A DNA stretch of 64,000 nt from Oscillospiraceae bacterium (GTDB lineage Bacteria > Bacillota > Clostridia > Oscillospirales > Acutalibacteraceae). A program made the translations under genes and the position numbers. This document shows, piece by piece, positions 1 to 64,000 of the stretch. The stretch's first letter is position 1, and each line of letters begins with the position of its first letter. The notes beneath the pieces were generated by a model, which did no database searches, was not told the DNA's origin, and saw only the letters and a program-made list of their open reading frames with translations. The stretch covers positions 1-64,000 of the forward strand of contig CACYHA010000008.1 of NCBI GenBank assembly GCA_902774035.1, given 5' to 3'.

Positions 1-192
1 GCGTGAGATGTGAATTTGCGGCGCGACATTTGTGCTTTGGGTTGAAAAGCGTTCGGTGAAACCGCGCATTTGCAAACACGAAGATAAATGAGATCACCGG
101 CGGAGCATGAAGCGCGAGTTTTTCCGATTTTTGCACGCGCGCTCTTTCCGCAACGGGAGAGTAAAATATGATGCTGCGTGACGATTGCTGCG
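1..192. other. Leading intergenic stretch, nothing recognised
   Basis: No open frame with a plausible ribosome binding site, no tRNA-like fold and no clear promoter is visible here. The upstream neighbour lies outside the window. Confidence 0.5.
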
Positions 193-309
193 GCGGCGAA
201 ACGCATCGTGCGCCGCACGATGCAAAAAGGAGCGCGAAAAAGCGCGGCGGATTTTTCAGCTCCCTGCCGCGCTCCTTTTTTGCGCAGCTTTGCTGCGCAG
301 TTTCGCCGC
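193..309. repeat. Cloverleaf palindromic element A
   Basis: Outer arm GCGGCGAAAC (193-202) pairs perfectly with 300-309. Between the arms are a left hairpin (203-211 with 215-223, loop GCC), an inner arm (224-236 with 268-280, 13 bp, AAAAAGGAGCGCG) and a right hairpin (282-288 with 292-298, loop TTT). Linkers are 0-1 nt, so all four arms meet at one junction. It lies about 120 bp upstream of glmS. Elements at 7527, 22536 and 57361 have the same layout with different sequence. Confidence 0.75.
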
Positions 310-428
310 ATCGGAAGGGAAAATCACTTTTTGCCGCGGCATTTTTTAAATCAAATTAAGGCAGACACGATATCATATATAAATATCCATATGCTTGAAA
401 CTATTTCTGAAGAAAAGAGGAAAAACTT

Positions 429-2261
<1,833 letters not shown>

Positions 2262-2298
2262 GCGGAGGACGTCACCGAAATAACAGCCCCGTCATTAG

Positions 2299-2340
2299 AG
2301 AACAACCCGCCGCGGAAGCTTTTCCGCAGCGGGTTGTTCT
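2299..2340. terminator. Hairpin between convergent glmS and the reductase gene
   Basis: AGAACAACCCGC (2299-2310) pairs with GCGGGTTGTTCT (2329-2340), with further partial pairing inside. The U-tract is poor on both strands. Its position between convergent genes suggests a shared, possibly weak terminator. Confidence 0.6.
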
Positions 2341-2368
2341 GTCTGTCAACGATCGACTGCCGACTGCC

Positions 2369-3577
2369 TTACACCGGCATCGGCGGGACGTCGATCACCA
2401 CGTCGCTGAGCGGGAAGGTGCAGCACGGGTGGATGTAGCCGTACATCTTGTCAGCCATGCGGCGGCCGTCCACGCTTTCGGGCACATAGACGTCGCCGGA
2501 AAGGAGCTGGGAATGGCACCATCCGCAGCGGCCGCTGCGGCAGTCGGAGGGCGCTTTGATGCCGGCGGCCTCCATGGCGCGCAAAAGGGTCGTGTCCGCC
2601 TTGCAGGAGATCACGGTCTCTTCACCGGCCATGCGCACGGTCACGCTGTAGACCGCGTCCTTGTCGCCGGGGTAGTCCGCGTTCTTTTCCGGGTGGAAGT
2701 ATTCGCCGAACAGCTCGTGACGCACAAACTTGCGGCGAATGCCGAGGGTTTCGATCTCCTTGTCGGCAAAGTCGTACATCGCCTGGGGACCGCAGAGGAA
2801 GATGGAGTAATCCTCGTCCTTCGGAGCGTATTTCTTGATGAGCTTGGCGGTGATGAAGCCGCTTTCCGCGCCCTTGACCTTTTCCTCGCTGAGCACGTTG
2901 ACCAGCCGGATCTTATCCGTCGCCTTTGCCATTTCGGCGATCTCGTCGCTGAACACGGCGTCGGCCATCGTGCGGCTGCCGTAAAGCAGAACAAGGCGGA
3001 AATCCTCATCGCCTTCGGAGATCGCTTTGGCGAACGCGCGGAACGGCGTGATGCCGCTGCCGCCGGCGATGCCGATCACGGTCTTCGCGTCGCGCAGGGG
3101 TTCATAGGTGAAGTCGCCCAGCGGGGCGGAAGCGGTCACTTTGGTGCCGACCGTCCAGTGATCGAGCATGTAGCCCGAGGCGAGGCCGCCGCCCACACGC
3201 TTGACGGTGATGCGGTAGGTGCCGTTCAGGGCGTCGCGGGGCGAGGAGGCGATGGAATAGGGGCGGCAAAGGGTCTTGCCGTCGATCATCAGCGCGATGC
3301 TCAGATATTGTCCGGCGGAGAACCAGGCGAGCTTTTTCGTGCCGCGATCCGCGTCCGGCGCGAGCAGAAAGCTCTTCATATCGGGGGAATGCTCGATGAT
3401 CTCCCTGACAGTCAAAAACTGCACGTGAGGGTGCAGGGCGTCGGCGATCCGGTTCGCAAGGTAGCTGTCCAGGGACTTCACCGGGGCGTCGCTGCTGTGG
3501 CCGATGACGCGCAGACGTTCAGCGACCATGGAGACGAATTTTCTGCGTTTCAAGTTTTCAATGCTGAAGTTTGCCAT
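2369..3577 (-). CDS. Ferredoxin--NAD(P)H reductase-type flavoprotein with C-terminal [2Fe-2S] domain
   Basis: Electron-transfer protein of the phenol-hydroxylase/vanillate-reductase type: an FAD/NAD(P) reductase fused to a plant-type ferredoxin. Visible motifs are RPYSIASSP (105-113, flavin binding), GGSGITP (172-178, pyridine nucleotide) and CGPQAM (about 262). Cluster ligands are C346, C351 and C354 (CX4CX2C) plus C385 or C386. The first ~50 residues resemble no part of the reductase core. The ATG at 3577 is 1 nt after the upstream gene's stop, and its SD AAGGAGG lies in that gene's last codons, so the two are translationally coupled. It probably passes electrons to or from the FAD oxidoreductase encoded upstream; the substrate is unknown. 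Confidence 0.85.
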   Translation of the reverse strand: MANFSIENLKRRKFVSMVAERLRVIGHSSDAPVKSLDSYLANRIADALHPHVQFLTVREIIEHSPDMKSFLLAPDADRGTKKLAWFSAGQYLSIALMIDGKTLCRPYSIASSPRDALNGTYRITVKRVGGGLASGYMLDHWTVGTKVTASAPLGDFTYEPLRDAKTVIGIAGGSGITPFRAFAKAISEGDEDFRLVLLYGSRTMADAVFSDEIAEMAKATDKIRLVNVLSEEKVKGAESGFITAKLIKKYAPKDEDYSIFLCGPQAMYDFADKEIETLGIRRKFVRHELFGEYFHPEKNADYPGDKDAVYSVTVRMAGEETVISCKADTTLLRAMEAAGIKAPSDCRSGRCGWCHSQLLSGDVYVPESVDGRRMADKMYGYIHPCCTFPLSDVVIDVPPMPV

Positions 3578-3578
3578 C

Positions 3579-5087
3579 TTATTTGCCCTCCTTCAACGCT
3601 TCGATCACTTCTTCGGCCGCCATGTGTCCGGTCAGATAGCCGGAGGGGTAGCCGTCGCCGCGGATATAGTGGCCGCCGCAGAAATACAGGTTCTTGGTGT
3701 CGTAGTCCATGTCTTTCAGCGCGGTGCGGGCGATGATGTTGTCCCAGCCCTCGCTGGCGTAACCGTAGATCGTGCCGCCGGGGGTGCCGAGATAGCGGGC
3801 GAAGGTGACGGGCGTGGCGATGCTGATCTCCTCGATGTGCGGGATGATCGACATGGCCATGACCTGCTCGTAATCGCGGATATGCTTTTCGGCAAAGTCG
3901 TTTTTGAATTTTTTGTAGGTCTCCGGCGTGAGATCCTCCGGCAGATCGCCCGGGAAGAAGGGCGCGGTGAAGAACAGTGTGCAGGTGCCCGCAGGGGTGC
4001 AGTCCGGCAGCACCTTGTTCAGACAGTTGACGATGTAAAAACCGAAGTTCTGCCGCTCGTTGTACTGCGTGCGCGGCTCTTTGTCCTTCATGACGAAGAC
4101 GCTGTAGTCCGTGACGCCCAGCTCCTCCATCGTGCAGTCCAGACCGAGATAGACCGTGGCCACGGACATGCCCATCTTGCGGGCGTTGGCGAGCTTTCTG
4201 CTGCGCGGCGAGATGTGGCGGTTGTCGGAACGGTTGAAGACGTTGTTCGGGATCACGTTGGAGATGATCTTCTTCGCGTAAAGCACCTTGCCGCCGGCCA
4301 CAACGCCGATGCATTCGTGCTTGCCGTTATAGAGGAAGCGGGTGACCTCGCTGTTGTAGCGCACCTCGCCGCCATAGCTCTGGAAGGCTTTGATCAGACC
4401 GAGAGAGATCTCGTGGGAACGGTACTTCGGCATGGAGGGGTGACCGTAGATGTAGCTGACGAGCATACTCAGATAGTGCAGACCGTTCAGCTCGTCGGTG
4501 GGCACACCGAGATAGCCCCAGTAGGTGTTCAGCAGGTGCTGTGCGTCTTCGGGAACGCCGAGCTCGGCCATGAGCTCGTCCGCGGAATGGGATGCCGCCC
4601 GCAGGAAGTCGCCGTGCTCCTTGAAGAGCTTGACGGGGTTCAGGCCGTTTTCGTTCATGTCGATCTGGGCGTCGTCGATGGGCTCGATCAGATCGAGAAA
4701 GGCCTCGACGCTTGCGCGGCAGCCGGGCACGGCGGCCTCCATGGAATCGAGGAAGGCTTCCTTCCCGGCCTTCAGAACCACGTCGTAGCCGTCCTCGCCT
4801 CTGACGATGGCGCGGAAGAGGGTGTCCTCATAGACCAGGGGCACATCCACGCCGAGGTCGCGGAAAAGGTCGCTGACGCTCGTCAGCTTCGGCGACGAGG
4901 ATTCGCTGCAGAGCTCATGGAGCGAGGGCTCGAATTCGAACCGTCCGCGCACAAAGCTGGTGGCGCAGCCGCCGGGCAGGTTGTGCTTTTCCAGAAGCAG
5001 GGTCTTGAGCCCCGCCTTGGCAACCTCTGTGGCAGCGACAAGTCCGCCGTTGCCCGCGCCGACGACGATGACGTCATAGGTGTTCAT
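3579..5087 (-). CDS. Phytoene desaturase-like FAD-dependent oxidoreductase
   Basis: A 502-residue protein of the CrtI/amine-oxidase-like superfamily (COG1233). The N-terminal Rossmann motif is VVGAGNGGLVAATEVAKAG with the dinucleotide glycines at 10-15, followed by LLLEKHNLPGGCATSF. The C-terminal part has the FAD-closing segment NLYFCGGHYIRGDGYPSGY. It is the first gene of a two-gene operon with the iron-sulfur flavoreductase, from promoter TTGCAT-N17-TACAAT and SD AAGGAGG. Family members saturate or desaturate isoprenoids and related lipids. No other carotenoid genes lie nearby, so the substrate cannot be assigned; a lipid or steroid-like acceptor is only a guess. Confidence 0.8.
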   Translation of the reverse strand: MNTYDVIVVGAGNGGLVAATEVAKAGLKTLLLEKHNLPGGCATSFVRGRFEFEPSLHELCSESSSPKLTSVSDLFRDLGVDVPLVYEDTLFRAIVRGEDGYDVVLKAGKEAFLDSMEAAVPGCRASVEAFLDLIEPIDDAQIDMNENGLNPVKLFKEHGDFLRAASHSADELMAELGVPEDAQHLLNTYWGYLGVPTDELNGLHYLSMLVSYIYGHPSMPKYRSHEISLGLIKAFQSYGGEVRYNSEVTRFLYNGKHECIGVVAGGKVLYAKKIISNVIPNNVFNRSDNRHISPRSRKLANARKMGMSVATVYLGLDCTMEELGVTDYSVFVMKDKEPRTQYNERQNFGFYIVNCLNKVLPDCTPAGTCTLFFTAPFFPGDLPEDLTPETYKKFKNDFAEKHIRDYEQVMAMSIIPHIEEISIATPVTFARYLGTPGGTIYGYASEGWDNIIARTALKDMDYDTKNLYFCGGHYIRGDGYPSGYLTGHMAAEEVIEALKEGK

Positions 5088-5128
5088 AGTGCATACCTCC
5101 TTATAAACGTGCGTTTTTTTGCGATTTC

Positions 5129-5157
5129 ATTGTAGCACTGCGAAAAAGGGAATGCAA
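5129..5157 (-). promoter_or_regulatory. Promoter of the FAD oxidoreductase operon
   Basis: On the minus strand -35 TTGCAT (5157-5152), a 17-nt spacer, and -10 TACAAT (5134-5129), about 40 nt before the ATG at 5087. Confidence 0.7.
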
Positions 5158-5228
5158 GATGTATAAACCAAAGTTGACAGAATGTTAAAAAATGGGAGGA
5201 GCCCCAAGGCTTTTTTCCAAAGATTTCA

Positions 5229-5265
5229 ATAAAACAAAAAAGCCTTCCCCGCTCATGGGGAAGGC
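5229..5265 (-). terminator. Intrinsic terminator of the dapA-dapB-smORF operon
   Basis: GCCTTCCCC (5242-5250) pairs perfectly with GGGGAAGGC (5257-5265) over a 6-nt loop. On the minus strand it is followed by a T-rich tract (TTTTTTGTTTTATT). Confidence 0.88.
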
Positions 5266-5288
5266 GGTCAAAGACCGAAGGGGGCGGC

Positions 5289-5381
5289 TTACGGCCGCAA
5301 AATCGCAAAATGCAGCGTCAGATAATTGACGATGCGCTGCAGCGCGGTCGAAAGCAAAGCAATGATCGTTTGAAAATCCAT
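5289..5381 (-). CDS. Small ORF (30 residues) coupled to dapB
   Basis: A 31-codon frame begins MDFQTIIALLSTALQ and ends in FAILRP. It is not recognised. Its SD TAAAGGAGGA overlaps the dapB stop codon and lies 6-8 nt before the ATG, one of the strongest ribosome sites in the window. A perfect intrinsic terminator follows its stop by about 24 nt, so it looks like a genuine third cistron of the lysine-riboswitch operon. The peptide is hydrophobic with a few basic residues (R17, R29), compatible with an amphipathic or membrane helix. A type I toxin-like or accessory micropeptide role is possible but unsupported. Confidence 0.5.
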   Translation of the reverse strand: MDFQTIIALLSTALQRIVNYLTLHFAILRP

Positions 5382-5393
5382 GAAAATCCTCCT

Positions 5394-6134
5394 TTATGCA
5401 AACAGATCGTCCATGCAGTAGCACCCGGGCGCCTGCTTCACCAGAAAGGCGGCGGCGGAGAGGGCGCCTTCCGCAAAGAGGGCGCGGGTCTGCGCCTGAT
5501 GCTTCAGGGTGATCACCTGCGTACCCGTGGCGAAGTGGATCTCATGCATACCGACTTCGCCGCCCAGACGCAGGGAGTGGATGCCGATTTCGGCGTCGGT
5601 GCGCTTACCGTTTTCGTGGCGGCCGATGTTGTAGGTGCTCTCGGGCCGGACGGATTTGATCGCGTCGGCCAGCAGGAGCGCCGTGCCGCTGGGTACGTCC
5701 AGCTTGCGGTTGTGATGCGCTTCCACGATCTCGATGTTCGCGCCGGGGAGGGCTTTTGCGGCCGTTTTTGCCAGCGCGGCGACCAGCGCCACGCCCAGCG
5801 ACATGTTTGCCGACCGGAACACGGGAACGGTTTCGGCGGCCTTGTCCGCCGCGGCCTGTTCTTCTGCGGTCAGGCCGGTGGTCGCGATCACGAGGGGCAG
5901 CTTTTTTTCTGCGGCGTAGGCGCAAAGCGTAGGCACAGCCGTGTGATGGGAAAAATCAATGATGCAGTCCGCGTCGGCGTCGCAGTCGGCGATGGAAGCG
6001 AAGACGCGGTTTTCCGGATCGGGTGTGAACTCCACGCTCACCCGGGCGGCAAGCTCCGTTGCGGGGTTCTCGTCGATCATGGCGCACAGCACCCGGCCCA
6101 TCTGGCCGCCGGCGCCGTTGACGATGATTCTCAT
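5394..6134 (-). CDS. dapB: 4-hydroxy-tetrahydrodipicolinate reductase
   Basis: Second enzyme of the diaminopimelate/lysine branch, an NAD(P)H-dependent reductase acting on the DapA product. The N-terminus MRIIVNGAGGQMG carries the nucleotide-binding glycines. DFSHHTA and the signature EAHHNRKLDVPSGTA (catalytic His pair and Lys) are intact, and the 246-residue length fits the family. I chose the ATG at 6134 because GAGGTGG lies just upstream; an in-frame GTG at 6143 lies too close to that SD. It follows dapA after a short gap, and its stop overlaps the SD of a 30-residue ORF. Confidence 0.95.
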   Translation of the reverse strand: MRIIVNGAGGQMGRVLCAMIDENPATELAARVSVEFTPDPENRVFASIADCDADADCIIDFSHHTAVPTLCAYAAEKKLPLVIATTGLTAEEQAAADKAAETVPVFRSANMSLGVALVAALAKTAAKALPGANIEIVEAHHNRKLDVPSGTALLLADAIKSVRPESTYNIGRHENGKRTDAEIGIHSLRLGGEVGMHEIHFATGTQVITLKHQAQTRALFAEGALSAAAFLVKQAPGCYCMDDLFA

Positions 6135-6144
6135 GCCGGCCACC

Positions 6145-7035
6145 TCAGACGTTCAGTCCGCAGTCGCGCATACACTGCAGCAGGACTTTTTCGTGTTCGG
6201 GCTCCATTTTGGTCAGCGGCAGACGGACATAGTTTTCGCAATAGCCCAGCGCGGCCACGGCGGCCTTGACCGGGATCGGATTGACCTCGCAGAACAGGGC
6301 CTTGATCAGTTCGAACATCTCGCACTGCATTTTGAACGCGCCTTCCACATCGCCGGCGAAGTATTTGTTGCACATTTCGACCGTTTCCTTCGGCAGTACG
6401 TTGGACAGCACGGAGATCACGCCCTTGCCGCCGCAGGCGAGCAGGGGAACGATCTGGTCGTCGTTGCCGGAATAGAGGGCCAGCTTGTCGCCCACGAGAG
6501 ACATGGTCTCCACGATTTTGGCGATGTTGCCGTTGGCCTCCTTGATGCCGGTGATCATCGGATGCTCCGCAAGGGCCGCGTAGGTGGCGGGCTCGATGTT
6601 GACGCCGGTGCGCGAGGGGACGTTGTAGAGGATCACGGGCTTGGTGCTCGCGTCCGCAATGGCGGTGAACATCTCGATCAGGCCCTTCTGGGTGGCCTTG
6701 TTGTAATAGGGCGTGACGACAAGCATGGCGTCGTAGCCGATCTCGCAGGCATACTTCGTCAGGTGGATGGCATAGGCGGTGTCGTTGGAGCCTGTGCCGG
6801 CGATCAGCGGCACACGGTCGCCGACCACGTCTTTGCAGAATTTCAGCACTTCACAGTGCTCCTCGTCGGAAAGGGTGGAACCTTCGCCGGAGGTGCCGCA
6901 GATGACAAGGGCGTTGATGCCTTCGGCGATCTGCCATTCCAGCAGCTCGCGCATTTTCGGATAATCCACGCCTTGTGCTGTCAGCGGGGTGACGAGGGCG
7001 GTTGCTGCGCCTTGGAAAACAACGGGCTTTTTCAT
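6145..7035 (-). CDS. dapA: 4-hydroxy-tetrahydrodipicolinate synthase
   Basis: Condenses pyruvate with aspartate semialdehyde, the first step committed to diaminopimelate and lysine. The class I aldolase fold shows GTSGEGSTLS, YYNKATQ, the YNVPSRTGVN loop and the Schiff-base lysine in GIKEANG. The ATG at 7035 follows AAAAGGAG; reading further upstream would run into the riboswitch terminator, so the longer frame is rejected. The 296-residue length fits. Expression is controlled by the lysine riboswitch at 7157-7320 through the terminator at 7071-7094. It is the first gene of dapA-dapB-smORF. Confidence 0.96.
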   Translation of the reverse strand: MKKPVVFQGAATALVTPLTAQGVDYPKMRELLEWQIAEGINALVICGTSGEGSTLSDEEHCEVLKFCKDVVGDRVPLIAGTGSNDTAYAIHLTKYACEIGYDAMLVVTPYYNKATQKGLIEMFTAIADASTKPVILYNVPSRTGVNIEPATYAALAEHPMITGIKEANGNIAKIVETMSLVGDKLALYSGNDDQIVPLLACGGKGVISVLSNVLPKETVEMCNKYFAGDVEGAFKMQCEMFELIKALFCEVNPIPVKAAVAALGYCENYVRLPLTKMEPEHEKVLLQCMRDCGLNV

Positions 7036-7070
7036 GATAAAAATCTCCTTTTCATTTTCCCGAATGATAC

Positions 7071-7094
7071 AAAAAATGACCGATGCATCGGCCA
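7071..7094 (-). terminator. Riboswitch-controlled terminator before dapA
   Basis: The self-complementary stem TGGCCGATGCATCGGTCA (7094-7077) is followed by TTTTTTG on the minus strand, between the lysine aptamer and the dapA SD. This is the expected expression platform for shutting off transcription when lysine is bound. Confidence 0.8.
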
Positions 7095-7156
7095 TGATAA
7101 TCGTCTGTCACGCAATCAAGCTGTGAACTCCGCAATTATAATAGCACTCCGCATGT

Positions 7157-7320
7157 GGAGATCTCTCTCCAAGCGACAGTCGCACGTCTCTTATTCCGTG
7201 CGCCCAGAGTGCCGTTCGCCTGACACCCTTCGGCGGCAGACCCTTTCGCGCCGGGCGAATGCTGCGAACATCCCTCTGCCCTGCGTTACTGATGCCTTTC
7301 CGCGCCTCTACCTTTAATTG
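7157..7320 (-). ncRNA. Lysine riboswitch (L-box) controlling dapA-dapB
   Basis: Read on the minus strand, the leader has lysine-aptamer landmarks in order: AGGTAGAGGCGC near 7313, a purine-rich GGCAGAGGGATG segment, GTCTGCCGCCGAAGGG, a CTGGGCGCACGG/CGTGCGACTGTC helix, and a closing GCTTGGAGAGAGATCTCC near 7157. This matches the order of conserved blocks in the L-box family (B. subtilis lysC type). It starts about 20 nt downstream of a promoter and ends before an intrinsic terminator, which supports transcriptional attenuation by lysine. Confidence 0.88.
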
Positions 7321-7338
7321 TAGGATTCGGTTTTTAAC

Positions 7339-7367
7339 ATGATAGCACGTTTATTCGTAAAAATCAA
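7339..7367 (-). promoter_or_regulatory. Promoter of the lysine-riboswitch/dapA operon
   Basis: Minus strand -35 TTGATT (7367-7362), 17-nt spacer, -10 TATCAT (7344-7339). The predicted start is about 15 nt upstream of the aptamer. Confidence 0.7.
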
Positions 7368-7526
7368 CCCATTTTTCGTGGATTTTTGACGGCTTGGACA
7401 CGTCTTTTTTGTGACGGTTGTACATATTTTTTAGGGGACAGTGAACAGTGGACAGTCATGAGGCGACGGATGAAAAACCGCGCAGGTGCGGCGACCCGAT
7501 GAAGTTGACGGCATTGGGGAGGTGAA

Positions 7527-7681
7527 GCGGCGGCGCGTGCGCCGAAGGCGCACGCCAAAGGGGGACGCAGGCGGCGTGCGCGTTTCTCCTTGCCGTGCGG
7601 TTCCTTTTGCACCGGGGAAGAGAGCCGAACCCGACGGCGTCCCCCTTTTGGCAGCCGCGCGCAGCGCGGCTGCGCCGCCGC
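7527..7681. repeat. Cloverleaf palindromic element B
   Basis: Outer arm GCGGCGGC (7527-7534) pairs with 7674-7681. The left hairpin GCGTGCGCC-GAA-GGCGCACGC spans 7535-7555. The inner arm AAAGGGGGACGC (7557-7568) pairs with 7637-7648. The right hairpin (7651-7659 with 7665-7673) follows. Same layout as elements A, C and D. It lies in the divergent gap between dapA and the gene at 7707. The rest of 7370-7526 shows nothing else I can name. Confidence 0.75.
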
Positions 7682-7706
7682 ATCTTTCCCGAAAGGAGCG
7701 CTTGCC

Positions 7707-8468
7707 TTGTTTGTCACGCTCAGCGTTGCGCCGCCGCCGAAAACGCGCCGAAAAAGGAACCGGGAACCGCCCCCTTTGATCGAGCGCATCGCTTTGCCCG
7801 GCGCGTTTTCCTTTTACCGCATGACGGTGCGGCCCCGGGGGAGCGTGCCCTGGAACGCCGTCGCCGCTGCGGCGGGCAGTCTGCGCGGCCGCTTTTTGCT
7901 TCCGAAGGGCGTCGCCGCGCCCGAAGGCAGCGGCGTGGGCGTCTTTGTCCCTGAAAAGCTGCCGCTGTTTTTGCTGCTGAATCTTGCCGCCGATGTGCTG
8001 GCTTACCGGAAGGTGCAAGCCGCAGACGTCACCGTTTTGGATCCCGCGGGGGTTCTGAGCGGCCGCGTGGAGCGGCTGGTTCCCTTTGCCGGGACGCTGC
8101 GCGTTTTGACCGCAAGGCCGGAGCGCTATGCCGAAGTCCGGCGCAGTCTGCTGGAGGAGGCGGGGCTTTCCCTTTGCCTTGCGCCGCCGACTGCGCCGCT
8201 GCCGGAGCGCGGCGTTCTGCTCTCTCTTTCGGCCGAGCGGGTGCCGCGCACCTTCGGCGGACTTTTGATCACGGGCGAAAACCGCCTGTTCCTGCACGGA
8301 GAGACCGTTGCCGGAAGGGATGTGCTCCTGCCGCCGGAGCTCGAAGCGCTGCGGCCGCCGGGGATCGACCGGGTGCAGTTCGCCTCGGCGCTGGAGGAAT
8401 GCTGCGCTCTGCCGGGTCTGCGGGAGCTGAAATACTGCACGAATGAAGCGGGGAAACCGTTTGTCTGA
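7707..8468 (+). CDS. Conserved hypothetical protein
   Basis: I do not recognise the function. A TTG start at 7707 is preferred because AAAGGAG lies 8 nt upstream; the open frame runs further upstream only through cloverleaf element B, which is unlikely to be coding. The 253-residue product has no signal peptide or clear membrane segment. The stretch after IERIALPGAFSFYRM looks like one alpha/beta domain with conserved-looking strands (VLTARPERYAEV, GIDRVQFASALEE). It stands alone, divergent from the dapA operon and convergent with the secreted-protein gene at 8532, with which it shares a bidirectional terminator. Confidence 0.6.
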   Translation: MFVTLSVAPPPKTRRKRNREPPPLIERIALPGAFSFYRMTVRPRGSVPWNAVAAAAGSLRGRFLLPKGVAAPEGSGVGVFVPEKLPLFLLLNLAADVLAYRKVQAADVTVLDPAGVLSGRVERLVPFAGTLRVLTARPERYAEVRRSLLEEAGLSLCLAPPTAPLPERGVLLSLSAERVPRTFGGLLITGENRLFLHGETVAGRDVLLPPELEALRPPGIDRVQFASALEECCALPGLRELKYCTNEAGKPFV

Positions 8469-8473
8469 AAAAT

Positions 8474-8520
8474 GAAACGCCCTGCCGGATCCCGCAAGCG
8501 GGGGTTCGGCAGGGCGTTTC
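8474..8520. terminator. Bidirectional terminator
   Basis: GAAACGCCCTGCCG (8474-8487) pairs perfectly with CGGCAGGGCGTTTC (8507-8520), with short T-rich flanks on both strands, between convergent genes ending at 8468 and 8532. Confidence 0.85.
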
Positions 8521-8531
8521 GTTTTGAACGC

Positions 8532-9110
8532 TTACTTCTTCTTTGCGCCGAACAGACGGAACAAAATGCTGTGGAAGAAGCCGATGATCTTTTGGATGAA
8601 ACCATTGTGCACCTTGCCGCAATACGGGCAAAGGTCGGCATCCGGCGCGGCGTCGGGGGCGTAACCTTCCCCGGCGGCATAGGCTTCCTCCTCCGCGTCC
8701 ACTTCCGCCTGCGTTTTGGCACGAATCACGATTTCCCACATGGAAAACCCGACTTTGGAGGAGCTTTTCTGGCCGATGATTTCGCATGTCAGGTTGGAAT
8801 AGTCCAGTTGATAGCCCTCGTTTGCCGAAAATCCTACGCGGCAGTAATACGAGATGCCTTTTTCAAATGTTTCGTCCGCTGCCGGGTAATACGCGGAACC
8901 GCTTTTCCAGTAGTAGACCTTCGCGGTCGCCGTGTATTTTTCCGGTTCGGAGCTTTTCACCGTCAGCGAGCTGATCGGCGCGCCGATGACGGGTGTGACG
9001 ACGCGGGCTTCCACATGGTCGACCGATTCGACTGCCGCGGCGGGAACCATGAGCAGACAAAGGGTCAGCAAAACGAGCAAAAGGGCAAGGGGTTTTTGGG
9101 CGGTTTTCAT
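8532..9110 (-). CDS. Secreted hypothetical protein with C-terminal CxxC and amphipathic tail
   Basis: A 192-residue protein. A signal peptide (MKTAQKPLALLLVLLTLCLL, cleavage likely after AAA) leads a beta-rich domain (residues ~30-125) with Tyr/Lys-rich strands. An acidic Ala/Asp linker, then CPYCGKVH, and a terminal FIQKIIGFFHSILFRLFG followed by lysines complete it. The ATG at 9110 follows AAAGGAG; upstream in-frame Mets lack an SD. The function is not known. The aromatic/amphipathic basic tail resembles that of the DUF4430 protein at 38821 and may act as a surface-retention signal. Promoter TTGACG-N17-TACAAT lies upstream with a palindrome abutting it. Confidence 0.75.
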   Translation of the reverse strand: MKTAQKPLALLLVLLTLCLLMVPAAAVESVDHVEARVVTPVIGAPISSLTVKSSEPEKYTATAKVYYWKSGSAYYPAADETFEKGISYYCRVGFSANEGYQLDYSNLTCEIIGQKSSSKVGFSMWEIVIRAKTQAEVDAEEEAYAAGEGYAPDAAPDADLCPYCGKVHNGFIQKIIGFFHSILFRLFGAKKK

Positions 9111-9171
9111 GGGTAAGACTCCTTTCGTTTTTGCGGTACGGGTCTGACAGCGGACCCATTCTTCCAAAATC

Positions 9172-9216
9172 ATTGTAATCTCTTTGCCTTTTCCCGTCAA
9201 CTACCAGTATTGGTAG
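9172..9216 (-). promoter_or_regulatory. Promoter with abutting palindromic site, upstream of the secreted-protein gene
   Basis: Minus strand -35 TTGACG (9200-9195), 17-nt spacer, -10 TACAAT (9177-9172). The palindrome CTACCA-GTAT-TGGTAG (9201-9216) sits directly upstream of the -35, where an activator would bind. The regulator is unknown. Confidence 0.6.
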
Positions 9217-9248
9217 ATTGATGCGGAAGCCGTGGCAAAAACGAAAAC

Positions 9249-9276
9249 AGGCCGCCGCACCGAAATGCAGCGGCCT
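9249..9276 (-). terminator. Terminator after rmlB
   Basis: AGGCCGC (9249-9255) pairs with GCGGCCT (9270-9276); on the minus strand the hairpin runs into GTTTTCGTTTTTG. Confidence 0.75.
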
Positions 9277-9321
9277 CTGAACGATTGACCAATGACGATG
9301 TAATCGCTGATTACCTATAGA

Positions 9322-10344
9322 TTACCGATTCCCATACATTTTTTCATAGTACGCCTGATATTCGCCGGAGCGGATGTGCTCCCACCACGGGCGGTTGGCG
9401 AGATACCACTGCACGGTTTTTTCCATCCCGGCCTCAAAGGTCGTTTCCGGGAACCAGCCCAGCTCCGAGCGGATCTTCGTCGGGTCGATCGCGTAGCGGC
9501 GGTCGTGCCCCGGACGGTCGCGCACATAGGTGATGCTCTCTTCGCCCTTGCCCAGCAGACGCAGCACGGTTTTGACCACCTCGAGGTTCGTGCGCTCGTT
9601 GTGGCCGCCGACGTTATAGACCTCGCCGAGCCGTCCTTTTTCGAGAATGGCGAGGATGGCTTTGCAGTGATCCTCCACATACAGCCAGTCGCGCACGTTC
9701 AGCCCGTCGCCGTAGACCGGAAGAGGCTTGTCCTCCAGCGCGTTGGCGATCATCAAGGGGATCAGCTTTTCGGGGAAGTGATAGGGGCCGTAGTTGTTGG
9801 AGCAGCGGCTGATCGTCACGGGCACGCCGAAGGTGCGGAAATACGCCAGCACCAGCAGATCGGCCGCCGCCTTGCTCGCCGAATAGGGCGAGGAGGTGTG
9901 GATCGGGGTCTCCTCCGTAAAGAACAGATCCGGCCGGTCGAGCGGCAGATCGCCGTAGACCTCGTCGGTGGAGACCTGATGGTAGCGCACATTGCCGTTC
10001 GCACGGCAGGCATCCAGCAGCACCTGCACGCCGAGGATGTTCGTTTTGAGAAAGATTTGCGGATCTTCGATCGAGCGGTCGACATGGGATTCTGCGGCAA
10101 AGTTCACCACGGCGTCGATCGCCTCTTCGCTGAACACCTGCGCCACAGCCGCCGCGTCGGTGATGTCGCCTCTGACAAAGCGAAAGTTCGGGCTTTGCAT
10201 CGCGTCTGCCAGCGTTTCCAGATTGCCGGCATAGGTCAGCGCGTCAAAGCCCACCACGCGAAGGTTCGGACGGTTTTTCAAAAGGTAATAGACAAAGTTT
10301 GCGCCGATGAAGCCGGCCGCGCCGGTCACAAGGATCGTGGTCAT
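9322..10344 (-). CDS. rmlB: dTDP-glucose 4,6-dehydratase
   Basis: Converts dTDP-glucose to dTDP-4-keto-6-deoxyglucose, toward dTDP-rhamnose and other deoxysugars for cell-surface glycans. An extended SDR: VTGAAGFIGANF binds NAD, and STDEVYGDL, the YSASKAA Tyr/Lys pair and RCSNNYGPYHFPEKLIP are all typical. The 340-residue length fits. Its start overlaps the stop of the zinc-ribbon protein gene by 4 nt (ATGA), so the two are coupled. No rmlA, rmlC or rmlD is in the window, so the rest of the pathway must be elsewhere. Confidence 0.95.
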   Translation of the reverse strand: MTTILVTGAAGFIGANFVYYLLKNRPNLRVVGFDALTYAGNLETLADAMQSPNFRFVRGDITDAAAVAQVFSEEAIDAVVNFAAESHVDRSIEDPQIFLKTNILGVQVLLDACRANGNVRYHQVSTDEVYGDLPLDRPDLFFTEETPIHTSSPYSASKAAADLLVLAYFRTFGVPVTISRCSNNYGPYHFPEKLIPLMIANALEDKPLPVYGDGLNVRDWLYVEDHCKAILAILEKGRLGEVYNVGGHNERTNLEVVKTVLRLLGKGEESITYVRDRPGHDRRYAIDPTKIRSELGWFPETTFEAGMEKTVQWYLANRPWWEHIRSGEYQAYYEKMYGNR

Positions 10345-10745
10345 GAACGTGTTCCTCCCGTGTTGCGTTTGAATTTCGTGCCGCAGTGCGGACAGGTGAT
10401 CTCAATGTTGCCCCGGCCGCGGGGGACGCGCAGCCTCTTTTTGCAGGTGGGGCATTTGTAATAGCGGTGCTCGCGGTCGCGCATCCGGTTCCACCACGCG
10501 ACGGTCTGTTCGCGCAGCGGATTCCAGAACCGCAGAAAGCGCAGGTTTTCCGCATAGCGTTTTTCGCGCTGCTTCGAAAGCACGCGCCACAGCGAGAGCG
10601 CCATCGGCAGCAGGCCGATCAGCCGGTAATACGGCACGCGCAGGAACGACAGCGCCGCCGTGAGCACACAGCCGAGCACCATCAGCGCCACACTGAGCTG
10701 ATCGAGTCCGTATCGGTCGGCCATGAAATTTTTGATTTTCTCCAT
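10341..10745 (-). CDS. Membrane protein with C-terminal zinc ribbon
   Basis: A 134-residue protein with two predicted membrane segments in the first ~55 residues (VALMVLGCVLTAALSFL and YRLIGLLPMALSLW), a basic stretch, then a treble-clef/zinc-ribbon CPTCKKRL...CPHCG near the C-terminus. Not assigned to a function. It is the first gene of an operon with rmlB (ATGA overlap), which hints at a role in surface polysaccharide assembly but proves nothing. Its promoter overlaps that of the divergent permease gene. Confidence 0.75.
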   Translation of the reverse strand: MEKIKNFMADRYGLDQLSVALMVLGCVLTAALSFLRVPYYRLIGLLPMALSLWRVLSKQREKRYAENLRFLRFWNPLREQTVAWWNRMRDREHRYYKCPTCKKRLRVPRGRGNIEITCPHCGTKFKRNTGGTRS

Positions 10746-10761
10746 TTTTTGCCCTCCGCAC

Positions 10762-10809
10762 TTGCATCTTTCGCGAATCTATTATATAATGTTTCCCATA
10801 AAAAGGCAA
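10762..10809. promoter_or_regulatory. Overlapping divergent promoters sharing a palindromic -10
   Basis: Plus strand: TTGCAT (10762-10767), 17 nt, TATAAT (10785-10790). Minus strand: TTGCCT (10809-10804), 17 nt, TATAAT (10786-10781). The two -10 boxes share two base pairs inside ATTATATAAT, so polymerase can occupy only one at a time. Confidence 0.75.
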
Positions 10810-10839
10810 CCACATTCCGAAAAAAAGGAGATTGTTGTG

Positions 10840-11853
10840 ATGTCCACCGTCAAAAAATACTTCAAACGCTATTTCGTGGATGGTATGAGCGCCATGGCGC
10901 TCGGCCTGTTTGCCTCGCTGATCGTCGGACTCATTCTCAGTCAGATCGCGAAGATCCCCCATCTGGAGTTCCTTGCAAAGTTTTCCGAGGTGCTCTCTGC
11001 GTCCTCGCCGGTGGTCGGCGGCGCGATCGGCGCGGCGATCGCCTACGGGCTGAAAAGCAAACCGCTGGTCATCTTTTCATGCGTCGCCGTGGGCGCCTAC
11101 GGCTACAGCGTCGGCGGCCCCGTGGGCGCTTTCGTTGCGGCAACGGTCGCAAACGAGATCGGCTCCCTCGTTGCGGGCAAAACGAAGATCGACATCGTGA
11201 TCACGCCCATCGTCACCATCGTTTCCGGCGGTGTGGTCGGCATGTTTGTCGGCCCCTATCTCTCGCAGTTCATGACCTGGCTCGGCGGCGTGATCAATGC
11301 GGCGACCCAGCTTCACCCCTTCCCGATGGGCATCACCGTGGCGACGCTGGTCGGCCTCGCTCTCACCGCGCCCATCAGCTCCGCCGCCATCTGCATCATG
11401 CTGGGCATCGACGGCATCGCCGCAGGCGCGGCCGCCGTGGGCTGCGCGGCGCAGATGATCGGCTTTGCCGTGACCTCTTTCAAAGCCAACGGCGTGGGCG
11501 GTCTGCTCTCGCAGGGCCTCGGCACGAGTATGCTCCAGTTCGGCAACATCTGCCGCCGGCCGCAGATCCTGCTTGCGCCCACGCTTGCCGGCGCGATCCT
11601 CGGTCCGATTTCGACCTGCGTATTCGGCATGACGAACACCGCAACGGGCGCGGGCATGGGCACCAGCGGCCTTGTGGGCCAGTTCGGCGCCTATTCCGCG
11701 ATGAGCGAGAGCTTCGGCGCGGGCAAGACCCTGCTTTTGATCGCGCTGATGCATTTTCTTGCGCCGGCCGTGCTGTCGCTGCTTTTCCACCTCCTGTTCA
11801 AAAAAATCGGCCTCGTCAAGGACGAGGACCTGAAGCTGCAAAAGGCGGATTGA
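10840..11853 (+). CDS. PTS EIIC-type permease (PF13303-like), standalone
   Basis: A 337-residue, highly hydrophobic protein with about 8-10 membrane segments and Gly/Ala-rich helices (GGAIGAAIAYGLKSKPL, FGMTNTATGAGMGTSGLVGQFG). It resembles the EIIC-like permease family, in which no EIIA/EIIB phosphorylation domains are attached. The ATG at 10840 follows AAAAAAGGAG. No PTS phosphorylation genes are nearby, so it may be a facilitator or use general partners. A HAD phosphatase gene starts 2 nt after its stop, suggesting the cargo or its phosphate is processed by that enzyme. Confidence 0.8.
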   Translation: MSTVKKYFKRYFVDGMSAMALGLFASLIVGLILSQIAKIPHLEFLAKFSEVLSASSPVVGGAIGAAIAYGLKSKPLVIFSCVAVGAYGYSVGGPVGAFVAATVANEIGSLVAGKTKIDIVITPIVTIVSGGVVGMFVGPYLSQFMTWLGGVINAATQLHPFPMGITVATLVGLALTAPISSAAICIMLGIDGIAAGAAAVGCAAQMIGFAVTSFKANGVGGLLSQGLGTSMLQFGNICRRPQILLAPTLAGAILGPISTCVFGMTNTATGAGMGTSGLVGQFGAYSAMSESFGAGKTLLLIALMHFLAPAVLSLLFHLLFKKIGLVKDEDLKLQKAD

Positions 11854-11855
11854 CG

Positions 11856-12425
11856 ATGAACGTATTTGATTTTGACGAAACGATCTACGACGGGGAAAGC
11901 TCGGTGCAGTTCATGCTGTACTACATCCGCACGGATCCTTCCGTGGTGCGCTACGTTCCCGACCTGATCAAAGTGATGGGGCGCTACTACCGGGGCGAGA
12001 TGCACGCAGAAGATTTTTTGCGCGTCTATGCACCGATGCTCCGGGATTACTTCACCCGCAAAAAGCCCGATCTGGCGCCGCTGGTGACGGAGTTCTGGAA
12101 CAAACGCGAGCATAAGATCAAGCCCTTCTACCGCCGGATCCAGCGCTCGGACGACGTGGTCATCACCGCGTCTCCCACCTTCATGATGGAGGAGATCTGC
12201 AGGCGGATCGGCGTCAGGCACCTCATCGCAACGGATTTTGACACCGGCACCGGCGAGGTGCGCTCCGCCTGTTACCGGGAAAACAAAGTGCATCTGTTCC
12301 GTGCCGCCTTTCCCGGCGCGGAGATCGACGATTTTTACACCGACTCGTTCAACGACGAGTTCCTGTTCCCGCTGGCAAAGCGCGTGTTTCTGGTGAAGAA
12401 GCATGAGATCGAGCAGATCAGGTGA
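11856..12425 (+). CDS. HAD-IB family phosphatase
   Basis: A 189-residue SerB-like HAD hydrolase. Motif I is FDFDETIYDG (nucleophile and acid/base Asp at residues 4 and 6). Motif II is ITASPTF, the cap region is helical (residues ~15-90), and motif IV is DSFND. Known members act on phosphoserine or small phosphorylated metabolites. It follows the EIIC-like permease after 2 nt, so the two are cotranscribed and probably share a substrate. A 38-nt sequence that recurs beyond the MATE gene begins 2 nt after its stop. Confidence 0.85.
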   Translation: MNVFDFDETIYDGESSVQFMLYYIRTDPSVVRYVPDLIKVMGRYYRGEMHAEDFLRVYAPMLRDYFTRKKPDLAPLVTEFWNKREHKIKPFYRRIQRSDDVVITASPTFMMEEICRRIGVRHLIATDFDTGTGEVRSACYRENKVHLFRAAFPGAEIDDFYTDSFNDEFLFPLAKRVFLVKKHEIEQIR

Positions 12426-12427
12426 GA

Positions 12428-12465
12428 GCAGGGCACAGAGAAAAAGAATAGAAGGCCGCAGAGGA
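12428..12465 (+). repeat. 38-nt repeat, copy 1
   Basis: This stretch beginning GCAGGGCACAGAGAAAAAGA is identical to the reverse complement of 17116-17153. Both copies begin a few nt after a stop codon and read in the direction of the preceding gene (HAD here, MATE there). Copy 2 forms the left half of a terminator; here the right arm is degenerate. Confidence 0.8.
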
Positions 12466-12581
12466 ACATACGGCGCAGAAAAAATGAACGCCATAGCATT
12501 TCTGATACAAGATCAAAAGTTCGATGGCGTTTCCGTTGACATCCGTGCTATGCTTCATACGAACATCATTGGCGGCAGGTG

Positions 12582-13031
12582 ATGCTTATGAGATTGGCTT
12601 ATGAAATGCAATATGTTCACCCGGTATCCGAAAGAACATCCATCCAAATGATTCGATACTCGGCTGAATATCAAAACGAGTACAAACAATTATACAACGA
12701 TTGTTATCATAGAATGCGAGAAGAACTGAACATTCAGCCGTACGATCTCATTCAGGATGATTCTTTTTTTGCATCCGGGATGGAGAATGTTTATCTCCTG
12801 ATAATCAATGACAGAATGATAGGCAGCGTAAAACTTCACAACGCCGAAATAGATGACCTTATCGTTCGGGGCTGTTGTCAGGGCCACGGCTACGGCAAAC
12901 AAATTCTTCTCTGGGCTTTGGAGCATATCAAGGCCGAACCGATCGTTTTGCACGTTGCAGCCTGGAATAAAAAAGCAATTAATCTTTATAAAAAAACTGG
13001 ATTTGAAATTGTTAGCACCGTTAAATTCTGA
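12582..13031 (+). CDS. GNAT family N-acetyltransferase
   Basis: A ~149-residue acetyl-CoA-dependent acetyltransferase. The acetyl-CoA pyrophosphate loop is QGHGYGKQIL, followed by the typical terminal NKKAINLYKKTGFEIV. The substrate is unknown. The start is uncertain: the ATG at 12582 has only a weak AGGTG; an ATG at 12588 or at the domain start near 12648 (MIRYSAEYQ) is possible. The gene is clearly AT-richer than its neighbours and uses different codons (AAA, ATT, TAT), which suggests recent acquisition. It sits alone between the HAD gene and the convergent tetR. Confidence 0.75.
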   Translation: MLMRLAYEMQYVHPVSERTSIQMIRYSAEYQNEYKQLYNDCYHRMREELNIQPYDLIQDDSFFASGMENVYLLIINDRMIGSVKLHNAEIDDLIVRGCCQGHGYGKQILLWALEHIKAEPIVLHVAAWNKKAINLYKKTGFEIVSTVKF

Positions 13032-13104
13032 TTTGTCTCAGCAATCACAAGAATATGCCCCCATATGTGCGTTTCTGACGAAGGACTGCGACCGGCCGGC
13101 GACC

Positions 13105-13701
13105 TCACGCGTTCAAAAACGACAGCGAGGGCTCGTTCGGCATCAGCAGACGCTTGATGAAGGTATAGCACAAAGCGGTGAACTTCTCCTGCGGGAAAGC
13201 CTCGCCGCTTTTCATATACCGCCGCAGCATCCCCCAGAAACCGTCGGACAGGAAGGTATAATAGAAATCAAAGACCTCCCTTGAGGTGGTGCGGTTATAC
13301 TTCTGAAAATACCGATAATTGAAATTGCTGAAGATCTCAAAGGTCTTTTCGGAAAACGCGGTGTAATACGCCGGGCTCATCAGCATCTCGCAGACCGTGC
13401 GGTTCTGCAGCACGATCTCCGTCAGCGCGTTGATGGCGCCGAGGACGTTTTCCGGAAAGCCGATGCGTTCCAGCTCCACCAGCCGCGCGCGCATCTCGTC
13501 AAGAATGCCGGTTTCGATCTCCGAAAACAGCTCTTCCAAATCGCCGTAATGAAAATAAAAGGCGTTGCGGCTCAGACCCGCCTGCTCACACAGGCGTTTG
13601 ACGGTGATTTTTTCTTCCGGCCTGCTGACGGAAAGCTGCACAAAGGCGTCCTGCAAGGCCTGCTTCGTGCGCTGCACACAGCGGTATTCTTTTGTGGCCA
13701 T
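13105..13701 (-). CDS. TetR/AcrR family transcriptional regulator
   Basis: A 198-residue one-component repressor. The N-terminal helix-turn-helix reads ITVKRLCEQAGLSRNAFYFHYGDLEELF (residues ~32-60). The C-terminal ligand-binding domain is Tyr/Phe-rich, consistent with a hydrophobic effector. The ATG at 13701 follows AAAAGGAG. It is divergent from the AMP-forming ligase at 13866, and two copies of TGTGACACRRTGT flank the intergenic promoters. It therefore probably represses itself and the ligase, relieved by a fatty or aromatic acid or its CoA ester (inference). Confidence 0.88.
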   Translation of the reverse strand: MATKEYRCVQRTKQALQDAFVQLSVSRPEEKITVKRLCEQAGLSRNAFYFHYGDLEELFSEIETGILDEMRARLVELERIGFPENVLGAINALTEIVLQNRTVCEMLMSPAYYTAFSEKTFEIFSNFNYRYFQKYNRTTSREVFDFYYTFLSDGFWGMLRRYMKSGEAFPQEKFTALCYTFIKRLLMPNEPSLSFLNA

Positions 13702-13716
13702 AAAACTTCTCCTTTT

Positions 13717-13832
13717 TTGTGACACAATGTTTGATTTTTGCGCAAAATCTTGCAGATTCCGCAAAACTGTAAATTGACAATGGGCTTTTCCCTGCTATAA
13801 TGGGTACAGTGTATCACATTTGTGACACGGTG
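13717..13832. promoter_or_regulatory. tetR/ligase divergent control region with repeated operator
   Basis: Promoter TTGACA (13774-13779), 16 nt, TATAAT (13796-13801) serves the ligase. The motif TGTGACACRRTGT occurs near 13717 (TGTGACACAATGT) and near 13820 (TGTGACACGGTGT). The second copy is part of an imperfect palindrome GTGTATCACATTTGTGACAC just after the start of transcription, a classic repressor position. Confidence 0.7.
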
Positions 13833-13865
13833 TCAACAAAAACATTCCCAAGGAGGAGCCCATTC

Positions 13866-15566
13866 ATGTACATCCGATTTGACCAATATCCCCAGCAGCC
13901 GAACGATTATATGCCGAAGCCCGCGGGCAGCGAATCGCTTTATGAATACTTTTTGGAATGCAACCGCCGCATTTCCAAAGACTACGGCGATTACGGCGCG
14001 TTCACAACGCCGATCGCCGACGAGCTTTGCGAAACCCCGATGTCTGTGCTGCTGCGCGACATTGAAAAGCTGGCCGCCTATCTTGCCGCCGAGGGCTACA
14101 AAGAGGGCGACGTGATCACGGCCTTCATGCCGACCTGCGCCCATGTGTTCCCGGTGATGTTCGCCTGCAACAAGCTGGGAATGATCGTCAACTTTGTCCA
14201 TCCGCTGACGCCGCCGGACGCGCTTGCTGCGATTGTTCGCCACACAAAAAGCAAAGGGCTGTTCATTCTGGACGCCATCAGCGGCTATTTCGGCGCTGTG
14301 ATGGAGCTGGTTCCCACCATCGTCTGCCGCACGTCGGATTACTGCACCGGCAAGGCGAAGGCCATGGCGCAGTACAACGAAGCGAACAACATCAAGGTGC
14401 CGGATGTGCCGTTCAAATTCTTTTCGGACGTGATCGACAACGACCTGCCCGCTGCACAAACGGTCAAAGACTTCGGCAAAAAGGACGCGTTTTATCTGCA
14501 GGGCGGCGGCACCACCGGAAAGAGCAAGACCATCCGCCTTTCCTCCTTCGCGTTCAATTCGCTGGCATATAAATACTATCTGATGGACGAGGACCACGAT
14601 TATGAGAAGGATCACTGTCTGGCGGTTCTTCCGTGCTTCCATGCCTACGGTCTGGGCGGCCCCATCATCTACGGCATCTGCAACGCGTTCAGCCCTATCC
14701 TGATTCCGAAGTTCGACCCGATCCAGGTCAACAACATCATCAGCAAGGTCAGTGTTATGGAGATCCTCGGCGTGCCGAAGATGTTCGAAAAGCTCTATGA
14801 CGCGCCGAATTTCGACAACCCCGGCCTCGGCAATCTCCACCTCATCTTTGCCGGCGGCGATCTGGTGAGCGACGCCTTTTTGCAAAGATTTGACGCGGCG
14901 ATCGCCAAACACGGCTCCAGGGCAAAGCTCTGCCGCGGCTACGGGCTGACGGAGATCTGCGCCTGCGCCGCATCCACCAGCTATTCCCATTACAACCAAA
15001 GCTCCGCCGGCTTCCCGCTGCCGGGCATGGAGATCGAGATCTGGGACGAGGACGGAAACGAGCTGCCCTTCGGCGAGATCGGCGAGATCGCGATTGCCGG
15101 CGACCAGTTGATGAACGGCTACCTGCCCGACGAAAACGTGCAGGACAGCGGCATCTACACCGACAAAAACGGCAAGCAGTGGATCCGCTCCGGCGACATG
15201 GGCTCCATGGACAAGGACGGCTTCCTCTACTTCTCCGGCCGCAAAAAGCGCATCATCATCATTGCCGGCTACAACATCTATCCCGCGACCATCGAGGACC
15301 GGGTTGCCAAGCTCCCCTTTGTGAACGAGGTCTGCTGCGTCCAGGGCTACAGCGACAACGGCAAGCCGCTGGCAAAGCTGTGTGTCTCTCTGCGCGACCC
15401 GGAGCAGGACAGGGACGAAGCGATCGAAGCGCTCAAGCATTACTGCGAGGCGAACTTCGAAGCCTTTGCCTGCCCGCGCAAGTTTGAAATCTACGACGCC
15501 CTGCCCCGCACCAAGATGGATAAGATCGACTTCCTCAAGCTGACCGACCCCGTCCCGGCAGGATAA
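13866..15566 (+). CDS. AMP-forming acyl-CoA synthetase/ligase
   Basis: A 566-residue member of the ANL superfamily that activates a carboxylate as acyl-AMP and then usually as acyl-CoA. The phosphate loop is QGGGTTGKSKTIRLS, the second motif is RGYGLTEICACA, and the hinge region reads SGDMGSMDKDGFLYFSGRKKRI followed by GYNIYP. The catalytic C-terminal lysine lies in PRTKMDKIDF. The ATG at 13866 follows AAGGAGGAG. Divergent tetR and its operators suggest substrate-responsive control. The exact acid is unknown; a medium- or long-chain fatty acid is likely. Confidence 0.88.
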   Translation: MYIRFDQYPQQPNDYMPKPAGSESLYEYFLECNRRISKDYGDYGAFTTPIADELCETPMSVLLRDIEKLAAYLAAEGYKEGDVITAFMPTCAHVFPVMFACNKLGMIVNFVHPLTPPDALAAIVRHTKSKGLFILDAISGYFGAVMELVPTIVCRTSDYCTGKAKAMAQYNEANNIKVPDVPFKFFSDVIDNDLPAAQTVKDFGKKDAFYLQGGGTTGKSKTIRLSSFAFNSLAYKYYLMDEDHDYEKDHCLAVLPCFHAYGLGGPIIYGICNAFSPILIPKFDPIQVNNIISKVSVMEILGVPKMFEKLYDAPNFDNPGLGNLHLIFAGGDLVSDAFLQRFDAAIAKHGSRAKLCRGYGLTEICACAASTSYSHYNQSSAGFPLPGMEIEIWDEDGNELPFGEIGEIAIAGDQLMNGYLPDENVQDSGIYTDKNGKQWIRSGDMGSMDKDGFLYFSGRKKRIIIIAGYNIYPATIEDRVAKLPFVNEVCCVQGYSDNGKPLAKLCVSLRDPEQDRDEAIEALKHYCEANFEAFACPRKFEIYDALPRTKMDKIDFLKLTDPVPAG

Positions 15567-15671
15567 CGGAGGCCAGAAAACAGGTGTCGGCGGTTAGCGT
15601 CCCCTGTCCGCTGCCCACTGCTCACTGCCCCCTGTCAATCTCAATTCGCCACACCCCAAGGAGGCCTCCCC

Positions 15672-17054
15672 ATGTCCGACATTTCATCCGCTTCCGCCAC
15701 CGTTGCCGCCATCTCCACGCCGCCTTCCGCGGGGGGGATCGGCATCGTGCGCATCTCCGGCGAAGACGCCGTCGCCGTCGCCGACCGGGTCTTTCGTCCC
15801 ACGGGGCCGCGACCGCTTTCGGCGCTCGGCGGCTACCGCGCCGCCCACGGGCGCGTGGTGTTTGAAGGCCGCGACATCGACGAGTGCGTGGCTCTGGTCT
15901 TTCGCGGGCCGAAAAGCTACACCGGCGAGGACGTGGTGGAGCTCTGCTGCCACGGAGGGCTGTTTTTGCTGCAGACCGTGCTGCGGGCTGTGCTTGCGGC
16001 CGGCGCCGTGCCTGCCGCAGCGGGAGAATTCACAAAGCGCGCCTTTTTGAACGGCAAGCTCGACCTCACCGAGGCCGAGGCTGTGATGGATCTCATCGGC
16101 GCCCAGAGTGCGCAGGGCGCAAAGGCCGCCCTTTCCGCGCTGGACGGGGCGCTCAGCAGAAAGATCCGCACCCTGTGCGGCGAGCTGCTGGGGCTGTCGG
16201 CGCAGTTGGCCGCCTGGGTGGATTACCCGGACGATGAGATCGAAGAGCTGCAGACCGACGCTTTGCGCGAAACGCTGACCCGGGTGGAAACGGAGCTTTC
16301 CGGCCTGCTCTCGCGCTTTGACGCCGGACGCGCCGTCACGGAAGGGGTGGAGACCGCCATCATCGGCAAGCCGAACGTGGGCAAAAGCGCGCTCATGAAT
16401 CTGCTTTCCGGCTTCGGACGCTCCATCGTGACCGACATCGCCGGCACGACCCGCGACGTGGTGGAACAGACTGTCCGTCTGGGCGATCTGGTGCTGCGTC
16501 TGGCGGACACCGCCGGGATCCACGAGACCTCGGACGTGGTGGAACGCATCGGCGTCAGCCGCGCAAAGGAAAAAAGCGAGCGCGCCGGTCTGGTTTTCGC
16601 CGTGTTCGACCGCTCCGAACCGCTGGACGAAGCCGACGCGCAGATCCTCGCTCTTTGCCGGGACAAGCACGTCATTGCCGTGCTCAACAAAAGCGACCTG
16701 CCCGCCCGGGCGGACGAGGCGGTCATCCGTGCAAGCGTCCCTGTCTGCGTTCCGGTCTGCGCTTTGAACGGCGACGGACTGGAGCAACTGGAGCAGGCGG
16801 CAGCCGAGCTGCTGTGTGTGAACGAGCTGGACACGGACAGCGGCCTTTTGACCACGGAGCGCCAGCGGCAGGACGCCGAGGCCGCCCTTGCGGCGGTGCG
16901 CGAAGCGATCGGCGCGCTGGACGCCGGGCTGACCCTCGACGCGGTGAACGTCAGTATGGACGACGCCATCGGCCGCCTGCTGTCCCTGACCGGCGAACGG
17001 GTCACCGACGCCGTGGTGGACGAGGTGTTCTCGCGCTTCTGCGTGGGAAAATGA
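15672..17054 (+). CDS. mnmE: tRNA uridine-5-carboxymethylaminomethyl(34) synthesis GTPase
   Basis: Works with MnmG to modify U34 of tRNAs reading NNA/NNG codons. The 460-residue product has the N-terminal tetrahydrofolate-binding domain (ISTPPSAGGIGIVRISG), a helical domain, and an inserted G domain: GKPNVGKS (about 231-238), DIAGTTRD, DTAG and NKSD. The terminal FCVGK supplies the conserved one-carbon-site cysteine. SD AAGGAGG precedes the ATG. Its usual partner mnmG is not in the window. It converges on the MATE gene with a shared terminator. Confidence 0.97.
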   Translation: MSDISSASATVAAISTPPSAGGIGIVRISGEDAVAVADRVFRPTGPRPLSALGGYRAAHGRVVFEGRDIDECVALVFRGPKSYTGEDVVELCCHGGLFLLQTVLRAVLAAGAVPAAAGEFTKRAFLNGKLDLTEAEAVMDLIGAQSAQGAKAALSALDGALSRKIRTLCGELLGLSAQLAAWVDYPDDEIEELQTDALRETLTRVETELSGLLSRFDAGRAVTEGVETAIIGKPNVGKSALMNLLSGFGRSIVTDIAGTTRDVVEQTVRLGDLVLRLADTAGIHETSDVVERIGVSRAKEKSERAGLVFAVFDRSEPLDEADAQILALCRDKHVIAVLNKSDLPARADEAVIRASVPVCVPVCALNGDGLEQLEQAAAELLCVNELDTDSGLLTTERQRQDAEAALAAVREAIGALDAGLTLDAVNVSMDDAIGRLLSLTGERVTDAVVDEVFSRFCVGK

Positions 17055-17101
17055 AAAAGCGCCCGCAAAAAAGCCGAAGAAAAGTTGAATTTTTCATGCA
17101 A

Positions 17102-17153
17102 AAGGCCGCAGATCCTCCTCTGCGGCCTTCTATTCTTTTTCTCTGTGCCCTGC
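17102..17153. terminator. Bidirectional terminator including 38-nt repeat copy 2
   Basis: AAGGCCGCAG (17102-17111) pairs with CTGCGGCCTT (17120-17129) between mnmE and the MATE gene. The stretch 17116-17153 is the reverse complement of 12428-12465. A related, diverged copy forms the terminator at 34245-34276. Confidence 0.85.
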
Positions 17154-17159
17154 CGAAAG

Positions 17160-18512
17160 TCACACCTTCGAAATCACCGTTTTATACACATAGAGGTAGC
17201 ACGAGACCGAGGCGATCACCGAGAAGACCTCCGCGATCGGAAACGCCCACCAGACGCGGGTCACATCGCCCGAAAGCGAGAGCAGATACGCCACCGGCAG
17301 CAGCACCACAAGCTGGCGCGTGAAGGAGACGATCATGGAAAAATAGCTTTTGCCGAGGGCCTGAAAGACCGAACCCATGGCGATACAGAAGCCGGCGGCG
17401 ACGAAGCTCAGGCTGATCGTGCGCAGGGCGGGCACGCCGATGCCCATCATGTAGTCCGACGCGTCGAACATACGCAGCATCGTTTCCGGAAACAGCCACA
17501 TCAGCGCCGTGCCGACCGCCATGATGGACACGGCCATCGTCATCGCCACACGCACGGCCTTGGTCATGCGCGCGCGGTTGCGGGCGCCGTAGTTGTAGGC
17601 GATGACCGGGATCACGCCGTTGTTCATGCCGAACACGGGCATGAAGACGAAGCTCTGCAGCTTGAAATAGACCCCGAAGACTGCCGCCGCCGTTTCGGAA
17701 AAGCCCATGAGGATGCGGTTGAGCAGATAGGTCATGACCGAGCCGATGGCGACCATGATGATGGAGGGCACGCCGATCTTGTAGATGTCGAGGATGATCC
17801 TTCCGTCGGGGCGGAAGCCGCGGATGCGCACACGGATCTCCCCGTTGAAGCGGTGGTTGAGGAAAAGACCCATGGCGAAGGCGCAGATCTGGCCGATGAC
17901 GGTGGCGACTGCGGCGCCTTTGGCTTCCAGCCGCGGAAATGGGCCGACGCCGAGGATCAGCAGGGGATCGAGGATCATGTTGATCAGTGCGCCGGTGAGC
18001 TGGGTGAACATGGAAAGGGTCGTTTTGCCGGTGGACTGCATCAGCCGTTCCACCGTGACCTGGCCGAACACGCCGAAGCTCACGCAGCAGCAGACCGTCA
18101 GATAGTCCACGCCGTAGTTCCACACCGGCGAGCCGGGCGCCGCCTTCTGGAAGCGGAAAAACGCCGGAACGGCGCAGAGGCCGATCACGAAGAAGGCCAG
18201 GGCGCTGAGCATGGCGAGGAACATGCCGTTGGCGGCGACCTTGTTGGCGCGTTCGGGGTTCTTTTCGCCCAGAGCGCGGCTCATTAGCGCGTTGATACCC
18301 ACGCCGGTGCCCGTGGCGACGCCGATCATCAGGTTCTGCATCGGGAAGGAGAGGGAGACGGCGGAAAGGGCTTCCTCCGCCACGCGCGACACCCAAATGC
18401 TGTCCACAACATTGTAGAGCGCCTGCATGAGCATGGAGAGCATCATCGGCAGCGACATGGTCAAAATCAGCCGCCCGACGGGCATAACGCCCATTTTGTT
18501 TTCTTTTTGCAT
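17160..18512 (-). CDS. MATE family efflux transporter
   Basis: A 450-residue, 12-segment Na+- or H+-driven exporter of the MATE/MOP superfamily. The opening MPVGRLILTMSLPMMLSMLMQALYNVVDSIWV and the matching second-half segment around FGMNNGVIPVIAYNYGARN are diagnostic. The ATG at 18512 follows CCGGAGGAAG. It is monocistronic and divergent from the large phosphoesterase gene. An extended -10 TGCTATAAT lies on the minus strand near 18556-18548 but its -35 is poor. Substrate, drug or metabolite, is unknown. Confidence 0.9.
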   Translation of the reverse strand: MQKENKMGVMPVGRLILTMSLPMMLSMLMQALYNVVDSIWVSRVAEEALSAVSLSFPMQNLMIGVATGTGVGINALMSRALGEKNPERANKVAANGMFLAMLSALAFFVIGLCAVPAFFRFQKAAPGSPVWNYGVDYLTVCCCVSFGVFGQVTVERLMQSTGKTTLSMFTQLTGALINMILDPLLILGVGPFPRLEAKGAAVATVIGQICAFAMGLFLNHRFNGEIRVRIRGFRPDGRIILDIYKIGVPSIIMVAIGSVMTYLLNRILMGFSETAAAVFGVYFKLQSFVFMPVFGMNNGVIPVIAYNYGARNRARMTKAVRVAMTMAVSIMAVGTALMWLFPETMLRMFDASDYMMGIGVPALRTISLSFVAAGFCIAMGSVFQALGKSYFSMIVSFTRQLVVLLPVAYLLSLSGDVTRVWWAFPIAEVFSVIASVSCYLYVYKTVISKV

Positions 18513-18721
18513 AAACTTCCTCCGGAAATTTTTTGAAGCTGTGAAAAATTATAGCACAAATTTTGCCGTTTGCCTATGTGTTTTCATTTTTTCTCTGTAA
18601 ATTTTGCATGAGAACGGTTTTTGTTTTTTAGACATCTTTCACAAAGCTCTTGCGCTTTTTGCCCAAAGACCGCTCCCTTTTCAAGGCACATTGCCGAAAT
18701 TGCATTTTCATCCGATTCGTC

Positions 18722-18750
18722 TTTTCACGGAAAAGGGTTTGTGCTATAAT
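18722..18750 (+). promoter_or_regulatory. Promoter of the dual phosphoesterase gene
   Basis: TTTTCA (18722-18727), 17-nt spacer, TATAAT (18745-18750) within TGTGCTATAAT, an extended -10. The same extended -10 string recurs before other genes in the window. Confidence 0.72.
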
Positions 18751-18782
18751 GAAGACGCTATTTTGAAGAAGGAGGCACTTTT

Positions 18783-21700
18783 ATGAAAACCGCAAAAAAA
18801 GTTCTTGCGCTGGTCCTTTGCCTGTGTATGCTGCTCGGCACGCTGCAGCTTTCCGGCATTGCCGCGGCCGGCGGGCAGAAGGTCGTGCAGTCCCTGCCTT
18901 TTGCAACCATTTCCGACCCGCACATCTTCCCCGACAGCGAGCAGGGCACCCGCAGCCCGGCGTGGATGGAGTACGGCCGTCTCGTGGCGAAAATGTTCAA
19001 CGAAAGCGAGACCATCATCCGCACCGCGCTGACGACCTGCTGCGAACGCGCAAAGAAAAACGGCACGAAATACATTCTGATCCCCGGCGATCTGACCAAG
19101 GACAGCGAATACGCCGCCCACAAGTGCCTTGCGAAGATGCTGTTGGAATTCGAGGACAAGTACGGCGTGCAGTTCCTCGTGATCAACGGCAATCACGACA
19201 TTGCCAACCAGGACGCCTGCACCTTCAAAAAAGACAAATATCAGTCCGCCCGCGCCCTGAACTACAAGGAGTTTGCAAAACTATACAAGAATCTGGGGTA
19301 TGACCTGCTGGCCAAGGGCACCAAAGAGCTGCCTGCCCGCTACAGCGCGTCCCTGGAACCCATTCCCGGCGCCCTTTCCTATGTTGCCGACCTCGGCGAC
19401 GCCTACCGTTTGATCGTTGTGGATACCTGCAAGTATTCCTTTGACGAGGCAGGGCCGCTGCAAACCGACGGCGCGATTTCGGAAGAGCTCATGCAGTGGA
19501 TCGAAGCCTGGACGAAGAAGACCTACGCCGAGGGCAAGGTGCCCTTTATGATGGCGCATCACTCTTTCGCCGCTCACATGGAGGTGGAACCCTCCATCAC
19601 CCACGCCTTTGTGCTGGACGAATATGTGGAGGCTGCCGACCGCCTTGCTGCCGCCGGGATCCACTATGTATTTACCGGCCACCTGCACACCACGGACGTG
19701 GCCTGTGTGGTGAACGATGACGGCGACGCCATCTACGATGTGGAGACCGACTCCGTGACCGGTTACCCGAACACCTACCGGGAAAACAAGCTGGTTACCT
19801 ACAAAAACGGCCAGACCAAGCTGAACACGAAGGTCGTGGACTTTGACGCCACCGAAAAAATGACGTTCGACGGCGTGACGTATGACAACCATACCTATAA
19901 AAACAAAGCCTTCGCCCTGTGTTTCGGCGGCGGCCTTTCCAAGGACGGCAAGCCCAACGCCACCGCCTTTGCTATGGGTCTTGTCAAGGCCTACGCGGGT
20001 ATTTTCATCGACGCAATCAACGAAGCCGGCGGCATCCTCGCCTATCTTAAGACGCTGAACATCGACCTGCGGGAGATCCTGTCCAATTTCCTGTATCCTT
20101 ACATCGGCAACGGCTTCCAGATCGGCGGCATGAAGGTCTTCACCGTGGACAACCTGCTGTGGTTTATCGAAGATCTGCTGGATCAGATCTCCGAGCTGTA
20201 TCTGAAGGATCCCGACAACCTCTATGCCACGTTGGAGCCCATTGTCGAAAAGCTCATGACCTTTGAGGTCTCCGAGCTTCCCTGCACCAAATTCCTCGGC
20301 ACCCTCGGCTTCGGCGACAAGACCAAACCCGGTACCATGGGCGATCTGGTGCTTTCCGCCATGACCTACTGGTTCGACGGCAACGAGGACGCCTCGGACG
20401 ACGCCTTTTTGCTGGACGCCATCGACGGCTTTGACAACCGTGACACCCTTGAGCGCTTCTTCTATTTCCTCGTCGACATTGCCCTGAACGACATCGTGGA
20501 AGATATGCTGCTCAGCCATTTGGAGATCCGTCTCGGCAAGCTTTTCGGCAACAAATTCCTGATGAAGCAGGCGGGCGACGGTCTGGATTACCTTGTCAAG
20601 CAGCTTTTGCGGGGCGACAACACCTATATGAATCTGGTGAACATTGTCTTTGCGTTGGATGTGCTGCCTTACAAAGATCTCTACGACGTGCTGGATCAGC
20701 TCCTCTTCCAGAAGTACGTCACGCCCTCGCTTTTTGAGGGCATGGGGCAGTTCGTGGCCTTTGTGCTGAACGACTTCTCCTCCGACACCAACCCGAAATT
20801 CAAAGGCGACTACGGCGTGAGCTACACCTCGGCCAAGGCGAAGGTCGAAGCCACGCAGAAAAACTACCGCCTGCCGACCATGGTCAGTGTGACCATGGGC
20901 AAGGACAGCAAGACCCAGGCATTCATCGGCTGGTTTTCGAAATATTCCCTGCCGGCGACCGACATCGAGATCTATCAGGCTGACAGCGAACCCACCTTCA
21001 CCGGCAAAGCGAACAAGCTCAAAGGCGTAAAGATCAAGACCGAGAGCGAGCTGGTGGAGCGCCAGTTCCCGGGTATCGACCTCGACATTTCCGGCGTGCT
21101 TTGGTACCTCTTCAAGCTCCAGCGCCACACCGTCAGGCTTTCCGGCCTCCAGCCCGGTGCGACCTACTACTACCGCGTGGGCAACGCCCAATACGGCTGG
21201 TGGAGCCCCACGGGCGTTCTGCGCACCGCCGACGGCTCAAAGGACGTGACGTTCCTGCATCTGAGCGACCAGCAGTCGCAGAACGAGCGCCAGTACAACG
21301 AATGCTGGGTCCCGGTGCTGAAAAGCGCGTTCGAGAACTACGGCAAGATCGACTTCATTGCCGACGCGGGCGATCTGGTTGACCACGGCGACAACAACCG
21401 CCAGTGGCAGGCGATGTTCGACACTGGCGAGTCCTATCTTCTCAACACCTTCCTGATGCCCGCCACGGGCAACCACGGCGGATTCGGTACCAACGCGACG
21501 GTGAATTACTTCACGCTGCCGAATATGCCGAAGCAGGACACGGAGACCGGCGTTTACTACTCCTTCGATTACAACAACGTCCATGTCTCCGTCCTCAACA
21601 CCGAAGCGCTCGACGAAGACAACGCCCTGACGCAGGAACAGATCACCTGGCTCAAGCGCGACGTGAAAAAGGCCGCGGACGCCGACTGGCATTTCGTGAT

Positions 21701-22316
21701 GTTCCACAAGGCGCTGTATTCCCACGGCTCCCATTACAAGGACAAGGACGTGATCGCCATGCGCAAACAGCTCGGCACGCTGATGCCGGAGCTCGGCATC
21801 GACGTGGTGCTCACCGGCCACGACCATGTCTATCTGCGCACCGCCTCTCTCGTCGGCAACGAGAAGGCTGACACGACTTACACTTACCTGGAAAAGGACG
21901 GCGACATCTATAAAGCGCAGGTGCAGCCGACCGGCACGACCTACCTGATCTCCGGTACGGCGGGCGTGAAATTCTACAAGGCGAACGACAATTCCAAAAC
22001 CGACAAATACTTCCCGCGCGGCGAAAAGATCCTCACCCTCGACACGCCGATGTATTCCGCCTATGAGATCCGCGACAAGGTGCTCTATATGAAGGCCTAC
22101 ACCGTCAAGGACGGCAAGACTGTCCAGATGGACTCCTTCGCGATCCGGAAGGATCCGTCGCAGGGCAAGAGCGTGGATTACACCGAGGATGTGCCGCAGG
22201 AAAACGAACCGGGCAAGCTGGAAACCACCATGCAGAAAATCAAAGACGCCATGCAGATCCTCTCCAAGCTCCTGGTGAATCTGACGCGCATCTATGTGCT
22301 GCGGGCGCCGGTGTGA
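18783..22316 (+). CDS. Secreted protein with two calcineurin-like phosphoesterase domains
   Basis: A 1177-residue exported protein. Residues 1-30 are a signal peptide. The first metallophosphoesterase domain shows SDPHIF (~44), GDLTKDSE, NGNHDI, HHSF and GHLHT. A long helical region follows (~380-690). Then comes a fibronectin-like domain ending in LSGLQPGATYYYRVG, typical of purple acid phosphatases. The second metallophosphoesterase domain has HLSDQQS (~826), AGDLVDHGDN, TGNHGG, FHKALYSHGSH and GHDHVYLRT (~1012). Thus two complete catalytic centres of different subfamilies sit in one chain. The C-terminus is a basic amphipathic helix without LPXTG. It probably hydrolyses phosphomono- or diesters outside the cell; substrates are unknown. 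Confidence 0.88.
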   Translation: MKTAKKVLALVLCLCMLLGTLQLSGIAAAGGQKVVQSLPFATISDPHIFPDSEQGTRSPAWMEYGRLVAKMFNESETIIRTALTTCCERAKKNGTKYILIPGDLTKDSEYAAHKCLAKMLLEFEDKYGVQFLVINGNHDIANQDACTFKKDKYQSARALNYKEFAKLYKNLGYDLLAKGTKELPARYSASLEPIPGALSYVADLGDAYRLIVVDTCKYSFDEAGPLQTDGAISEELMQWIEAWTKKTYAEGKVPFMMAHHSFAAHMEVEPSITHAFVLDEYVEAADRLAAAGIHYVFTGHLHTTDVACVVNDDGDAIYDVETDSVTGYPNTYRENKLVTYKNGQTKLNTKVVDFDATEKMTFDGVTYDNHTYKNKAFALCFGGGLSKDGKPNATAFAMGLVKAYAGIFIDAINEAGGILAYLKTLNIDLREILSNFLYPYIGNGFQIGGMKVFTVDNLLWFIEDLLDQISELYLKDPDNLYATLEPIVEKLMTFEVSELPCTKFLGTLGFGDKTKPGTMGDLVLSAMTYWFDGNEDASDDAFLLDAIDGFDNRDTLERFFYFLVDIALNDIVEDMLLSHLEIRLGKLFGNKFLMKQAGDGLDYLVKQLLRGDNTYMNLVNIVFALDVLPYKDLYDVLDQLLFQKYVTPSLFEGMGQFVAFVLNDFSSDTNPKFKGDYGVSYTSAKAKVEATQKNYRLPTMVSVTMGKDSKTQAFIGWFSKYSLPATDIEIYQADSEPTFTGKANKLKGVKIKTESELVERQFPGIDLDISGVLWYLFKLQRHTVRLSGLQPGATYYYRVGNAQYGWWSPTGVLRTADGSKDVTFLHLSDQQSQNERQYNECWVPVLKSAFENYGKIDFIADAGDLVDHGDNNRQWQAMFDTGESYLLNTFLMPATGNHGGFGTNATVNYFTLPNMPKQDTETGVYYSFDYNNVHVSVLNTEALDEDNALTQEQITWLKRDVKKAADADWHFVMFHKALYSHGSHYKDKDVIAMRKQLGTLMPELGIDVVLTGHDHVYLRTASLVGNEKADTTYTYLEKDGDIYKAQVQPTGTTYLISGTAGVKFYKANDNSKTDKYFPRGEKILTLDTPMYSAYEIRDKVLYMKAYTVKDGKTVQMDSFAIRKDPSQGKSVDYTEDVPQENEPGKLETTMQKIKDAMQILSKLLVNLTRIYVLRAPV

Positions 22317-22392
22317 AACGCGAACCGTGAACGGGATCTGCGCGCCTGAGTTCATCAGCGATCCCTTAGCGAAAAGCATCAAAGCATAAGAA

Positions 22393-22440
22393 AAAGAAAG
22401 CGCTCCCACGGAGAGATCCTGTGCGTTCAGCGCTTTCTTT
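22393..22440 (+). terminator. Terminator after the dual phosphoesterase gene
   Basis: AAAGAAAGCGCT (22393-22404) pairs perfectly with AGCGCTTTCTTT (22429-22440), followed by TTCGCTTT. Confidence 0.75.
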
Positions 22441-22502
22441 TCGCTTTGACGCGGCGCTTGGCTGCACAGCCTTCGGCAAAAGAAACACCGCGCGCCCCGT
22501 TC

Positions 22503-22652
22503 TTCCGCCGCGCAGCATTGCTGCGCGGCGGAAGGCGGCGGCGGAACGAACCGTGCCCGGGCACGGTTCAAAACGAAGCCCTGCTTCGTTTTCGCGCGGC
22601 CCGGGCCGCGCGGTTCCGCCGCCGCTCCCTGCGCACGGCAAGGCCGTGCGCG
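22503..22652. repeat. Cloverleaf palindromic element C with flanking hairpins
   Basis: The core is a perfect four-arm junction with no linkers. The outer arm GCGGCGGCGGAAC (22536-22548) pairs with 22614-22626. A 22-nt perfect palindrome spans 22549-22570. The inner arm AAAACGAAGC (22571-22580) pairs with 22584-22593. A 20-nt perfect palindrome spans 22594-22613. A 16-bp hairpin (22503-22518 with 22520-22535) abuts the left side, and a 9-bp hairpin (22632-22640 with 22644-22652) follows on the right. It sits between two plus-strand genes, past the terminator of the first. Confidence 0.85.
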
Positions 22653-22686
22653 AAAAAGCCGCCTTTGAACTTTCGACAAAAAAATG

Positions 22687-22715
22687 TTTCTTTTAGGGTT
22701 GATTTATGCTATACT
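22687..22715 (+). promoter_or_regulatory. Promoter before the ydcF-like operon
   Basis: A weak -35 TTTCTT (22687-22692) with a 17-nt spacer to -10 TATACT (22710-22715), which carries the TGN extension. Confidence 0.5.
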
Positions 22716-22747
22716 GAATATAATGAATGAAAACTGGGGGAATGCGC

Positions 22748-23332
22748 ATGAAACCGCTTAAACTGCTCGGGGCCGCTGCCGCCGTTTCGGCCGCCGCCTT
22801 TGCCGCGCTGGAAGCGAAGGCGGGCAGGGGCACCTGCACGGGCGACGTTGACGTTTTGCTGGTGCTCGGCTGCCGCGTGCGGGGCGACAGGGCGGAAGAG
22901 ATGCTGCGGCTGCGGGCCGAAACGGCAGCGGACGAGCTTCTTGCCCATCCGAAAACGCTCTGCATTCCCTGCGGGGGGATCGTCCACGCCGACCAGACAA
23001 AAAGCGAGGCGGAAGCCATCCGGGAGATCCTGCTTTCGCGCGGGGTGGGGGAGGAACGCATCCTTTTGGAGGATCGCTCCCAAACCACGCTGGAAAACTT
23101 TTTGAACGCAAAAAAGCTGATCGCCGGTCTGGGACTGAACGCGCCGCGGGTCGCCTTTTTGAGCAGCGAGTTCCATCTGCTGCGCGCGATGCAGATCGCA
23201 AAGCTGGCGGGGCTTTCCTGCGAAGCGCTGCCTGCGCCCTCGCCGAAAAAGGATAGGGTGAAAAACTATCTGCGCGAAGCCGCGGTGTTTCCGCTGCTGC
23301 TCGCGGAGCTGCATAAGAGAAAGGGAGAGTGA
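22748..23332 (+). CDS. YdcF/SanA-like DUF218 family protein
   Basis: A 194-residue protein with an N-terminal hydrophobic segment (LLGAAAAVSAAAFAALEA), likely a membrane anchor or signal peptide. A DUF218 domain follows: VLLVLGCRV, PCGGIVHADQTKSEAEAIREIL, EDRSQTTLENFLNAK, and FLSSEFHLLRAMQIAKLAGL. Family members are linked to envelope integrity and vancomycin permeability, with unknown chemistry. I chose the second of two close ATGs because GGGGG is only 1 nt from the first. It leads an operon with the SecB-like and DUF1292 genes. Confidence 0.85.
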   Translation: MKPLKLLGAAAAVSAAAFAALEAKAGRGTCTGDVDVLLVLGCRVRGDRAEEMLRLRAETAADELLAHPKTLCIPCGGIVHADQTKSEAEAIREILLSRGVGEERILLEDRSQTTLENFLNAKKLIAGLGLNAPRVAFLSSEFHLLRAMQIAKLAGLSCEALPAPSPKKDRVKNYLREAAVFPLLLAELHKRKGE

Positions 23333-23335
23333 ATC

Positions 23336-23761
23336 ATGGCAAAGGTCCAGATGAAAGCCTATAAAGTCAAGGAGATCGTGTTCCACAACAACATTCAGGG
23401 CAAACAGCAGCTCAATTTGAGCAACAAGGTCTCCTACAATGTCAAGTACAGCCAGAACGGGATCTGCGAGGGTGTGCTGACCGTGGAGATGTTCGACAAG
23501 GAAAAGCCCGACGTGCTGAACATCAAGGCGGTCCTCAGCGGCATCTTCCAGATCCTGGAGCAGACGGAGAAGGAATTCCTGCATGTGGAGACCTTCAAGG
23601 AGTTGTTCCCCTTCGCCAAGGCGACGGTCTCCACCGTTTCCGCCGGGGCGGGGATCCCGCCGATCATTGTGCCGAATGTGGACATCGAAAAGCAGGAGAT
23701 CTACCGCTTTGACATGGGCGCAGGCCTTCGCGCGGCGCAGGAAGAGGAGGAAGAGGAATGA
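23336..23761 (+). CDS. SecB-like chaperone-fold protein
   Basis: A 141-residue acidic protein. Its alternating beta pattern and the segment ELFPFAKATVSTVSA followed by GIPPIIVPNVDIEK resemble the C-terminal half of SecB, where a Tyr/Phe-Ala-Arg-like helix precedes a PPLxLxPVNF loop. The end is a poly-glutamate tail. If correct it would bind unfolded polypeptides before export. Firmicutes usually lack classical SecB, so this is a divergent relative; the assignment rests on motif resemblance only. It lies 3 nt after the ydcF-like gene and overlaps the DUF1292 gene by 4 nt (ATGA). Confidence 0.55.
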   Translation: MAKVQMKAYKVKEIVFHNNIQGKQQLNLSNKVSYNVKYSQNGICEGVLTVEMFDKEKPDVLNIKAVLSGIFQILEQTEKEFLHVETFKELFPFAKATVSTVSAGAGIPPIIVPNVDIEKQEIYRFDMGAGLRAAQEEEEEE

Positions 23762-24045
23762 GCGAGCTTTTGAACCGGCTCAACGACGAAGAGGAGGAGC
23801 CTCGCGTGACGGTGACCGACACCGACGGCGTGACGGCGGTCTATGAGTTTCTCGACCTCGTGTTTCTCGGCGACCGGGAATACGCCGTGCTTTCGCCCGA
23901 GGGCAGCGACGGCGACGTGGTGATCTTTTTTGTGCGCCAGACGGCGCACGGCGAGGAGTATGTGCCCGTGACGGACGAGATGCTGCAGTGGCGGGTCTTC
24001 GAGATCTTTCGGATGCAGCACGAGGACGAATTCGATTTTTCCTGA
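23758..24045 (+). CDS. DUF1292 family protein
   Basis: A 95-residue acidic protein matching the DUF1292 pattern: an N-terminal TVTDTDGVTAVYEFLDLVFL strand pair, then YAVLSPEG, and a C-terminal WRVFEIFRMQHEDEFDF. In many Firmicutes this small protein is encoded next to Holliday-junction resolvase or Fur-type genes; its function is unknown. Here it ends the ydcF/SecB-like operon. No terminator is obvious before the strong promoter of the next gene. Confidence 0.85.
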   Translation: MSELLNRLNDEEEEPRVTVTDTDGVTAVYEFLDLVFLGDREYAVLSPEGSDGDVVIFFVRQTAHGEEYVPVTDEMLQWRVFEIFRMQHEDEFDFS

Positions 24046-24061
24046 GAAGGGCGCAAAACAC

Positions 24062-24090
24062 TTGCATTTTGCGAAGGAATGGGATATAAT
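24062..24090 (+). promoter_or_regulatory. Promoter of the DivIVA-like operon
   Basis: TTGCAT (24062-24067), exact 17-nt spacer, TATAAT (24085-24090). Confidence 0.8.
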
Positions 24091-24132
24091 AAACTGAATA
24101 ATTTTGATTGACAAAAAAGGATCGGTGATACG

Positions 24133-24561
24133 ATGGCAAACCTGAACTTCACCCGCGAAGAAAACGGCTACGCGACCGACGAGGTCGATAAATACATTGA
24201 GCTGTTGCAGCAGGAATATCAGAACGCGGTCGCCTGGGGCGAAGAAAACGAGGCAAAGCTTGCGGAGATGCAGCAGAGCATGAAGGAGCTCGGGCTCTAT
24301 TTCACGCTGGACGCGGACAACCAGGACGAGGTGATCCGCCGCGTGTTCGACCAGTTGACCGACACTGTGAACAATACCCGCGCCGCCGCGGAGCAGACCG
24401 CCAACGACATTCTGGCAAAGGCCAACGAAAAGAGCCGCGCCATTGTGCGTCAGGCGATGGAAAACTCTGTGGAGCTGCGTACGGAGAACACGACCATTAT
24501 GCAGAACCTCAAGAGCATTCGGGACATGATCGAAGTTGTGCTTGAAAAAGGAATCCAGTAA
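24133..24561 (+). CDS. DivIVA-like coiled-coil protein
   Basis: A 142-residue protein. The N-terminus NFTREENGYATDEVDKYIELLQQEY matches the DivIVA/GpsB lipid-binding motif (FxxxxxGYxxxEVDxFL). A long, nearly uninterrupted helix with heptad spacing (residues ~25-135) follows. Such proteins mark curved membranes at poles or septa and recruit division or wall-synthesis factors. It lacks the usual extended C-terminus and is shorter than B. subtilis DivIVA. A 700-residue membrane protein starts 15 nt downstream, probably its partner. Confidence 0.82.
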   Translation: MANLNFTREENGYATDEVDKYIELLQQEYQNAVAWGEENEAKLAEMQQSMKELGLYFTLDADNQDEVIRRVFDQLTDTVNNTRAAAEQTANDILAKANEKSRAIVRQAMENSVELRTENTTIMQNLKSIRDMIEVVLEKGIQ

Positions 24562-24576
24562 GAGGGTGTGATTTGA

Positions 24577-26679
24577 TTGGCAGCATACAGACCCAAGAGT
24601 TTGGATGAATTGAACAATCAGTATGACAAGGTGAAGTCTGCCGACCAGGCGATCAAGCAGGGGCAGAGCAGACTCGGCGCCGGCGCCGACGCAGGCGAAG
24701 GCCTGCAGCGGGTGACTTGGAACTATGACCCCGCAAAGTACAGAGTCAGCAAGGAGGAGGCCGCCGCTTTGACGGGCTCCGTAGACCGTTTTATCAAAGA
24801 ATTTTCCGCAAAGGAAAAACCGCATACCAGCGCCATGGAACAGGCGCAGGAGGCGTTGGAAACCAGCGAGCAGACTCCGCCGAAGATGACGCAGGATACG
24901 GCTGCCGCCTTTGACGCTCTTCTGGCCCAGGCTAAGGCCGAGACCGCCCGCGCCTCGCAGCAGGCGCGGCAGCCTGCCGCGCCCCTCGACGCGCAGGATG
25001 CGCCCGCCGCCCGCCATCCGGCCGCACCGATCGCGCCGGTCGCCGACGAAGCCGCGGCCGCGCAGACCGCCGCAGGTTCCGTGAAGGAAGGCGAGCTTTC
25101 CGGCCTGATGGACGAGTATATGCGCGTGATGACCGACGAGGACGAAAACGAGCGGGGCGGAAGGTTCCGCCGCCGCAGAAAGGACCGCAGACACGGCAGA
25201 GACGCCGGCCTTCCGGCGGCGCAGACCGCGCCTGTGTCTCCGCCTCCGGTTGTGCCCTTCGGTGCGCCGGAGTTTGAAGCGCCTGTGGATTATCTTGCGC
25301 CGGAGGACGAATTTGTAGTGCCCGAAGAGGTCGTCGCGCCTGTCGAGGATGCGTTCGATCTTCCCGAAGAGGTCGTCGCGCCCGTCGAGGATGCGTTCGA
25401 TCTTCCCGAAGAAGCGGCGATTCCCGAAAAGGACGCATATGACGTTCCCGAAGAAGCGGCGATTCCCGACGAAGACGTATATGACGTACCGGAAGAAGCT
25501 GCGGTTTCCGAAGAAGACGCCTATGACGTGCCGGAGGAACCGTTTACACAGGAGTTCGAGATCCCCGAAGAATTTCTGATGCCCGTGGCGTTCGAATTTC
25601 CGCAGGCGGAGGAGGCCTCGCAGGAGGAAGTGATCATTCCCACGGAGGAGGATGCCTGCGACGCACCGGAGGAAGCCGCGCTTTCGGAAGACGCTTTCGA
25701 TGAGGACGGGGACACGGTTCGCCCGGAGGACGACCTTGCGGACGGCCCCGACGATTTCACCGCGCCGCCGGAAGACGACGAAGCGGTGGTGGATCCGACC
25801 CGCCTGTTCCCCGGCGCACAGACCGAAGAAGCGCCGGAAGAAGCAGCGCCCGCGGCGCCGCAGATGGTCGATCTTTCCGATCTGCCGGAGGACGACGCCG
25901 TCTATGCCCAGGCGCCGACCTATCCCATGAGCTTTGAGGACGTGACCAGCTACAGCGGCTCCGCCGACCCGGAAGACCGCTTTGTGCCCATCGCCGACCT
26001 TTCGGAGCCGGAGGCGCCCGCCCCTGCGGCAGAACCTGCCCCGGAGCTTGACGAAGCGCCGCAGGAGGAGCCTGCTGCGCCGCAAAAACAAAAAAAGGAA
26101 CACCGCTTCCTGCGCGGGCTCGGAAAGTTCTTCTGCGCGATCCTTCTGATCGTTTCGCTGCTGGCGACGGCGACGGTAGTTCTGGTCGGCCATGTGCTTG
26201 GGATCAACACCGGCGAGCCAACCGTCGGATCCTACTATTTATTCACCGCCAACCACTCCTATGAGGGCACCGGCGTGGACGAGGGCGATCTGGTGCTTTG
26301 CCAGAAGACCACCGCCATTCCCAACGACACCGGCGTGGTTTACATGCTGGAAGGGGAGAGCGCCTCGTTTTCCTTCGGTGTGAAACTGTCCGACCGGGTG
26401 GACAGCGCCCGGAACGTGCTGATCTATGACGTTTCCGGCGTGCAGGTGACGGAAAAGAACCTGCTGGGCACCGTGATGCAGACCGTCGGTCAGGTCGGCA
26501 GTTACATCCGCTACATCATCGACCATTTCAACCTGCTGATTGCCGGCTGCGCCGCGCTGGATGTGCTGTGGATCCTGTTTTTGATCCTGCTTTCCCGCCG
26601 CAGAAAGGATGATGCACAGGAACTGCCGGAGGAGGCTGCGTCCGCGGAACAGACGGATCTGTTCAACGACATCGGTTAA
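24577..26679 (+). CDS. Large acidic-repeat membrane protein with signal-peptidase-like C-terminal domain
   Basis: A 700-residue protein of unknown function. A TTG start at 24577 is used (MAAYRPKSLDEL); SD AGAGGGTG lies about 9 nt upstream. Residues 1-230 are Ala/Glu/Gln-rich and probably helical, then a basic patch (FRRRRKDRRHGR) follows. At 249-318 there are five 14-residue acidic repeats (PEEVVAPVEDAFDL type), then further acidic disorder. Membrane segments are predicted near 518-543 and 652-672. Between them an extracytoplasmic beta domain includes EGTGVDEGDLVLCQK, reminiscent of SipW-type signal peptidases, but the SGSM active-site motif is not present in normal form. Cotranscription with the DivIVA-like gene suggests a role in polar or septal organisation. 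Confidence 0.75.
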   Translation: MAAYRPKSLDELNNQYDKVKSADQAIKQGQSRLGAGADAGEGLQRVTWNYDPAKYRVSKEEAAALTGSVDRFIKEFSAKEKPHTSAMEQAQEALETSEQTPPKMTQDTAAAFDALLAQAKAETARASQQARQPAAPLDAQDAPAARHPAAPIAPVADEAAAAQTAAGSVKEGELSGLMDEYMRVMTDEDENERGGRFRRRRKDRRHGRDAGLPAAQTAPVSPPPVVPFGAPEFEAPVDYLAPEDEFVVPEEVVAPVEDAFDLPEEVVAPVEDAFDLPEEAAIPEKDAYDVPEEAAIPDEDVYDVPEEAAVSEEDAYDVPEEPFTQEFEIPEEFLMPVAFEFPQAEEASQEEVIIPTEEDACDAPEEAALSEDAFDEDGDTVRPEDDLADGPDDFTAPPEDDEAVVDPTRLFPGAQTEEAPEEAAPAAPQMVDLSDLPEDDAVYAQAPTYPMSFEDVTSYSGSADPEDRFVPIADLSEPEAPAPAAEPAPELDEAPQEEPAAPQKQKKEHRFLRGLGKFFCAILLIVSLLATATVVLVGHVLGINTGEPTVGSYYLFTANHSYEGTGVDEGDLVLCQKTTAIPNDTGVVYMLEGESASFSFGVKLSDRVDSARNVLIYDVSGVQVTEKNLLGTVMQTVGQVGSYIRYIIDHFNLLIAGCAALDVLWILFLILLSRRRKDDAQELPEEAASAEQTDLFNDIG
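25321..25530 (+). repeat. Five in-frame 42-bp repeats
   Basis: Units begin at 25321, 25363, 25405, 25447 and 25489, each encoding PEE(V/A)(V/A)-(A/I/V)-(P/S)-x-(E/K)-D-(A/V)-(F/Y)-D-(L/V), and degrade into a sixth at 25531. The first two units are nearly identical at DNA level, indicating recent duplication. Confidence 0.85.
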
Positions 26680-26738
26680 AGATACATTCGGGTCGCCGTA
26701 GCAGGCGGCCCTGCTTTTGACCCGGGGAGGTTGTTTCT

Positions 26739-27263
26739 GTGAAAGAAATCTTCAAGAGCACGACCGCAGTCAAGGTGGCCGCGATTCTTGTTCTGCTGGC
26801 GCTCGGCGTTCTGCTTTTGCTCGCGCCGATGGAAACGCTCACACTCTATATCCGCGTGATCGGCGCCGTTTTGCTGGCCGGCGCGGCCGTGGGCTTTCTG
26901 GTCTTTTTCCGAACGCCCGTGCAGAACCGGTCTGCGGCGGTGCTCATCGGGGCAATCTTTGCCGCGGTCGCGGGGCTGGTCTTTGCGGCTGCGCCCGGCG
27001 CCGTGACCGGCGCGCTGCCCTTCGTGTTCGGCGCCATGCTGCTGCTTGCTTCGGCGTCCGAGCTGTTTTCCGCTCTTGCCCTGCCCTTCGGTAAGCTGAT
27101 CGGCATCATTCTCTCGCTGATCGGGGTCATCCTCGGTCTGATCATTCTCATGAATCCCAACGCCATTGCGGCCTTTGTGACCCGGCTGATCGGCCTGAGC
27201 TTCCTGTATGAGGCTGCCGTGGGGATCGTTACCGCTTTGCTTGCGCGGCGTGCGCTGCGCTGA
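26739..27263 (+). CDS. DUF308 (HdeD-like) membrane protein
   Basis: A 174-residue protein with six predicted membrane segments arranged as hydrophobic hairpins (VAAILVLLALGVLLLLAP, LIGIILSLIGVILGLIIL). This is the layout of HdeD/DUF308 proteins associated with acid stress in enterobacteria but of unknown role elsewhere. The GTG at 26739 follows GGGGAGG with a long spacer. It precedes nadE by 12 nt and is probably cotranscribed with it. Confidence 0.78.
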   Translation: MKEIFKSTTAVKVAAILVLLALGVLLLLAPMETLTLYIRVIGAVLLAGAAVGFLVFFRTPVQNRSAAVLIGAIFAAVAGLVFAAAPGAVTGALPFVFGAMLLLASASELFSALALPFGKLIGIILSLIGVILGLIILMNPNAIAAFVTRLIGLSFLYEAAVGIVTALLARRALR

Positions 27264-27275
27264 AAGGAGAAACCC

Positions 27276-28016
27276 ATGTTCGATGTGTTGAAAGTCAAGC
27301 GCGACTGTGCGGAATGGATCCGCGCGTTTTTTGAAGAAAACGGAAAGGACTGCAGCGCCGTGATTGGCATCTCCGGCGGCAAGGACAGCTCCGTTGCCGC
27401 GGCGATGTGCGTCGAAGCCCTCGGCAGAGACCGGGTGCTGGGCGTGCTGATGCCCTGCGGCGAGCAGACCGACATCGACTGCGCAAAGCAGCTCGTGGAG
27501 CATCTGCAGATCCCGCACATGGTCGTGAATATCAAGGACGCCGTGGAGGGGCTGACAAAGGCGCTGCCCTTTGCGCCCTCAAAACAGACGACGACGAATC
27601 TTCCGGCGCGCATCCGCATGACGACCCTCTACGCCGTTGCCCAAAGCCACAACGGCCGCGTGGTCAACACCTGCAACCTTTCGGAGGATTGGGTCGGCTA
27701 TTCCACCCGCTACGGCGACGCCGCCGGCGATTTCAGCCCCCTTTCCCGCCTGACGGTGGCGGAAGTCAAGGCTCTCGGCCGCGCCCTCGGCCTGCCGGAA
27801 AACCTGATCGAAAAGCCGCCGATCGACGGTCTTTCGGGAAAAACCGACGAGGAAAATCTCGGCTTCACCTACGCCGAACTGGATCGCTATATCCGCACCG
27901 GCGAGATCGAAGACGCCGAACACAAGGCGCGCATCGACCGTCTGCACAGGCTGAACCTTTTCAAGCTGCAGCTCATGCCGGCGTTTGAATATGCCGGCGA
28001 AGTCAGGGCGGAATAA
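27276..28016 (+). CDS. nadE: Ammonia-dependent NAD+ synthetase
   Basis: Adenylates and amidates nicotinic acid adenine dinucleotide to NAD+. The 246-residue product has the N-type PP-loop SGGKDSSVAAAMC (residues ~33-45), LGVLMPCGEQ, NTCNLSEDWVGYSTRYGD and the C-terminal lid region. There is no N-terminal nitrilase glutaminase domain, so it uses free ammonia. SD AAAGGAG precedes the ATG. It lies between the DUF308 gene and the Hsp70-like gene, both on the same strand. Confidence 0.95.
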   Translation: MFDVLKVKRDCAEWIRAFFEENGKDCSAVIGISGGKDSSVAAAMCVEALGRDRVLGVLMPCGEQTDIDCAKQLVEHLQIPHMVVNIKDAVEGLTKALPFAPSKQTTTNLPARIRMTTLYAVAQSHNGRVVNTCNLSEDWVGYSTRYGDAAGDFSPLSRLTVAEVKALGRALGLPENLIEKPPIDGLSGKTDEENLGFTYAELDRYIRTGEIEDAEHKARIDRLHRLNLFKLQLMPAFEYAGEVRAE

Positions 28017-28053
28017 GCGGAACAGGACGTTTATAAGAGGAGGATTCACAGCA

Positions 28054-29082
28054 ATGGTTATTGCATTTGATATTTTTCGTGAAAACGGGATGGCCGGTAT
28101 TGCGTTCGGCAAAAACAACGAAACATCAGCGGTGTTCCCGTGTGATGCTCCCTGCAGGCAGATGATGCTGCAAACCTGGGAAGAGATGCATACGTTTACT
28201 TCTTTTTTCAACAAAACAGTTCGTTTTTTTGAGGAACAATATAACGAACCGCTGGAGTTTGCATATTTTGTTGTTCCCTATGATTTCTCATATTTGCAAA
28301 AAGCGAGAATCAAAGAGAGCGTAAAAAATGCCAGGATTCCGAGAGTTCGCTGCTGCAATTGTCTGGAGGTTGTTGCCTGGGAACATGCATTTGCAGAGGA
28401 ACGGACATACTTTTTCTGCCAGCTTGAAAAAGACCGCATTGAAGTCGCCTTTGTCGAAACCGGATCCGGCGTTGTTGAAACCATTGGTGCCAGCGGCATT
28501 CGTCTGGTGTCGGGGGAGGAGACGCAAAAGCTGCAAAAGCGGCTGACAGATGAGATCAATCTTCTTTTCAAAGAAACCGTTCAAGACTGGAACTGTGTGA
28601 GCCGGGTCGTTCTTGTCGGCCGTTCTCCGCATAGTTTAGTATCTCTGCTGGAGGGGATAACCGGCAAGAAATGCTATAAGATGAAAAACAACGCTGTTCG
28701 GGGTCTGGTTGATCAGATGCAGTGGATGAACAAGGGAAATCGGAACACGCCCTTGCTGTTGCCGATGCAGCACTACAATCTTTGGGCGGCGATGGGAGAA
28801 TCCGGAGAAAAAGACGTTGTCATCAACCGCTATTCGACGATACCGACTCTGCAAACCGCGAAGCTTCTGATTTCCACAGAAAAAACATTGTATCTCTATG
28901 AGGGAAATTACATGAATCCCCGGTTTGACACGAGAATCGCCGCGCTGGATCTTTCCCGCGCAAGGGAGGGCAGCGAGATCGAATGTGAGATTAACATCGA
29001 CGCGAACGGCGAAATTACGGCTTCCGTAAAAGACGAAAAAGGGGAAATGCTGATCCCAAACACCGTGCTTCCGGCGCTGTAA
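28054..29082 (+). CDS. Hsp70-like protein with degenerate ATPase domain
   Basis: A 342-residue protein, much shorter than DnaK (~600). The C-terminal ~90 residues match the DnaK substrate-binding beta domain in order: KDVVINRYSTIPTLQ, LYEGNY, FDTRIAALDLS, then GSEIECEINIDANGEITASVK. The N-terminal 250 residues follow the actin-like ATPase layout (FVVPYDFSYLQKARIKESVK, RVVLVGRSPHSLVSLL). However, the phosphate-binding signatures DLGTTxS and DLGGGT are replaced by FDIFRENGMAGIAFG and CQLEKDRIEVAF. It probably cannot hydrolyse ATP normally. SD AGAGGAGG precedes the ATG. The gene is AT-richer than its neighbours. There is no DnaJ or GrpE nearby. Confidence 0.72.
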   Translation: MVIAFDIFRENGMAGIAFGKNNETSAVFPCDAPCRQMMLQTWEEMHTFTSFFNKTVRFFEEQYNEPLEFAYFVVPYDFSYLQKARIKESVKNARIPRVRCCNCLEVVAWEHAFAEERTYFFCQLEKDRIEVAFVETGSGVVETIGASGIRLVSGEETQKLQKRLTDEINLLFKETVQDWNCVSRVVLVGRSPHSLVSLLEGITGKKCYKMKNNAVRGLVDQMQWMNKGNRNTPLLLPMQHYNLWAAMGESGEKDVVINRYSTIPTLQTAKLLISTEKTLYLYEGNYMNPRFDTRIAALDLSRAREGSEIECEINIDANGEITASVKDEKGEMLIPNTVLPAL

Positions 29083-29101
29083 GGGAAGAATACATTTGAA
29101 A

Positions 29102-29191
29102 ATGTCTGACACGGATCGTCTCAGCGACACCGTTCCCGGGGGATCGATGATTCACACGCCGAGCGAATCATTGGTTCCCGAACAGCAATAA
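29102..29191 (+). CDS. Possible small ORF (29 residues) before a terminator
   Basis: Frame MSDTDRLSDTVPGGSM continues 13 more residues to a TAA that overlaps the terminator stem. The SD AAGGGAAG overlaps the Hsp70-like gene's stop; it fits a TTG at 29096 (7 nt spacing) better than the ATG at 29102. The peptide is polar and unrecognised. It may be a real micropeptide or chance. Confidence 0.25.
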   Translation: MSDTDRLSDTVPGGSMIHTPSESLVPEQQ

Positions 29192-29233
29192 AACATCACA
29201 CTCCGCACCTGTCGATGCGGAGTGTGATGTTTT
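29190..29233 (+). terminator. Strong intrinsic terminator
   Basis: An 18-bp perfect stem (29190-29207 with 29216-29233) ends in GATGTTTT, closing the nadE/Hsp70-like transcription unit. From there to 29419 nothing further is visible. Confidence 0.88.
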
Positions 29234-29419
29234 GAAAGGAACTTTTACGAAACAAATGAAAAAATCTATCCATGGTGGAGGACGGCTGTCCGTTTCCGTC
29301 TTCCTTGGTTACATCATAGCAGACCTTTTTCCGATTCGTGCGTTTATTGTGTAAATAAACCGTGAACAATTTTGACGTACTTTTGTTGCGCAGCCGCGCT
29401 TTTTCGGTCAGCGTTTCGG

Positions 29420-30742
29420 TCAGCGCAGTTTCTTGATGAGATTGATCTTCATTTTTTTCGCTTTCGGCATCAAAGTGGCATAGGCGTAATATTTCACCCT
29501 GCTGCCGATGAGCACATACTCACCGATGAACTCGTGGTAATCGGCGGAAAAGCTCTTTTTGAAATCGTAGATGCCCTTGAAATTCTCCATCGGTTCCAAC
29601 GGGCCGAGGGTTCCGTCGGCCTGAAGCTCCGGCGAGTGCACGATCACATAGCCGAGATCGTGGATATTGCAGCCGCGTTCGATGCTCTCGCACAGGCGCA
29701 AATAGTTCAGATAGTGGCTCGAGCGCGTCTCGTTGCGGATGACGTTCTTCGTTCCGCCGAACAGACAGCTTCCCATCCCGCCGTAATAGATCGAAAGGCC
29801 GCCGGCCACGCAGATCTCGTCGTCGTCGGTGTAATCGTCCGCTTGTGCCATGCGCTTTTCAAAGTGTTCGTGTTGCTTGTCGGCGCTGTCGATGATCTCC
29901 TGCAGCTGGCGCGCCTTTTTTTCGTGGGCGCCGGGCAGGGCGGCAAGGGCTTCGGCCTTTTTCTTTTGGCGTTCTTCCTCCAGCGCGCGATCCTTTGTCT
30001 TGCTGTAATAGATCAGCTTCAGATCGGAGCAGCCGTCGAAGGCCTGCAGGAGTTTGGTGCAGTAGGCGCCGTCGCGTTCCACGAAATTGTCGCGCTCACT
30101 GGTGTCGCGCATGACGGAGATGAAATCCTCCATCAGCTTCGGTTCCCGCACCACGTCGGCATATGTGCAGGTTCTGGCGGTCAGGCCGCGGCTTTCGCCC
30201 AGACGGATGCTGTAGCGCACGCCCTTGTCGCACTTTTTGAGGATCTGCGAGGCGGTGAGCGGAGCGCCGGCTTCGTCCCGCAGGGGGATGAACAACTGCA
30301 CGGGCTGCTTGTAGGTGTAGTTCGCAAGGTTCCCGTTGAGCACATAGCCCATTTCCGTCAGTGTCCGGTGCAGGGCGTGGCCGTAGTCCTGTTCCTCGCC
30401 GTTGACGCGCAGAGAGACCGGGGGATCCATGATGAAGGCCGTCACGCCGTGGGCCTTGACTTCGCCGCGCATGAAATCGGTGAACGCCTGCAGCAGCGCG
30501 GTGTCGCCGTAATCGCAGACCGGTCCGCCGGAGCAGTACCAGATCTTGCCGGCGGCGGGCAGCACACGTTCCATCACCAGCGCGGCAAGCACGCGCTTTT
30601 CGCCCGCAAAGCCGCAGTAATAGCTGCACTTCCAGGTGGTTTTCACGGTCTGCCAGCGGGAACACTGGATGTATTGGCCGCCCCGGGACGCAAGAAAGGC
30701 GTCATAGGCGGCAAGGTCGGACTCTATTCTGAAGGTGTACAT
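29420..30742 (-). CDS. FemAB-type peptidoglycan bridge aminoacyltransferase
   Basis: A 440-residue member of the FemABX family, which transfers amino acids from aminoacyl-tRNA onto the lipid-linked peptidoglycan stem peptide. Typical features are the N-terminal YIQCSRWQTVK, a double GNAT fold, a helical coiled-coil arm inserted in the second domain (ALEEERQKKKAEALAAL region, residues ~250-300), and the terminal IGEYVLIGSRVKYYAYATL. It lies on the same strand after murE (57 nt from its stop), fitting a wall-synthesis unit. The bridge residue added is not predictable. Confidence 0.87.
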   Translation of the reverse strand: MYTFRIESDLAAYDAFLASRGGQYIQCSRWQTVKTTWKCSYYCGFAGEKRVLAALVMERVLPAAGKIWYCSGGPVCDYGDTALLQAFTDFMRGEVKAHGVTAFIMDPPVSLRVNGEEQDYGHALHRTLTEMGYVLNGNLANYTYKQPVQLFIPLRDEAGAPLTASQILKKCDKGVRYSIRLGESRGLTARTCTYADVVREPKLMEDFISVMRDTSERDNFVERDGAYCTKLLQAFDGCSDLKLIYYSKTKDRALEEERQKKKAEALAALPGAHEKKARQLQEIIDSADKQHEHFEKRMAQADDYTDDDEICVAGGLSIYYGGMGSCLFGGTKNVIRNETRSSHYLNYLRLCESIERGCNIHDLGYVIVHSPELQADGTLGPLEPMENFKGIYDFKKSFSADYHEFIGEYVLIGSRVKYYAYATLMPKAKKMKINLIKKLR

Positions 30743-30799
30743 TTGATTTTACTCCTTTGCTTCACTAAAACTGACCGCTAACCACTGACCGCCAACCGC

Positions 30800-32260
30800 T
30801 CATTTCCGTTCCGCCAGCCATTGGAAGATCACAGCCTTTTCGGAAAACGGCAGCTTTTCGCCGCGGACCTTCATGAACTCCTCGTGGCCTTTGCCGGCAA
30901 AGAGAAGGATGTCGCCCGGTTCGGCGATGGAAAGGGCATAGCGGATCGCCTCGGCCCGGTCGGGGATGTCGACGTGTCTGCCGCCGGCTTCTTCGACGGA
31001 AGAAGCGATCTCACGGATGATGGCGGTCGGATCCTCAAAATCGGGGTCGTCGCTGGTGAGGATGGAAAGATCGCACATGGCGCCGGAGACCAGACCCAGC
31101 TCCCGGCGGCGGATCTCCGTGCGCGAACCGACGGAGCCGTAGAGAGCGATGATGCGGTTGTGGTCATAGGCCGCCAGCGTTTCCAGCATACTTTGCAGGC
31201 TCACGCCGTTGTGGGCATAGTCGATGATGATGCTGAACTCCGCGTCGATCGGCACGACCTCGCCGCGCCCTTTGACAAACACGGCACACAGCCCCTCCTT
31301 CATCTGCTGCGGCGTCACGCCGTAGCGGTCGGCAACGGCGATGGCGGCCAGCGCGTTGAGCGCGTTGACTGCGCCGGGCAAAGAGACAAAGAAGGTGTCC
31401 TTTCGGCCGTCAAAAGCGGCGGTGAACTCCACGCCCAGCAGCCGTTCGCGCTTGATCTGCCGCACGTCCAGCAGCCGGAACATGGCCGATGCTTCATAGC
31501 CGTAGGAGATCACCGGGCAGGCGCACTCGGAAGCGATCTCGGCGCCGAAGGGGTCGTCGGTGTGGATCACGGCAAGATCGCACTGACGGAAAAGCTGCTT
31601 TTTCCAACCGGCGTATTCCTCCATGGAGGCGTGCTCGTTCGTGCCGATGTGGTCGGGATAGAGGTTGGTGAACACGCCGACGGCGAACCGCATACCGTCC
31701 ACACGGTGGAACTTGAGGCCGAGGGAGGAGACCTCGATCACGGCGGCCTTGCAGCCGGCGTCGCACATCATGCGCAGCAGCTTTTGCAGCTCGTAGCTTT
31801 CGGGGGTGGTGTTGACCGTTGCAAGCTGCACGTCGCCGAAGGCGGCGCCCACGGTGCCGATGATGCCGGTCATGATGCCCGCGCTTTCCAGCACGGCTTT
31901 GACGATGTGGGCCGTGGTGGTCTTGCCCTTGGTGCCCGTGATGCCGATCAGGGCAAGGTCACGGTCGGGGTGACGGAAGAAGTTGCCGCTGCAGACCGCC
32001 AGCGCGGCGCGCGTATCGGCGCAAAAAAGCACCAGCGCGTCGGAGGGCACGTCGATCTCCTTTTCGCAAAGAAAGACCCGGCAGCCGGTATCGTAGGCGT
32101 TGCGGGCAAAAATGTGCCCGTCGGTGCGCGCGCCGGTGAGACAGACGAACATGGTGTGCTCCCGCGCCTTGCGGGAATCATAGGCGATGTCGGTGATGTC
32201 GAGCTCGCCGTCAAAGGGCGCTGCAACTTCAACGCCGGACAGGATTTCTTTTAACTTCAT
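30800..32260 (-). CDS. murE: UDP-N-acetylmuramoyl-tripeptide synthetase (MurE-type ligase)
   Basis: Adds the third stem-peptide residue to UDP-MurNAc-L-Ala-D-Glu in the cytoplasm. The 486-residue product begins MKLKEILSGVEV, with SD CGGAG about 9 nt upstream. The Mur ligase P-loop is GITGTKGKTTTAH, followed by NTTPESYELQ and SSLGLKFHRVDG. The family's substrate-specificity loop, DNPR in diaminopimelate-adding enzymes, reads SDDPDFEDP here. The arginine that binds the free carboxylate of diaminopimelate is therefore replaced by Asp, so the third residue could be lysine, ornithine or something else. It is the second gene of an operon with the membrane protein upstream and lies before femAB. Confidence 0.9.
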   Translation of the reverse strand: MKLKEILSGVEVAAPFDGELDITDIAYDSRKAREHTMFVCLTGARTDGHIFARNAYDTGCRVFLCEKEIDVPSDALVLFCADTRAALAVCSGNFFRHPDRDLALIGITGTKGKTTTAHIVKAVLESAGIMTGIIGTVGAAFGDVQLATVNTTPESYELQKLLRMMCDAGCKAAVIEVSSLGLKFHRVDGMRFAVGVFTNLYPDHIGTNEHASMEEYAGWKKQLFRQCDLAVIHTDDPFGAEIASECACPVISYGYEASAMFRLLDVRQIKRERLLGVEFTAAFDGRKDTFFVSLPGAVNALNALAAIAVADRYGVTPQQMKEGLCAVFVKGRGEVVPIDAEFSIIIDYAHNGVSLQSMLETLAAYDHNRIIALYGSVGSRTEIRRRELGLVSGAMCDLSILTSDDPDFEDPTAIIREIASSVEEAGGRHVDIPDRAEAIRYALSIAEPGDILLFAGKGHEEFMKVRGEKLPFSEKAVIFQWLAERK

Positions 32261-32286
32261 GGCATGATACTCCGTATATGAATTGG

Positions 32287-32976
32287 TTACTTTTTTCTTC
32301 CGTCGTTCCAGCGTTCCTTTTCCGCAAGGTAGGCTTTGCGCACTTCCTTCCGATCCTTTCCGAGCAGGCCGGTGCGTTTGAAGGCTTCGAGGAACATCCC
32401 CAGCAGCGCGCCGGCAGAGCCGAAGAGCAGATCGCACATCGTGTCCGTCAGGCCGCCGGCGTTCGGCGCCTGGCCGTGCTGCATCACAAAGCCGTAGAGC
32501 CTGTCCATCGTGAACTCATAGAACTCCCAGCCCACCAGCAGCGTGACGGCAAAGCACAGGGAAAACACAGCCTGCACGGAGATCTTGACCGGGCGCTTGT
32601 CTCCCTGCATGATCTCCGCAAGGAAAAACGCGCCGACACAGGCAAGGTACCCGGCGAAGATGTGCTCCGGTACGTCGATGTGCTGAAAGGCGGTGCGGGT
32701 GTTGACCGTGGTGCCCACCACGCAGGCAAAGCAGATATAGCAGTTGAGCATGGTCTGCAGATGGTAGGGGCAGCGGGTGATGAAGGTTCGCCCGCCCCAA
32801 AGCTGAAACAGATCCCACAGATGGGTGAAGGCGATGGCGAACAGCGCCTGGATGAATTCCGACGTGTAGCCGGTGAAGAGCCCCCATGCGCCCCAGAGAA
32901 ACAGCAGCGCACGGCAGACCCACCAGGTGATCTCGTGGGCGCGGGGCAGCGCCGGGATCGGGTTCCATTGTTTCAT
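32287..32976 (-). CDS. Hypothetical integral membrane protein (YjdF/DUF2238-like)
   Basis: A 229-residue protein with about six membrane segments. It includes the region WEFYEFTMDRLYGF and the segment LTDTMCDLLFGSAGALLGM, which resemble DUF2238/YjdF-type membrane proteins (WE/HxxE...DT..D). The function is unknown. The ATG at 32976 follows AAAGGAACG; an upstream frame extension has no SD. It is 26 nt upstream of murE and probably shares its transcript, from a TGCTATAAT extended -10 near 33018-33010. Confidence 0.65.
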   Translation of the reverse strand: MKQWNPIPALPRAHEITWWVCRALLFLWGAWGLFTGYTSEFIQALFAIAFTHLWDLFQLWGGRTFITRCPYHLQTMLNCYICFACVVGTTVNTRTAFQHIDVPEHIFAGYLACVGAFFLAEIMQGDKRPVKISVQAVFSLCFAVTLLVGWEFYEFTMDRLYGFVMQHGQAPNAGGLTDTMCDLLFGSAGALLGMFLEAFKRTGLLGKDRKEVRKAYLAEKERWNDGRKK

Positions 32977-33084
32977 ATCATTCGTTCCTTTTTCGGTAAT
33001 TGAATATATATTATAGCACAGTGCGTCCCATTTTACCATAGATTTTTTAATTTTTAAACAGAATTTGAAATTTTATCAAACCTC

Positions 33085-33113
33085 TTGCATGAAAATTAAA
33101 AAAGGTCTATAAT
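33085..33113 (+). promoter_or_regulatory. Promoter of the anchored secreted-protein gene
   Basis: TTGCAT (33085-33090), exact 17-nt spacer, TATAAT (33108-33113), in an AT-rich stretch. Confidence 0.8.
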
Positions 33114-33165
33114 AAATAAAAATAATTGTGCTTTTTTTGCACAGCGTTGAAAGGAAGTCACCGTT

Positions 33166-34083
33166 ATGGACAATTCAGCCATGATCAAACGTGCAATCGC
33201 CATCGCCATCGCCATCATCGTCGCGTTCTCCGGCGGATATCTTCTCGGCGCAACCGGCAACATCGGACTGAACATCTCTGTCAACCACACCGGCGACACC
33301 GCCGCCCAGCCTGCCGCCCAGCCCGCTGCCGCGCCCGTGACCGCAGCGCCCGCGCCTGTTGCTCCCGTGACCGAAGCGCCTGCGACCGAAGCGCCTGCCG
33401 CCGACGCCACCACCGCCGCGCCCGCCGCCGACAAGCCCGCCGCCGACACCACGACCAAGGCGGCCAAGGAAGAAAAGCCGGCCTCCAAAGCGCCGAGCGG
33501 CAAGGAAGAGATCGTGAACTATTATGTGACCTCGGCCAACAAGATCAAGACCAGCGCCAAGAGCGTGACCAGAAACTATGAGGATCTCCAGCACAACGAA
33601 GACAAGCTTGTGGTCCCCGGCATTCTGCAGGGCATCGGCAAATCGCTCATCAACACCTTCCTGAAGAAGAACGAGACCCCCGTGACCTGGGAGGGTGCGG
33701 ACATCATCGCGAACTATCCCGTCCAGGGTACCGACAAGGTCTCCACGGCGAAGGCCTCCGACGTGAAGGAAGCCACCTGCAAGGACGACGGCAAGTATTA
33801 CAACATCACCCTGAAGTTCATTGACGGAACCGACCCGACGAACACCGGCGTTGCAACCTCCTTCAACATCATGCGTGCCGAAGACGTCAAGGCTGCCGCC
33901 AAGGTCGTTTCCGAGTTCAGCTGCGACTACTACGACGCGGTCATCACCTGCAAGGTGGACAAAGCCACCGGCAACATGGTCAGCGCAAACTACAAGCTGC
34001 CCATCGTGATGCACGTGAAAGCCATGGGCGTGGACGCCCAGGTCGGCATGACCTTCAACCACGATTATACAATCAATTGGTGA
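33166..34083 (+). CDS. Membrane-anchored or secreted hypothetical protein with Ala/Pro/Thr linker
   Basis: A 305-residue protein. The N-terminal hydrophobic segment (residues ~7-30, IAIAIAIIVAFSGGYLLGA) is a signal anchor. A low-complexity Ala/Pro/Thr linker (~45-108) leads to a soluble domain. That domain has two similar-looking parts around IVNYYVTSANKIKTSAKSV and NYPVQGTDKVSTAKASDVK and ends in strand-rich VMHVKAMGVDAQVGMTFNHDY. I recognise no family. SD AAAGGAAG and a consensus-spaced promoter indicate good expression. It stands alone and ends in a GC-rich terminator. Confidence 0.75.
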   Translation: MDNSAMIKRAIAIAIAIIVAFSGGYLLGATGNIGLNISVNHTGDTAAQPAAQPAAAPVTAAPAPVAPVTEAPATEAPAADATTAAPAADKPAADTTTKAAKEEKPASKAPSGKEEIVNYYVTSANKIKTSAKSVTRNYEDLQHNEDKLVVPGILQGIGKSLINTFLKKNETPVTWEGADIIANYPVQGTDKVSTAKASDVKEATCKDDGKYYNITLKFIDGTDPTNTGVATSFNIMRAEDVKAAAKVVSEFSCDYYDAVITCKVDKATGNMVSANYKLPIVMHVKAMGVDAQVGMTFNHDYTINW

Positions 34084-34173
34084 GTCGGTACTCGGCAATC
34101 AGCAGTCGACAGCCGATCGTTCAGCCTGCCGCGGGCTGTGTTCCGCGGCGACGCAACATCCCAAAAAACGTAG

Positions 34174-34203
34174 GGCGGGCGGCCATCGGCCGCCCCGCTT
34201 TTT
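34174..34203 (+). terminator. Terminator after the anchored secreted-protein gene
   Basis: GGCGGCC (34178-34184) pairs with GGCCGCC (34188-34194), extended by GCGG/CCGC pairing with a bulge, followed by TTTTTC. Confidence 0.8.
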
Positions 34204-34204
34204 C

Positions 34205-34236
34205 ATCCGTTTTCCATTTTCCATTTTCCATTTTCA
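34205..34236. repeat. Short tandem repeat (TTTTCCA)n
   Basis: Four to five consecutive copies of the 7-nt unit TTTTCCA, the last degenerate, between two terminators. Confidence 0.8.
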
Positions 34237-34244
34237 ATTATATT

Positions 34245-34276
34245 AAAAGGCCGCAGTTTTTCCTCTGCGACCTTTT
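34245..34276. terminator. Bidirectional terminator, diverged copy of the 17102 element
   Basis: AAAAGGCCGCAG (34245-34256) pairs with CTGCGACCTTTT (34265-34276). Together with its flank CTGTTTTCTGTCCCCTGA it resembles the 3' element beyond the MATE and HAD genes. Confidence 0.8.
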
Positions 34277-34296
34277 CTGTTTTCTGTCCCCTGACC

Positions 34297-36228
34297 TCAT
34301 TCCAGCTCAAACGCGCCCTGATACAGCTTGGCATACGTGCCGCCTGCGGCGATGAGCTGCTCGTGGGTGCCGCGCTCGATGATGCGGCCGTGGTCGAGCA
34401 CCATGATCACGTCGGCGTTCTGCACGGTGGAAAGGCGGTGGGCGATCACAAAGACGGTGCGGCCCTTCATCAGCGCATCCATGCCGCGCTGGACAAGGGC
34501 TTCCGTGCGCGTGTCGATGGAGGAGGTGGCCTCGTCAAGGATCATCACGGGCGGGTCGGCAACGGCTGCGCGGGCGATGGAAAGAAGCTGGCGCTGCCCC
34601 TGCGAAAGGTTTGTGCCGCCGGAGGTCAGCATCGTGTTGTAGCCCTCGGGCAGGCGGGAGATGAAGCCGTGGGCGTTCGCCTTTTTCGCGGCTTCGATCA
34701 CCTGCTCGTCCGTGGCGTCGAGGTTGCCGTAGCGGATGTTTTCCATCACCGTGCCGGTGAAAAGGTTCACGTCCTGCAGCACCACGCCGAGCGAGCGGCG
34801 CAGATCGCTCTTTTTGATCTTGTTGATGTTGATCCCGTCGTAGCGCACCTTGCCGTCGGCAATGTCGTAAAAGCGGTTGATCAGGTTCGTGATCGTCGTT
34901 TTGCCCGCGCCGGTGGCGCCGACGAAGGCGACCTTTTGCCCCGGCTCGGCGTAAAGGGTGATGTCGTGCAGCACGGTCTTGCCCTCCACATAGGCGAAGT
35001 CCACGTCGAACATCCGCACTTCGCCCTTCAGCTCGGTGTAGGTCACGGTGCCGTCGCCGTGGGGATGCTTCCACGCCCACATGCCGGTGTGTTCTTCGGT
35101 TTCAAAAAGCTCGCCGTTCAGTTTTTCCGCGTTGACCAGCGTGACGTAGCCGTTGTCGGTCTCCGGCTCGGCGTCCATGAGATCGAAGATGCGCTCCGCG
35201 CCGGCAAGGGCCATGACCACGGAGTTGAGCTGCTGCGAGACCTGGTTGACGGGCATGATGAAGCTCTTGGAAAGCTGGAGGAAGGCCGCCACCGCGCCGA
35301 GATTCAGCGAACCGACGCCGCGCGTTGCCAGAACGCCGCCGAGGATGGCGCACAGCACATACTGCAGGTGGCCGAGGTTGTTGTTGATCGGGCCGAGGTT
35401 GTTGGCAAAGCGGTTGGCCTGATAGGCGTTTTCAAAGAGCGTGTCGTTCTTTTCGTCAAAAACGGCCTTGACCTGCGGCTCGCGCGAAAAGACCTTGACG
35501 ACCTTCTGGCCGTGCATCATCTCTTCGATGTAGCCGTTCACGTCGCCGATGGAGGTCTGCTGCTTCATGAAGTATTTGCCCGATTTTCCGGCGACCTTGC
35601 CCGTGACAAAGAACATGAACAGCACAAACAGCACCGTGAACACCGTCAGGTGCCAGGAGGTGACGACCATCGAGACGAAAACGGCAACGATCGTGACGAG
35701 GGAGGACACGGTCTGCGGCACGGTCTGGGTGATCATCTGGCGCAGGGTGTCGGCGTCGTTGGTGTAATGGCTCATCACGTCGCCGTGGGTGTGGGTGTCA
35801 AAGTATTTGATCGGCAGGGTCTGCATATGGGCAAACATCTCGTTGCGGATCTTTTTCAGCACGGTCTGGCCCACCACCGCCATCGTGCGGTTCTGGATGA
35901 GCACGGCGAGGATGCCGGCGAGGTAGATGGCCGCCATCTTGCACAGCGCGAAGAACAACGGCTTGAAATCGCCGGAGCGCGTCTGCACCATCGGCAGGAT
36001 GTAATCGTTGATGAGGGTCTTGAGAAAGAGCGAGGAGGCCACGGAGGACAGGGCGGTGACGATGATGCACACCGTGACCAGACCCAGGCGCAGAAGATTT
36101 CCCTGCGTGATGGTTTTGAACATCCGCAGCACTGTGCCTTTTTTGAGCTTTTGCTTCGGCATTCCGCGGGCGGGCACCCGGTTGCCGCGCGGCCCGGTTG
36201 GAACTTTGTTGACGTGTTCTTCCGCCAT
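34297..36228 (-). CDS. ABC exporter half-transporter, catalytic-site subunit
   Basis: A 643-residue fused permease/ATPase (type IV ABC exporter). The N-terminal ~45 residues are basic and disordered. A six-helix membrane domain (~50-350) and an ATPase domain follow. The ATPase domain has Walker A GATGAGKTT, signature LSQGQRQLL and Walker B MILDEATSSID with the catalytic Glu. The partner at 36228 lacks that Glu, so this pair is a heterodimeric exporter with one working and one degenerate site, as in TM287/288. Its start overlaps the partner's stop. An insert between helix 6 and the Walker A strand (EEHTGMWAWKHPHGDGTVTY) is slightly longer than usual. Confidence 0.93.
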   Translation of the reverse strand: MAEEHVNKVPTGPRGNRVPARGMPKQKLKKGTVLRMFKTITQGNLLRLGLVTVCIIVTALSSVASSLFLKTLINDYILPMVQTRSGDFKPLFFALCKMAAIYLAGILAVLIQNRTMAVVGQTVLKKIRNEMFAHMQTLPIKYFDTHTHGDVMSHYTNDADTLRQMITQTVPQTVSSLVTIVAVFVSMVVTSWHLTVFTVLFVLFMFFVTGKVAGKSGKYFMKQQTSIGDVNGYIEEMMHGQKVVKVFSREPQVKAVFDEKNDTLFENAYQANRFANNLGPINNNLGHLQYVLCAILGGVLATRGVGSLNLGAVAAFLQLSKSFIMPVNQVSQQLNSVVMALAGAERIFDLMDAEPETDNGYVTLVNAEKLNGELFETEEHTGMWAWKHPHGDGTVTYTELKGEVRMFDVDFAYVEGKTVLHDITLYAEPGQKVAFVGATGAGKTTITNLINRFYDIADGKVRYDGININKIKKSDLRRSLGVVLQDVNLFTGTVMENIRYGNLDATDEQVIEAAKKANAHGFISRLPEGYNTMLTSGGTNLSQGQRQLLSIARAAVADPPVMILDEATSSIDTRTEALVQRGMDALMKGRTVFVIAHRLSTVQNADVIMVLDHGRIIERGTHEQLIAAGGTYAKLYQGAFELE

Positions 36229-37973
36229 TACTGCGCACCGCCTTTCGTTTGGGAGTTGTAGACTTCGGTGTAGATCCTGTCGCTGCCGAGCAGGCTTTCG
36301 TGGGTGCCGACGGCTTCGATCTCGCCGTCGTCGAGAATGATGATCTTGTCGGCGTGCTCCACAGAGGACACACGCTGAGCAATGATGATCTTTGTGGTGG
36401 AGGGGATGTATTCCCGGAAGCCCTTGCGGATGAGGGCGTCGGTCTTGGTGTCCACGGCGGAGGTGGAATCGTCAAGGATCAGCACCTTCGGCTTTTTCAG
36501 CAGGGAGCGGGCGATGCAAAGGCGCTGCTTCTGGCCGCCGGAGACGTTTGTGCCGCCCTGCTCGATGTGGGTGTCGTAGCCGTCGGGGAATTCGCGGATG
36601 AAGCTGTCGGCCTGCGCGAGACGGCAGGCTTCTTCAATCTCTTCGTCCGTGGCGTTTTCGTTGCCCCAGCGCAGATTTTCTTTGATCGTTCCGGAAAACA
36701 GGACGTTCTTCTGCAGCACCATCGCCACCTGGCCGCGCAGGGTGTCGAGGTCATAGTTTCGCACATCCACGCCGCCGACGCGCACCGTGCCTTCGGTTGC
36801 GTCGTAGAGGCGGGCGATGAGCTGGACCAGCGTGGATTTGCCCGCGCCCGTGGAGCCGAGGATGCCCACGGTCTCGCCGGAGCGAATGGAAAAGTTCGCG
36901 TTTTTGAGACAGAGCTTGTCGCGGCTCCCCGCGTAGCTGAAGGAGACGTTTTCAAATTCCACGCTGCCGTCTTTGACCTCCGTCACCGGATGCTCCGGGT
37001 TCTTCAGGTCGCTCTCTTCGGCCAGCACCTCGCAGATACGTTCGGCGGAGGCGCGGCTGAGGGTGAGCATGACGAAGATCATGGAGATCATCATCAGGTT
37101 CATGAGGATCTGCATAGCGTAGGTGATGAGAATCACAAGGTCGCCTGTGGTCATGCCGTTTTCGGCGCTGTTGCCGGAGGCAAAGATCATCTGTGCGCCG
37201 AACCAGGAGATGAGAATCATCACGCTGTTGGCGGAAAGCTGCATCATCGGCGCGTTGAAGGCCAGCAGCTTTTCGGCAGAAACAAAATCACGGAAGATGT
37301 TTTCGGATACCGTGTTGAACTTTTCCTTTTCGTGTTCCTCGCGGACAAAGGCTTTCACCACGCGGATGCCGTGAAGGTTTTCGGAAACGACGCGGTTGAG
37401 CTTGTCGTAGGTCTGAAACACCCGGGTGAAGATCGGGTGGGCGTTCTTGATGATGAGTCCCAGTCCGAGCCCCAGCAGCGGCAGCACGCAAAGGAAGATC
37501 AGCGAAAGCCGGTGGTTCACGCGGAAGGCCATGACCAGCGAAAAGACCAGCATCAGCGGCGCGCGCACCGTGATGCGGATGATCATCTGATAGGAGTTCT
37601 GCAGGTTCGTCACGTCCGTTGTCAGGCGCGTCACAAGAGAGGCGACCGAAAAACGGTCGATGTTGGAAAACGAAAAGCGCTGCACGTTGTGGAACATATC
37701 GTGGCGCAGGTTCCGCGAAAAGCCGGACGAGGCGAAGGCGGCGTTGCGGCCGGCCAGCACGCCGAAGGTCAGTGACAGCACGCAAAGGCCCACGAGCACG
37801 GCGCCGATCTTCAGGATATAGGCCATGTTGCCGGGCGTGACGCCGTTATCCAGCAGCTTGCCCATGCAGTAGGGGATGATGACCTCCATGACCACCTCCA
37901 GCGACACGAAAAACGACGCGAGGATCGACGGGGTTTTGTATTCACGTACGCTGGCAGCCAGACGTTTGAGCAT
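36228..37973 (-). CDS. ABC exporter half-transporter, degenerate-site subunit
   Basis: A 581-residue fused permease/ATPase. Membrane domain ~1-320; ATPase domain with Walker A GSTGAGKST, signature VSGGQKQRL and Walker B VLILDDSTSAVD. Here the catalytic Glu after Walker B is Asp, the hallmark of the non-hydrolysing site of heterodimeric exporters. SD AAAGGAGG lies inside the end of marR, and the two frames overlap by 32 nt. Its stop meets the start of the next subunit. Substrate is probably a drug, peptide or lipid; MarR control favours a toxic compound. Confidence 0.93.
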   Translation of the reverse strand: MLKRLAASVREYKTPSILASFFVSLEVVMEVIIPYCMGKLLDNGVTPGNMAYILKIGAVLVGLCVLSLTFGVLAGRNAAFASSGFSRNLRHDMFHNVQRFSFSNIDRFSVASLVTRLTTDVTNLQNSYQMIIRITVRAPLMLVFSLVMAFRVNHRLSLIFLCVLPLLGLGLGLIIKNAHPIFTRVFQTYDKLNRVVSENLHGIRVVKAFVREEHEKEKFNTVSENIFRDFVSAEKLLAFNAPMMQLSANSVMILISWFGAQMIFASGNSAENGMTTGDLVILITYAMQILMNLMMISMIFVMLTLSRASAERICEVLAEESDLKNPEHPVTEVKDGSVEFENVSFSYAGSRDKLCLKNANFSIRSGETVGILGSTGAGKSTLVQLIARLYDATEGTVRVGGVDVRNYDLDTLRGQVAMVLQKNVLFSGTIKENLRWGNENATDEEIEEACRLAQADSFIREFPDGYDTHIEQGGTNVSGGQKQRLCIARSLLKKPKVLILDDSTSAVDTKTDALIRKGFREYIPSTTKIIIAQRVSSVEHADKIIILDDGEIEAVGTHESLLGSDRIYTEVYNSQTKGGAQ

Positions 37974-38403
37974 CGGGATCGACCTCCTTTTGGATTTTTG
38001 AAAGCACTGCGAAAAAGCAGTCCACCTCTTCTTCGTTCAAAGAGGCGCGCAGCTTGGTTTCCAGCGCGGCAAAGTCTTCTTTTATCCGCTCGTGCAGGTC
38101 GAGCGCCTTGTCGGTGAGGGTGATTTTTTTCAGCCGGGCGTCGTAGTCCACGCTCTCCCGCAGGATCAGGCCGTTTTGCTCCATGCGCTGCAGGATCGCC
38201 GTGGCGGTGGAGCGGCGGATGTTGCACTCCTTTTCAAAGTCGCGCTGAAATATGTCCTTGTCCCGGTGGTCAAAGAAATAGCCGATCGCCCAGCCGTGGG
38301 TTCCGGTCAGGTGGTCGATCTCATCCTTGAGCGCATGGCTGTCCATATAGCGGCGGATCAGCCGCGAGGTTTTATGCAGCTCAAAGGCGATCTCCTTTTC
38401 CAT
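37942..38403 (-). CDS. MarR family transcriptional regulator
   Basis: A 153-residue winged-helix repressor. It has an N-terminal dimerisation helix and HTH FEKECNIRRSTATAILQRMEQNGLI. The wing ESVDYDARLKKITLTDKA is followed by C-terminal helices. It leads the ABC exporter operon and overlaps the first transporter gene by 32 nt. Its promoter is the consensus TTGACA-N17-TATAAT. Two direct repeats of TTGTTAGCYTWCGAA lie between the -10 and the ATG, a likely autoregulatory operator released by the exported compound. Confidence 0.92.
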   Translation of the reverse strand: MEKEIAFELHKTSRLIRRYMDSHALKDEIDHLTGTHGWAIGYFFDHRDKDIFQRDFEKECNIRRSTATAILQRMEQNGLILRESVDYDARLKKITLTDKALDLHERIKEDFAALETKLRASLNEEEVDCFFAVLSKIQKEVDPDAQTSGCQRT

Positions 38404-38416
38404 GGCTTCGCCTCCT

Positions 38417-38482
38417 TTGTTAGCCTTCGAATTGTTAGCTTACGAACAAAGTGATTATACACGAAGGGCGGGGCTGTGTCAA
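38417..38482 (-). promoter_or_regulatory. marR-ABC promoter and probable MarR operator
   Basis: Minus strand -35 TTGACA (38482-38477), 17 nt, -10 TATAAT (38459-38454). On the plus strand two head-to-tail copies, TTGTTAGCCTTCGAA and TTGTTAGCTTACGAA (38417-38447), overlap the expected transcription start. Confidence 0.75.
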
Positions 38483-38511
38483 GGCCTTTTCAAGTTTTTT
38501 TCTTCCACAGC

Positions 38512-38540
38512 TTGACAAAAAAGCGCCGGTTGATTATAAT
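38512..38540 (+). promoter_or_regulatory. Consensus promoter of the corrinoid locus
   Basis: TTGACA (38512-38517), exact 17-nt spacer, TATAAT (38535-38540), immediately before the cobalamin aptamer. Confidence 0.88.
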
Positions 38541-38544
38541 TGGA

Positions 38545-38720
38545 ATGAAATGAAAAAGCGCCTCGCAGAAGGAAAGTCCGGTGAGAATCCGGCGCAACCG
38601 CCATTGCCGTATCAGCCGCAGCGTCGGCTCAAGTCGGAATGCTTCGCCCGGCGCGGCGTCAATGCTTTTCGGGCAAGGGGAAAAGTCAGCCGCGGGCAGC
38701 CGTATGAAAATGCGGTCTGT
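38545..38720 (+). ncRNA. Cobalamin riboswitch
   Basis: The leader carries the B12-box GGTGAGAATCCGGCGCAACC within GGAAAGTCCGGTGAG...CCGCCATTG. The downstream block AAGTCGGAATGCTTCGCCCG (38631-38650) is the conserved core partner that follows the peripheral arms. The order and spacing fit the cobalamin family. The aptamer begins a few nt after the consensus promoter and is followed by a perfect terminator hairpin at 38736, then the DUF4430 gene at 38821, so cobalamin should switch the operon off by termination. Exact 3' boundary uncertain. Confidence 0.87.
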
Positions 38721-38735
38721 TTCCTGTGTTTGCTG

Positions 38736-38767
38736 CACTGTTTCCGCCGAAACAGTGTTTTTCTTTG
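38736..38767 (+). terminator. Riboswitch terminator
   Basis: CACTGTTTC (38736-38744) pairs perfectly with GAAACAGTG (38749-38757), loop CGCC, followed by TTTTTCTTT. Confidence 0.88.
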
Positions 38768-38820
38768 GATCATTTGCCGCCTTCGCGGTCAGTGAAATAT
38801 ATTTTTCGGAGGAAATTCTC

Positions 38821-39744
38821 ATGAAATTCAGAAAATCCATCAGTGTGCTGTTGGTTCTTGCTCTGCTGTGCGGATTCGGCTGCCTGTTTGCTTCGGCCGG
38901 CGACGCAAACGTCGTGATCGGCAAGGCCTACATCAGCTTTGTTGACAACGGTGTGCGTCCCGCGCGCGCGGAGACAGACCCGCCCTACAAGTATCCCGAT
39001 CCCATCGGCACGATCTATACCCGCAGCGCAGTGGAGCTGCACGCGGGCGACACGGTCGCCGACGTGACCAAGCGCTTCGTGGAAGGCGTGAAGGGTGCAA
39101 AAATGGGCTACAAGACCACGGAATACGGCACCTACTTTGCTTCCATCGACGATGTGACCACGGATTCCGGCGAGAAGCTGGACAGCATCGGCGAATTTGA
39201 CGCCGGCGCAAAGAGCGGCTGGATGGTTCGTGTCAACAACCAGTTCCTGTCCGTCAGCGCGGATCAGGCGGCTGTGGATCTTGACGACGACGTTGCCTGG
39301 GTCTATTCCTGCCAGTGGGGCGCCGACGTCGGCAACGACTGGAACATCACCTCCGCCGAGATCACCGGCGTGACCTTCTCCGCCGGCACCCTCTCTCCGG
39401 TGTTCAGCGCAGACGTGCACGATTACACGCTGAGCCTTCCCGCCAACGTGATGAGCGTGAAAGCGGACGCGGCGCTGAAAAACTACAGCTGCAAGGTCAC
39501 CTACACCCTTGTGCACGACGGCAAGTCCGTGGACTATAAGTACTACCGCGACATTCCCGTTTCCGACGGCGACAAGATCATCATCAAGTCCGAATATATG
39601 GATTGGGAAGGCAAAGTGACCGACACCGACACCGTGACCGTGACCATCGCGCAGGAATCCGGCTCGCCGGTGAGCTTCATCCGTGCCTTCTTCATGGCCA
39701 TCATCGATTTCTTTAAGAACCTCTTCTCCAGATTCACGAAATGA
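38821..39744 (+). CDS. Secreted DUF4430 (transcobalamin-like beta domain) protein with cadherin-like sandwich
   Basis: A 307-residue exported protein. Signal peptide 1-24. A DUF4430 domain (~55-170) with AVELHAGDTVADVTKRF, then KSGWMVRVNNQFLSVSADQ and WVYSCQWGADVG. A cadherin-like beta sandwich (~180-280) with FSAGTLSPVFSADVHDYTLSLP. The tail is FIRAFFMAIIDFFKNLFSRF. DUF4430 is related to the C-terminal cobalamin-capping domain of transcobalamin and intrinsic factor. It is the first gene under the cobalamin riboswitch and overlaps the alpha-barrel gene by ATGA. I infer extracellular corrinoid binding; the amphipathic tail may hold it at the membrane. Confidence 0.87.
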   Translation: MKFRKSISVLLVLALLCGFGCLFASAGDANVVIGKAYISFVDNGVRPARAETDPPYKYPDPIGTIYTRSAVELHAGDTVADVTKRFVEGVKGAKMGYKTTEYGTYFASIDDVTTDSGEKLDSIGEFDAGAKSGWMVRVNNQFLSVSADQAAVDLDDDVAWVYSCQWGADVGNDWNITSAEITGVTFSAGTLSPVFSADVHDYTLSLPANVMSVKADAALKNYSCKVTYTLVHDGKSVDYKYYRDIPVSDGDKIIIKSEYMDWEGKVTDTDTVTVTIAQESGSPVSFIRAFFMAIIDFFKNLFSRFTK

Positions 39745-40979
39745 GGCTCGGGCACAAAGCAAAAGCGGGTTGCGCATTTCTTTGCGCAGCCCTGCTCTTT
39801 TTCAGCCTGCTGTTTCCCGCTTTTGCTTCTGAGCGCGGCGGCTCTGCCGATCTTCTGGCGCAGGAGATCGCCGCAGCCTTTGACGCCCGCAGAGAGCACA
39901 GCGGAAGGGCGAAGACGCTGCTGGACAGCGAGGGCTTTCTGGCCGAAACGCCGGACGGTCCCGCGGCGCAAAGCTCCACCTTCACGGACTGGATCGCCCT
40001 GGCCATGGGTCGCTTTTCCGTCGTGAATTCCGCCGGCGTGCCGCTGTTTTATTACCCCGACGGGCAGGACGCCTACCGCAGGGGACTGGAAGTCTATGTG
40101 ACGCAGACCTATGCCCAAAACGGCGGTCTGCTCTCGAAAAGCAAGGTCACCGAGCCCCAGCGCTGCGCTCTGGTTTTTGCCGCGCTCGGCGGAGACCCGA
40201 CCCGCTGCGGCGCTTTTGCGGGGGAACCGGTCGATCTCATTGCCGACGGGAGCTACAACAGCAAGCTCGACGTGACGCGGCAGGGACTGATGGGCGTGAT
40301 CTTTGCCCTGATCGCGAAAAACGCCCGCGACGTGAAAACGCCGCAGGCGGTCAAATACTCCGATCTGTTTCTTTATACCTATCTGCTGGAGCGCGAGCTT
40401 CCGGCCGGAGGCTGGACCTTGTCGGGGGACAAGGCCGACCCGGATGTGACGGCTATGGCGCTGTGCGCGCTTGCCCTGCGCAGAAACGAGCCGACGGTCT
40501 ACACCGTGAAACGCGCCGCCGCGGGTGAAACGGAAAAAACCACCCTCGGCGAAGCGGCCGATCGCGCGCTTGACGCCCTTTCGCGTCTGCAGCGGCCCGA
40601 CGGCGGCTATGCCAGCGGCGGCACGCCCAACTGCGAAAGCTGCGCGCAGGTGCTCACGGCGCTGAGCATGTGCGGCGTCGACGCCGCGGCGGACAGCCGC
40701 TTTTTCAAAAACGGGAACAGCGTTCTCGACGCCCTGCGCACCTTCCGTCTGGCCGACGGCGGTTTTGCCCATGTCAGGCAGAACGGCAGGGCGCAGACAT
40801 ATAACGTGATGGCCACCGATCAGGCAGCCTATGCCCTTGTGGCTTACTGGCGGCTGCAAAGCGGACAGCGCGGCCTGTATGACATGCGGCCGGATCTGCC
40901 CGCGCCGCTGACCGCGCTGCTGCAAAGACTGGTGCGCCGCCTGGTTCAGGCGCTTTCGCCCGGCTTCACCGGCACATAA
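39741..40979 (+). CDS. Secreted alpha/alpha-barrel protein (prenyltransferase/squalene-oxidase repeats)
   Basis: A 412-residue exported protein with signal peptide ~1-29. It has repeated helical-hairpin motifs of the terpene-cyclase/prenyltransferase/transcobalamin type: AGGWTLSGDKADPDVTAMAL, RPDGGYASGGTPNCESCAQV and ADGGFAHVRQ followed by ATDQAAYALVAYWRL. Transcobalamin and intrinsic factor use this six-hairpin barrel as their large cobalamin-binding domain. Its 4-nt overlap with the DUF4430 gene, under one cobalamin riboswitch, suggests the two secreted proteins act as a split pair around corrinoid. The 3' end overlaps the convergent AraC gene by 34 nt. Confidence 0.85.
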   Translation: MRLGHKAKAGCAFLCAALLFFSLLFPAFASERGGSADLLAQEIAAAFDARREHSGRAKTLLDSEGFLAETPDGPAAQSSTFTDWIALAMGRFSVVNSAGVPLFYYPDGQDAYRRGLEVYVTQTYAQNGGLLSKSKVTEPQRCALVFAALGGDPTRCGAFAGEPVDLIADGSYNSKLDVTRQGLMGVIFALIAKNARDVKTPQAVKYSDLFLYTYLLERELPAGGWTLSGDKADPDVTAMALCALALRRNEPTVYTVKRAAAGETEKTTLGEAADRALDALSRLQRPDGGYASGGTPNCESCAQVLTALSMCGVDAAADSRFFKNGNSVLDALRTFRLADGGFAHVRQNGRAQTYNVMATDQAAYALVAYWRLQSGQRGLYDMRPDLPAPLTALLQRLVRRLVQALSPGFTGT

Positions 40980-41767
40980 ATGTCGGTCTCTTCGCCGCAG
41001 TAGCGCTCAAAATCGCGGGTGCTGCCGTCAAAGACATAGCCCGACTGCGCAAACCAGTCCTTGAAAATGAACCGCCACACGGCGCTGACATTTTCGTGGA
41101 GCTGCTGCGGCGTTTCGCCCTTCGGGACGGAAAAGACCGCATAAGTCGCCGCCGGAAAGGCGAGCAGACGCATCCGGGCGGGCAAAGCGGCGTCTTCGGC
41201 CACTTCGGGGCCGAGAAAATAGCACAGCTTGTCGCTTTCGTCCTCCGGCAGCAGCCAGGTGCCGATCTCGGCATAGCCGGGCGCGCAGAGTTTTGCGTAG
41301 TCCTCGGCGCTGACGGCGGAAAAATCCTTGCCCAGCCAGTAGGCGCCGCTGCTTTGGGGATCCAGCTCCTCTTCGGCGGGCAACACATAGCCCGCGGCGA
41401 AGAAGGCGTCTTTTGTTTCCAGTTTCGGAACGATCATAAGAATACCTCCCTGTTGTTTTTGGAAATCGGAGGGCGCCGCGCCGAACCGGCGGCGGAACGC
41501 CCGGGCAAAGCCGGAAACGCTTTCGAATCCGCAGGCAAAGGCCGTTTCCGTCACACTGCAGCCGTCCCGCAGACGCTGGGCGGCGTCAAACAGGCGCATC
41601 TGGCGCAGATAGGCGCCGGCGGACACGCCGTAGATGCTTTTGAACACGTGGCAAAAATGAAAATAGGAATAGCCGCAGTGCTGCGCAAGCGTCTGCGCAC
41701 TGAGGGCTTCGCCGCTTTGCGCGCGGGCAAAGGCCAGACACCGTTCCATATCCGCCCGGTAATCCAT
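40946..41767 (-). CDS. AraC family regulator with GyrI-like effector domain
   Basis: A 273-residue protein. N-terminal double HTH (residues ~8-105): LAQHCGYSYFHFCHVFKSIYGVSAGAYLRQMRL and VTETAFACGFESVSGFARAFRRRFG. The C-terminal ~155 residues are a GyrI-like ligand-binding domain (RMRLLAFPAATYAVFSVPKG). Such proteins sense amphiphilic small molecules. It sits in the middle of the corrinoid locus on the opposite strand, divergent from the second DUF4430 gene by 97 nt, so it may regulate the transporter half. Its 3' end overlaps the alpha-barrel gene antisense. Confidence 0.88.
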   Translation of the reverse strand: MDYRADMERCLAFARAQSGEALSAQTLAQHCGYSYFHFCHVFKSIYGVSAGAYLRQMRLFDAAQRLRDGCSVTETAFACGFESVSGFARAFRRRFGAAPSDFQKQQGGILMIVPKLETKDAFFAAGYVLPAEEELDPQSSGAYWLGKDFSAVSAEDYAKLCAPGYAEIGTWLLPEDESDKLCYFLGPEVAEDAALPARMRLLAFPAATYAVFSVPKGETPQQLHENVSAVWRFIFKDWFAQSGYVFDGSTRDFERYCGEETDIYVPVKPGESA

Positions 41768-41864
41768 GCGCGTTTCTCCTTCCTTTCCTTTCTGCTTTCA
41801 TTCTATCACAAAACCGAAAAGACCGCTATTCCTTTTTTGCGATTTTTTCGCCGAGGACTCATCC

Positions 41865-43040
41865 ATGAAAAAAACGCTTTCTCTGTTTCTCGCTTTGCTG
41901 TTTTGCTTTTTGTGCTGCGCCTGCGCCGTGCAAAGGCCCACCACCCTTGCCGGAGAGCTCATGCTGCCGGAAGACGGCGTGCTTTCCGCCGAAACCCTTT
42001 CCGCTTTGCAGACGGAGCGCAAGGCCGTGACGCTGCGGGGCGAGACCGACGGTTTGACCTATACCTGGACGCTGTTCGGCGGGGAGATCGACGAACCCCG
42101 GGACTGCAATTTTGCCCTGCGCAGCATCCGCGCCGACAAAAAGCGGATCGAGCTCGCCTTCGCTTCCGGGGCAGGCTTCGGCTTTTCTCCGGTGCTGACC
42201 GTCTTCCTTCCGCACAGACTGAACGCCGATGTTGCGGCGGTCTGCCGCGCTCCGGGGGACGAAGAAAGCTTTGTCTGTGCCGCATCGGTCACAACGACGA
42301 AGAACGGCGGGGCGGTGAGCTTCCCCGTGGCCGACCCCACGGGCGTCTATGTGATCACGCCCGAGCCGCGTGTGCCGGTGACGGCGGAGCCGGATTTACC
42401 GGACGAACCCGACGAACCGACGGCCGCCGCGACGACCGCTCCGACGGCGGCGCACACTGTTCCGCCGGCGACGGGCGAGCCTGCCGCGCCGACAAAACCT
42501 TCGGCAACGGCCAAGCCGCCCGCGACAACGGCCCCGACGACCGCCGGGCCTGCCGCGCCGACCGAAGCCGTGTCCACAACCGCAGCGGCGGCAGCGACCG
42601 TGACGACGACGACCGCCGCCGAAGCGCCGCGATGCACCTTTTCCATCGAGTGCGGCACGATCTTTCAGCATTTGGAGGATCTGGAGCCGGGAAAGCTCGA
42701 CGCCCTGCCGCCGGACGGTGTGATCCTGCCGGCGCAGACCGTAACATTCACGCAGGGCGAGAGCGTCTTCGACGTTCTCAAGCGCCTTTGCCGCGAAAAG
42801 GGGATCCCGATGGAGGCCTCCTATGTGCCGCTGTATCAGAGCGCCTATGTGGAGGGCATCCACAATCTTTATGAATTCGACTGCGGCTCCGGCTCCGGCT
42901 GGATGTACCGCGTCAACGGCGACTATCCGAACTTCGGCTGCAGCCGCTATGCGCTGAAAAACGGCGACACCGTGGAGTTCCGCTACACCTGCGACCTCGG
43001 CGCCGATATCGGCGGGCGCAATGATTTTTCCGCAGAGTAA
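41865..43040 (+). CDS. Exported DUF4430 protein, probable lipoprotein
   Basis: A 391-residue protein starting at the ATG at 41865 (GAGGA upstream). The signal sequence LSLFLALLFCFLCCACA has a Cys-rich end that could be lipidated, although it is not a textbook lipobox. A beta domain (~30-165) and a long Pro/Ala/Thr linker (~170-262) with AAATTAPTAA-type repeats follow. The C-terminal DUF4430 domain has CTFSIECGTIFQ, TVTFTQGESVFDVLKRLC and GSGWMYRVNGDYPNFGCSRY. It precedes ecfT by 9 nt. Likely surface-tethered receptor that delivers corrinoid to the ECF importer (inference). Confidence 0.85.
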   Translation: MKKTLSLFLALLFCFLCCACAVQRPTTLAGELMLPEDGVLSAETLSALQTERKAVTLRGETDGLTYTWTLFGGEIDEPRDCNFALRSIRADKKRIELAFASGAGFGFSPVLTVFLPHRLNADVAAVCRAPGDEESFVCAASVTTTKNGGAVSFPVADPTGVYVITPEPRVPVTAEPDLPDEPDEPTAAATTAPTAAHTVPPATGEPAAPTKPSATAKPPATTAPTTAGPAAPTEAVSTTAAAAATVTTTTAAEAPRCTFSIECGTIFQHLEDLEPGKLDALPPDGVILPAQTVTFTQGESVFDVLKRLCREKGIPMEASYVPLYQSAYVEGIHNLYEFDCGSGSGWMYRVNGDYPNFGCSRYALKNGDTVEFRYTCDLGADIGGRNDFSAE

Positions 43041-43049
43041 GGAGAGCCT

Positions 43050-43922
43050 ATGCAGAACCGTTCGCTCACTGTGCATCCTCTGGTGCTGATCGGCGCGTTT
43101 TTCGCCGCGCCCTGTTTCACCATGTTTTTGATGCATCCCGTCTGCCTCGGGGTGTCGCTTTGCGCGGCGGTCCTGTGTCTGCTGTGTCTCGGCGGCGGCG
43201 AAAGCCTGCGGCGCGCGCTGCGCCCGGCGCTTCCTGCGGCGCTGTTGGCGGCGGCGGTGAACATGGCGTTCAACCACCGGGGGCAGACGATCCTCTTTTA
43301 TCTCCCCGGCGGCAACCCCTGCACGCTGGAAAGCCTTTGCTACGGCGCGGCGGCCGGGGTCCTGCTGGCGGCGACGCTGCTCTGGTTTTCCTGCTGCGCC
43401 GCGGTGCTCACCACCGACCACTTCACCTTTTTGTTCTCCCGTGTCTCTCCGGCGCTGGCGCTGCTGTTTTCGATGACGCTGCGCTTTTTGCCGCGGTTTC
43501 GCCGCCGCTTTGCTCTTGTGCGGCAGGGACAGCCGGAACCGGCCGGACGGGTTGCAAAGCTCAAAGCGGCCTTTGCCGGCTTTTGGGCGGTGGTCGCCTG
43601 GGCGCTGGAGCACGCCGGAGAAACGGCGGATTCCATGAACGGCCGGGGCTACGGCCTGCAGGGGAGAACCGCGTTTTCGATCTTTCAAAAAACCGCGCGC
43701 GACCGGCTGCTGCTGGGCGGCCTTTGCGCTTTGGCGCTGGGCGTGCTGTGCGCGTGCGTGACGGGGCTGTTCCGCTTTTCCTATGCGCCGCGCCTGCTGG
43801 CCGAACCCCTTTCGCCCCGGAGCGGCTGCGCGTTTTTCCTGTTCGCTCTGCTGTGCGCTTATCCCATCTTGATTCTGAAACTGGAGGACCGTCCATGGCG
43901 CTGCTCGAAGTCCGACAACTGA
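43050..43922 (+). CDS. ecfT: ECF transporter T component (CbiQ/EcfT family)
   Basis: A 290-residue membrane protein with about six hydrophobic segments. Its long cytoplasmic loop holds the EcfA-coupling motif ADSMNGRGYGLQGRTAF (Ala-Arg-Gly signature) near residues 190-210. It links S component and ATPases in group II or dedicated ECF importers. SD AAGGAG precedes the ATG. Its 3' end overlaps the ATPase fusion gene by 28 nt. With the riboswitch-controlled genes upstream, cobalt-corrinoid is the most likely cargo, though cobalt or another vitamin is possible. Confidence 0.9.
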   Translation: MQNRSLTVHPLVLIGAFFAAPCFTMFLMHPVCLGVSLCAAVLCLLCLGGGESLRRALRPALPAALLAAAVNMAFNHRGQTILFYLPGGNPCTLESLCYGAAAGVLLAATLLWFSCCAAVLTTDHFTFLFSRVSPALALLFSMTLRFLPRFRRRFALVRQGQPEPAGRVAKLKAAFAGFWAVVAWALEHAGETADSMNGRGYGLQGRTAFSIFQKTARDRLLLGGLCALALGVLCACVTGLFRFSYAPRLLAEPLSPRSGCAFFLFALLCAYPILILKLEDRPWRCSKSDN

Positions 43923-46501
43923 GCTTTACCTATCCGAACGCCGCGTCACCCGCACTGGGGGGCGTGAGCTTCGCTGTGGAACCGGGCGCGTTTTGGGCCT
44001 TGTGCGGCCCCTCCGGAAGCGGAAAATCCACGCTGCTGCGCCTGCTGAAGCCCGGCCTTGCGCCGAACGGCGAAACCGGGGGCACGGTGCGCTTCGACGG
44101 CGAAGATCTGCAGTCTCTTGACCGCCGCCGCGCTGCCGCGGAGATCGGCTTTGTCGGCCAGAACCCGGCCGCGCAGCTTGTGACCGACAAGGTCTGGCAC
44201 GAGCTGGTTTTCGGCATGGAAAGTCTCGGCGTGCCGCAGGCGGAAATGCGCCGCCGTGCGGCGGAGACCGCCGCGTTTTTCGGCATCGAACCTCTTTTCC
44301 ACCGCCGCACGGATGCGCTTTCCGGCGGCCAGATGCAGCTTTTGAACCTTGCCGCCGTGATGACGCTGCGGCCGAAGCTGCTGCTGCTGGACGAACCCAC
44401 GGCGCAGCTCGACCCCATTGCGGCGGAAGAATTTCTCCTTGCCCTGCAAAAGACCGCCCGCGAGCTGGGCACGGCCGTTTTGCTCTGCGAGCACCGGCTG
44501 GAGCATGTGCTGCCCCTGTGCGGCGGGATGCTTGTGCTGGAGGAGGGTCGGGTGCTCTGCGGCGGCGACGTGCCGTCCGTCGGCGCGTTCCTTCTTGCAA
44601 GCGAACATCCCTTTTCCCTTGCGCTGCCCACGGCGATGCGCGTGCACGGCAGCGTGCGGACGGATCTGCCCTGCCCGGTCAGCGTGCAGCAGGGGCGGGA
44701 TTTTTTGCGCGCTTACCTTGCCGATCACGCGGCAGAGCCGCTGCCGGTTTTGCCGCCCCCGGCCGAAGAAAAAGCCGCGGCGCTCGAAGCGAAGGAGGTC
44801 TTCTTCCGCTACGCAAAGGACGCCGCGCCCGTGCTGCACGATTTTTCGCTTGCGGCCTTTCCGGGCGAGCTGCTGTGCGTTCTCGGCGGCAACGGCGCAG
44901 GCAAAACCACAGCGCTGCGCGTGTTGGCCGGGCAGCTTTCCCCGCAGCAGGGGAGGGTGCGCCGCGCCGGAACGGCGGCGTTTCTGCCGCAGGATCCGAC
45001 CCTGCTCTTTCTCAAAAACAACCTTTCGGCCGATCTGAAGGCCGCCGCGCCGGATGCGGACGAAAAGGACGTTGAACGGATCGTCGCCCTCTGCCGCCTG
45101 CAGGGGCTGCTGGAACGCCACCCCTTCGATCTTTCCGGCGGGGAGCAGCAGCGCGCCGCGCTGGCAAAGCTCCTTTTGACAAAGCCGGACATCCTGCTGC
45201 TGGACGAGCCGACGAAGGGCTTTGACGCGGCCTTCAAGGCGGAATTCGCCGCCCTTTTGCTGGAGCTCAGGGCGCAGGGCGTCTGCATCGTCATGGTCAG
45301 CCACGACGTGGAGTTCTGCGCCGCCCACGCCGACCGCTGCGCGTTGCTGTTTGACGGCGCCCTTGCCGCACAGGCGCCGACCCGCGCCTTTTTCGGCGGC
45401 AACCGCTTTTACACCACGGCGGCGAGCCGCATGGCGTACGGGCTGCTGCCGGATGCGGTCACAGCAAAGGATATCGTGGCACAGATCGGCGGCCGATTGC
45501 CGAAGGCTCCCGCAGCACCGGGCCCGGCGCCCGCGCCGCAGACCATGCCGCAAAAGCAGCCCGACAAACCGCTGCCCCTCTGGCGCAAGGCCTGCGCCGC
45601 TCTTTGCGGCTGCGGCGCGCTGGGGGCGCTGATCGCCGCGCTGCGGCAGGGTGATCTGCAAGCGCTGACGGACGCGCAGGGCGTGACGGCGGCAGGCGCA
45701 AATCAGCTTTGGTTCTACGCCGTGTTTTTCGCGCTGCTGTTTGCCGCGGCGCTCCTGCTGCGCCGAAAAACGGAACAGCCGCCCTGTTTTCCGAAAAGCA
45801 AATCCTCCAAACGCGCCGGCCTTGCCGCTGCGCTTGTGGTGCTGCTTTCGGTGCCGACGCTCTTTTTGGGCGTGCGCTTTTTCGGCAGCCGGGGCTTTTA
45901 CCAGGTCGCGCTGCTGCTGCTTTTCGAAGCGATGCTGCCGTTCTTTTTGCATTTTGAGGGCCGACGGCCTCCGGCGCGCGAGCTTGTGGTGCTCGCGTCG
46001 CTGTGTGCGCTGAACGTGGCCGGGCGCGCGGCCTTTTTCATGCTGCCGCAGTTCAAGCCCGTGCTGGCGGTCACGGTGATCGTCGGCGTCGTTCTCGGCG
46101 CGGAGCGCGGCTTCCTTGTGGGCGCGGTGACGATGCTCGTTTCCAACGTCCTGTTTGCCCAGGGTCCTTGGACGCCGTGGCAGATGTTTGCCATGGGGCT
46201 GGTCGGTGCGCTGGCCGGGTGGCTGACGCAGCTCGGCGTGCTGCGCAAACGGCGGCTGCCGCTGGCGGTCTTCGGCGCGCTGGCTGCCGTGCTCGTCTAC
46301 GGCGGCGTTCTCAACCCGGCCTCGGCTCTGCTCTGGGGCGGCGAAGCCCTGAGCGCCGGGGTGATCCTCAGCTATTACGTCACGGGTCTGCCGATGGATC
46401 TCGTTCACGCCGCGGCGTCGTTCTTCTTCCTCTGGGTGCTCAGCGAGCCGCTGATCGAGCAGCTCGAGCGCGTGAAGGTGAAGCTGTTAGATACCCGCTG
46501 A
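43895..46501 (+). CDS. Fused ECF transporter ATPases (EcfA-EcfA') with C-terminal S-component-like membrane domain
   Basis: An 868-residue single chain. The first ATPase domain (1-~225) has GPSGSGKST, LSGGQMQLL and LLLLDEPTAQLD. The second (~285-500) has GGNGAGKTT, LSGGEQQRAAL and ILLLDEPTKGFD. After a Pro/Ala linker comes a hydrophobic region (~560-860) with about eight segments, including VIVGVVLGAERGFLVGAVTM, VSNVLFAQGPWTPWQMFAMG and ALAGWL. These match ECF substrate-specific components. The whole importer apart from EcfT is thus one polypeptide. Both ATP sites look intact. Cobalamin as cargo is inferred from the riboswitch upstream. Confidence 0.88.
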   Translation: MALLEVRQLSFTYPNAASPALGGVSFAVEPGAFWALCGPSGSGKSTLLRLLKPGLAPNGETGGTVRFDGEDLQSLDRRRAAAEIGFVGQNPAAQLVTDKVWHELVFGMESLGVPQAEMRRRAAETAAFFGIEPLFHRRTDALSGGQMQLLNLAAVMTLRPKLLLLDEPTAQLDPIAAEEFLLALQKTARELGTAVLLCEHRLEHVLPLCGGMLVLEEGRVLCGGDVPSVGAFLLASEHPFSLALPTAMRVHGSVRTDLPCPVSVQQGRDFLRAYLADHAAEPLPVLPPPAEEKAAALEAKEVFFRYAKDAAPVLHDFSLAAFPGELLCVLGGNGAGKTTALRVLAGQLSPQQGRVRRAGTAAFLPQDPTLLFLKNNLSADLKAAAPDADEKDVERIVALCRLQGLLERHPFDLSGGEQQRAALAKLLLTKPDILLLDEPTKGFDAAFKAEFAALLLELRAQGVCIVMVSHDVEFCAAHADRCALLFDGALAAQAPTRAFFGGNRFYTTAASRMAYGLLPDAVTAKDIVAQIGGRLPKAPAAPGPAPAPQTMPQKQPDKPLPLWRKACAALCGCGALGALIAALRQGDLQALTDAQGVTAAGANQLWFYAVFFALLFAAALLLRRKTEQPPCFPKSKSSKRAGLAAALVVLLSVPTLFLGVRFFGSRGFYQVALLLLFEAMLPFFLHFEGRRPPARELVVLASLCALNVAGRAAFFMLPQFKPVLAVTVIVGVVLGAERGFLVGAVTMLVSNVLFAQGPWTPWQMFAMGLVGALAGWLTQLGVLRKRRLPLAVFGALAAVLVYGGVLNPASALLWGGEALSAGVILSYYVTGLPMDLVHAAASFFFLWVLSEPLIEQLERVKVKLLDTR

Positions 46502-46621
46502 TTCACTCGGATACGCAAATCTTCACACATCGAGGGAATCAAAGGGTACTTAGCGCTCAGCTGTCAGCGGACAATTGGATTTGCAACCTGCAGGGCGGCC
46601 GCCGGTCGCCCGCGTTTTTTT

Positions 46622-46837
46622 CTGCTTCGAGTCGTCCTCTGCCGCGGTTTTTGCTTTTTGTTTCGGAGGCTCCGGCGGGTCCGTTCTTTCGAAAGAACAG
46701 ACGAACAAAGAGAACCCGCTTGGAGAGACGTTGACGCGGTCCCGTGCGAAGATCGGAAAAGGTCGCCCTTCATGCCCCGCCGGAGGCTCCGAAGCGTGAA
46801 AGCAAAGGCTGCGGCAGATGATGATTCGAAGCGGCAG
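46622..46837. repeat. Long imperfect inverted repeat (element E, degenerate relative of the cloverleaf)
   Basis: The left arm 46622-46679 pairs imperfectly with the right arm 46775-46837. The innermost 15 bp (GGAGGCTCCGGCGGG and its complement) and blocks such as CTGCCGC are well paired. Inside is a perfect 16-nt palindrome GTTCTTTCGAAAGAAC (46683-46698), in the position of the left hairpin. Inner and right arms are not convincing. It fills the gap between the ECF fusion and the phosphoesterase gene. Confidence 0.6.
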
Positions 46838-46963
46838 GGATAATATAGTAAGATGCAAATTGATTTTTACGTTCCCGACCTCTTCCACCACTCGCCTTCG
46901 GCGAATGCCGGTGGGTGAGGTTTGAAAAAACCGCTTGCGGTGAAGGAGGCGGAGAAAAAGTTC

Positions 46964-46991
46964 TTTACAAAATCGGATTTTGTGCTATAAT
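46964..46991 (+). promoter_or_regulatory. Promoter of the phosphoesterase/GPH transporter operon
   Basis: TTTACA (46964-46969), 16-nt spacer, TATAAT (46986-46991) in the extended string TGTGCTATAAT. Confidence 0.7.
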
Positions 46992-47035
46992 TTAAAAGGA
47001 TACATTTACATACGTCCGAAAACGAAGGAGGTTCT

Positions 47036-48388
47036 ATGAAACCGTTGAAATTCTATCTTGTGACCGACCCGCACTATTTCAAAAACAGCCTCGGCGCCCG
47101 CGGCGAGGCATATGAACAGTTCATGGACTTTGAGCAAAAGTGCTTTGCCGAAACGCAGGCCATCAACGAAGCTTTGTTCACCTGGCTGGCTGCGGACGAC
47201 CGGGCCGACATTGTGCTCATTGCCGGCGACCTTTCCTTTAACGGAGAAAAAGAGAGCAACACCGCATTCTCCGGGCTTCTGCGCGAGTTCAAGGAAAAAA
47301 GCGGCAAGCGCGTTTATGTGGTCACGGCCGGCCACGACATCAACGACGAGCCCTTCGCGTTCAACGAGACCGGCCGCATCACCCCCGAAGGCACGCGCTT
47401 TGACGAGCTGCTCGGGTTTTACGGCGATTTCGGCTACGGCGACGCCATCGCCTTCAACGAGGAGCATCTGTCCTATGTGGCCGACCTGTCCGACGATGTG
47501 CGTCTGCTCGTGATCTGCAACGACACCGCCGAGGGCAAACACCGCGCTTATGACGACGCTTTTCTTGCGTGGATCGAAGCGCAGGCGAAGCAGGCGCAGG
47601 CGGACGGCAAGCTGATGATCGCCATGGAGCACTATCCGGTGCTGCCCGGCCAGCCGCTTCTGGCGCTGATCGGCGACGCGCGCCAGCCCGAAGCGCAAAA
47701 GCTGATCGAAACGCTCGCTGACAACGGCGTGCACCTGATCTTCACCGGCCACATGCACAACCAGAGCATCAACATGGTCGAGACCGCCAAAGGCAACCGC
47801 TTTTTTGACGTGTGTACCGGCTCCGCGATCGGTTGCCCGGCTTTCCTGCGCCTGGTGACGGTGCAGGATAATTCCACCGTGGAGATCGAGAGCATCCCCG
47901 TGCCGGACTTTGACTGGGACAAGAAGGGGATGACCGGCGAGGAATACCTGCAGGTGCAGTTCGACCGCATGATCCGCTCGCTGATCGACTGCATGGAGCA
48001 CGACCCCGAGCGCCTGATGCGCAAGATCCGCATAAAGCCCACTCCCGTGCTGATGAAGATCTTCCCCGTGATCGGCAGGCGCCTTTCCAAAATGACCGTC
48101 GGTTCGGCGGCGCGTCTGCTGCTGGTCAGAGCCGATCCCGAAATCAAAAAAGCGCCTCTTGTGCCGTTCATGATCGAGCTTGTGCGGTCTGTGTTCGAAG
48201 GCAACCAGCCCTTCACCGAAGACACCCCGGGCGGCGATACGCTGCTGCGGCTGTTCCGGCGTTTGCGCCCGTTTGTGAAAACCCTCAAGGGCTCCCAGGG
48301 CGAAACCCTCGATTTTTACGAGACCATGAAACACACCATCGGAAATTACGGCATTGACGATTACAACGCCGTTTTGAAATTGAAATAA
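47036..48388 (+). CDS. Cytoplasmic calcineurin-like phosphoesterase
   Basis: A 450-residue protein without a signal peptide. Motifs in order: VTDPHYF (~10), AGDLSFNGEKES (~63), TAGHDIND (~102), MEHYP (~200) and FTGHMHNQS (~239), with a C-terminal helical region (~310-450). In the third motif the usual GNHD reads AGHD, so the metal-bridging Asn is missing or shifted. It is the first gene of an operon with a GPH transporter, a second phosphoesterase and a PfkB kinase. Likely acts on an imported phosphoester; the substrate is unknown. It resembles the N-terminal half of the secreted protein at 18783. Confidence 0.85.
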   Translation: MKPLKFYLVTDPHYFKNSLGARGEAYEQFMDFEQKCFAETQAINEALFTWLAADDRADIVLIAGDLSFNGEKESNTAFSGLLREFKEKSGKRVYVVTAGHDINDEPFAFNETGRITPEGTRFDELLGFYGDFGYGDAIAFNEEHLSYVADLSDDVRLLVICNDTAEGKHRAYDDAFLAWIEAQAKQAQADGKLMIAMEHYPVLPGQPLLALIGDARQPEAQKLIETLADNGVHLIFTGHMHNQSINMVETAKGNRFFDVCTGSAIGCPAFLRLVTVQDNSTVEIESIPVPDFDWDKKGMTGEEYLQVQFDRMIRSLIDCMEHDPERLMRKIRIKPTPVLMKIFPVIGRRLSKMTVGSAARLLLVRADPEIKKAPLVPFMIELVRSVFEGNQPFTEDTPGGDTLLRLFRRLRPFVKTLKGSQGETLDFYETMKHTIGNYGIDDYNAVLKLK

Positions 48389-48408
48389 CTGCAAAGGAGA
48401 AAAAGAAC

Positions 48409-49965
48409 ATGAAAAACAATGACACAGCCGCTGCCGCGGTCAAAGCGCCGATCGGCGCGCTGCCGCCCGAGCAGGGCAAAAACGTGACCACCTTTGAGTA
48501 CATCTGCCTGAGCCTCGCGCGCATCGGCGGTATGTTCGGCACCACCCTCACCGGCACCCTTGCCGCCGCCTTTTTGCATGAGCTCTATTTCGGCCCCGTG
48601 GGCGTCGGTTCCGACGAGATCGCAAAGATCATGGGCGTGCAGACCACGATCACGACCATCCTCGGCGTGGTGATGGGTCTGGTCTCCGGCATCGTCGTGC
48701 AAAAATGGAAGAGCCGTTGGGGCCGTTACCGCCAATGGTACGTCATTTGCGTTGTGCCCGTTTTCCTGCTCACCGTGGCATATTTCTATGTGCCGCAGGG
48801 CTGGACGATCCAGCAAATGACATTGTTCCGCTACGGCATCGCCATCTGCCAGACCATTTTCAACGCCTTCAACAACTACGGCCAGATGGTCGCCCAGGTG
48901 ATCTCGCCCAACCCGAAGGAAAAGAAGACCGTGGCCACCGTGTGGCAGCTCTCCTATTACCTCGGTTACGGCGGCGCCTACCTCGGCACCTTCGTCTACG
49001 GCCTGTTCAGCGACGACAAGAACGCCATGTACATGACCCTCGCCATCGTCGCCGCCATCGTGACGGCCTTTGGCAATTTGATGTGCGGCCTGTTCTGCAA
49101 AGAGCGCATCGAGCTGCCCAAGAAAGAGAAGGTCAAAATCTCCAAAGAGCTGTTCACCCTGTTCAAATATAAGAATTACCGTGCCTATCAATACATGCAG
49201 TGGGCTTTGAACTTTGCAGCGATCGGCAGATTCACAACCTTCCTTGTGGCCATCACCGTCGGTTCCTCCAAGAACCTGCTGCTCACCATCCCCTCCGCCG
49301 CGGGCACCGTGGTCGGCAACCTGATCACCGCTAAGATCTCCAAAAAATATGAGCCGACAAAGCTTTTGAAGTTCTGCGGCCCCTTCTCGCTGATCGCAGC
49401 CTGCGTGGTCTTCCTGATCTGCTTTGTCGAAGCCAAGATGGGCCTGATGTTCTTCAGCGGCTGGAACAGCATCTTCTTCTATGTGTTCTATTTCATTTTT
49501 GGCATCGGCATCGGTGTCCAGGAGCTTTCCACCTCTCACTTCAACGTCGAATACTTCGACTATCTGGAATGGCAGACCGGCGACCGCATGGAGGCCGTTC
49601 AGGGCATCATCCCCGGTTGGATCAACACCGCCATCGGCTACCTCAAGGAGATCTCGATCCCCTTCATCATTGCCTGGGTCGGCTATGAATCCTCTGCCGA
49701 AGGTGACCTTGTCAAGACCATGCAGGCCAAGCCCGATTATATGAAGACCTGCCTGTGGCTGCTGGCCTTTGTGGTGTTCGGCTATGCCATCAGCCGTCTG
49801 CTCTGCACGCTGATCCTCAAGTTCCTCTATGACATCGAGGGCGAAAAGAAAGAGCAGATGTATGCCGAGCTGGAAGAGATGCGCAAAGAGCGCCATGCAG
49901 AAAACATAGCGCTCAGCTCAGAATCCGCGGGAACTGCAGAACCCGTTGAACAGCAAGGGGGCTGA
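48409..49965 (+). CDS. GPH-type MFS transporter
   Basis: A 518-residue, 12-segment transporter of the glycoside-pentoside-hexuronide/cation symporter type. Typical loops are VVQKWKSRWGRYRQWYVIC after segment 2-3 and ISPNPKEKKTVATVWQLSYY near segment 5. The N-terminal ~25 residues and C-terminal ~45 are polar. SD AAAGGAG. It lies 20 nt after the first phosphoesterase and 2 nt before the second. Placement suggests it imports the ester or sugar processed by the flanking enzymes. Some family members are longer than 500 residues, as here. Confidence 0.87.
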   Translation: MKNNDTAAAAVKAPIGALPPEQGKNVTTFEYICLSLARIGGMFGTTLTGTLAAAFLHELYFGPVGVGSDEIAKIMGVQTTITTILGVVMGLVSGIVVQKWKSRWGRYRQWYVICVVPVFLLTVAYFYVPQGWTIQQMTLFRYGIAICQTIFNAFNNYGQMVAQVISPNPKEKKTVATVWQLSYYLGYGGAYLGTFVYGLFSDDKNAMYMTLAIVAAIVTAFGNLMCGLFCKERIELPKKEKVKISKELFTLFKYKNYRAYQYMQWALNFAAIGRFTTFLVAITVGSSKNLLLTIPSAAGTVVGNLITAKISKKYEPTKLLKFCGPFSLIAACVVFLICFVEAKMGLMFFSGWNSIFFYVFYFIFGIGIGVQELSTSHFNVEYFDYLEWQTGDRMEAVQGIIPGWINTAIGYLKEISIPFIIAWVGYESSAEGDLVKTMQAKPDYMKTCLWLLAFVVFGYAISRLLCTLILKFLYDIEGEKKEQMYAELEEMRKERHAENIALSSESAGTAEPVEQQGG

Positions 49966-49967
49966 CT

Positions 49968-50768
49968 GTGAAGATTCTGATTGTGGCGGACGTTCACATG
50001 CGCACGAAGGTGAGCGAAGAGCGGCAAAACCGCACGTTCCGGGCGCTGAAAAACGCATTTGCAAACGTTCCCTGCGATTTGGCGGTCTTTCTGGGCGATT
50101 TGATGCACGGCCCGGATTATGCGGACGACAGGGCACGTTTCATGCACGATCTCAAACAGGCGCTCGCCGCCACAGGCGATGTACCGTTTGCCTTTGTGTT
50201 CGGCAACCATGACGCCGAAGGTCCGGTGACGAAGAAAGAGATTTTGGATGTGCTCGGTACCTGCCGAAACTCTTTGACGCAGGGCGAAAACTATGTGCTG
50301 CGCATCGGCGGCGAAACACTGCTGTTCATTGACAGCGGTTCGGAATATGACGGTGCGGAAAGTCACTACGACATTGTCAGGCCAGACACGATCCGCTGGG
50401 CAAAGCAGAACATTGCGGGCGAAAAGGCCGTTTTGTTTCAGCACATCATCATTCCCAATATCATGGAAGGCGTTGAGCAGGACGAAAACGGCGCCTGGCG
50501 ATTCAAAGACGGGTTCGCTTTTGAAGGGGTGCTCAAGGAGCGTCCCTGCCCGCCCGATCTCAACACGGGGGAGCTCGAAACGCTGGCGCCCCACCTGAAA
50601 GCAATGGTCTTCGGACACGATCACATCAACAGCTTCACGTGCAGCATGAGCGGCGTCAAAATCATTCAATGTGCCGCCGCAAGCGTGAGCGGTTATGAAT
50701 ATCCGCAGGAGCCGACTGTCCGGCTGCTCAACACAAAAACGCTGGAGTCGGAAGTCATCCGCGTATAA
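49968..50768 (+). CDS. Metallophosphoesterase
   Basis: A 266-residue cytoplasmic calcineurin-like enzyme with a complete metal site: VADVHMR (~8), FLGDLMHGPDY, FGNHDAEG, FQHIIIP and FGHDHINSF. It starts at GTG 49968, 2 nt after the transporter stop, with SD AAGGGGG. The family includes purple-acid-phosphatase-like and YkuE-like enzymes; the substrate cannot be read from the sequence. It differs from the operon's first phosphoesterase in length and in having the intact GNHD motif. Confidence 0.88.
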   Translation: MKILIVADVHMRTKVSEERQNRTFRALKNAFANVPCDLAVFLGDLMHGPDYADDRARFMHDLKQALAATGDVPFAFVFGNHDAEGPVTKKEILDVLGTCRNSLTQGENYVLRIGGETLLFIDSGSEYDGAESHYDIVRPDTIRWAKQNIAGEKAVLFQHIIIPNIMEGVEQDENGAWRFKDGFAFEGVLKERPCPPDLNTGELETLAPHLKAMVFGHDHINSFTCSMSGVKIIQCAAASVSGYEYPQEPTVRLLNTKTLESEVIRV

Positions 50769-50801
50769 AGTATGCAAGAAGGGTAACCAGAGGTGATTGC
50801 A

Positions 50802-51764
50802 ATGCAAAACAACAATTCCACGGCAAACGAAGTACCTGTGCAGTCAACGCAGGGAGCTTGCACAAAGCATTATGCATCCGTCATCATCGGTCACATCACC
50901 GAGGATATCAACATCGACCATGAGGACAACACCGTGCGCATCTGCGGCGGCGCCGTGCTGTATTCCAGCGCGTCGGCCTTCGCCCTCGGACACAGGGTCG
51001 CTGCCGTGACAAAGCTGGCCGAAAGCGACAAAGCCCGGCTGGAACAGTTCACGATCCCCAAAGAGGATATCTATGCGATCCCCTGCGAAAGCTCCACGGT
51101 CATCCGCAACAAATACTACACTGCCGACAAGGAGCGCCGCGACTGCGTGTGCCTGTCGCGCGGAACGCCCTTCACCCTCGCCGACCTTCCGGCGGACATC
51201 TCGGGCGACATCTATCACTTTGCCGGCCTGATCTTCGGCGATTATGCCGACGATATGCTTTGTGCCTGCGCAAAAAAAGGCGCCGTCGCCATGGACGTGC
51301 AGGGCTGCCTGCGCCACGCGGACGAAAAAACGGGCGAGATGTATTTTGAAGACTGGGCGGCCAAGAAAGAACTGCTGCCCTATATCACCTATCTCAAGAC
51401 CGACGCCGCCGAGGCGGAGATCCTCACCGGCACGTCCGACCGCGCCGAAGCCGCAAGAATCCTTCACGGCTGGGGCGCAAAGGAGATCCTCATCACTCAC
51501 AACACCGAGGTGCTGGCCTTTGACGGCGAAAATATCTACACCTGCCCGATCAAAGCGCGCAACCTGAGCGGCCGCACCGGCAGGGGAGACACCACCTTTG
51601 CCGCCTATCTGACGGAGCGGCTGCACAGCAGCGTCCCCGAGGCGCTGCGTGTCGCAACGGCCACGGTCTCGCTGAAGATGGAGACCCCGGGCGCCTTCCG
51701 CGGCACAAGAGCCGACGTGGAGGCCTACCTTTCCGCGTTTTATCCGGAAGAGGCAAAGGCATGA
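50802..51764 (+). CDS. PfkB family carbohydrate (or nucleoside/polyol) kinase
   Basis: A 320-residue ribokinase-fold kinase. The N-terminal signature ICGGAVLYSSASAFALGH and the C-terminal signature LSGRTGRGDTTFAAYL, with the catalytic Asp in GRGD, are clear. The variant TGRGD instead of TGAGD occurs in inositol- and some nucleoside-type kinases. The ATG at 50802 follows AGAGGTG. It overlaps the histidine phosphatase gene by ATGA. In context it would phosphorylate the alcohol released by the phosphoesterases or imported by the GPH transporter. Confidence 0.88.
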   Translation: MQNNNSTANEVPVQSTQGACTKHYASVIIGHITEDINIDHEDNTVRICGGAVLYSSASAFALGHRVAAVTKLAESDKARLEQFTIPKEDIYAIPCESSTVIRNKYYTADKERRDCVCLSRGTPFTLADLPADISGDIYHFAGLIFGDYADDMLCACAKKGAVAMDVQGCLRHADEKTGEMYFEDWAAKKELLPYITYLKTDAAEAEILTGTSDRAEAARILHGWGAKEILITHNTEVLAFDGENIYTCPIKARNLSGRTGRGDTTFAAYLTERLHSSVPEALRVATATVSLKMETPGAFRGTRADVEAYLSAFYPEEAKA

Positions 51765-52462
51765 AGACGCTGCGGCTGCATCTGCTGCGCCACGCTCTGA
51801 CGCAGGGGAACCTCGATGGACTCTATGTCGGTCACACGGATATGCCCCTGTGCGACCAGGGACGGCAGCAGCTTTTGCAGATGAAGGAGAGCTTCGAATA
51901 TCCGGTCTGCAGGTTTCTGATCTCCTCGCCCCTGAAGCGCTGCCTCGAAACGGCGGAGATCCTTTTTCCCGAGGTCAAGCCCCTCGTGATGGACGGGCTG
52001 ATCGAATGCAATTTCGGCGAGTTCGACGGCCGCGCCGCCGCCGAGCTCCACAAAAAGCAGCCTTTGTTCGACCGCTGGCTCAGCGGCGATCCGGAGGTGG
52101 AGCCGCCCTTCGGCGAAAGCAACGCCGCTTTCGCAAGGCGCGTGTGCGAGACCTTTCGAAAGATCGTGGAGGGGCTGCTCAAAACCGGGGCGGACGATGT
52201 GTATATCGTCACCCACGGCGGCGTGCTGATGACGATCCTTGCGAACTTCGGCATCCCCGAGGCCGCGCCCACCGACTGGCTGATGCCCTCCGGCTGCGGC
52301 TACACGATGCGCATCGACCCCTCGCTGTGGATGGCGGGGGAGAAGGCCGAGGTGATCGCCGAGATCCCGGCTTCGCCGCAGGAGCAGGCCGACCATTACT
52401 ATGACGGCTGGGATTACTACCCGTCCGACGACGATTTTGACGTTTCGCAGTATCTGGATTAA
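51761..52462 (+). CDS. Histidine phosphatase (phosphoglycerate mutase-like) family protein
   Basis: A 233-residue protein. The catalytic motif is LLRHALTQGN (RHA instead of the common RHG), with SSPLKRCLETAE, ECNFGEFDG and the second His in IVTHGG. Such enzymes dephosphorylate sugar phosphates, alpha-ribazole phosphate and similar. CobC-type alpha-ribazole phosphatase is one alternative, given the corrinoid locus 5 kb upstream. The C-terminus is acidic (DDDFDVSQYLD). It overlaps the kinase gene by 4 nt. Confidence 0.87.
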   Translation: MKTLRLHLLRHALTQGNLDGLYVGHTDMPLCDQGRQQLLQMKESFEYPVCRFLISSPLKRCLETAEILFPEVKPLVMDGLIECNFGEFDGRAAAELHKKQPLFDRWLSGDPEVEPPFGESNAAFARRVCETFRKIVEGLLKTGADDVYIVTHGGVLMTILANFGIPEAAPTDWLMPSGCGYTMRIDPSLWMAGEKAEVIAEIPASPQEQADHYYDGWDYYPSDDDFDVSQYLD

Positions 52463-52507
52463 TCCGCGAATACCCGGACGATTGAGGTCCGAAAAGGGAG
52501 GTGCCGT

Positions 52508-53281
52508 ATGAACATTTTGCTGCTGGGCGACGTGGTCAGCGAAAGCGGCTGCGCCTTTGTGCGCAGGCGACTGCCCGCCCTCAAACGGTTGTACGGCATC
52601 GACCTTTGCCTTGCCAACGCCGAAAACTCCGCAAAAGGCAACGGCGTCACGCCGGAGTCTGCGCGGTTTCTCTTTTCCAGCGGGGTTGACGCTCTCACCC
52701 TGGGCAACCACGCCTTTCGCCGCCGGGAGGTCTACGGCTTTCTTGACGAGACCGAGGCGATCGTGCGCCCCTTCAACTATCCGGCGGGCGCCCCCGGCCG
52801 GGGCGTCGCGGTGCTCGATCTCGGGCGCGTGCGCGTCGCTGTGATCAACCTCATGGGCACCACCTGGCTGGACGCGCTGGACAATCCTTTTTCCGCCGCG
52901 GAAGAAGCGCTGAAGCAGACCGGGGACGCAAGGATCGTGCTGGTGGATTTCCACGCCGAGGCGACCTCGGAAAAGCGGGCGATGGGCTTTTTCCTGGACG
53001 GACGCGTCTCCGCCGTTTACGGCACCCACACCCATGTGCAGACCTCCGACGCGCAGGTTCTTCCGGGCGGCACGGGCTATATCACCGATCTCGGCATGTG
53101 CGGCGTGAAGGACAGCGTTCTCGGCGTCAAAAAAGAGATCGTGCTGGAAAAATTCCGCACCTGCCTGCCGGTCCGGTTCGACACCGCCGAGGAGGGCGAC
53201 TGCGTGCTGGAGGGGTGCGTGCTTGACATCGACGAAAAAAGCGGATCCTGCCGCTCTGCGGCGGCCGTTCGCATCGAATAA
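52508..53281 (+). CDS. YmdB-like metallophosphoesterase (TIGR00282 family)
   Basis: A 257-residue enzyme with the motif set of the family: LLGDVVSESG (~7), NAENSAKGNG, GNHAFRRRE, DFHAEATSEK and GTHTHVQTSD. B. subtilis YmdB hydrolyses 2',3'-cyclic nucleotides and influences motility and biofilm genes. SD AAAGGGAGG. It follows the histidine phosphatase after 45 nt and may belong to the same transcript, making five phospho-processing enzymes in a row. Confidence 0.9.
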   Translation: MNILLLGDVVSESGCAFVRRRLPALKRLYGIDLCLANAENSAKGNGVTPESARFLFSSGVDALTLGNHAFRRREVYGFLDETEAIVRPFNYPAGAPGRGVAVLDLGRVRVAVINLMGTTWLDALDNPFSAAEEALKQTGDARIVLVDFHAEATSEKRAMGFFLDGRVSAVYGTHTHVQTSDAQVLPGGTGYITDLGMCGVKDSVLGVKKEIVLEKFRTCLPVRFDTAEEGDCVLEGCVLDIDEKSGSCRSAAAVRIE

Positions 53282-53296
53282 AGGGGGGGAAACGCA

Positions 53297-54829
53297 ATGA
53301 AACAACGGATCACGGCTCTGCTTTGCGCGGCGGCGCTGCTGTTTTGCCTTGCGGCCTGCGGCGAAAAAACGCCGCCGGAGCCCACGGAACCCACCACGTC
53401 GTCCGCCGGAGACACGGCGAAAAAGATCATGGTTACCCTGCCTTTCACGAGCGCCGACGTGCTGAACCCCTTTCAGACCAAAAGCCGCGTGAATCTGAGC
53501 ATTTCCGAGCTTCTGTTCGACCCGCTGTATCAGATCGACGCTTCCTTTGAGGCCGTGCCGGTGCTTGCAAAAAGCGCCGACGTGCAGGGCGACAGCGTGA
53601 CTGTGACGCTGCGCGACGACGTGCGCTTCCCTTCCGGGGAGCTGCTGACGGCCCGGGACGTGGTCTATTCCTTCCAGTGCGCCAAGGAAAGCCCGCTGTA
53701 TGCCGTACGGCTGGAAAATGTCTTTTCCGCCGCTGCGCAGGCTGACGACCTTGTGCGCTTCACGCTGGTTTCTCCCGATCTCTATTGCGTGAACTGTCTG
53801 GATTTCCCGGTGGTGAAGTTTTCCACCGGCGAAAGCGAGATGCCCGACGGCACGGGCCGCTTTCTCTATCAGACCGGCAGCGATTCAACGGCGCGTCTGG
53901 TGCGCAACGAGGCGACCTCCTCGTTTGAGGATCTTGCCTTTGACGAGCTGCTGCTCTATGACATCCGCGAGACCGTCAACGCTCTGCCGCTGGTGGAGAT
54001 CGGCCAGCTCACCTGTTTTTTGCTCGACCCGGCAAAGCAGGCTGTGGAAAAAGTCGGCGGCCGGATGGAAACGGTCCCCATGAACAACCTTGTGTTCTGC
54101 GGCATGAACAGCGAGAGCACCGCGCTGCAGGATCCTGCGGTGCGTCAGGCAATCGCCGTTGCCGTTGACCGTCAGACGCTTGCCGAACGCGCCTTTTCCG
54201 GTGCGGCCGAGGCTGCGCAGACGCCCTTCCACCCCCGGTGGAGCGCTTTGAACGCCGCCATGCAGACCCCGGTCTACGACACCGCCCGGGCAAACGAGCT
54301 GCTGGAAGGGGCCGGTTACACCTATCCCGAGGGCACGCGGACCCGTGCAAAGGAGGGGACGCCCCTGTCGCTGCGCCTGCTGGTCAACGACGAAAACAGG
54401 CAGCGGCTCGCCGCGGCAAAGCAGCTTCAGGGAATGCTGGCGGTCGTCGGCATCGCCACGGAGCTGGAAACCGTCGATTATAACAGCTATCTGACCCGGC
54501 TGAAAAGCGGCGGGTTCGATCTGTATCTCGGCGAGGTGAAGCTGCCGGCGAACATGTCGCTTTCGGCGTTCTTCTCCGAGGAGGGCGGCGCAAATTTCGG
54601 GATCGACCGAATGGGCAGCGCCAGCCTGTCCTATCAGAAATTCCGAGCCGGAAAATCCGAGATGGCGACCTTCATCAAGGTCTTTGCCGCCCAGACGCCG
54701 TTTTTGCCCCTGTGCTTCCGCGACGCCTACCTCTATTACACGGGCGAGCTGAACTATGAGGGCGAAGTGAGCGAAAACGCGCTGTACGGGAACCTGTACA
54801 CATGGAGCCTGAAGACAATTCGGAATTAG
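53297..54829 (+). CDS. ABC transporter solute-binding lipoprotein, family 5 (peptide/nickel type)
   Basis: A 510-residue exported protein. The signal sequence ends in LAAC, a good lipobox, followed by a short Thr/Pro linker. Typical SBP family 5 segments are NLSISELLFDPLYQID, VTLRDDVRFPSGELLTARDVVYSF and DPAVRQAIAVAVDRQTLAERAF. It would capture oligopeptides, nickel or similar. No permease or ATPase genes are adjacent, so it must use a transporter elsewhere. It is followed by a small anchored protein gene after 33 nt. Confidence 0.9.
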   Translation: MKQRITALLCAAALLFCLAACGEKTPPEPTEPTTSSAGDTAKKIMVTLPFTSADVLNPFQTKSRVNLSISELLFDPLYQIDASFEAVPVLAKSADVQGDSVTVTLRDDVRFPSGELLTARDVVYSFQCAKESPLYAVRLENVFSAAAQADDLVRFTLVSPDLYCVNCLDFPVVKFSTGESEMPDGTGRFLYQTGSDSTARLVRNEATSSFEDLAFDELLLYDIRETVNALPLVEIGQLTCFLLDPAKQAVEKVGGRMETVPMNNLVFCGMNSESTALQDPAVRQAIAVAVDRQTLAERAFSGAAEAAQTPFHPRWSALNAAMQTPVYDTARANELLEGAGYTYPEGTRTRAKEGTPLSLRLLVNDENRQRLAAAKQLQGMLAVVGIATELETVDYNSYLTRLKSGGFDLYLGEVKLPANMSLSAFFSEEGGANFGIDRMGSASLSYQKFRAGKSEMATFIKVFAAQTPFLPLCFRDAYLYYTGELNYEGEVSENALYGNLYTWSLKTIRN

Positions 54830-54862
54830 AAATTTGAAGAATGATATCTGGAGGAATCGAAA

Positions 54863-55270
54863 ATGAAAAAGCTTTTGATCGTTCTGCTCATCCTCGCGCT
54901 GCTGGTCGGCGGCGGCGTCGCTGCGTTCAAAACCCTGCCTGCGCCGCGCACCCTCGGGGCTTCCGCACGGTTTTCCGAAGCGGAGATCGCCGAAGGGGCA
55001 AAGCTCGCCGAAAAGCAGGTCAAACACTTTTCCGGCTTGCTGCGCATTTTCCGCGTGACCTATGACGAGGAAAAGGGCAACGATTTTTTGGAGGGCGATT
55101 TTGCCGAAGGCAGACGCACACCGGAGAACACCATGATCTTCTTTGTGGATTTTGCCACGGGCGGCCGCACCACGGCTTTGAACCCGTGGGACGTCTATAC
55201 CGACTACGCCGTGATCCTCACCCGCGAAAGCAGCGACGCACCGTTTGAAGTCACGGGCGCAGGGTATTAA
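54863..55270 (+). CDS. Small membrane-anchored hypothetical protein
   Basis: A 135-residue protein: a hydrophobic N-terminal segment (LLIVLLILALLVGGGVAAF, residues ~4-22), then a soluble alpha/beta domain. The domain has FSEAEIAEGAKLAEKQVKHFS and a strand-rich FRVTYDEE...MIFFVDFATG...YAVILTRES. It resembles small extracytoplasmic proteins of unknown function. SD TGGAGG. It lies between the solute-binding protein gene and recG on the same strand. Confidence 0.7.
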   Translation: MKKLLIVLLILALLVGGGVAAFKTLPAPRTLGASARFSEAEIAEGAKLAEKQVKHFSGLLRIFRVTYDEEKGNDFLEGDFAEGRRTPENTMIFFVDFATGGRTTALNPWDVYTDYAVILTRESSDAPFEVTGAGY

Positions 55271-55294
55271 GAGCGTCTGCATTTCGCATCGGAG

Positions 55295-57328
55295 GTGACG
55301 ACCATCGACATCCAATACGTCAAGGGCGTGGGTGAAAAGCGCGCAAAGCTGCTGGAAAAACTCGGCATCTTCACCGTGGAGGATGCCGTGCGTTATTATC
55401 CCCGGGCCTATCTTGATTTTGCAAACTGCAAGCCCATTGCCGCTCTTGTGCCGGGGGAAACCGCCTGCGTGCGCGCCGTTGTGGGCACGGAGCTGTTCGG
55501 CGCCCAGATCCGCAAGGGGCTGACCATCTGGCGCAGCGTGCTGACCGACGGCGCGGGCACCATGCATCTCATCATTTTCAACAACCGCTTTCTCGCCGAG
55601 CGTCTCAAGCAGGGCGAGACCTATCTTTTTTACGGCAAGGTCACTGAAAACTACGGCACGCTGGAAATGAACAATCCGCTTGTGGAGGAGGACTGCGAAA
55701 ACGCGGGCTTTCTTCCGGTCTATCCGCTGACGGCGGGAATTTCGCGCCTGCAGCTCTCGCGCATCATCCAAAACGCGCTGAAGCTCTGGCTGCAGGAGGA
55801 GCACGCCGAGCTGCTGCCCGAAGCGGTGCGGCACGATTACAGCCTTTGCCGCGAGCGCTACGCGCTGACCCGCATCCACGCCCCGGTCTCCCTCGAGGAG
55901 GTGCAGATCGCGCGGCGGCGGCTGATTTTTGAAGAGCTGTTCGTGCTGCAGTGCGGCATGGCGCTCCTGCGGGTGCAGGGGCGGCAGCGCAGCGCCTTTT
56001 GTGTGGACACCGCGTTTGCCGCGGAATTTCTCGAACAGTTGCCCTTCACGCTCACCGGGGCGCAGAACCGCGCCGTGGCGGACTGCCTGCGCGACCTTTC
56101 GGGCGCCTGGGTGATGAACCGCCTGATCCAGGGCGACGTCGGCTCGGGCAAGACCGTGGTCGCCGCAGCGCTGCTCTATACCATGGCGAAAAACGGTCTG
56201 CAGTCCGCGCTGATGGCCCCGACCGAGATCCTCGCGCGGCAGCACTATGAAACGCTGCAAAAGATTCTGGGCGGAAGCGTGCGCGTGGTACTTCTCACCG
56301 GCGGGCTGACCGCCAGGGAAAAGCGCGTGGCCAAGGCCGCGCTCAAAAGCGGCGAGGCCGCCGTTGCTGTCGGCACCCATGCGCTGCTCACCGGCGACGT
56401 GGAGTTTTCCGCTCTCTCGCTGGTCGTCACGGACGAGCAGCACCGTTTCGGCGTGCGCCAGCGCAGCACCCTCAGCGAAAAGGGGCGTGCGCCGCACGTT
56501 CTCGTCATGTCGGCCACGCCGATCCCGCGCACGCTCTCCCTGATGATCTACGGCGACCTTGACATCTCCGTGATCGACGAGCTGCCCGGCGGGCGTAAAA
56601 AGATCCTGACCTATGCCGTGGACAGCAGCTATCATCCGCGTGTCTACGCTTTTTTGCGAAAACACCTCGACACCGGTCTGCAGGGCTATGTCGTCTGCCC
56701 GGCGGTGGAAGAGAGCGAAAGCGAGCTGCTTTCCGCTGTGGAATATGCAAAGGAGCTTTCCGCCAAGGAGTTTTCCGCCTATCGCGTCGGGCTGCTCCAC
56801 GGAAAAATGAAGCCAAAGGAAAAGGCGGCGATCATGGAAGCGTTCGCGGCCGGGGAGATCCGGCTTCTGGTTTCCACTACGGTGATCGAGGTCGGTATCG
56901 ATGTGCCCAACGCCGCCGTGATGGTGATCGAGAACGCCGAACGCTTCGGCCTTTCGCAGCTTCACCAGCTTCGCGGCAGGGTTGGCCGCGGCAGCGCTCA
57001 GTCCTACTGTATCCTCATTTCCGACGCACAGGGGGAAAGCGCCAAAGCACGGCTGGAGATGATGACCAAAACGAACGACGGCTTTGCCGTTGCGGAGTTT
57101 GACCTCAAGCAGCGCGGCCCGGGCGACTTTTTCGGAAGCAGGCAGCACGGCCTGCCGGAGCTGAAAATCGCCGACCTGCTGGAGGACATGGATACGCTGC
57201 AGCAGGCCAAGCATGCCGCGCTGGACGTGCTCGCCGGCGACCGCAGACTGGAACACCCGGAGCATCGCGCCCTGCGGCAGGCTGTGAAACAGCTTTTCAG
57301 TCAAAACGGCGAAACCTCCCTCAACTAA
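55295..57328 (+). CDS. recG: ATP-dependent DNA helicase RecG
   Basis: Branch-migration helicase that remodels stalled forks and Holliday junctions. The 677-residue product has the N-terminal wedge/OB domain (IQYVKGVGEKRAKLLEKLG), Walker A GDVGSGKTVV, DEQH box and VIEVGIDVPNA. The start is odd: the SD GGAGGTG (55291-55297) itself contains the only in-frame GTG. Ideal spacing instead points to an ATC codon at 55304, so the start is either GTG with a poor upstream SD or a rare ATC. Cloverleaf element D follows the stop. Confidence 0.95.
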   Translation: MTTIDIQYVKGVGEKRAKLLEKLGIFTVEDAVRYYPRAYLDFANCKPIAALVPGETACVRAVVGTELFGAQIRKGLTIWRSVLTDGAGTMHLIIFNNRFLAERLKQGETYLFYGKVTENYGTLEMNNPLVEEDCENAGFLPVYPLTAGISRLQLSRIIQNALKLWLQEEHAELLPEAVRHDYSLCRERYALTRIHAPVSLEEVQIARRRLIFEELFVLQCGMALLRVQGRQRSAFCVDTAFAAEFLEQLPFTLTGAQNRAVADCLRDLSGAWVMNRLIQGDVGSGKTVVAAALLYTMAKNGLQSALMAPTEILARQHYETLQKILGGSVRVVLLTGGLTAREKRVAKAALKSGEAAVAVGTHALLTGDVEFSALSLVVTDEQHRFGVRQRSTLSEKGRAPHVLVMSATPIPRTLSLMIYGDLDISVIDELPGGRKKILTYAVDSSYHPRVYAFLRKHLDTGLQGYVVCPAVEESESELLSAVEYAKELSAKEFSAYRVGLLHGKMKPKEKAAIMEAFAAGEIRLLVSTTVIEVGIDVPNAAVMVIENAERFGLSQLHQLRGRVGRGSAQSYCILISDAQGESAKARLEMMTKTNDGFAVAEFDLKQRGPGDFFGSRQHGLPELKIADLLEDMDTLQQAKHAALDVLAGDRRLEHPEHRALRQAVKQLFSQNGETSLN

Positions 57329-57360
57329 GCGGCCGACTGTTCACGGCGGTGCGCGGGTTT

Positions 57361-57520
57361 TGTGTTTCTTGCAGCCGGCCTGCGGGGGCGGGACGCCCCG
57401 CGCGCAGCGCGGGGCTGAAGGGGCGCAGACAGCGCGCCTTTCCCGCCGAGCTGCGGGTGCGGCGCCCCTTCGCGCGGCGGAGCCGCGGTCCCGCCTCCGC
57501 AGGCCGGCTGCAAAAACACA
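57361..57520. repeat. Cloverleaf palindromic element D
   Basis: A 34-nt outer arm (57361-57394) pairs with 57488-57520 with only two irregularities. The left hairpin GCCCCGCGC-GCA-GCGCGGGGC spans 57395-57415. The inner arm GAAGGGGCGC (57417-57426) pairs with 57462-57471. The right hairpin CGCGGC-GGA-GCCGCG spans 57473-57487. Linkers are 0-1 nt. It lies between recG and trmO, and no strong U-tract follows on the plus strand. Confidence 0.82.
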
Positions 57521-57577
57521 GACAAGCAGCTCTTTCGCCGTCCTTTTTGATGTAACCTGTAACAAGGGGAGGATCCT

Positions 57578-58267
57578 ATGAAAAAGAAAACGGAACTGCA
57601 GATCATCGGCACCTATCACTGCGATTTTCCGACAAAGTTCGGCCTGCCGCGCCAGAGCGGTCTGGTGTCGCGGGTGCGGGGGACCGTCACGTTTGAGCCG
57701 CCGTTCTGCGACCGGAATTACTTTCGCGGGATCGAAAGCTATTCCCACCTCTGGTTGCTGTGGCAGTTTTCCGAAGCGAAGGAAGGCGCCGGCGCCACGG
57801 TGCGCCCGCCGAAGCTCGGCGGCAACGAGCGCCGCGGCGTATTCGCAACGCGCTCACCCTTTCGCCCGAACCGGATCGGCCTTTCCGCGGTGGAACTGGA
57901 ATCGCTGGCGTTTTCCGGCGGCGCACCGGTGCTGCATGTGCGCGGCGGCGATCTGATGGACGGTACGCCGATCTTCGATATCAAACCCTATCTGCCCTAT
58001 GCCGACGCGGTGCCGGACGCTTCCGGCGGCTTTGCTGTTCCGGCGGGCGAAGCGGAGCTGTTGGTCGAATTCCCCGCCGCGCTGCAGGAAATGCTGCCGC
58101 CCGAAAAGCGGGAAGCCCTCCTCGAAGCCCTGCGGCTGGATCCGCGCCCGGGCTATCAGGCGGACGAGCGCCGCGTCTACCGGCTGCCCTATGCCGGGTT
58201 TGAGATCGCTTTCACTGTGGCGGACGGCATTCTGACCGTGCGCGAGATTTTGTCCCCGGACGGTTGA
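57578..58267 (+). CDS. trmO: tRNA (N6-threonylcarbamoyladenosine(37)-N6)-methyltransferase
   Basis: Methylates t6A37 of some ANN-decoding tRNAs with S-adenosylmethionine. The 229-residue product contains the TrmO/UPF0066 core: PTKFGLPRQSGLV, ESYSHLWLLWQF, RRGVFATRSPFRPNRIGLS and a C-terminal PYADAVPDA loop. The C-terminal subdomain (~145-229) follows. SD GGGGAGG. It stands just after cloverleaf D and before an AEC transporter. Confidence 0.92.
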   Translation: MKKKTELQIIGTYHCDFPTKFGLPRQSGLVSRVRGTVTFEPPFCDRNYFRGIESYSHLWLLWQFSEAKEGAGATVRPPKLGGNERRGVFATRSPFRPNRIGLSAVELESLAFSGGAPVLHVRGGDLMDGTPIFDIKPYLPYADAVPDASGGFAVPAGEAELLVEFPAALQEMLPPEKREALLEALRLDPRPGYQADERRVYRLPYAGFEIAFTVADGILTVREILSPDG

Positions 58268-58299
58268 ATTCAGCCGGACGGTATGATATAATCAAAGAA

Positions 58300-58325
58300 G
58301 AATTAAGAATTAAGAATTAAGAATT
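58300..58325. repeat. Short tandem repeat (AAGAATT)n
   Basis: Three or more consecutive copies of a 7-nt AAGAATT-type unit between trmO and the AEC transporter gene. Confidence 0.8.
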
Positions 58326-58348
58326 TATCAATCACAGCTGAAAAAACT

Positions 58349-59353
58349 ATGTTTAACATTTTTATGTACGCCTTCAACGCCGTTGTGCCGATCCTGCTGC
58401 TGGTCCTGCTGGGCTATGCGCTGCGCCGTATCGGCTTTGCGGGGGAGGATTTTTTCAAAAAGGCAAATGCATTGGTCTTCCGTGTATTTTTGCCGCTGCT
58501 TTTATTTTGCAACGTATATGACATCGAAAGCCTGTCCGACGTGCATTGGGGCGACGTGGGTTACATTGCCTGCGTTGTGGTCGTCCTTGCGCTGATCGGA
58601 ACGGTGCTGGCGCGTCTGTTCGTGCCGGAACGGCTGCAAAAGGGGCCGTTCATCCAGTGCGTGTTCCGCTCCAACTGCGCCATTCTGGGCATTCCCTTGG
58701 CCGAAGCTCTCGGCGGAACGGCGGCGCTGGCCTTCACGGCGGTTGCAACGGCGGTCACGATCCCGCTGTTCAACACGCTGGCGGTCATCGTCCTGTCCTA
58801 TTACGCCGATAAAAAGCCTTCGGTGAAGGCGACGCTGCTGCGCACGCTGAAAAACCCGCTGATCCTCGGCGTGGCCGCCGGTCTGCTCGTTCTCGCGGTG
58901 CGGTCGTTCCTTCCGCAAACCGCAGACGGGGCGCCGGTCTTCTCGCTGGAGCGCGACTGCAAATTTCTGTTTTCCGCCCTTCGCATGGCTGCGCAGGCCG
59001 CATCGCCGCTGGCGCTGGTCGTGATCGGCGCAAGGTTTGATTTTTCCGCCGTGCGTTCGCTGCTTCGCCCGATCGCCATCGGCACGGTCTGCCGCATCGT
59101 TCTGGCGCCCGCCCTTGCCATCGGCGGCGCCGTCGCCCTGACGCAGTGGGGCGTGCTGCAGTTTACGCCGGTGGAGATCCCGGCGCTGCTGGCGGTGTTC
59201 GGCTCGCCCATCGCGGTGTCCTCTGCCGTGATGGTGGGGGAGATCGGCGGCGACGACCAGCTTGCCTCCCAGTTTGTGGTCTGGACGTCGGCCTTTTCCC
59301 TGTTCACCATTTTCGTCACCGTGTTTCTGCTGCGAAGTTTCGCCTATCTGTAA
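58349..59353 (+). CDS. AEC family transporter (auxin efflux carrier-like)
   Basis: A 334-residue protein with about ten membrane segments. Landmarks are LGYALRRIGFAGEDFFKKANALVFRVFLP in the first repeat and VFRSNCAILGIPLAEALGG, which carries the family's substrate-site Asn. Bacterial members transport dicarboxylates such as malate or malonate. The start has no strong SD (the region before ATG 58349 is AT-rich); a downstream Met at residue 6 is possible. No operon partner is evident. Confidence 0.88.
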   Translation: MFNIFMYAFNAVVPILLLVLLGYALRRIGFAGEDFFKKANALVFRVFLPLLLFCNVYDIESLSDVHWGDVGYIACVVVVLALIGTVLARLFVPERLQKGPFIQCVFRSNCAILGIPLAEALGGTAALAFTAVATAVTIPLFNTLAVIVLSYYADKKPSVKATLLRTLKNPLILGVAAGLLVLAVRSFLPQTADGAPVFSLERDCKFLFSALRMAAQAASPLALVVIGARFDFSAVRSLLRPIAIGTVCRIVLAPALAIGGAVALTQWGVLQFTPVEIPALLAVFGSPIAVSSAVMVGEIGGDDQLASQFVVWTSAFSLFTIFVTVFLLRSFAYL

Positions 59354-59374
59354 TTCTTTTGAAGGAGCTTTTTT

Positions 59375-61111
59375 ATGGCAAAGAAAAAGACTTTGAATGC
59401 CGCGCTCGCCGCTTCGGCCGGCGCTGCGGCGGGCGCAGCCGCGCTGGCTGCCAAAAAATTGAAGGCCAAAGGCGTTTGTCCGCTCTGCGAGGCCAAACGC
59501 CTGCTGCGAAAGCTTGCGCTGCACCCGGTCGCCTCCCCGGCGAACGGCGGCGCAGCCGCGCAGACCCCGCCCATGGGCTGGTCGAGCTGGAACCTGTTCG
59601 AACGCAATATCAGCGAACAGCTCATAGAAGAGATCGCCGACGCGATGGAAAAGAGCGGACTTGCCGCTGCCGGCTACCGCTATGTGAACATCGACGACTG
59701 CTGGCAGAGCAGTGAACGCGACGCAAACGGCCGCCTGCAGGCCGACAAAGCCACTTTCCCGAGCGGCATACGCGCCCTTGCCGAAAAGGTCAACGCCAAA
59801 GGGCTGAAGCTCGGCATCTATTCCTCCAACGGCGAACGCACCTGCGAGGATTATCCCGCCTCCCTGCGCCATGAGGCCGTGGACGCCGACACCTTCGCGT
59901 CCTGGGGCGTGGAGTATTTCAAATATGACTTTTGCCACAACAGAAGCATCAGCGGAAAGGCGCCGCTGATCAGCGGCGTGGAGCTTTCCCGGCCGGGGGA
60001 GGGAGCCTATCGGACCTTTGCTCCGTCCGACGCGGTCTGCAAGGGCCGCGCCCGGGTTTTCAAAGACGACAAAGGCCGCGCGTATCTCACCGGTCTCGAC
60101 GCCCGGCTGGGCTCCTTCAGCCTGAATGCCGAAGCGCAGGAGGCCTGCGAGGTCACCGTGACCCTGACCGTGCAGAAGCCCGCCGACACCGAACGCTTTG
60201 TGCGTCTGACGGTGAACGGCAAGGACGAATATCACCTTTACGCGCCGAAAATGCGCGCCCCCGTACCCGATCCCGGCGACCGCCGCATCCAGACAACGGT
60301 TCGTCTGCAGCCGGGCGTGAACACCCTTTCCTTCGATAATCCCGTGGCCTCGCGTTTTGATTCCGCCGCCCTGCAGTATCAGCTCATGGGCCGCGAGCTG
60401 AAACGCGCCGCGCATGACTTTGCCGAAAAAAACGGAACCGAAGAAAAGCCGATCGTCTATTCCATCTGCGAATGGGGGTTCAATCATCCCTGGAAATGGG
60501 GGAGAAGCGCGGGCAACCTCTGGCGTACCACCGGCGACATCAAGCCCGTCTGGGCGTCGGTGATGCTGATCTATGAGATCAACGTCCGCCTTTGGAAGTA
60601 CGCTGCGCCCGGGGGCTGGAACGACCCGGACATGCTGGAGGTCGGCGTGGGCGGCAAGCTCACCGAAGAGGAGAGCCGCTCCCACTTCACCCTGTGGTGC
60701 ATGATGGCCGCGCCCCTGATCCTCGGGAACGACGTGCGCACCTTCGTGAAAGCGGACGGCACCCCCGACGAAAGCAACAAGTATTTGCGTATGCTCACCA
60801 ACGAGACCATGATCGCGGTGGATCAGGATGCGCTCGGTCAGCAGTGCCGCCGGATCAAAATCGGCCTGCAGGACGTGCTGGTCAAGCCCCTTTCCGGGGC
60901 GCGGGCGGCGGTCTGCGTGTTCAACAAAACGAACCGCCCGGCCGCAACCGTCATTCGATTTGACGAGATCGCCAACGAGGGCTTTTTGCAGCTCCCCAAA
61001 AAGGAGAGCTATCGGATCTATGACGTCTGGGATGATTTTGAGATCCCGGCGGTGCAGGCCATCCAGGCCGACACCGCGCCCCACGGAGTGAGAGTTTTTA
61101 TCATAGAGTAG
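59375..61111 (+). CDS. Glycoside hydrolase family 27 alpha-galactosidase-like enzyme with inserted beta domain
   Basis: A 578-residue retaining glycosidase. The catalytic barrel starts at TPPMGWSSWNLFE (~63). The nucleophile Asp is in VEYFKYDFCHN (~184) and the acid/base Asp in GGWNDPDML (~416). A ~150-residue beta-rich insert (~195-330, with TVTLTVQKPADTERFVRLTV) interrupts the barrel after strand 4, resembling a carbohydrate-binding module. The N-terminal 60 residues are odd: an Ala-rich hydrophobic segment, then GVCPLCEAKRLLRK. It is not a normal signal peptide. The enzyme may be membrane-attached or cytoplasmic, releasing galactose or another alpha-linked sugar. Confidence 0.9.
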   Translation: MAKKKTLNAALAASAGAAAGAAALAAKKLKAKGVCPLCEAKRLLRKLALHPVASPANGGAAAQTPPMGWSSWNLFERNISEQLIEEIADAMEKSGLAAAGYRYVNIDDCWQSSERDANGRLQADKATFPSGIRALAEKVNAKGLKLGIYSSNGERTCEDYPASLRHEAVDADTFASWGVEYFKYDFCHNRSISGKAPLISGVELSRPGEGAYRTFAPSDAVCKGRARVFKDDKGRAYLTGLDARLGSFSLNAEAQEACEVTVTLTVQKPADTERFVRLTVNGKDEYHLYAPKMRAPVPDPGDRRIQTTVRLQPGVNTLSFDNPVASRFDSAALQYQLMGRELKRAAHDFAEKNGTEEKPIVYSICEWGFNHPWKWGRSAGNLWRTTGDIKPVWASVMLIYEINVRLWKYAAPGGWNDPDMLEVGVGGKLTEEESRSHFTLWCMMAAPLILGNDVRTFVKADGTPDESNKYLRMLTNETMIAVDQDALGQQCRRIKIGLQDVLVKPLSGARAAVCVFNKTNRPAATVIRFDEIANEGFLQLPKKESYRIYDVWDDFEIPAVQAIQADTAPHGVRVFIIE

Positions 61112-61120
61112 GAGTACTTC

Positions 61121-63529
61121 ATGACAGATCAACGATTTTTTGAACTGAGAGACCGCATCATCGAACGGGATTTTTCCCGGATGAACGAGATGCAGCAAAA
61201 GGCGATCTTCCACACGGAAGGCCCGCTGCTGATCCTCGCCGGCGCGGGCAGCGGAAAAACCACCGTGATCGTGGGCCGCATCGCGAATCTGGTGCGCTAC
61301 GGCCGCGCCCACGGCAGCAGGGAGGTCGCCTTTGAACCGACGCAGGAGGATCTTGCGCTGATGGAGCGTCTGCTTGCGGGCGACGAGAGCGTGCGCGGGC
61401 TTCTTGCGGACCTTTTGGCCGTGGATGCGCCGCGTCCCTGGCAGATCCTTGCCATCACCTTCACCAACAAGGCCGCGGGCGAGCTCAAGGAACGGCTGGA
61501 AGATCTTCTGGGGCCGGAGGGCAGCGAGATCTGGGCCAGCACCTTTCACGCCGCCTGCGCAAGGATCCTGCGCCGCGACGGCGGCTCTTTGGGCTATTCC
61601 TCCCACTTTTCCATCTATGACACCGACGACAGCCGCCGGCTGATGAAGGAGTGCCAGCGCCAGCTCGACATCAAGGACAACTACCTTTCCCACAAGACCA
61701 TCCTTGCCGAGATCAGCAAGGCCAAGGACAGTCTGATCGAGCCGGAGGAATATCTGCAGACCGCCGGGGCGGATGTGCGGCTGCAGAAGATCGGCAAGGC
61801 ATACAAGCTCTATCAGGCCGCGCTGAAAAACGCCGACGCCATGGATTTCGACGATATCATCTGCAACACCGTCAAGCTCCTGGAAACCAACGAGGAGGTC
61901 CGCCGCTTCTATCAGCGCCGCTTCCGCTATATCTGCGTGGACGAATACCAGGACACGAACCACGCCCAGTTCCGTCTGACCCAGCTCCTTTCCGGGGGAT
62001 ACAACAACCTCTGCGTTGTGGGCGACGACGACCAGAGCATCTACCGCTTCCGGGGCGCAACGATCGAAAACATCCTCTCCTTTGAGCAGTCCTTCAAGGG
62101 CGCGGCTCTCATCCGTCTGGAACAGAACTACCGCTCCACCCAGACCATTCTGGACGCGGCGAACGAGGTGATCTCCAACAACACCGGCCGCAAGGGCAAG
62201 CGCCTTTGGACAGAGAATTCCTCCGGCGACAAGGTCACGGTCTACACCGCTTACGACGAGCAGGACGAGGCCCGCTTCATCAAGGAGACCATTGAAAACG
62301 ACATTTCGAACGGCAAATACAAGCTTTCCGAGCACGCCGTGCTCTACCGCATGAACGCCCAGTCCAACGCCGTGGAAACCGCGCTGGTGCGCGCCGGCAT
62401 CCCTTACCGGGTCATCGGCGGCCTGCGCTTTTATGAGCGCGCCGAAATCAAGGACGCGCTGGCCTATCTGACGGTCATCAGCAACCCCAACGACGACATC
62501 CGCCTGCGCCGCATCCTCAATGTGCCCAGGCGCGGCATCGGCGACACCACGATCAACCGCGCCTTCGAGATCGCCGCCGGCCTCGGCGTGAGCGTGTTCG
62601 AGGTCATTTCCCACGCGGGCGAATATGAAGTCCTCTCCCGCGGGGCGGGGCGGCTGGAAAAATTTGCCGAGCTGCTGAACGCGCTGCGGAAGGACGCCGA
62701 GACGATGCATCTGGACGAGCTGCTGACCGCCGTGCTGGAACGCTCGGGCTACGAGGAGATGCTCAAGGCCGAGCCGGACAAGGGCGAAGAGCGGCTGGAA
62801 AACCTCGCCGAGCTGGCGACCAACCTTTTGAACTATGAAAACGAGGCCGAAGAGCCGTCGCTTTCCGGTTTCCTGGAAGAGATCGCCCTGATGACGGACA
62901 TCGACAACTACAACGCGCAGGCGGACGCCGTGGTGCTCATGACCCTGCATTCCGCAAAGGGGTTGGAGTTTCCCGTGGTCTTCATCCCGGGCATGGAGGA
63001 GGGCATCTTTCCCGGCATCCAGAGCATGTATTACCCCGAAGAGGTCGAGGAGGAGCGCCGTCTTGCCTATGTGGGCATTACCCGCGCCAAGCGCAAGCTC
63101 TTTCTTTCCCACGCCAACGCGCGGATGATCTTCGGTTCCACGTCGCGCAATTTGCCCTCCCGCTTTTTGCAGGAGATCCCCGACACGCTGACGGAAAAGC
63201 TCGGCCGCCGCGCCGCGGGCTTTTCAACGTCCTTCGGTCTTTCCGAAGCGGCGGAGGCTCCCACCACGCGCTACGGCGCCTACCGGGGCAACGGCATCCT
63301 GCAGCGCCAGCGCGAAGCCACGGCTGCCGCTTCCAAAATCGCAAAGGGAAAGCCCGCCGCCCCGACCGTGGATTACAAGGTCGGCGACACGGTGCGCAGC
63401 AAGGTCTTCGGTCAGGGCGTGGTGCTCTCTGTCAAGCCCATGGGCAACGACAAAATGCTGGAGATCGCCTTTGACACCGCCGGCACGAAAAAGCTGATGG
63501 CGAATTACGCGAAGCTGGAAAAGGCGTGA
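61121..63529 (+). CDS. pcrA: UvrD/PcrA-type ATP-dependent DNA helicase
   Basis: An 802-residue SF1A 3'-5' helicase for repair and rolling-circle replication. Motifs: LAGAGSGKTTVIVGRI, ITFTNKAAGELKERL, VDEYQDTNHAQF, VGDDDQSIYRFRGA, LEQNYRSTQ, VVLMTLHSAKGLEFP and YVGITRAKRKLFL. Between motif I and Ia there is an insertion of roughly 40 residues (EVAFEPTQEDLALMERLLAG) not found in Bacillus PcrA. The C-terminus has the Tudor-like RNA-polymerase-binding segment VGDTVRSKVFGQGVVLSV. SD AGGAG; 9 nt after the galactosidase gene. Confidence 0.95.
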   Translation: MTDQRFFELRDRIIERDFSRMNEMQQKAIFHTEGPLLILAGAGSGKTTVIVGRIANLVRYGRAHGSREVAFEPTQEDLALMERLLAGDESVRGLLADLLAVDAPRPWQILAITFTNKAAGELKERLEDLLGPEGSEIWASTFHAACARILRRDGGSLGYSSHFSIYDTDDSRRLMKECQRQLDIKDNYLSHKTILAEISKAKDSLIEPEEYLQTAGADVRLQKIGKAYKLYQAALKNADAMDFDDIICNTVKLLETNEEVRRFYQRRFRYICVDEYQDTNHAQFRLTQLLSGGYNNLCVVGDDDQSIYRFRGATIENILSFEQSFKGAALIRLEQNYRSTQTILDAANEVISNNTGRKGKRLWTENSSGDKVTVYTAYDEQDEARFIKETIENDISNGKYKLSEHAVLYRMNAQSNAVETALVRAGIPYRVIGGLRFYERAEIKDALAYLTVISNPNDDIRLRRILNVPRRGIGDTTINRAFEIAAGLGVSVFEVISHAGEYEVLSRGAGRLEKFAELLNALRKDAETMHLDELLTAVLERSGYEEMLKAEPDKGEERLENLAELATNLLNYENEAEEPSLSGFLEEIALMTDIDNYNAQADAVVLMTLHSAKGLEFPVVFIPGMEEGIFPGIQSMYYPEEVEEERRLAYVGITRAKRKLFLSHANARMIFGSTSRNLPSRFLQEIPDTLTEKLGRRAAGFSTSFGLSEAAEAPTTRYGAYRGNGILQRQREATAAASKIAKGKPAAPTVDYKVGDTVRSKVFGQGVVLSVKPMGNDKMLEIAFDTAGTKKLMANYAKLEKA

Positions 63530-63586
63530 CCGCTTCGCCGCAGGCGACGCACTACAATTCCGAATCAGATCAAAGGAGGCTTTCTC

Positions 63587-64000
63587 ATGAAACGCACACT
63601 TTCCCTTTTTTTGTCGCTGATCCTCATGCTTGCCCTGTTTGTCCCCGCTGCGGCAAAGACCGCGCCCGTGACGCCGATCATCGTGGTCAGCGGCATGGGT
63701 TCCTTCCCGCTGTATGACGGCGAGATCCGCGAGGAAAACCGGGTCTGGGGTCCCCAGACGAAGAAGATCCTCAAGGCGGTCGGCAAATCCCTTTTGCCCT
63801 TTGCAAAGGCCGCTGTCAAGGGCGACTGGGACGGCTTTGCCGACGAGACCTTCGGCATGGTCTACGAGGAGCTGTTCGAGATCGTTTCCTGCGACGAAAC
63901 GGGCGAACCTCTCCATGAGATCAACTATCCCGTGTTTCCGCAGTCTGTTGACCATTATCCGGATGAGATCCTGAACAGCGGCGAAACCGAGGACGAGGTC
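63587..64000 (+). CDS. Secreted protein, 3' truncated by the window edge
   Basis: The first 138 residues of an exported protein. Signal peptide MKRTLSLFLSLILMLALFVP with cleavage after AAA. The mature part begins TPIIVVSGMGSFPLY, which looks like the first strand and oxyanion turn of a lipase/alpha-beta-hydrolase-like fold, then a long helix (GPQTKKILKAVGKSLLPF). SD AAAGGAGG. The remainder lies beyond the window, so catalytic residues cannot be checked. Confidence 0.7.
   Translation, partial: MKRTLSLFLSLILMLALFVPAAAKTAPVTPIIVVSGMGSFPLYDGEIREENRVWGPQTKKILKAVGKSLLPFAKAAVKGDWDGFADETFGMVYEELFEIVSCDETGEPLHEINYPVFPQSVDHYPDEILNSGETEDEV

Follow-up and report, generated by a model that had tools for sequence, protein, structure and literature searches.

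A predicted corrinoid capture and ECF import operon with DUF4430 and alpha/alpha-toroid proteins in an Oscillospiraceae bacterium

Described corrinoid capture systems and the operon

Vitamin B12 and its relatives are a contested resource in gut communities, and in Bacteroides, BtuG and other proteins are known to capture B12 at the cell surface. In the excerpts of the literature consulted, BtuG, BtuH and BtuJ (DUF4465) capture B12 outside the cell (PMC6977713, PMC13398666, PMC10404256, PMC8941943), BtuG being a beta-propeller that works with the outer-membrane BtuB and DUF4465 a beta-jellyroll (PMC6977713, PMC13398666). For Gram-positive gut bacteria, the excerpts name BtuFCD homologues and ECF-CbrT and do not name a surface capture protein. 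The importer ECF-CbrT carries cobalamin and cobinamide, and the excerpt of its description gives no soluble partner (Santos et al., PMC5997447).

The window analysed here, i.e. the whole stretch of positions 1 to 64,000 of contig CACYHA010000008.1 in assembly GCA_902774035.1 (Oscillospiraceae bacterium; Acutalibacteraceae), from a relative of Clostridia living in animal guts, contains an operon that partly resembles several described systems (Table 1). It has in common with ECF-CbrT of Lactobacillus delbrueckii (6FNP) an S component homologous over nearly all of CbrT, an EcfT, two ATPases and a cobalamin context; unlike in ECF-CbrT, a single chain unites the S component with both ATPases and has an EcfT of its own, and exported DUF4430 and toroid proteins are encoded in addition. 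Like animal transcobalamin, intrinsic factor and haptocorrin, it combines a domain related to their beta domain (DUF4430) with an alpha/alpha-toroid partner; unlike in these carriers, the two parts are separate chains, the similarity between toroid and barrel is weak, a DUF4430 lipoprotein and an importer are also encoded, and corrinoid binding is a prediction. With the Bacteroides binders it would share B12 capture outside the cell, and its toroid, DUF4430 and ECF importer set it apart from them by the fold descriptions in the published excerpts.

Table 1. Features of the operon and its leader, with positions in the window.
Feature	Position	Strand	Basis
Sigma-70 type promoter, TTGACA-17-TATAAT	38512..38540	+	12/12 consensus positions
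Divergent cobalamin (AdoCbl-type) riboswitch aptamer	38545..38689	+	RF01482 26.8 bits and core profile
Intrinsic terminator in the leader (stem, followed by a T-rich tail)	38735..38758	+	10-pair stem, 4-base loop
duf1, secreted DUF4430 and Cadherin-like protein	38821..39744	+	Pfam PF14478 E 1.3e-8, PF12733 E 1.1e-5
Secreted alpha/alpha-toroid protein (barrel), 412 aa	39741..40979	+	family profile vs squalene-hopene cyclase repeats
AraC-GyrI type regulator gene	40946..41767	-	Pfam HTH_18 E 3.7e-22, GyrI-like E 6.6e-12
duf2, DUF4430 lipoprotein, 391 aa	41865..43040	+	PF14478 E 5.2e-18; lipobox by eye
EcfT transmembrane coupling protein	43050..43922	+	CbiQ E 0.0036, under Pfam cut-off
ATPase-ATPase-S-component fusion, 868 aa, CbrT-like S	43895..46501	+	two ABC_tran stretches, ECF S domain

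The original prediction had listed the promoter, aptamer and terminator, two secreted proteins overlapping by ATGA, a second exported DUF4430 protein, EcfT and the ATPase-ATPase-S fusion, and each of these parts was confirmed by sequence; the overlap is that between the toroid start at 39741 and the duf1 end at 39744. The operon very probably serves the uptake of corrinoids (vitamin B12 family), and its gene set most likely catches vitamin B12 extracellularly with secreted proteins and passes it to the importer. At low B12 levels inside the cell, the riboswitch would let transcription read past the terminator. The exported toroid and DUF4430 proteins would then jointly bind corrinoid outside the cell, in the manner of a transcobalamin split into two chains, the membrane DUF4430 lipoprotein would take it over, and the dedicated ECF importer, with its CbrT-like S component fused to both ATPases, would bring it into the cell. 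Taken as a whole, this scheme of a two-chain binder, a DUF4430 lipoprotein receiver and a CbrT-like ECF importer under a riboswitch is probably the right one. Within it, we infer that the toroid and DUF4430 proteins bind corrinoid, that they do so where the two meet, and the sequence in which it is passed on; the leader elements, the genes present, the relations of the S domain to CbrT and of DUF4430 to transcobalamin, and the recurrent co-location and fusion in relatives were computed directly.

Riboswitch leader and importer

The aptamer matches the Rfam AdoCbl family RF01482 with 26.8 bits (E 0.0069), which falls short of the gathering score of 50. A gathering-level Rfam scan of the window returned a lysine riboswitch as its sole match, and RF00174 had no match across the whole genome at E ≤ 0.001; we thus regard the aptamer as a divergent member of its family. 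An aptamer-core profile, trained on 12 aptamers whose loci are among those counted below (one row, L036, being one base out of register), gave a single match on both strands of the window, at 38571 (score 17.4), which was still the sole match with the threshold lowered to 10, and a B12-box-like element lies downstream of it. At the threshold of 17, the profile had no match in 2.97 Mb of shuffled sequence from relatives (single-base shuffles, dinucleotides not preserved), by which a chance aptamer was ruled out. The promoter elements are also present in L033 and L063, where the aptamer is conserved, with a core score in L033 of 16.9, slightly below the threshold, and where the terminator aligns too.

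According to the original prediction, homologous loci consistently placed under other regulators would have spoken against it; what recurs in front of them is the cobalamin riboswitch. Of 29 homologous loci, 13 have an RF00174 match above gathering ahead of the toroid ORF. Among the 85 loci with more than 800 nt of upstream sequence, 53 have the aptamer core no further than 1300 nt ahead of a system gene (41/73 when the 12 training loci are excluded), compared with none on the reverse strand, nine elsewhere on the forward strand and none in shuffles; the other 32 have no core in range and in some of them the contig begins inside the operon. Among 50 genomes searched, taken from 80 loci, 38 have an RF00174 match in the orientation of the operon, no more than about 1.5 kb ahead of the first gene of the system, with contig identity assumed from coordinates and the sequence read as a check in seven loci; L034 and L063 are apparently one contig reached twice, as are L038 and L119. 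Taken together, the RF01482 match, the core profile and the leaders of the relatives support the prediction that the riboswitch of the window responds to cobalamin.

A profile built from 23 S domains was compared with all solved chains and retrieved CbrT (6FNP) at E 2.4e-12, over residues 8–177 of its 182; the sole other chain at E ≤ 10 was 4HZU_S (E 0.85). The two ABC_tran stretches of the fusion reach E 3.3e-54, and 77 of 80 loci have an EcfT along with the operon. With CbrT as its only solved relative of significance, the S domain supports the importer as a predicted cobalamin ECF transporter, in line with the original prediction. The latter had also presented the operon as an alternative to BtuBFCD, which is reasonable, with the restriction that a BtuF-like route may exist as well, since the genome encodes one Peripla_BP_2 protein. 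The genome further encodes a MetH-like protein (identified by eye) with a B12-binding domain and has no match to CobS, which is consistent with dependence on outside B12.

DUF4430 and toroid proteins

Read by eye, duf1 has a signal sequence and a C-terminal amphipathic-looking segment, and duf2 carries the lipobox LCCAC in a protein starting at 41865. The original prediction had related DUF4430 to the beta domain of transcobalamin. Our profile comparison bears this out: the family profile of duf2 (A3) matched that domain with an hhalign probability of 94.9 and E 4.4e-8, its score of 50.4 standing far above the values of at most 18.7 reached by 60 column shuffles. Searching the PDB with the small DUF4430 alignment (A2) yielded no significant match, the best reaching E 0.08.

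The toroid ORF alone gave no meaningful Pfam match (best FliX, E 0.17), nor did the toroid core match any Pfam family at E ≤ 0.01; the repeats become visible through relatives, with SQHop_cyclase_C in 46 and Prenyltrans in 45 of the 57 rows of the family alignment A5 (Pfam, E ≤ 0.01). The squalene-hopene cyclases are the nearest sequence relatives of the family, at E 7.9e-21 for the A1 profile and 2.2e-15 for A5. A search of the solved chains with the toroid profile retrieved no transcobalamin or intrinsic factor chain, even at E ≤ 10. Profile-profile comparison with the transcobalamin barrel gave a weak similarity (probability 17.3, E 0.0014, score 32.0, with 60 shuffles at 22.3 or less), and a five-row profile of fused bacterial proteins (A8) showed no relation to transcobalamin (E 0.48). 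Residues W84, D235 and Q361 are kept in 57/57 rows of A5 and E299 in 55/57; polar and aromatic residues held at fixed places in this way make the toroid resemble a ligand site more than a spacer. It is fairly probable that the toroid or the DUF4430 protein binds corrinoid. That the two together form a transcobalamin-like clamp is about an even call.

Related loci, surface anchors and rival readings

The association of toroid and DUF4430, as claimed originally, is borne out by relatives. In the phylum sample of 59 toroid-bearing genomes, at least 57 have a DUF4430 gene within 8 kb of the toroid and at least 33 a cobalamin riboswitch, both counts being lower bounds in which the seven last, weak rows were left out; about 5% would be expected for the riboswitch under uniform random placement. 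A CbrT-like S domain is found within 8 kb in 48 of them, and DUF4430, CbrT-like S domain and riboswitch all occur within that distance in at least 31. Ten genomes have no CbrT-like S domain within 15 kb, and eight have neither this domain nor a listed riboswitch. Apart from the row of the window, A5 was assembled from loci reached by way of DUF4430, and this biases the sample towards co-location; a separate toroid search used the toroid of the window alone as query. Toroid and DUF4430 also occur in a single chain, in either order, in relatives such as Ruminococcus bromii, and five relatives (L047, L052, L053, L055, L056) have the toroid-then-DUF4430 order of the animal transcobalamin-type carriers.

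Most examined toroid proteins of relatives bear surface anchors, of varied kinds, as counted per tail (61 tails, with two from some loci); 35 of these tails are dockerins by Pfam. Wherever a membrane cohesin gene shares a locus with a toroid gene, the toroid has a dockerin-type tail (33/33), recognised by one short motif taken from the tails. The cohesin set comprises 33 of 36 ORFs, three having been dropped (L123, L131; overlapping or matching toroid ORFs), and all 33 match Pfam cohesin at E ≤ 0.1 (best 1.9e-9); the assignment rests on Pfam since the best E-value that the cohesin-like alignment reached against the PDB was 0.097. As in the cellulosome or amylosome, e.g. that of Ruminococcus bromii, many relatives encode a membrane-anchored cohesin adjoining a dockerin-tailed toroid protein; unlike in those systems, the cargo would be a vitamin binder and not a glycan-degrading enzyme. 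The excerpts of the literature on amylosomes and on syntrophic sulfate reducers describe no such system. The operon of the window has neither an anchor on its toroid nor a cohesin-dockerin pair, dockerin had no match in its genome, and no cohesin gene was found at L033, L034 or L063.

These data bear on the role of the toroid. In a corrinoid uptake operon, the DUF4430 proteins might be the only binders and the toroid an adhesin or a scaffold holding complexes on the surface. The clear homology to transcobalamin does lie in the DUF4430 part, the varied anchors of the relatives suit a scaffold, and 16 of the 80 best loci show no toroid; 13 of the 16 have only about 2 kb or less of sequence before the DUF4430 gene, and the other three (L095, L116, L117) have more than 4 kb there, in which none was found. 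We nevertheless hold this reading to be unlikely, as the four fixed toroid residues resemble a ligand site rather than a spacer and the fusions in both orders speak against a mere scaffold. Far less credible is a terpene cyclase or prenyltransferase-type enzyme present by chance in a vitamin operon, for which the cyclase matches and a weak match to the NCBIfam family SCO2321 (E 1.5e-5) could be cited. The position aligned with the last Asp of DXDD, the catalytic motif of squalene-hopene cyclases, with the register taken from the alignment with these cyclases, holds I, M, V, L, T or G in 57/57 rows and never D; on this incomplete motif the enzyme was rejected, and the export of the toroid and its repeated association with cobalamin riboswitches, CbrT and DUF4430 also argue against it.

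It is just as improbable that the importer takes riboflavin, folate or a cobalt/nickel species, with the cobalamin riboswitch as mere cross-regulation. This would agree with the riboflavin and folate names of the curated families nearest to the S domain, PF07155 (E 1.4e-7, above cut-off) and TIGR04518 (E 1.6e-5, far under cut-off). A riboflavin or folate importer was rejected given that CbrT alone is significant among all solved chains, and the importer is repeatedly accompanied by beta domains of the transcobalamin type and by cobalamin riboswitches.

Returning to the two-part corrinoid binder, many related bacteria carry similar sets of genes, so that the operon may represent a widespread, so far undescribed way to scavenge B12. 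More specifically, and tentatively, since we rate it slightly below an even chance, many Clostridia would use a toroid and DUF4430 clamp closing on corrinoid, a bacterial counterpart of animal transcobalamin, in one or separate chains and with interchangeable surface anchors that include a membrane cohesin with a toroid dockerin, to feed a CbrT-type ECF importer. This would amount to a complete Gram-positive system for capturing B12 at the surface. If corrinoid is bound, many Clostridia would have in this system the surface-capture step that was missing; one of them is Ruminococcus bromii, which degrades starch and, in the excerpt of the source, is reported to be unable to make B12 (PMC6231298). 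Cohesin-dockerin anchoring would, if true, extend to vitamin capture. The bacterial system might then be of common ancestry with the animal B12 carriers, whose origin would become testable if a relative of the transcobalamin beta domain does act in a bacterial B12 context.

The regulator gene, which the original prediction did not mention in its description of the operon, sits on the minus strand between the toroid and lipoprotein genes, and it may not belong to the system. A similar gene is present in L033, and in many other loci a cohesin gene occupies its slot.

Operon layout and cobalamin riboswitch

The operon most likely encodes a new form of B12 uptake, and a search of the open-access literature, by titles and abstract openings, returned no description of a B12 system that combines a toroid protein, DUF4430 proteins and an ECF importer. 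The promoter, aptamer, terminator, secreted proteins, EcfT and ATPase-ATPase-S fusion reported in the original prediction were all confirmed (see table).

Features of the operon, with examples of the cohesin-like genes of relatives
Feature	Coordinates	Strand	Basis or remark
Sigma-70 type promoter, perfect	from 38512	+	consensus match
Cobalamin-type aptamer	38545-38689	+	RF01482 match
Intrinsic terminator	38735-38758	+	after aptamer
Secreted DUF4430 + Cadherin-like protein (duf1)	38821-39744	+	Pfam; signal sequence by eye
Secreted 412-residue toroid protein	39741-40979	+	ATGA overlap with duf1; signal sequence by eye
AraC-GyrI regulator gene	40946-41767	-	between toroid and duf2 genes
DUF4430 lipoprotein (duf2)	41865-43040	+	Pfam; lipobox by eye
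EcfT	43050-43922	+	
ATPase-ATPase-S fusion	43895-46501	+	
Cohesin-like gene, examples	L064 7470-8105, L072 7624-8256, L068 7634-8266		39 more in L063-L142

The aptamer scored 26.8 bits against the AdoCbl riboswitch family RF01482, where 50 are required, and a search of the whole host genome with the cobalamin riboswitch family RF00174 at E<=0.001 gave no match. A chance aptamer is nevertheless unlikely, given its conservation in two relatives, its single core-profile match and the aptamers found upstream in homologous loci. Two relatives retain the promoter, core, box-like element and terminator at 83% mean column identity: the locus L033, from the same genus as the window, and L063, apparently the same contig as L034, also of that genus. 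A profile of the aptamer core (27 bases and two further requirements) matched once across both strands of the window, at the aptamer, even with a much lower threshold. Ahead of the toroid ORF, RF00174 matched above its gathering score in 13 of the 29 fetched loci (L035, L036, L038, L039, L040, L045, L046, L048, L049, L050, L054, L057 and L058), to which L056 adds an AdoCbl-II aptamer above gathering in the same position. The core profile matched in 53 of 85 loci, or 41 of 73 without those of the training set, with no match on the reverse strand, nine elsewhere on the forward strand and none in shuffles. We thus consider the window aptamer real but divergent.

The sole gathering-level Rfam match in the window is a lysine riboswitch at 7134-7318 (- strand, 76.2 bits). 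Back to back with the operon promoter lies a second perfect one (TTGACA-17-TATAAT, 38454-38482, - strand), facing a MarR-like gene and two genes that resemble ABC transporters by eye (34297-38403, - strand). The AraC-GyrI gene overlaps the 3' end of the toroid gene, and the ligand of its product could be a corrinoid or something unrelated.

Putative capture proteins and animal B12 carriers

The window toroid protein alone gave no useful match in Pfam. Among the 57 rows of its family, SQHop_cyclase_C was matched by 46 and Prenyltrans by 45, and the family profile matched squalene-hopene cyclases of solved structure, at E 7.9e-21 when built from 27 rows and 2.2e-15 when built from 57, which places the protein in the alpha/alpha-toroid superfamily, as originally proposed. 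In window numbering, W84, D235 and Q361 are invariant in 57/57 rows and E299 is present in 55/57. The position aligned with the last Asp of DXDD, the catalytic motif of the cyclases, is Asp in 0/57 rows. The window toroid gene also gave a weak match to the NCBIfam SCO2321 family membrane protein (E 1.5e-5), a hint that toroid relatives may exist elsewhere.

When the PDB was searched with the toroid family profile up to E 10, no transcobalamin or intrinsic factor chain was retrieved. Against a profile of five animal B12 carriers, the family scored 32.0 (E 0.0014, probability 17.3), above 60 column shuffles (<=22.3) and reversed controls (<=16.2), which indicates some similarity to the carriers, insufficient for homology beyond the superfamily. 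DUF4430 has been linked to the C-terminal part of animal transcobalamins (PMC4350170), and its family profile matched the beta domain of the five carriers with a probability of 94.9 (E 4.4e-8) and a score of 50.4, compared with at most 18.7 in 60 shuffles. The two DUF4430 proteins found in the host genome are both encoded within this operon. The domain extends beyond Clostridia, being also present in the control genomes of Lactococcus lactis and Methanosarcina acetivorans.

The operon had been interpreted as a split transcobalamin-like corrinoid clamp joined to an ECF importer. This reading is supported in part: the computation backs the regulation, the component parts and their partnership, and the binding and hand-over of corrinoid are inferred.

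Recurrence in relatives and proposed uptake route

A toroid-only search of 79 genomes from the window's genus, family and order found the protein in 28, counting that of the window. A DUF4430 profile scan with one genome per species gave at least 588 confirmed relatives; in the best 80, many of whose contigs stop within the operon, EcfT was found in 77 loci and the ATPase-S fusion in 71, while 64 have the toroid and 56 all four parts. Of 299 genomes sampled evenly across the phylum, 60 encode the toroid at E<=1e-10. Excluding the window's genome, DUF4430 lies within 8 kb of the toroid in at least 57 of 59 and a CbrT-like S domain in 48. Within the same distance, at least 33 have a cobalamin riboswitch among the matches listed (roughly 5% being expected under random placement), and at least 31 have all three. 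Counting against the association, 10 of the 59 have no CbrT-like S domain within 15 kb, and eight have neither this domain within 15 kb nor a cobalamin riboswitch among the matches listed.

Fusions in relatives are good evidence that toroid and DUF4430 would work together. In L047, L052, L053, L055 and L056, the toroid and second DUF4430 form a single chain with the toroid first, as in transcobalamin, and a linker resembling two membrane segments. In Ruminococcus bromii (L120, 6536-8434), one 633-residue chain, equivalent to duf1 plus toroid of the window, carries DUF4430, a Cadherin-like domain (under its Pfam cut-off) and the toroid, with a type I dockerin at its end (Pfam E 7.9e-11).

Twenty-three S domains, aligned at a mean column identity of 64%, were compared as a profile with all solved chains, and 6FNP chain A was the only significant match (E 2.4e-12, chain residues 8-177 of 182). 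This structure is described as ECF-CbrT of L. delbrueckii, reported to take up cobalamin and cobinamide (PMC5997447). The nearest curated family names are riboflavin and folate, in matches that are general or below cut-off. BtuFCD and CbrT homologues have been reported in gut genomes (PMC6593275), and BtuFCD and ECF-CbrT are reviewed as B12 importers of Gram-positive species (PMC6977713).

The host genome (2.30 Mb, 48 contigs) encodes a MetH-like protein, recognized by eye, with a B12-binding domain. A CobS search of this genome gave no match, an absence that is no more than suggestive of a need for B12, as the assembly is ~85% complete. One Peripla_BP_2 protein is encoded elsewhere and may offer a second import route. 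In the reading that we favour, low B12 would release the riboswitch brake, the toroid and duf1 would bind corrinoid extracellularly, the duf2 lipoprotein would take it over at the membrane, and import by the CbrT-like S domain would follow at the expense of ATP. The system is widespread and would provide Clostridia with a step that captures B12 at the surface.

Surface anchors, cohesins and dockerins

Surface anchors are an addition to the original finding. Among 61 toroid-protein tails scanned, 35 matched Dockerin_1, 14 SLH and one the LPXTG anchor model, and additional sortase-like endings were recognized by eye. A membrane-anchored cohesin-like protein of ~210 residues is encoded in 42 of 80 loci, usually directly upstream of the lipoprotein gene, and all 33 such proteins scanned matched Pfam Cohesin (best E 1.9e-9). 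In the toroid tails, the dockerin motif NAQDAL, derived from these same tails, is present in all 33 toroid loci with a cohesin gene and absent from all 31 without one. From this co-occurrence, many relatives' operons seem to encode a cohesin together with a dockerin predicted as its partner. R. bromii has a different dockerin and no cohesin gene within the locus.

The window operon contains no cohesin gene, that slot being occupied by the AraC-GyrI gene, as it is by a similar gene in L033, and the window toroid and duf1 have short amphipathic-looking C-terminal segments; judged by these sequence features, it looks like a stripped-down version. SLH-repeat-like toroid tails replace dockerins in L123, L125, L127, L128, L131, L132, L134, L136, L137, L139 and L141, and at some of these loci there is an additional, very long protein of the toroid or DUF4430 type.
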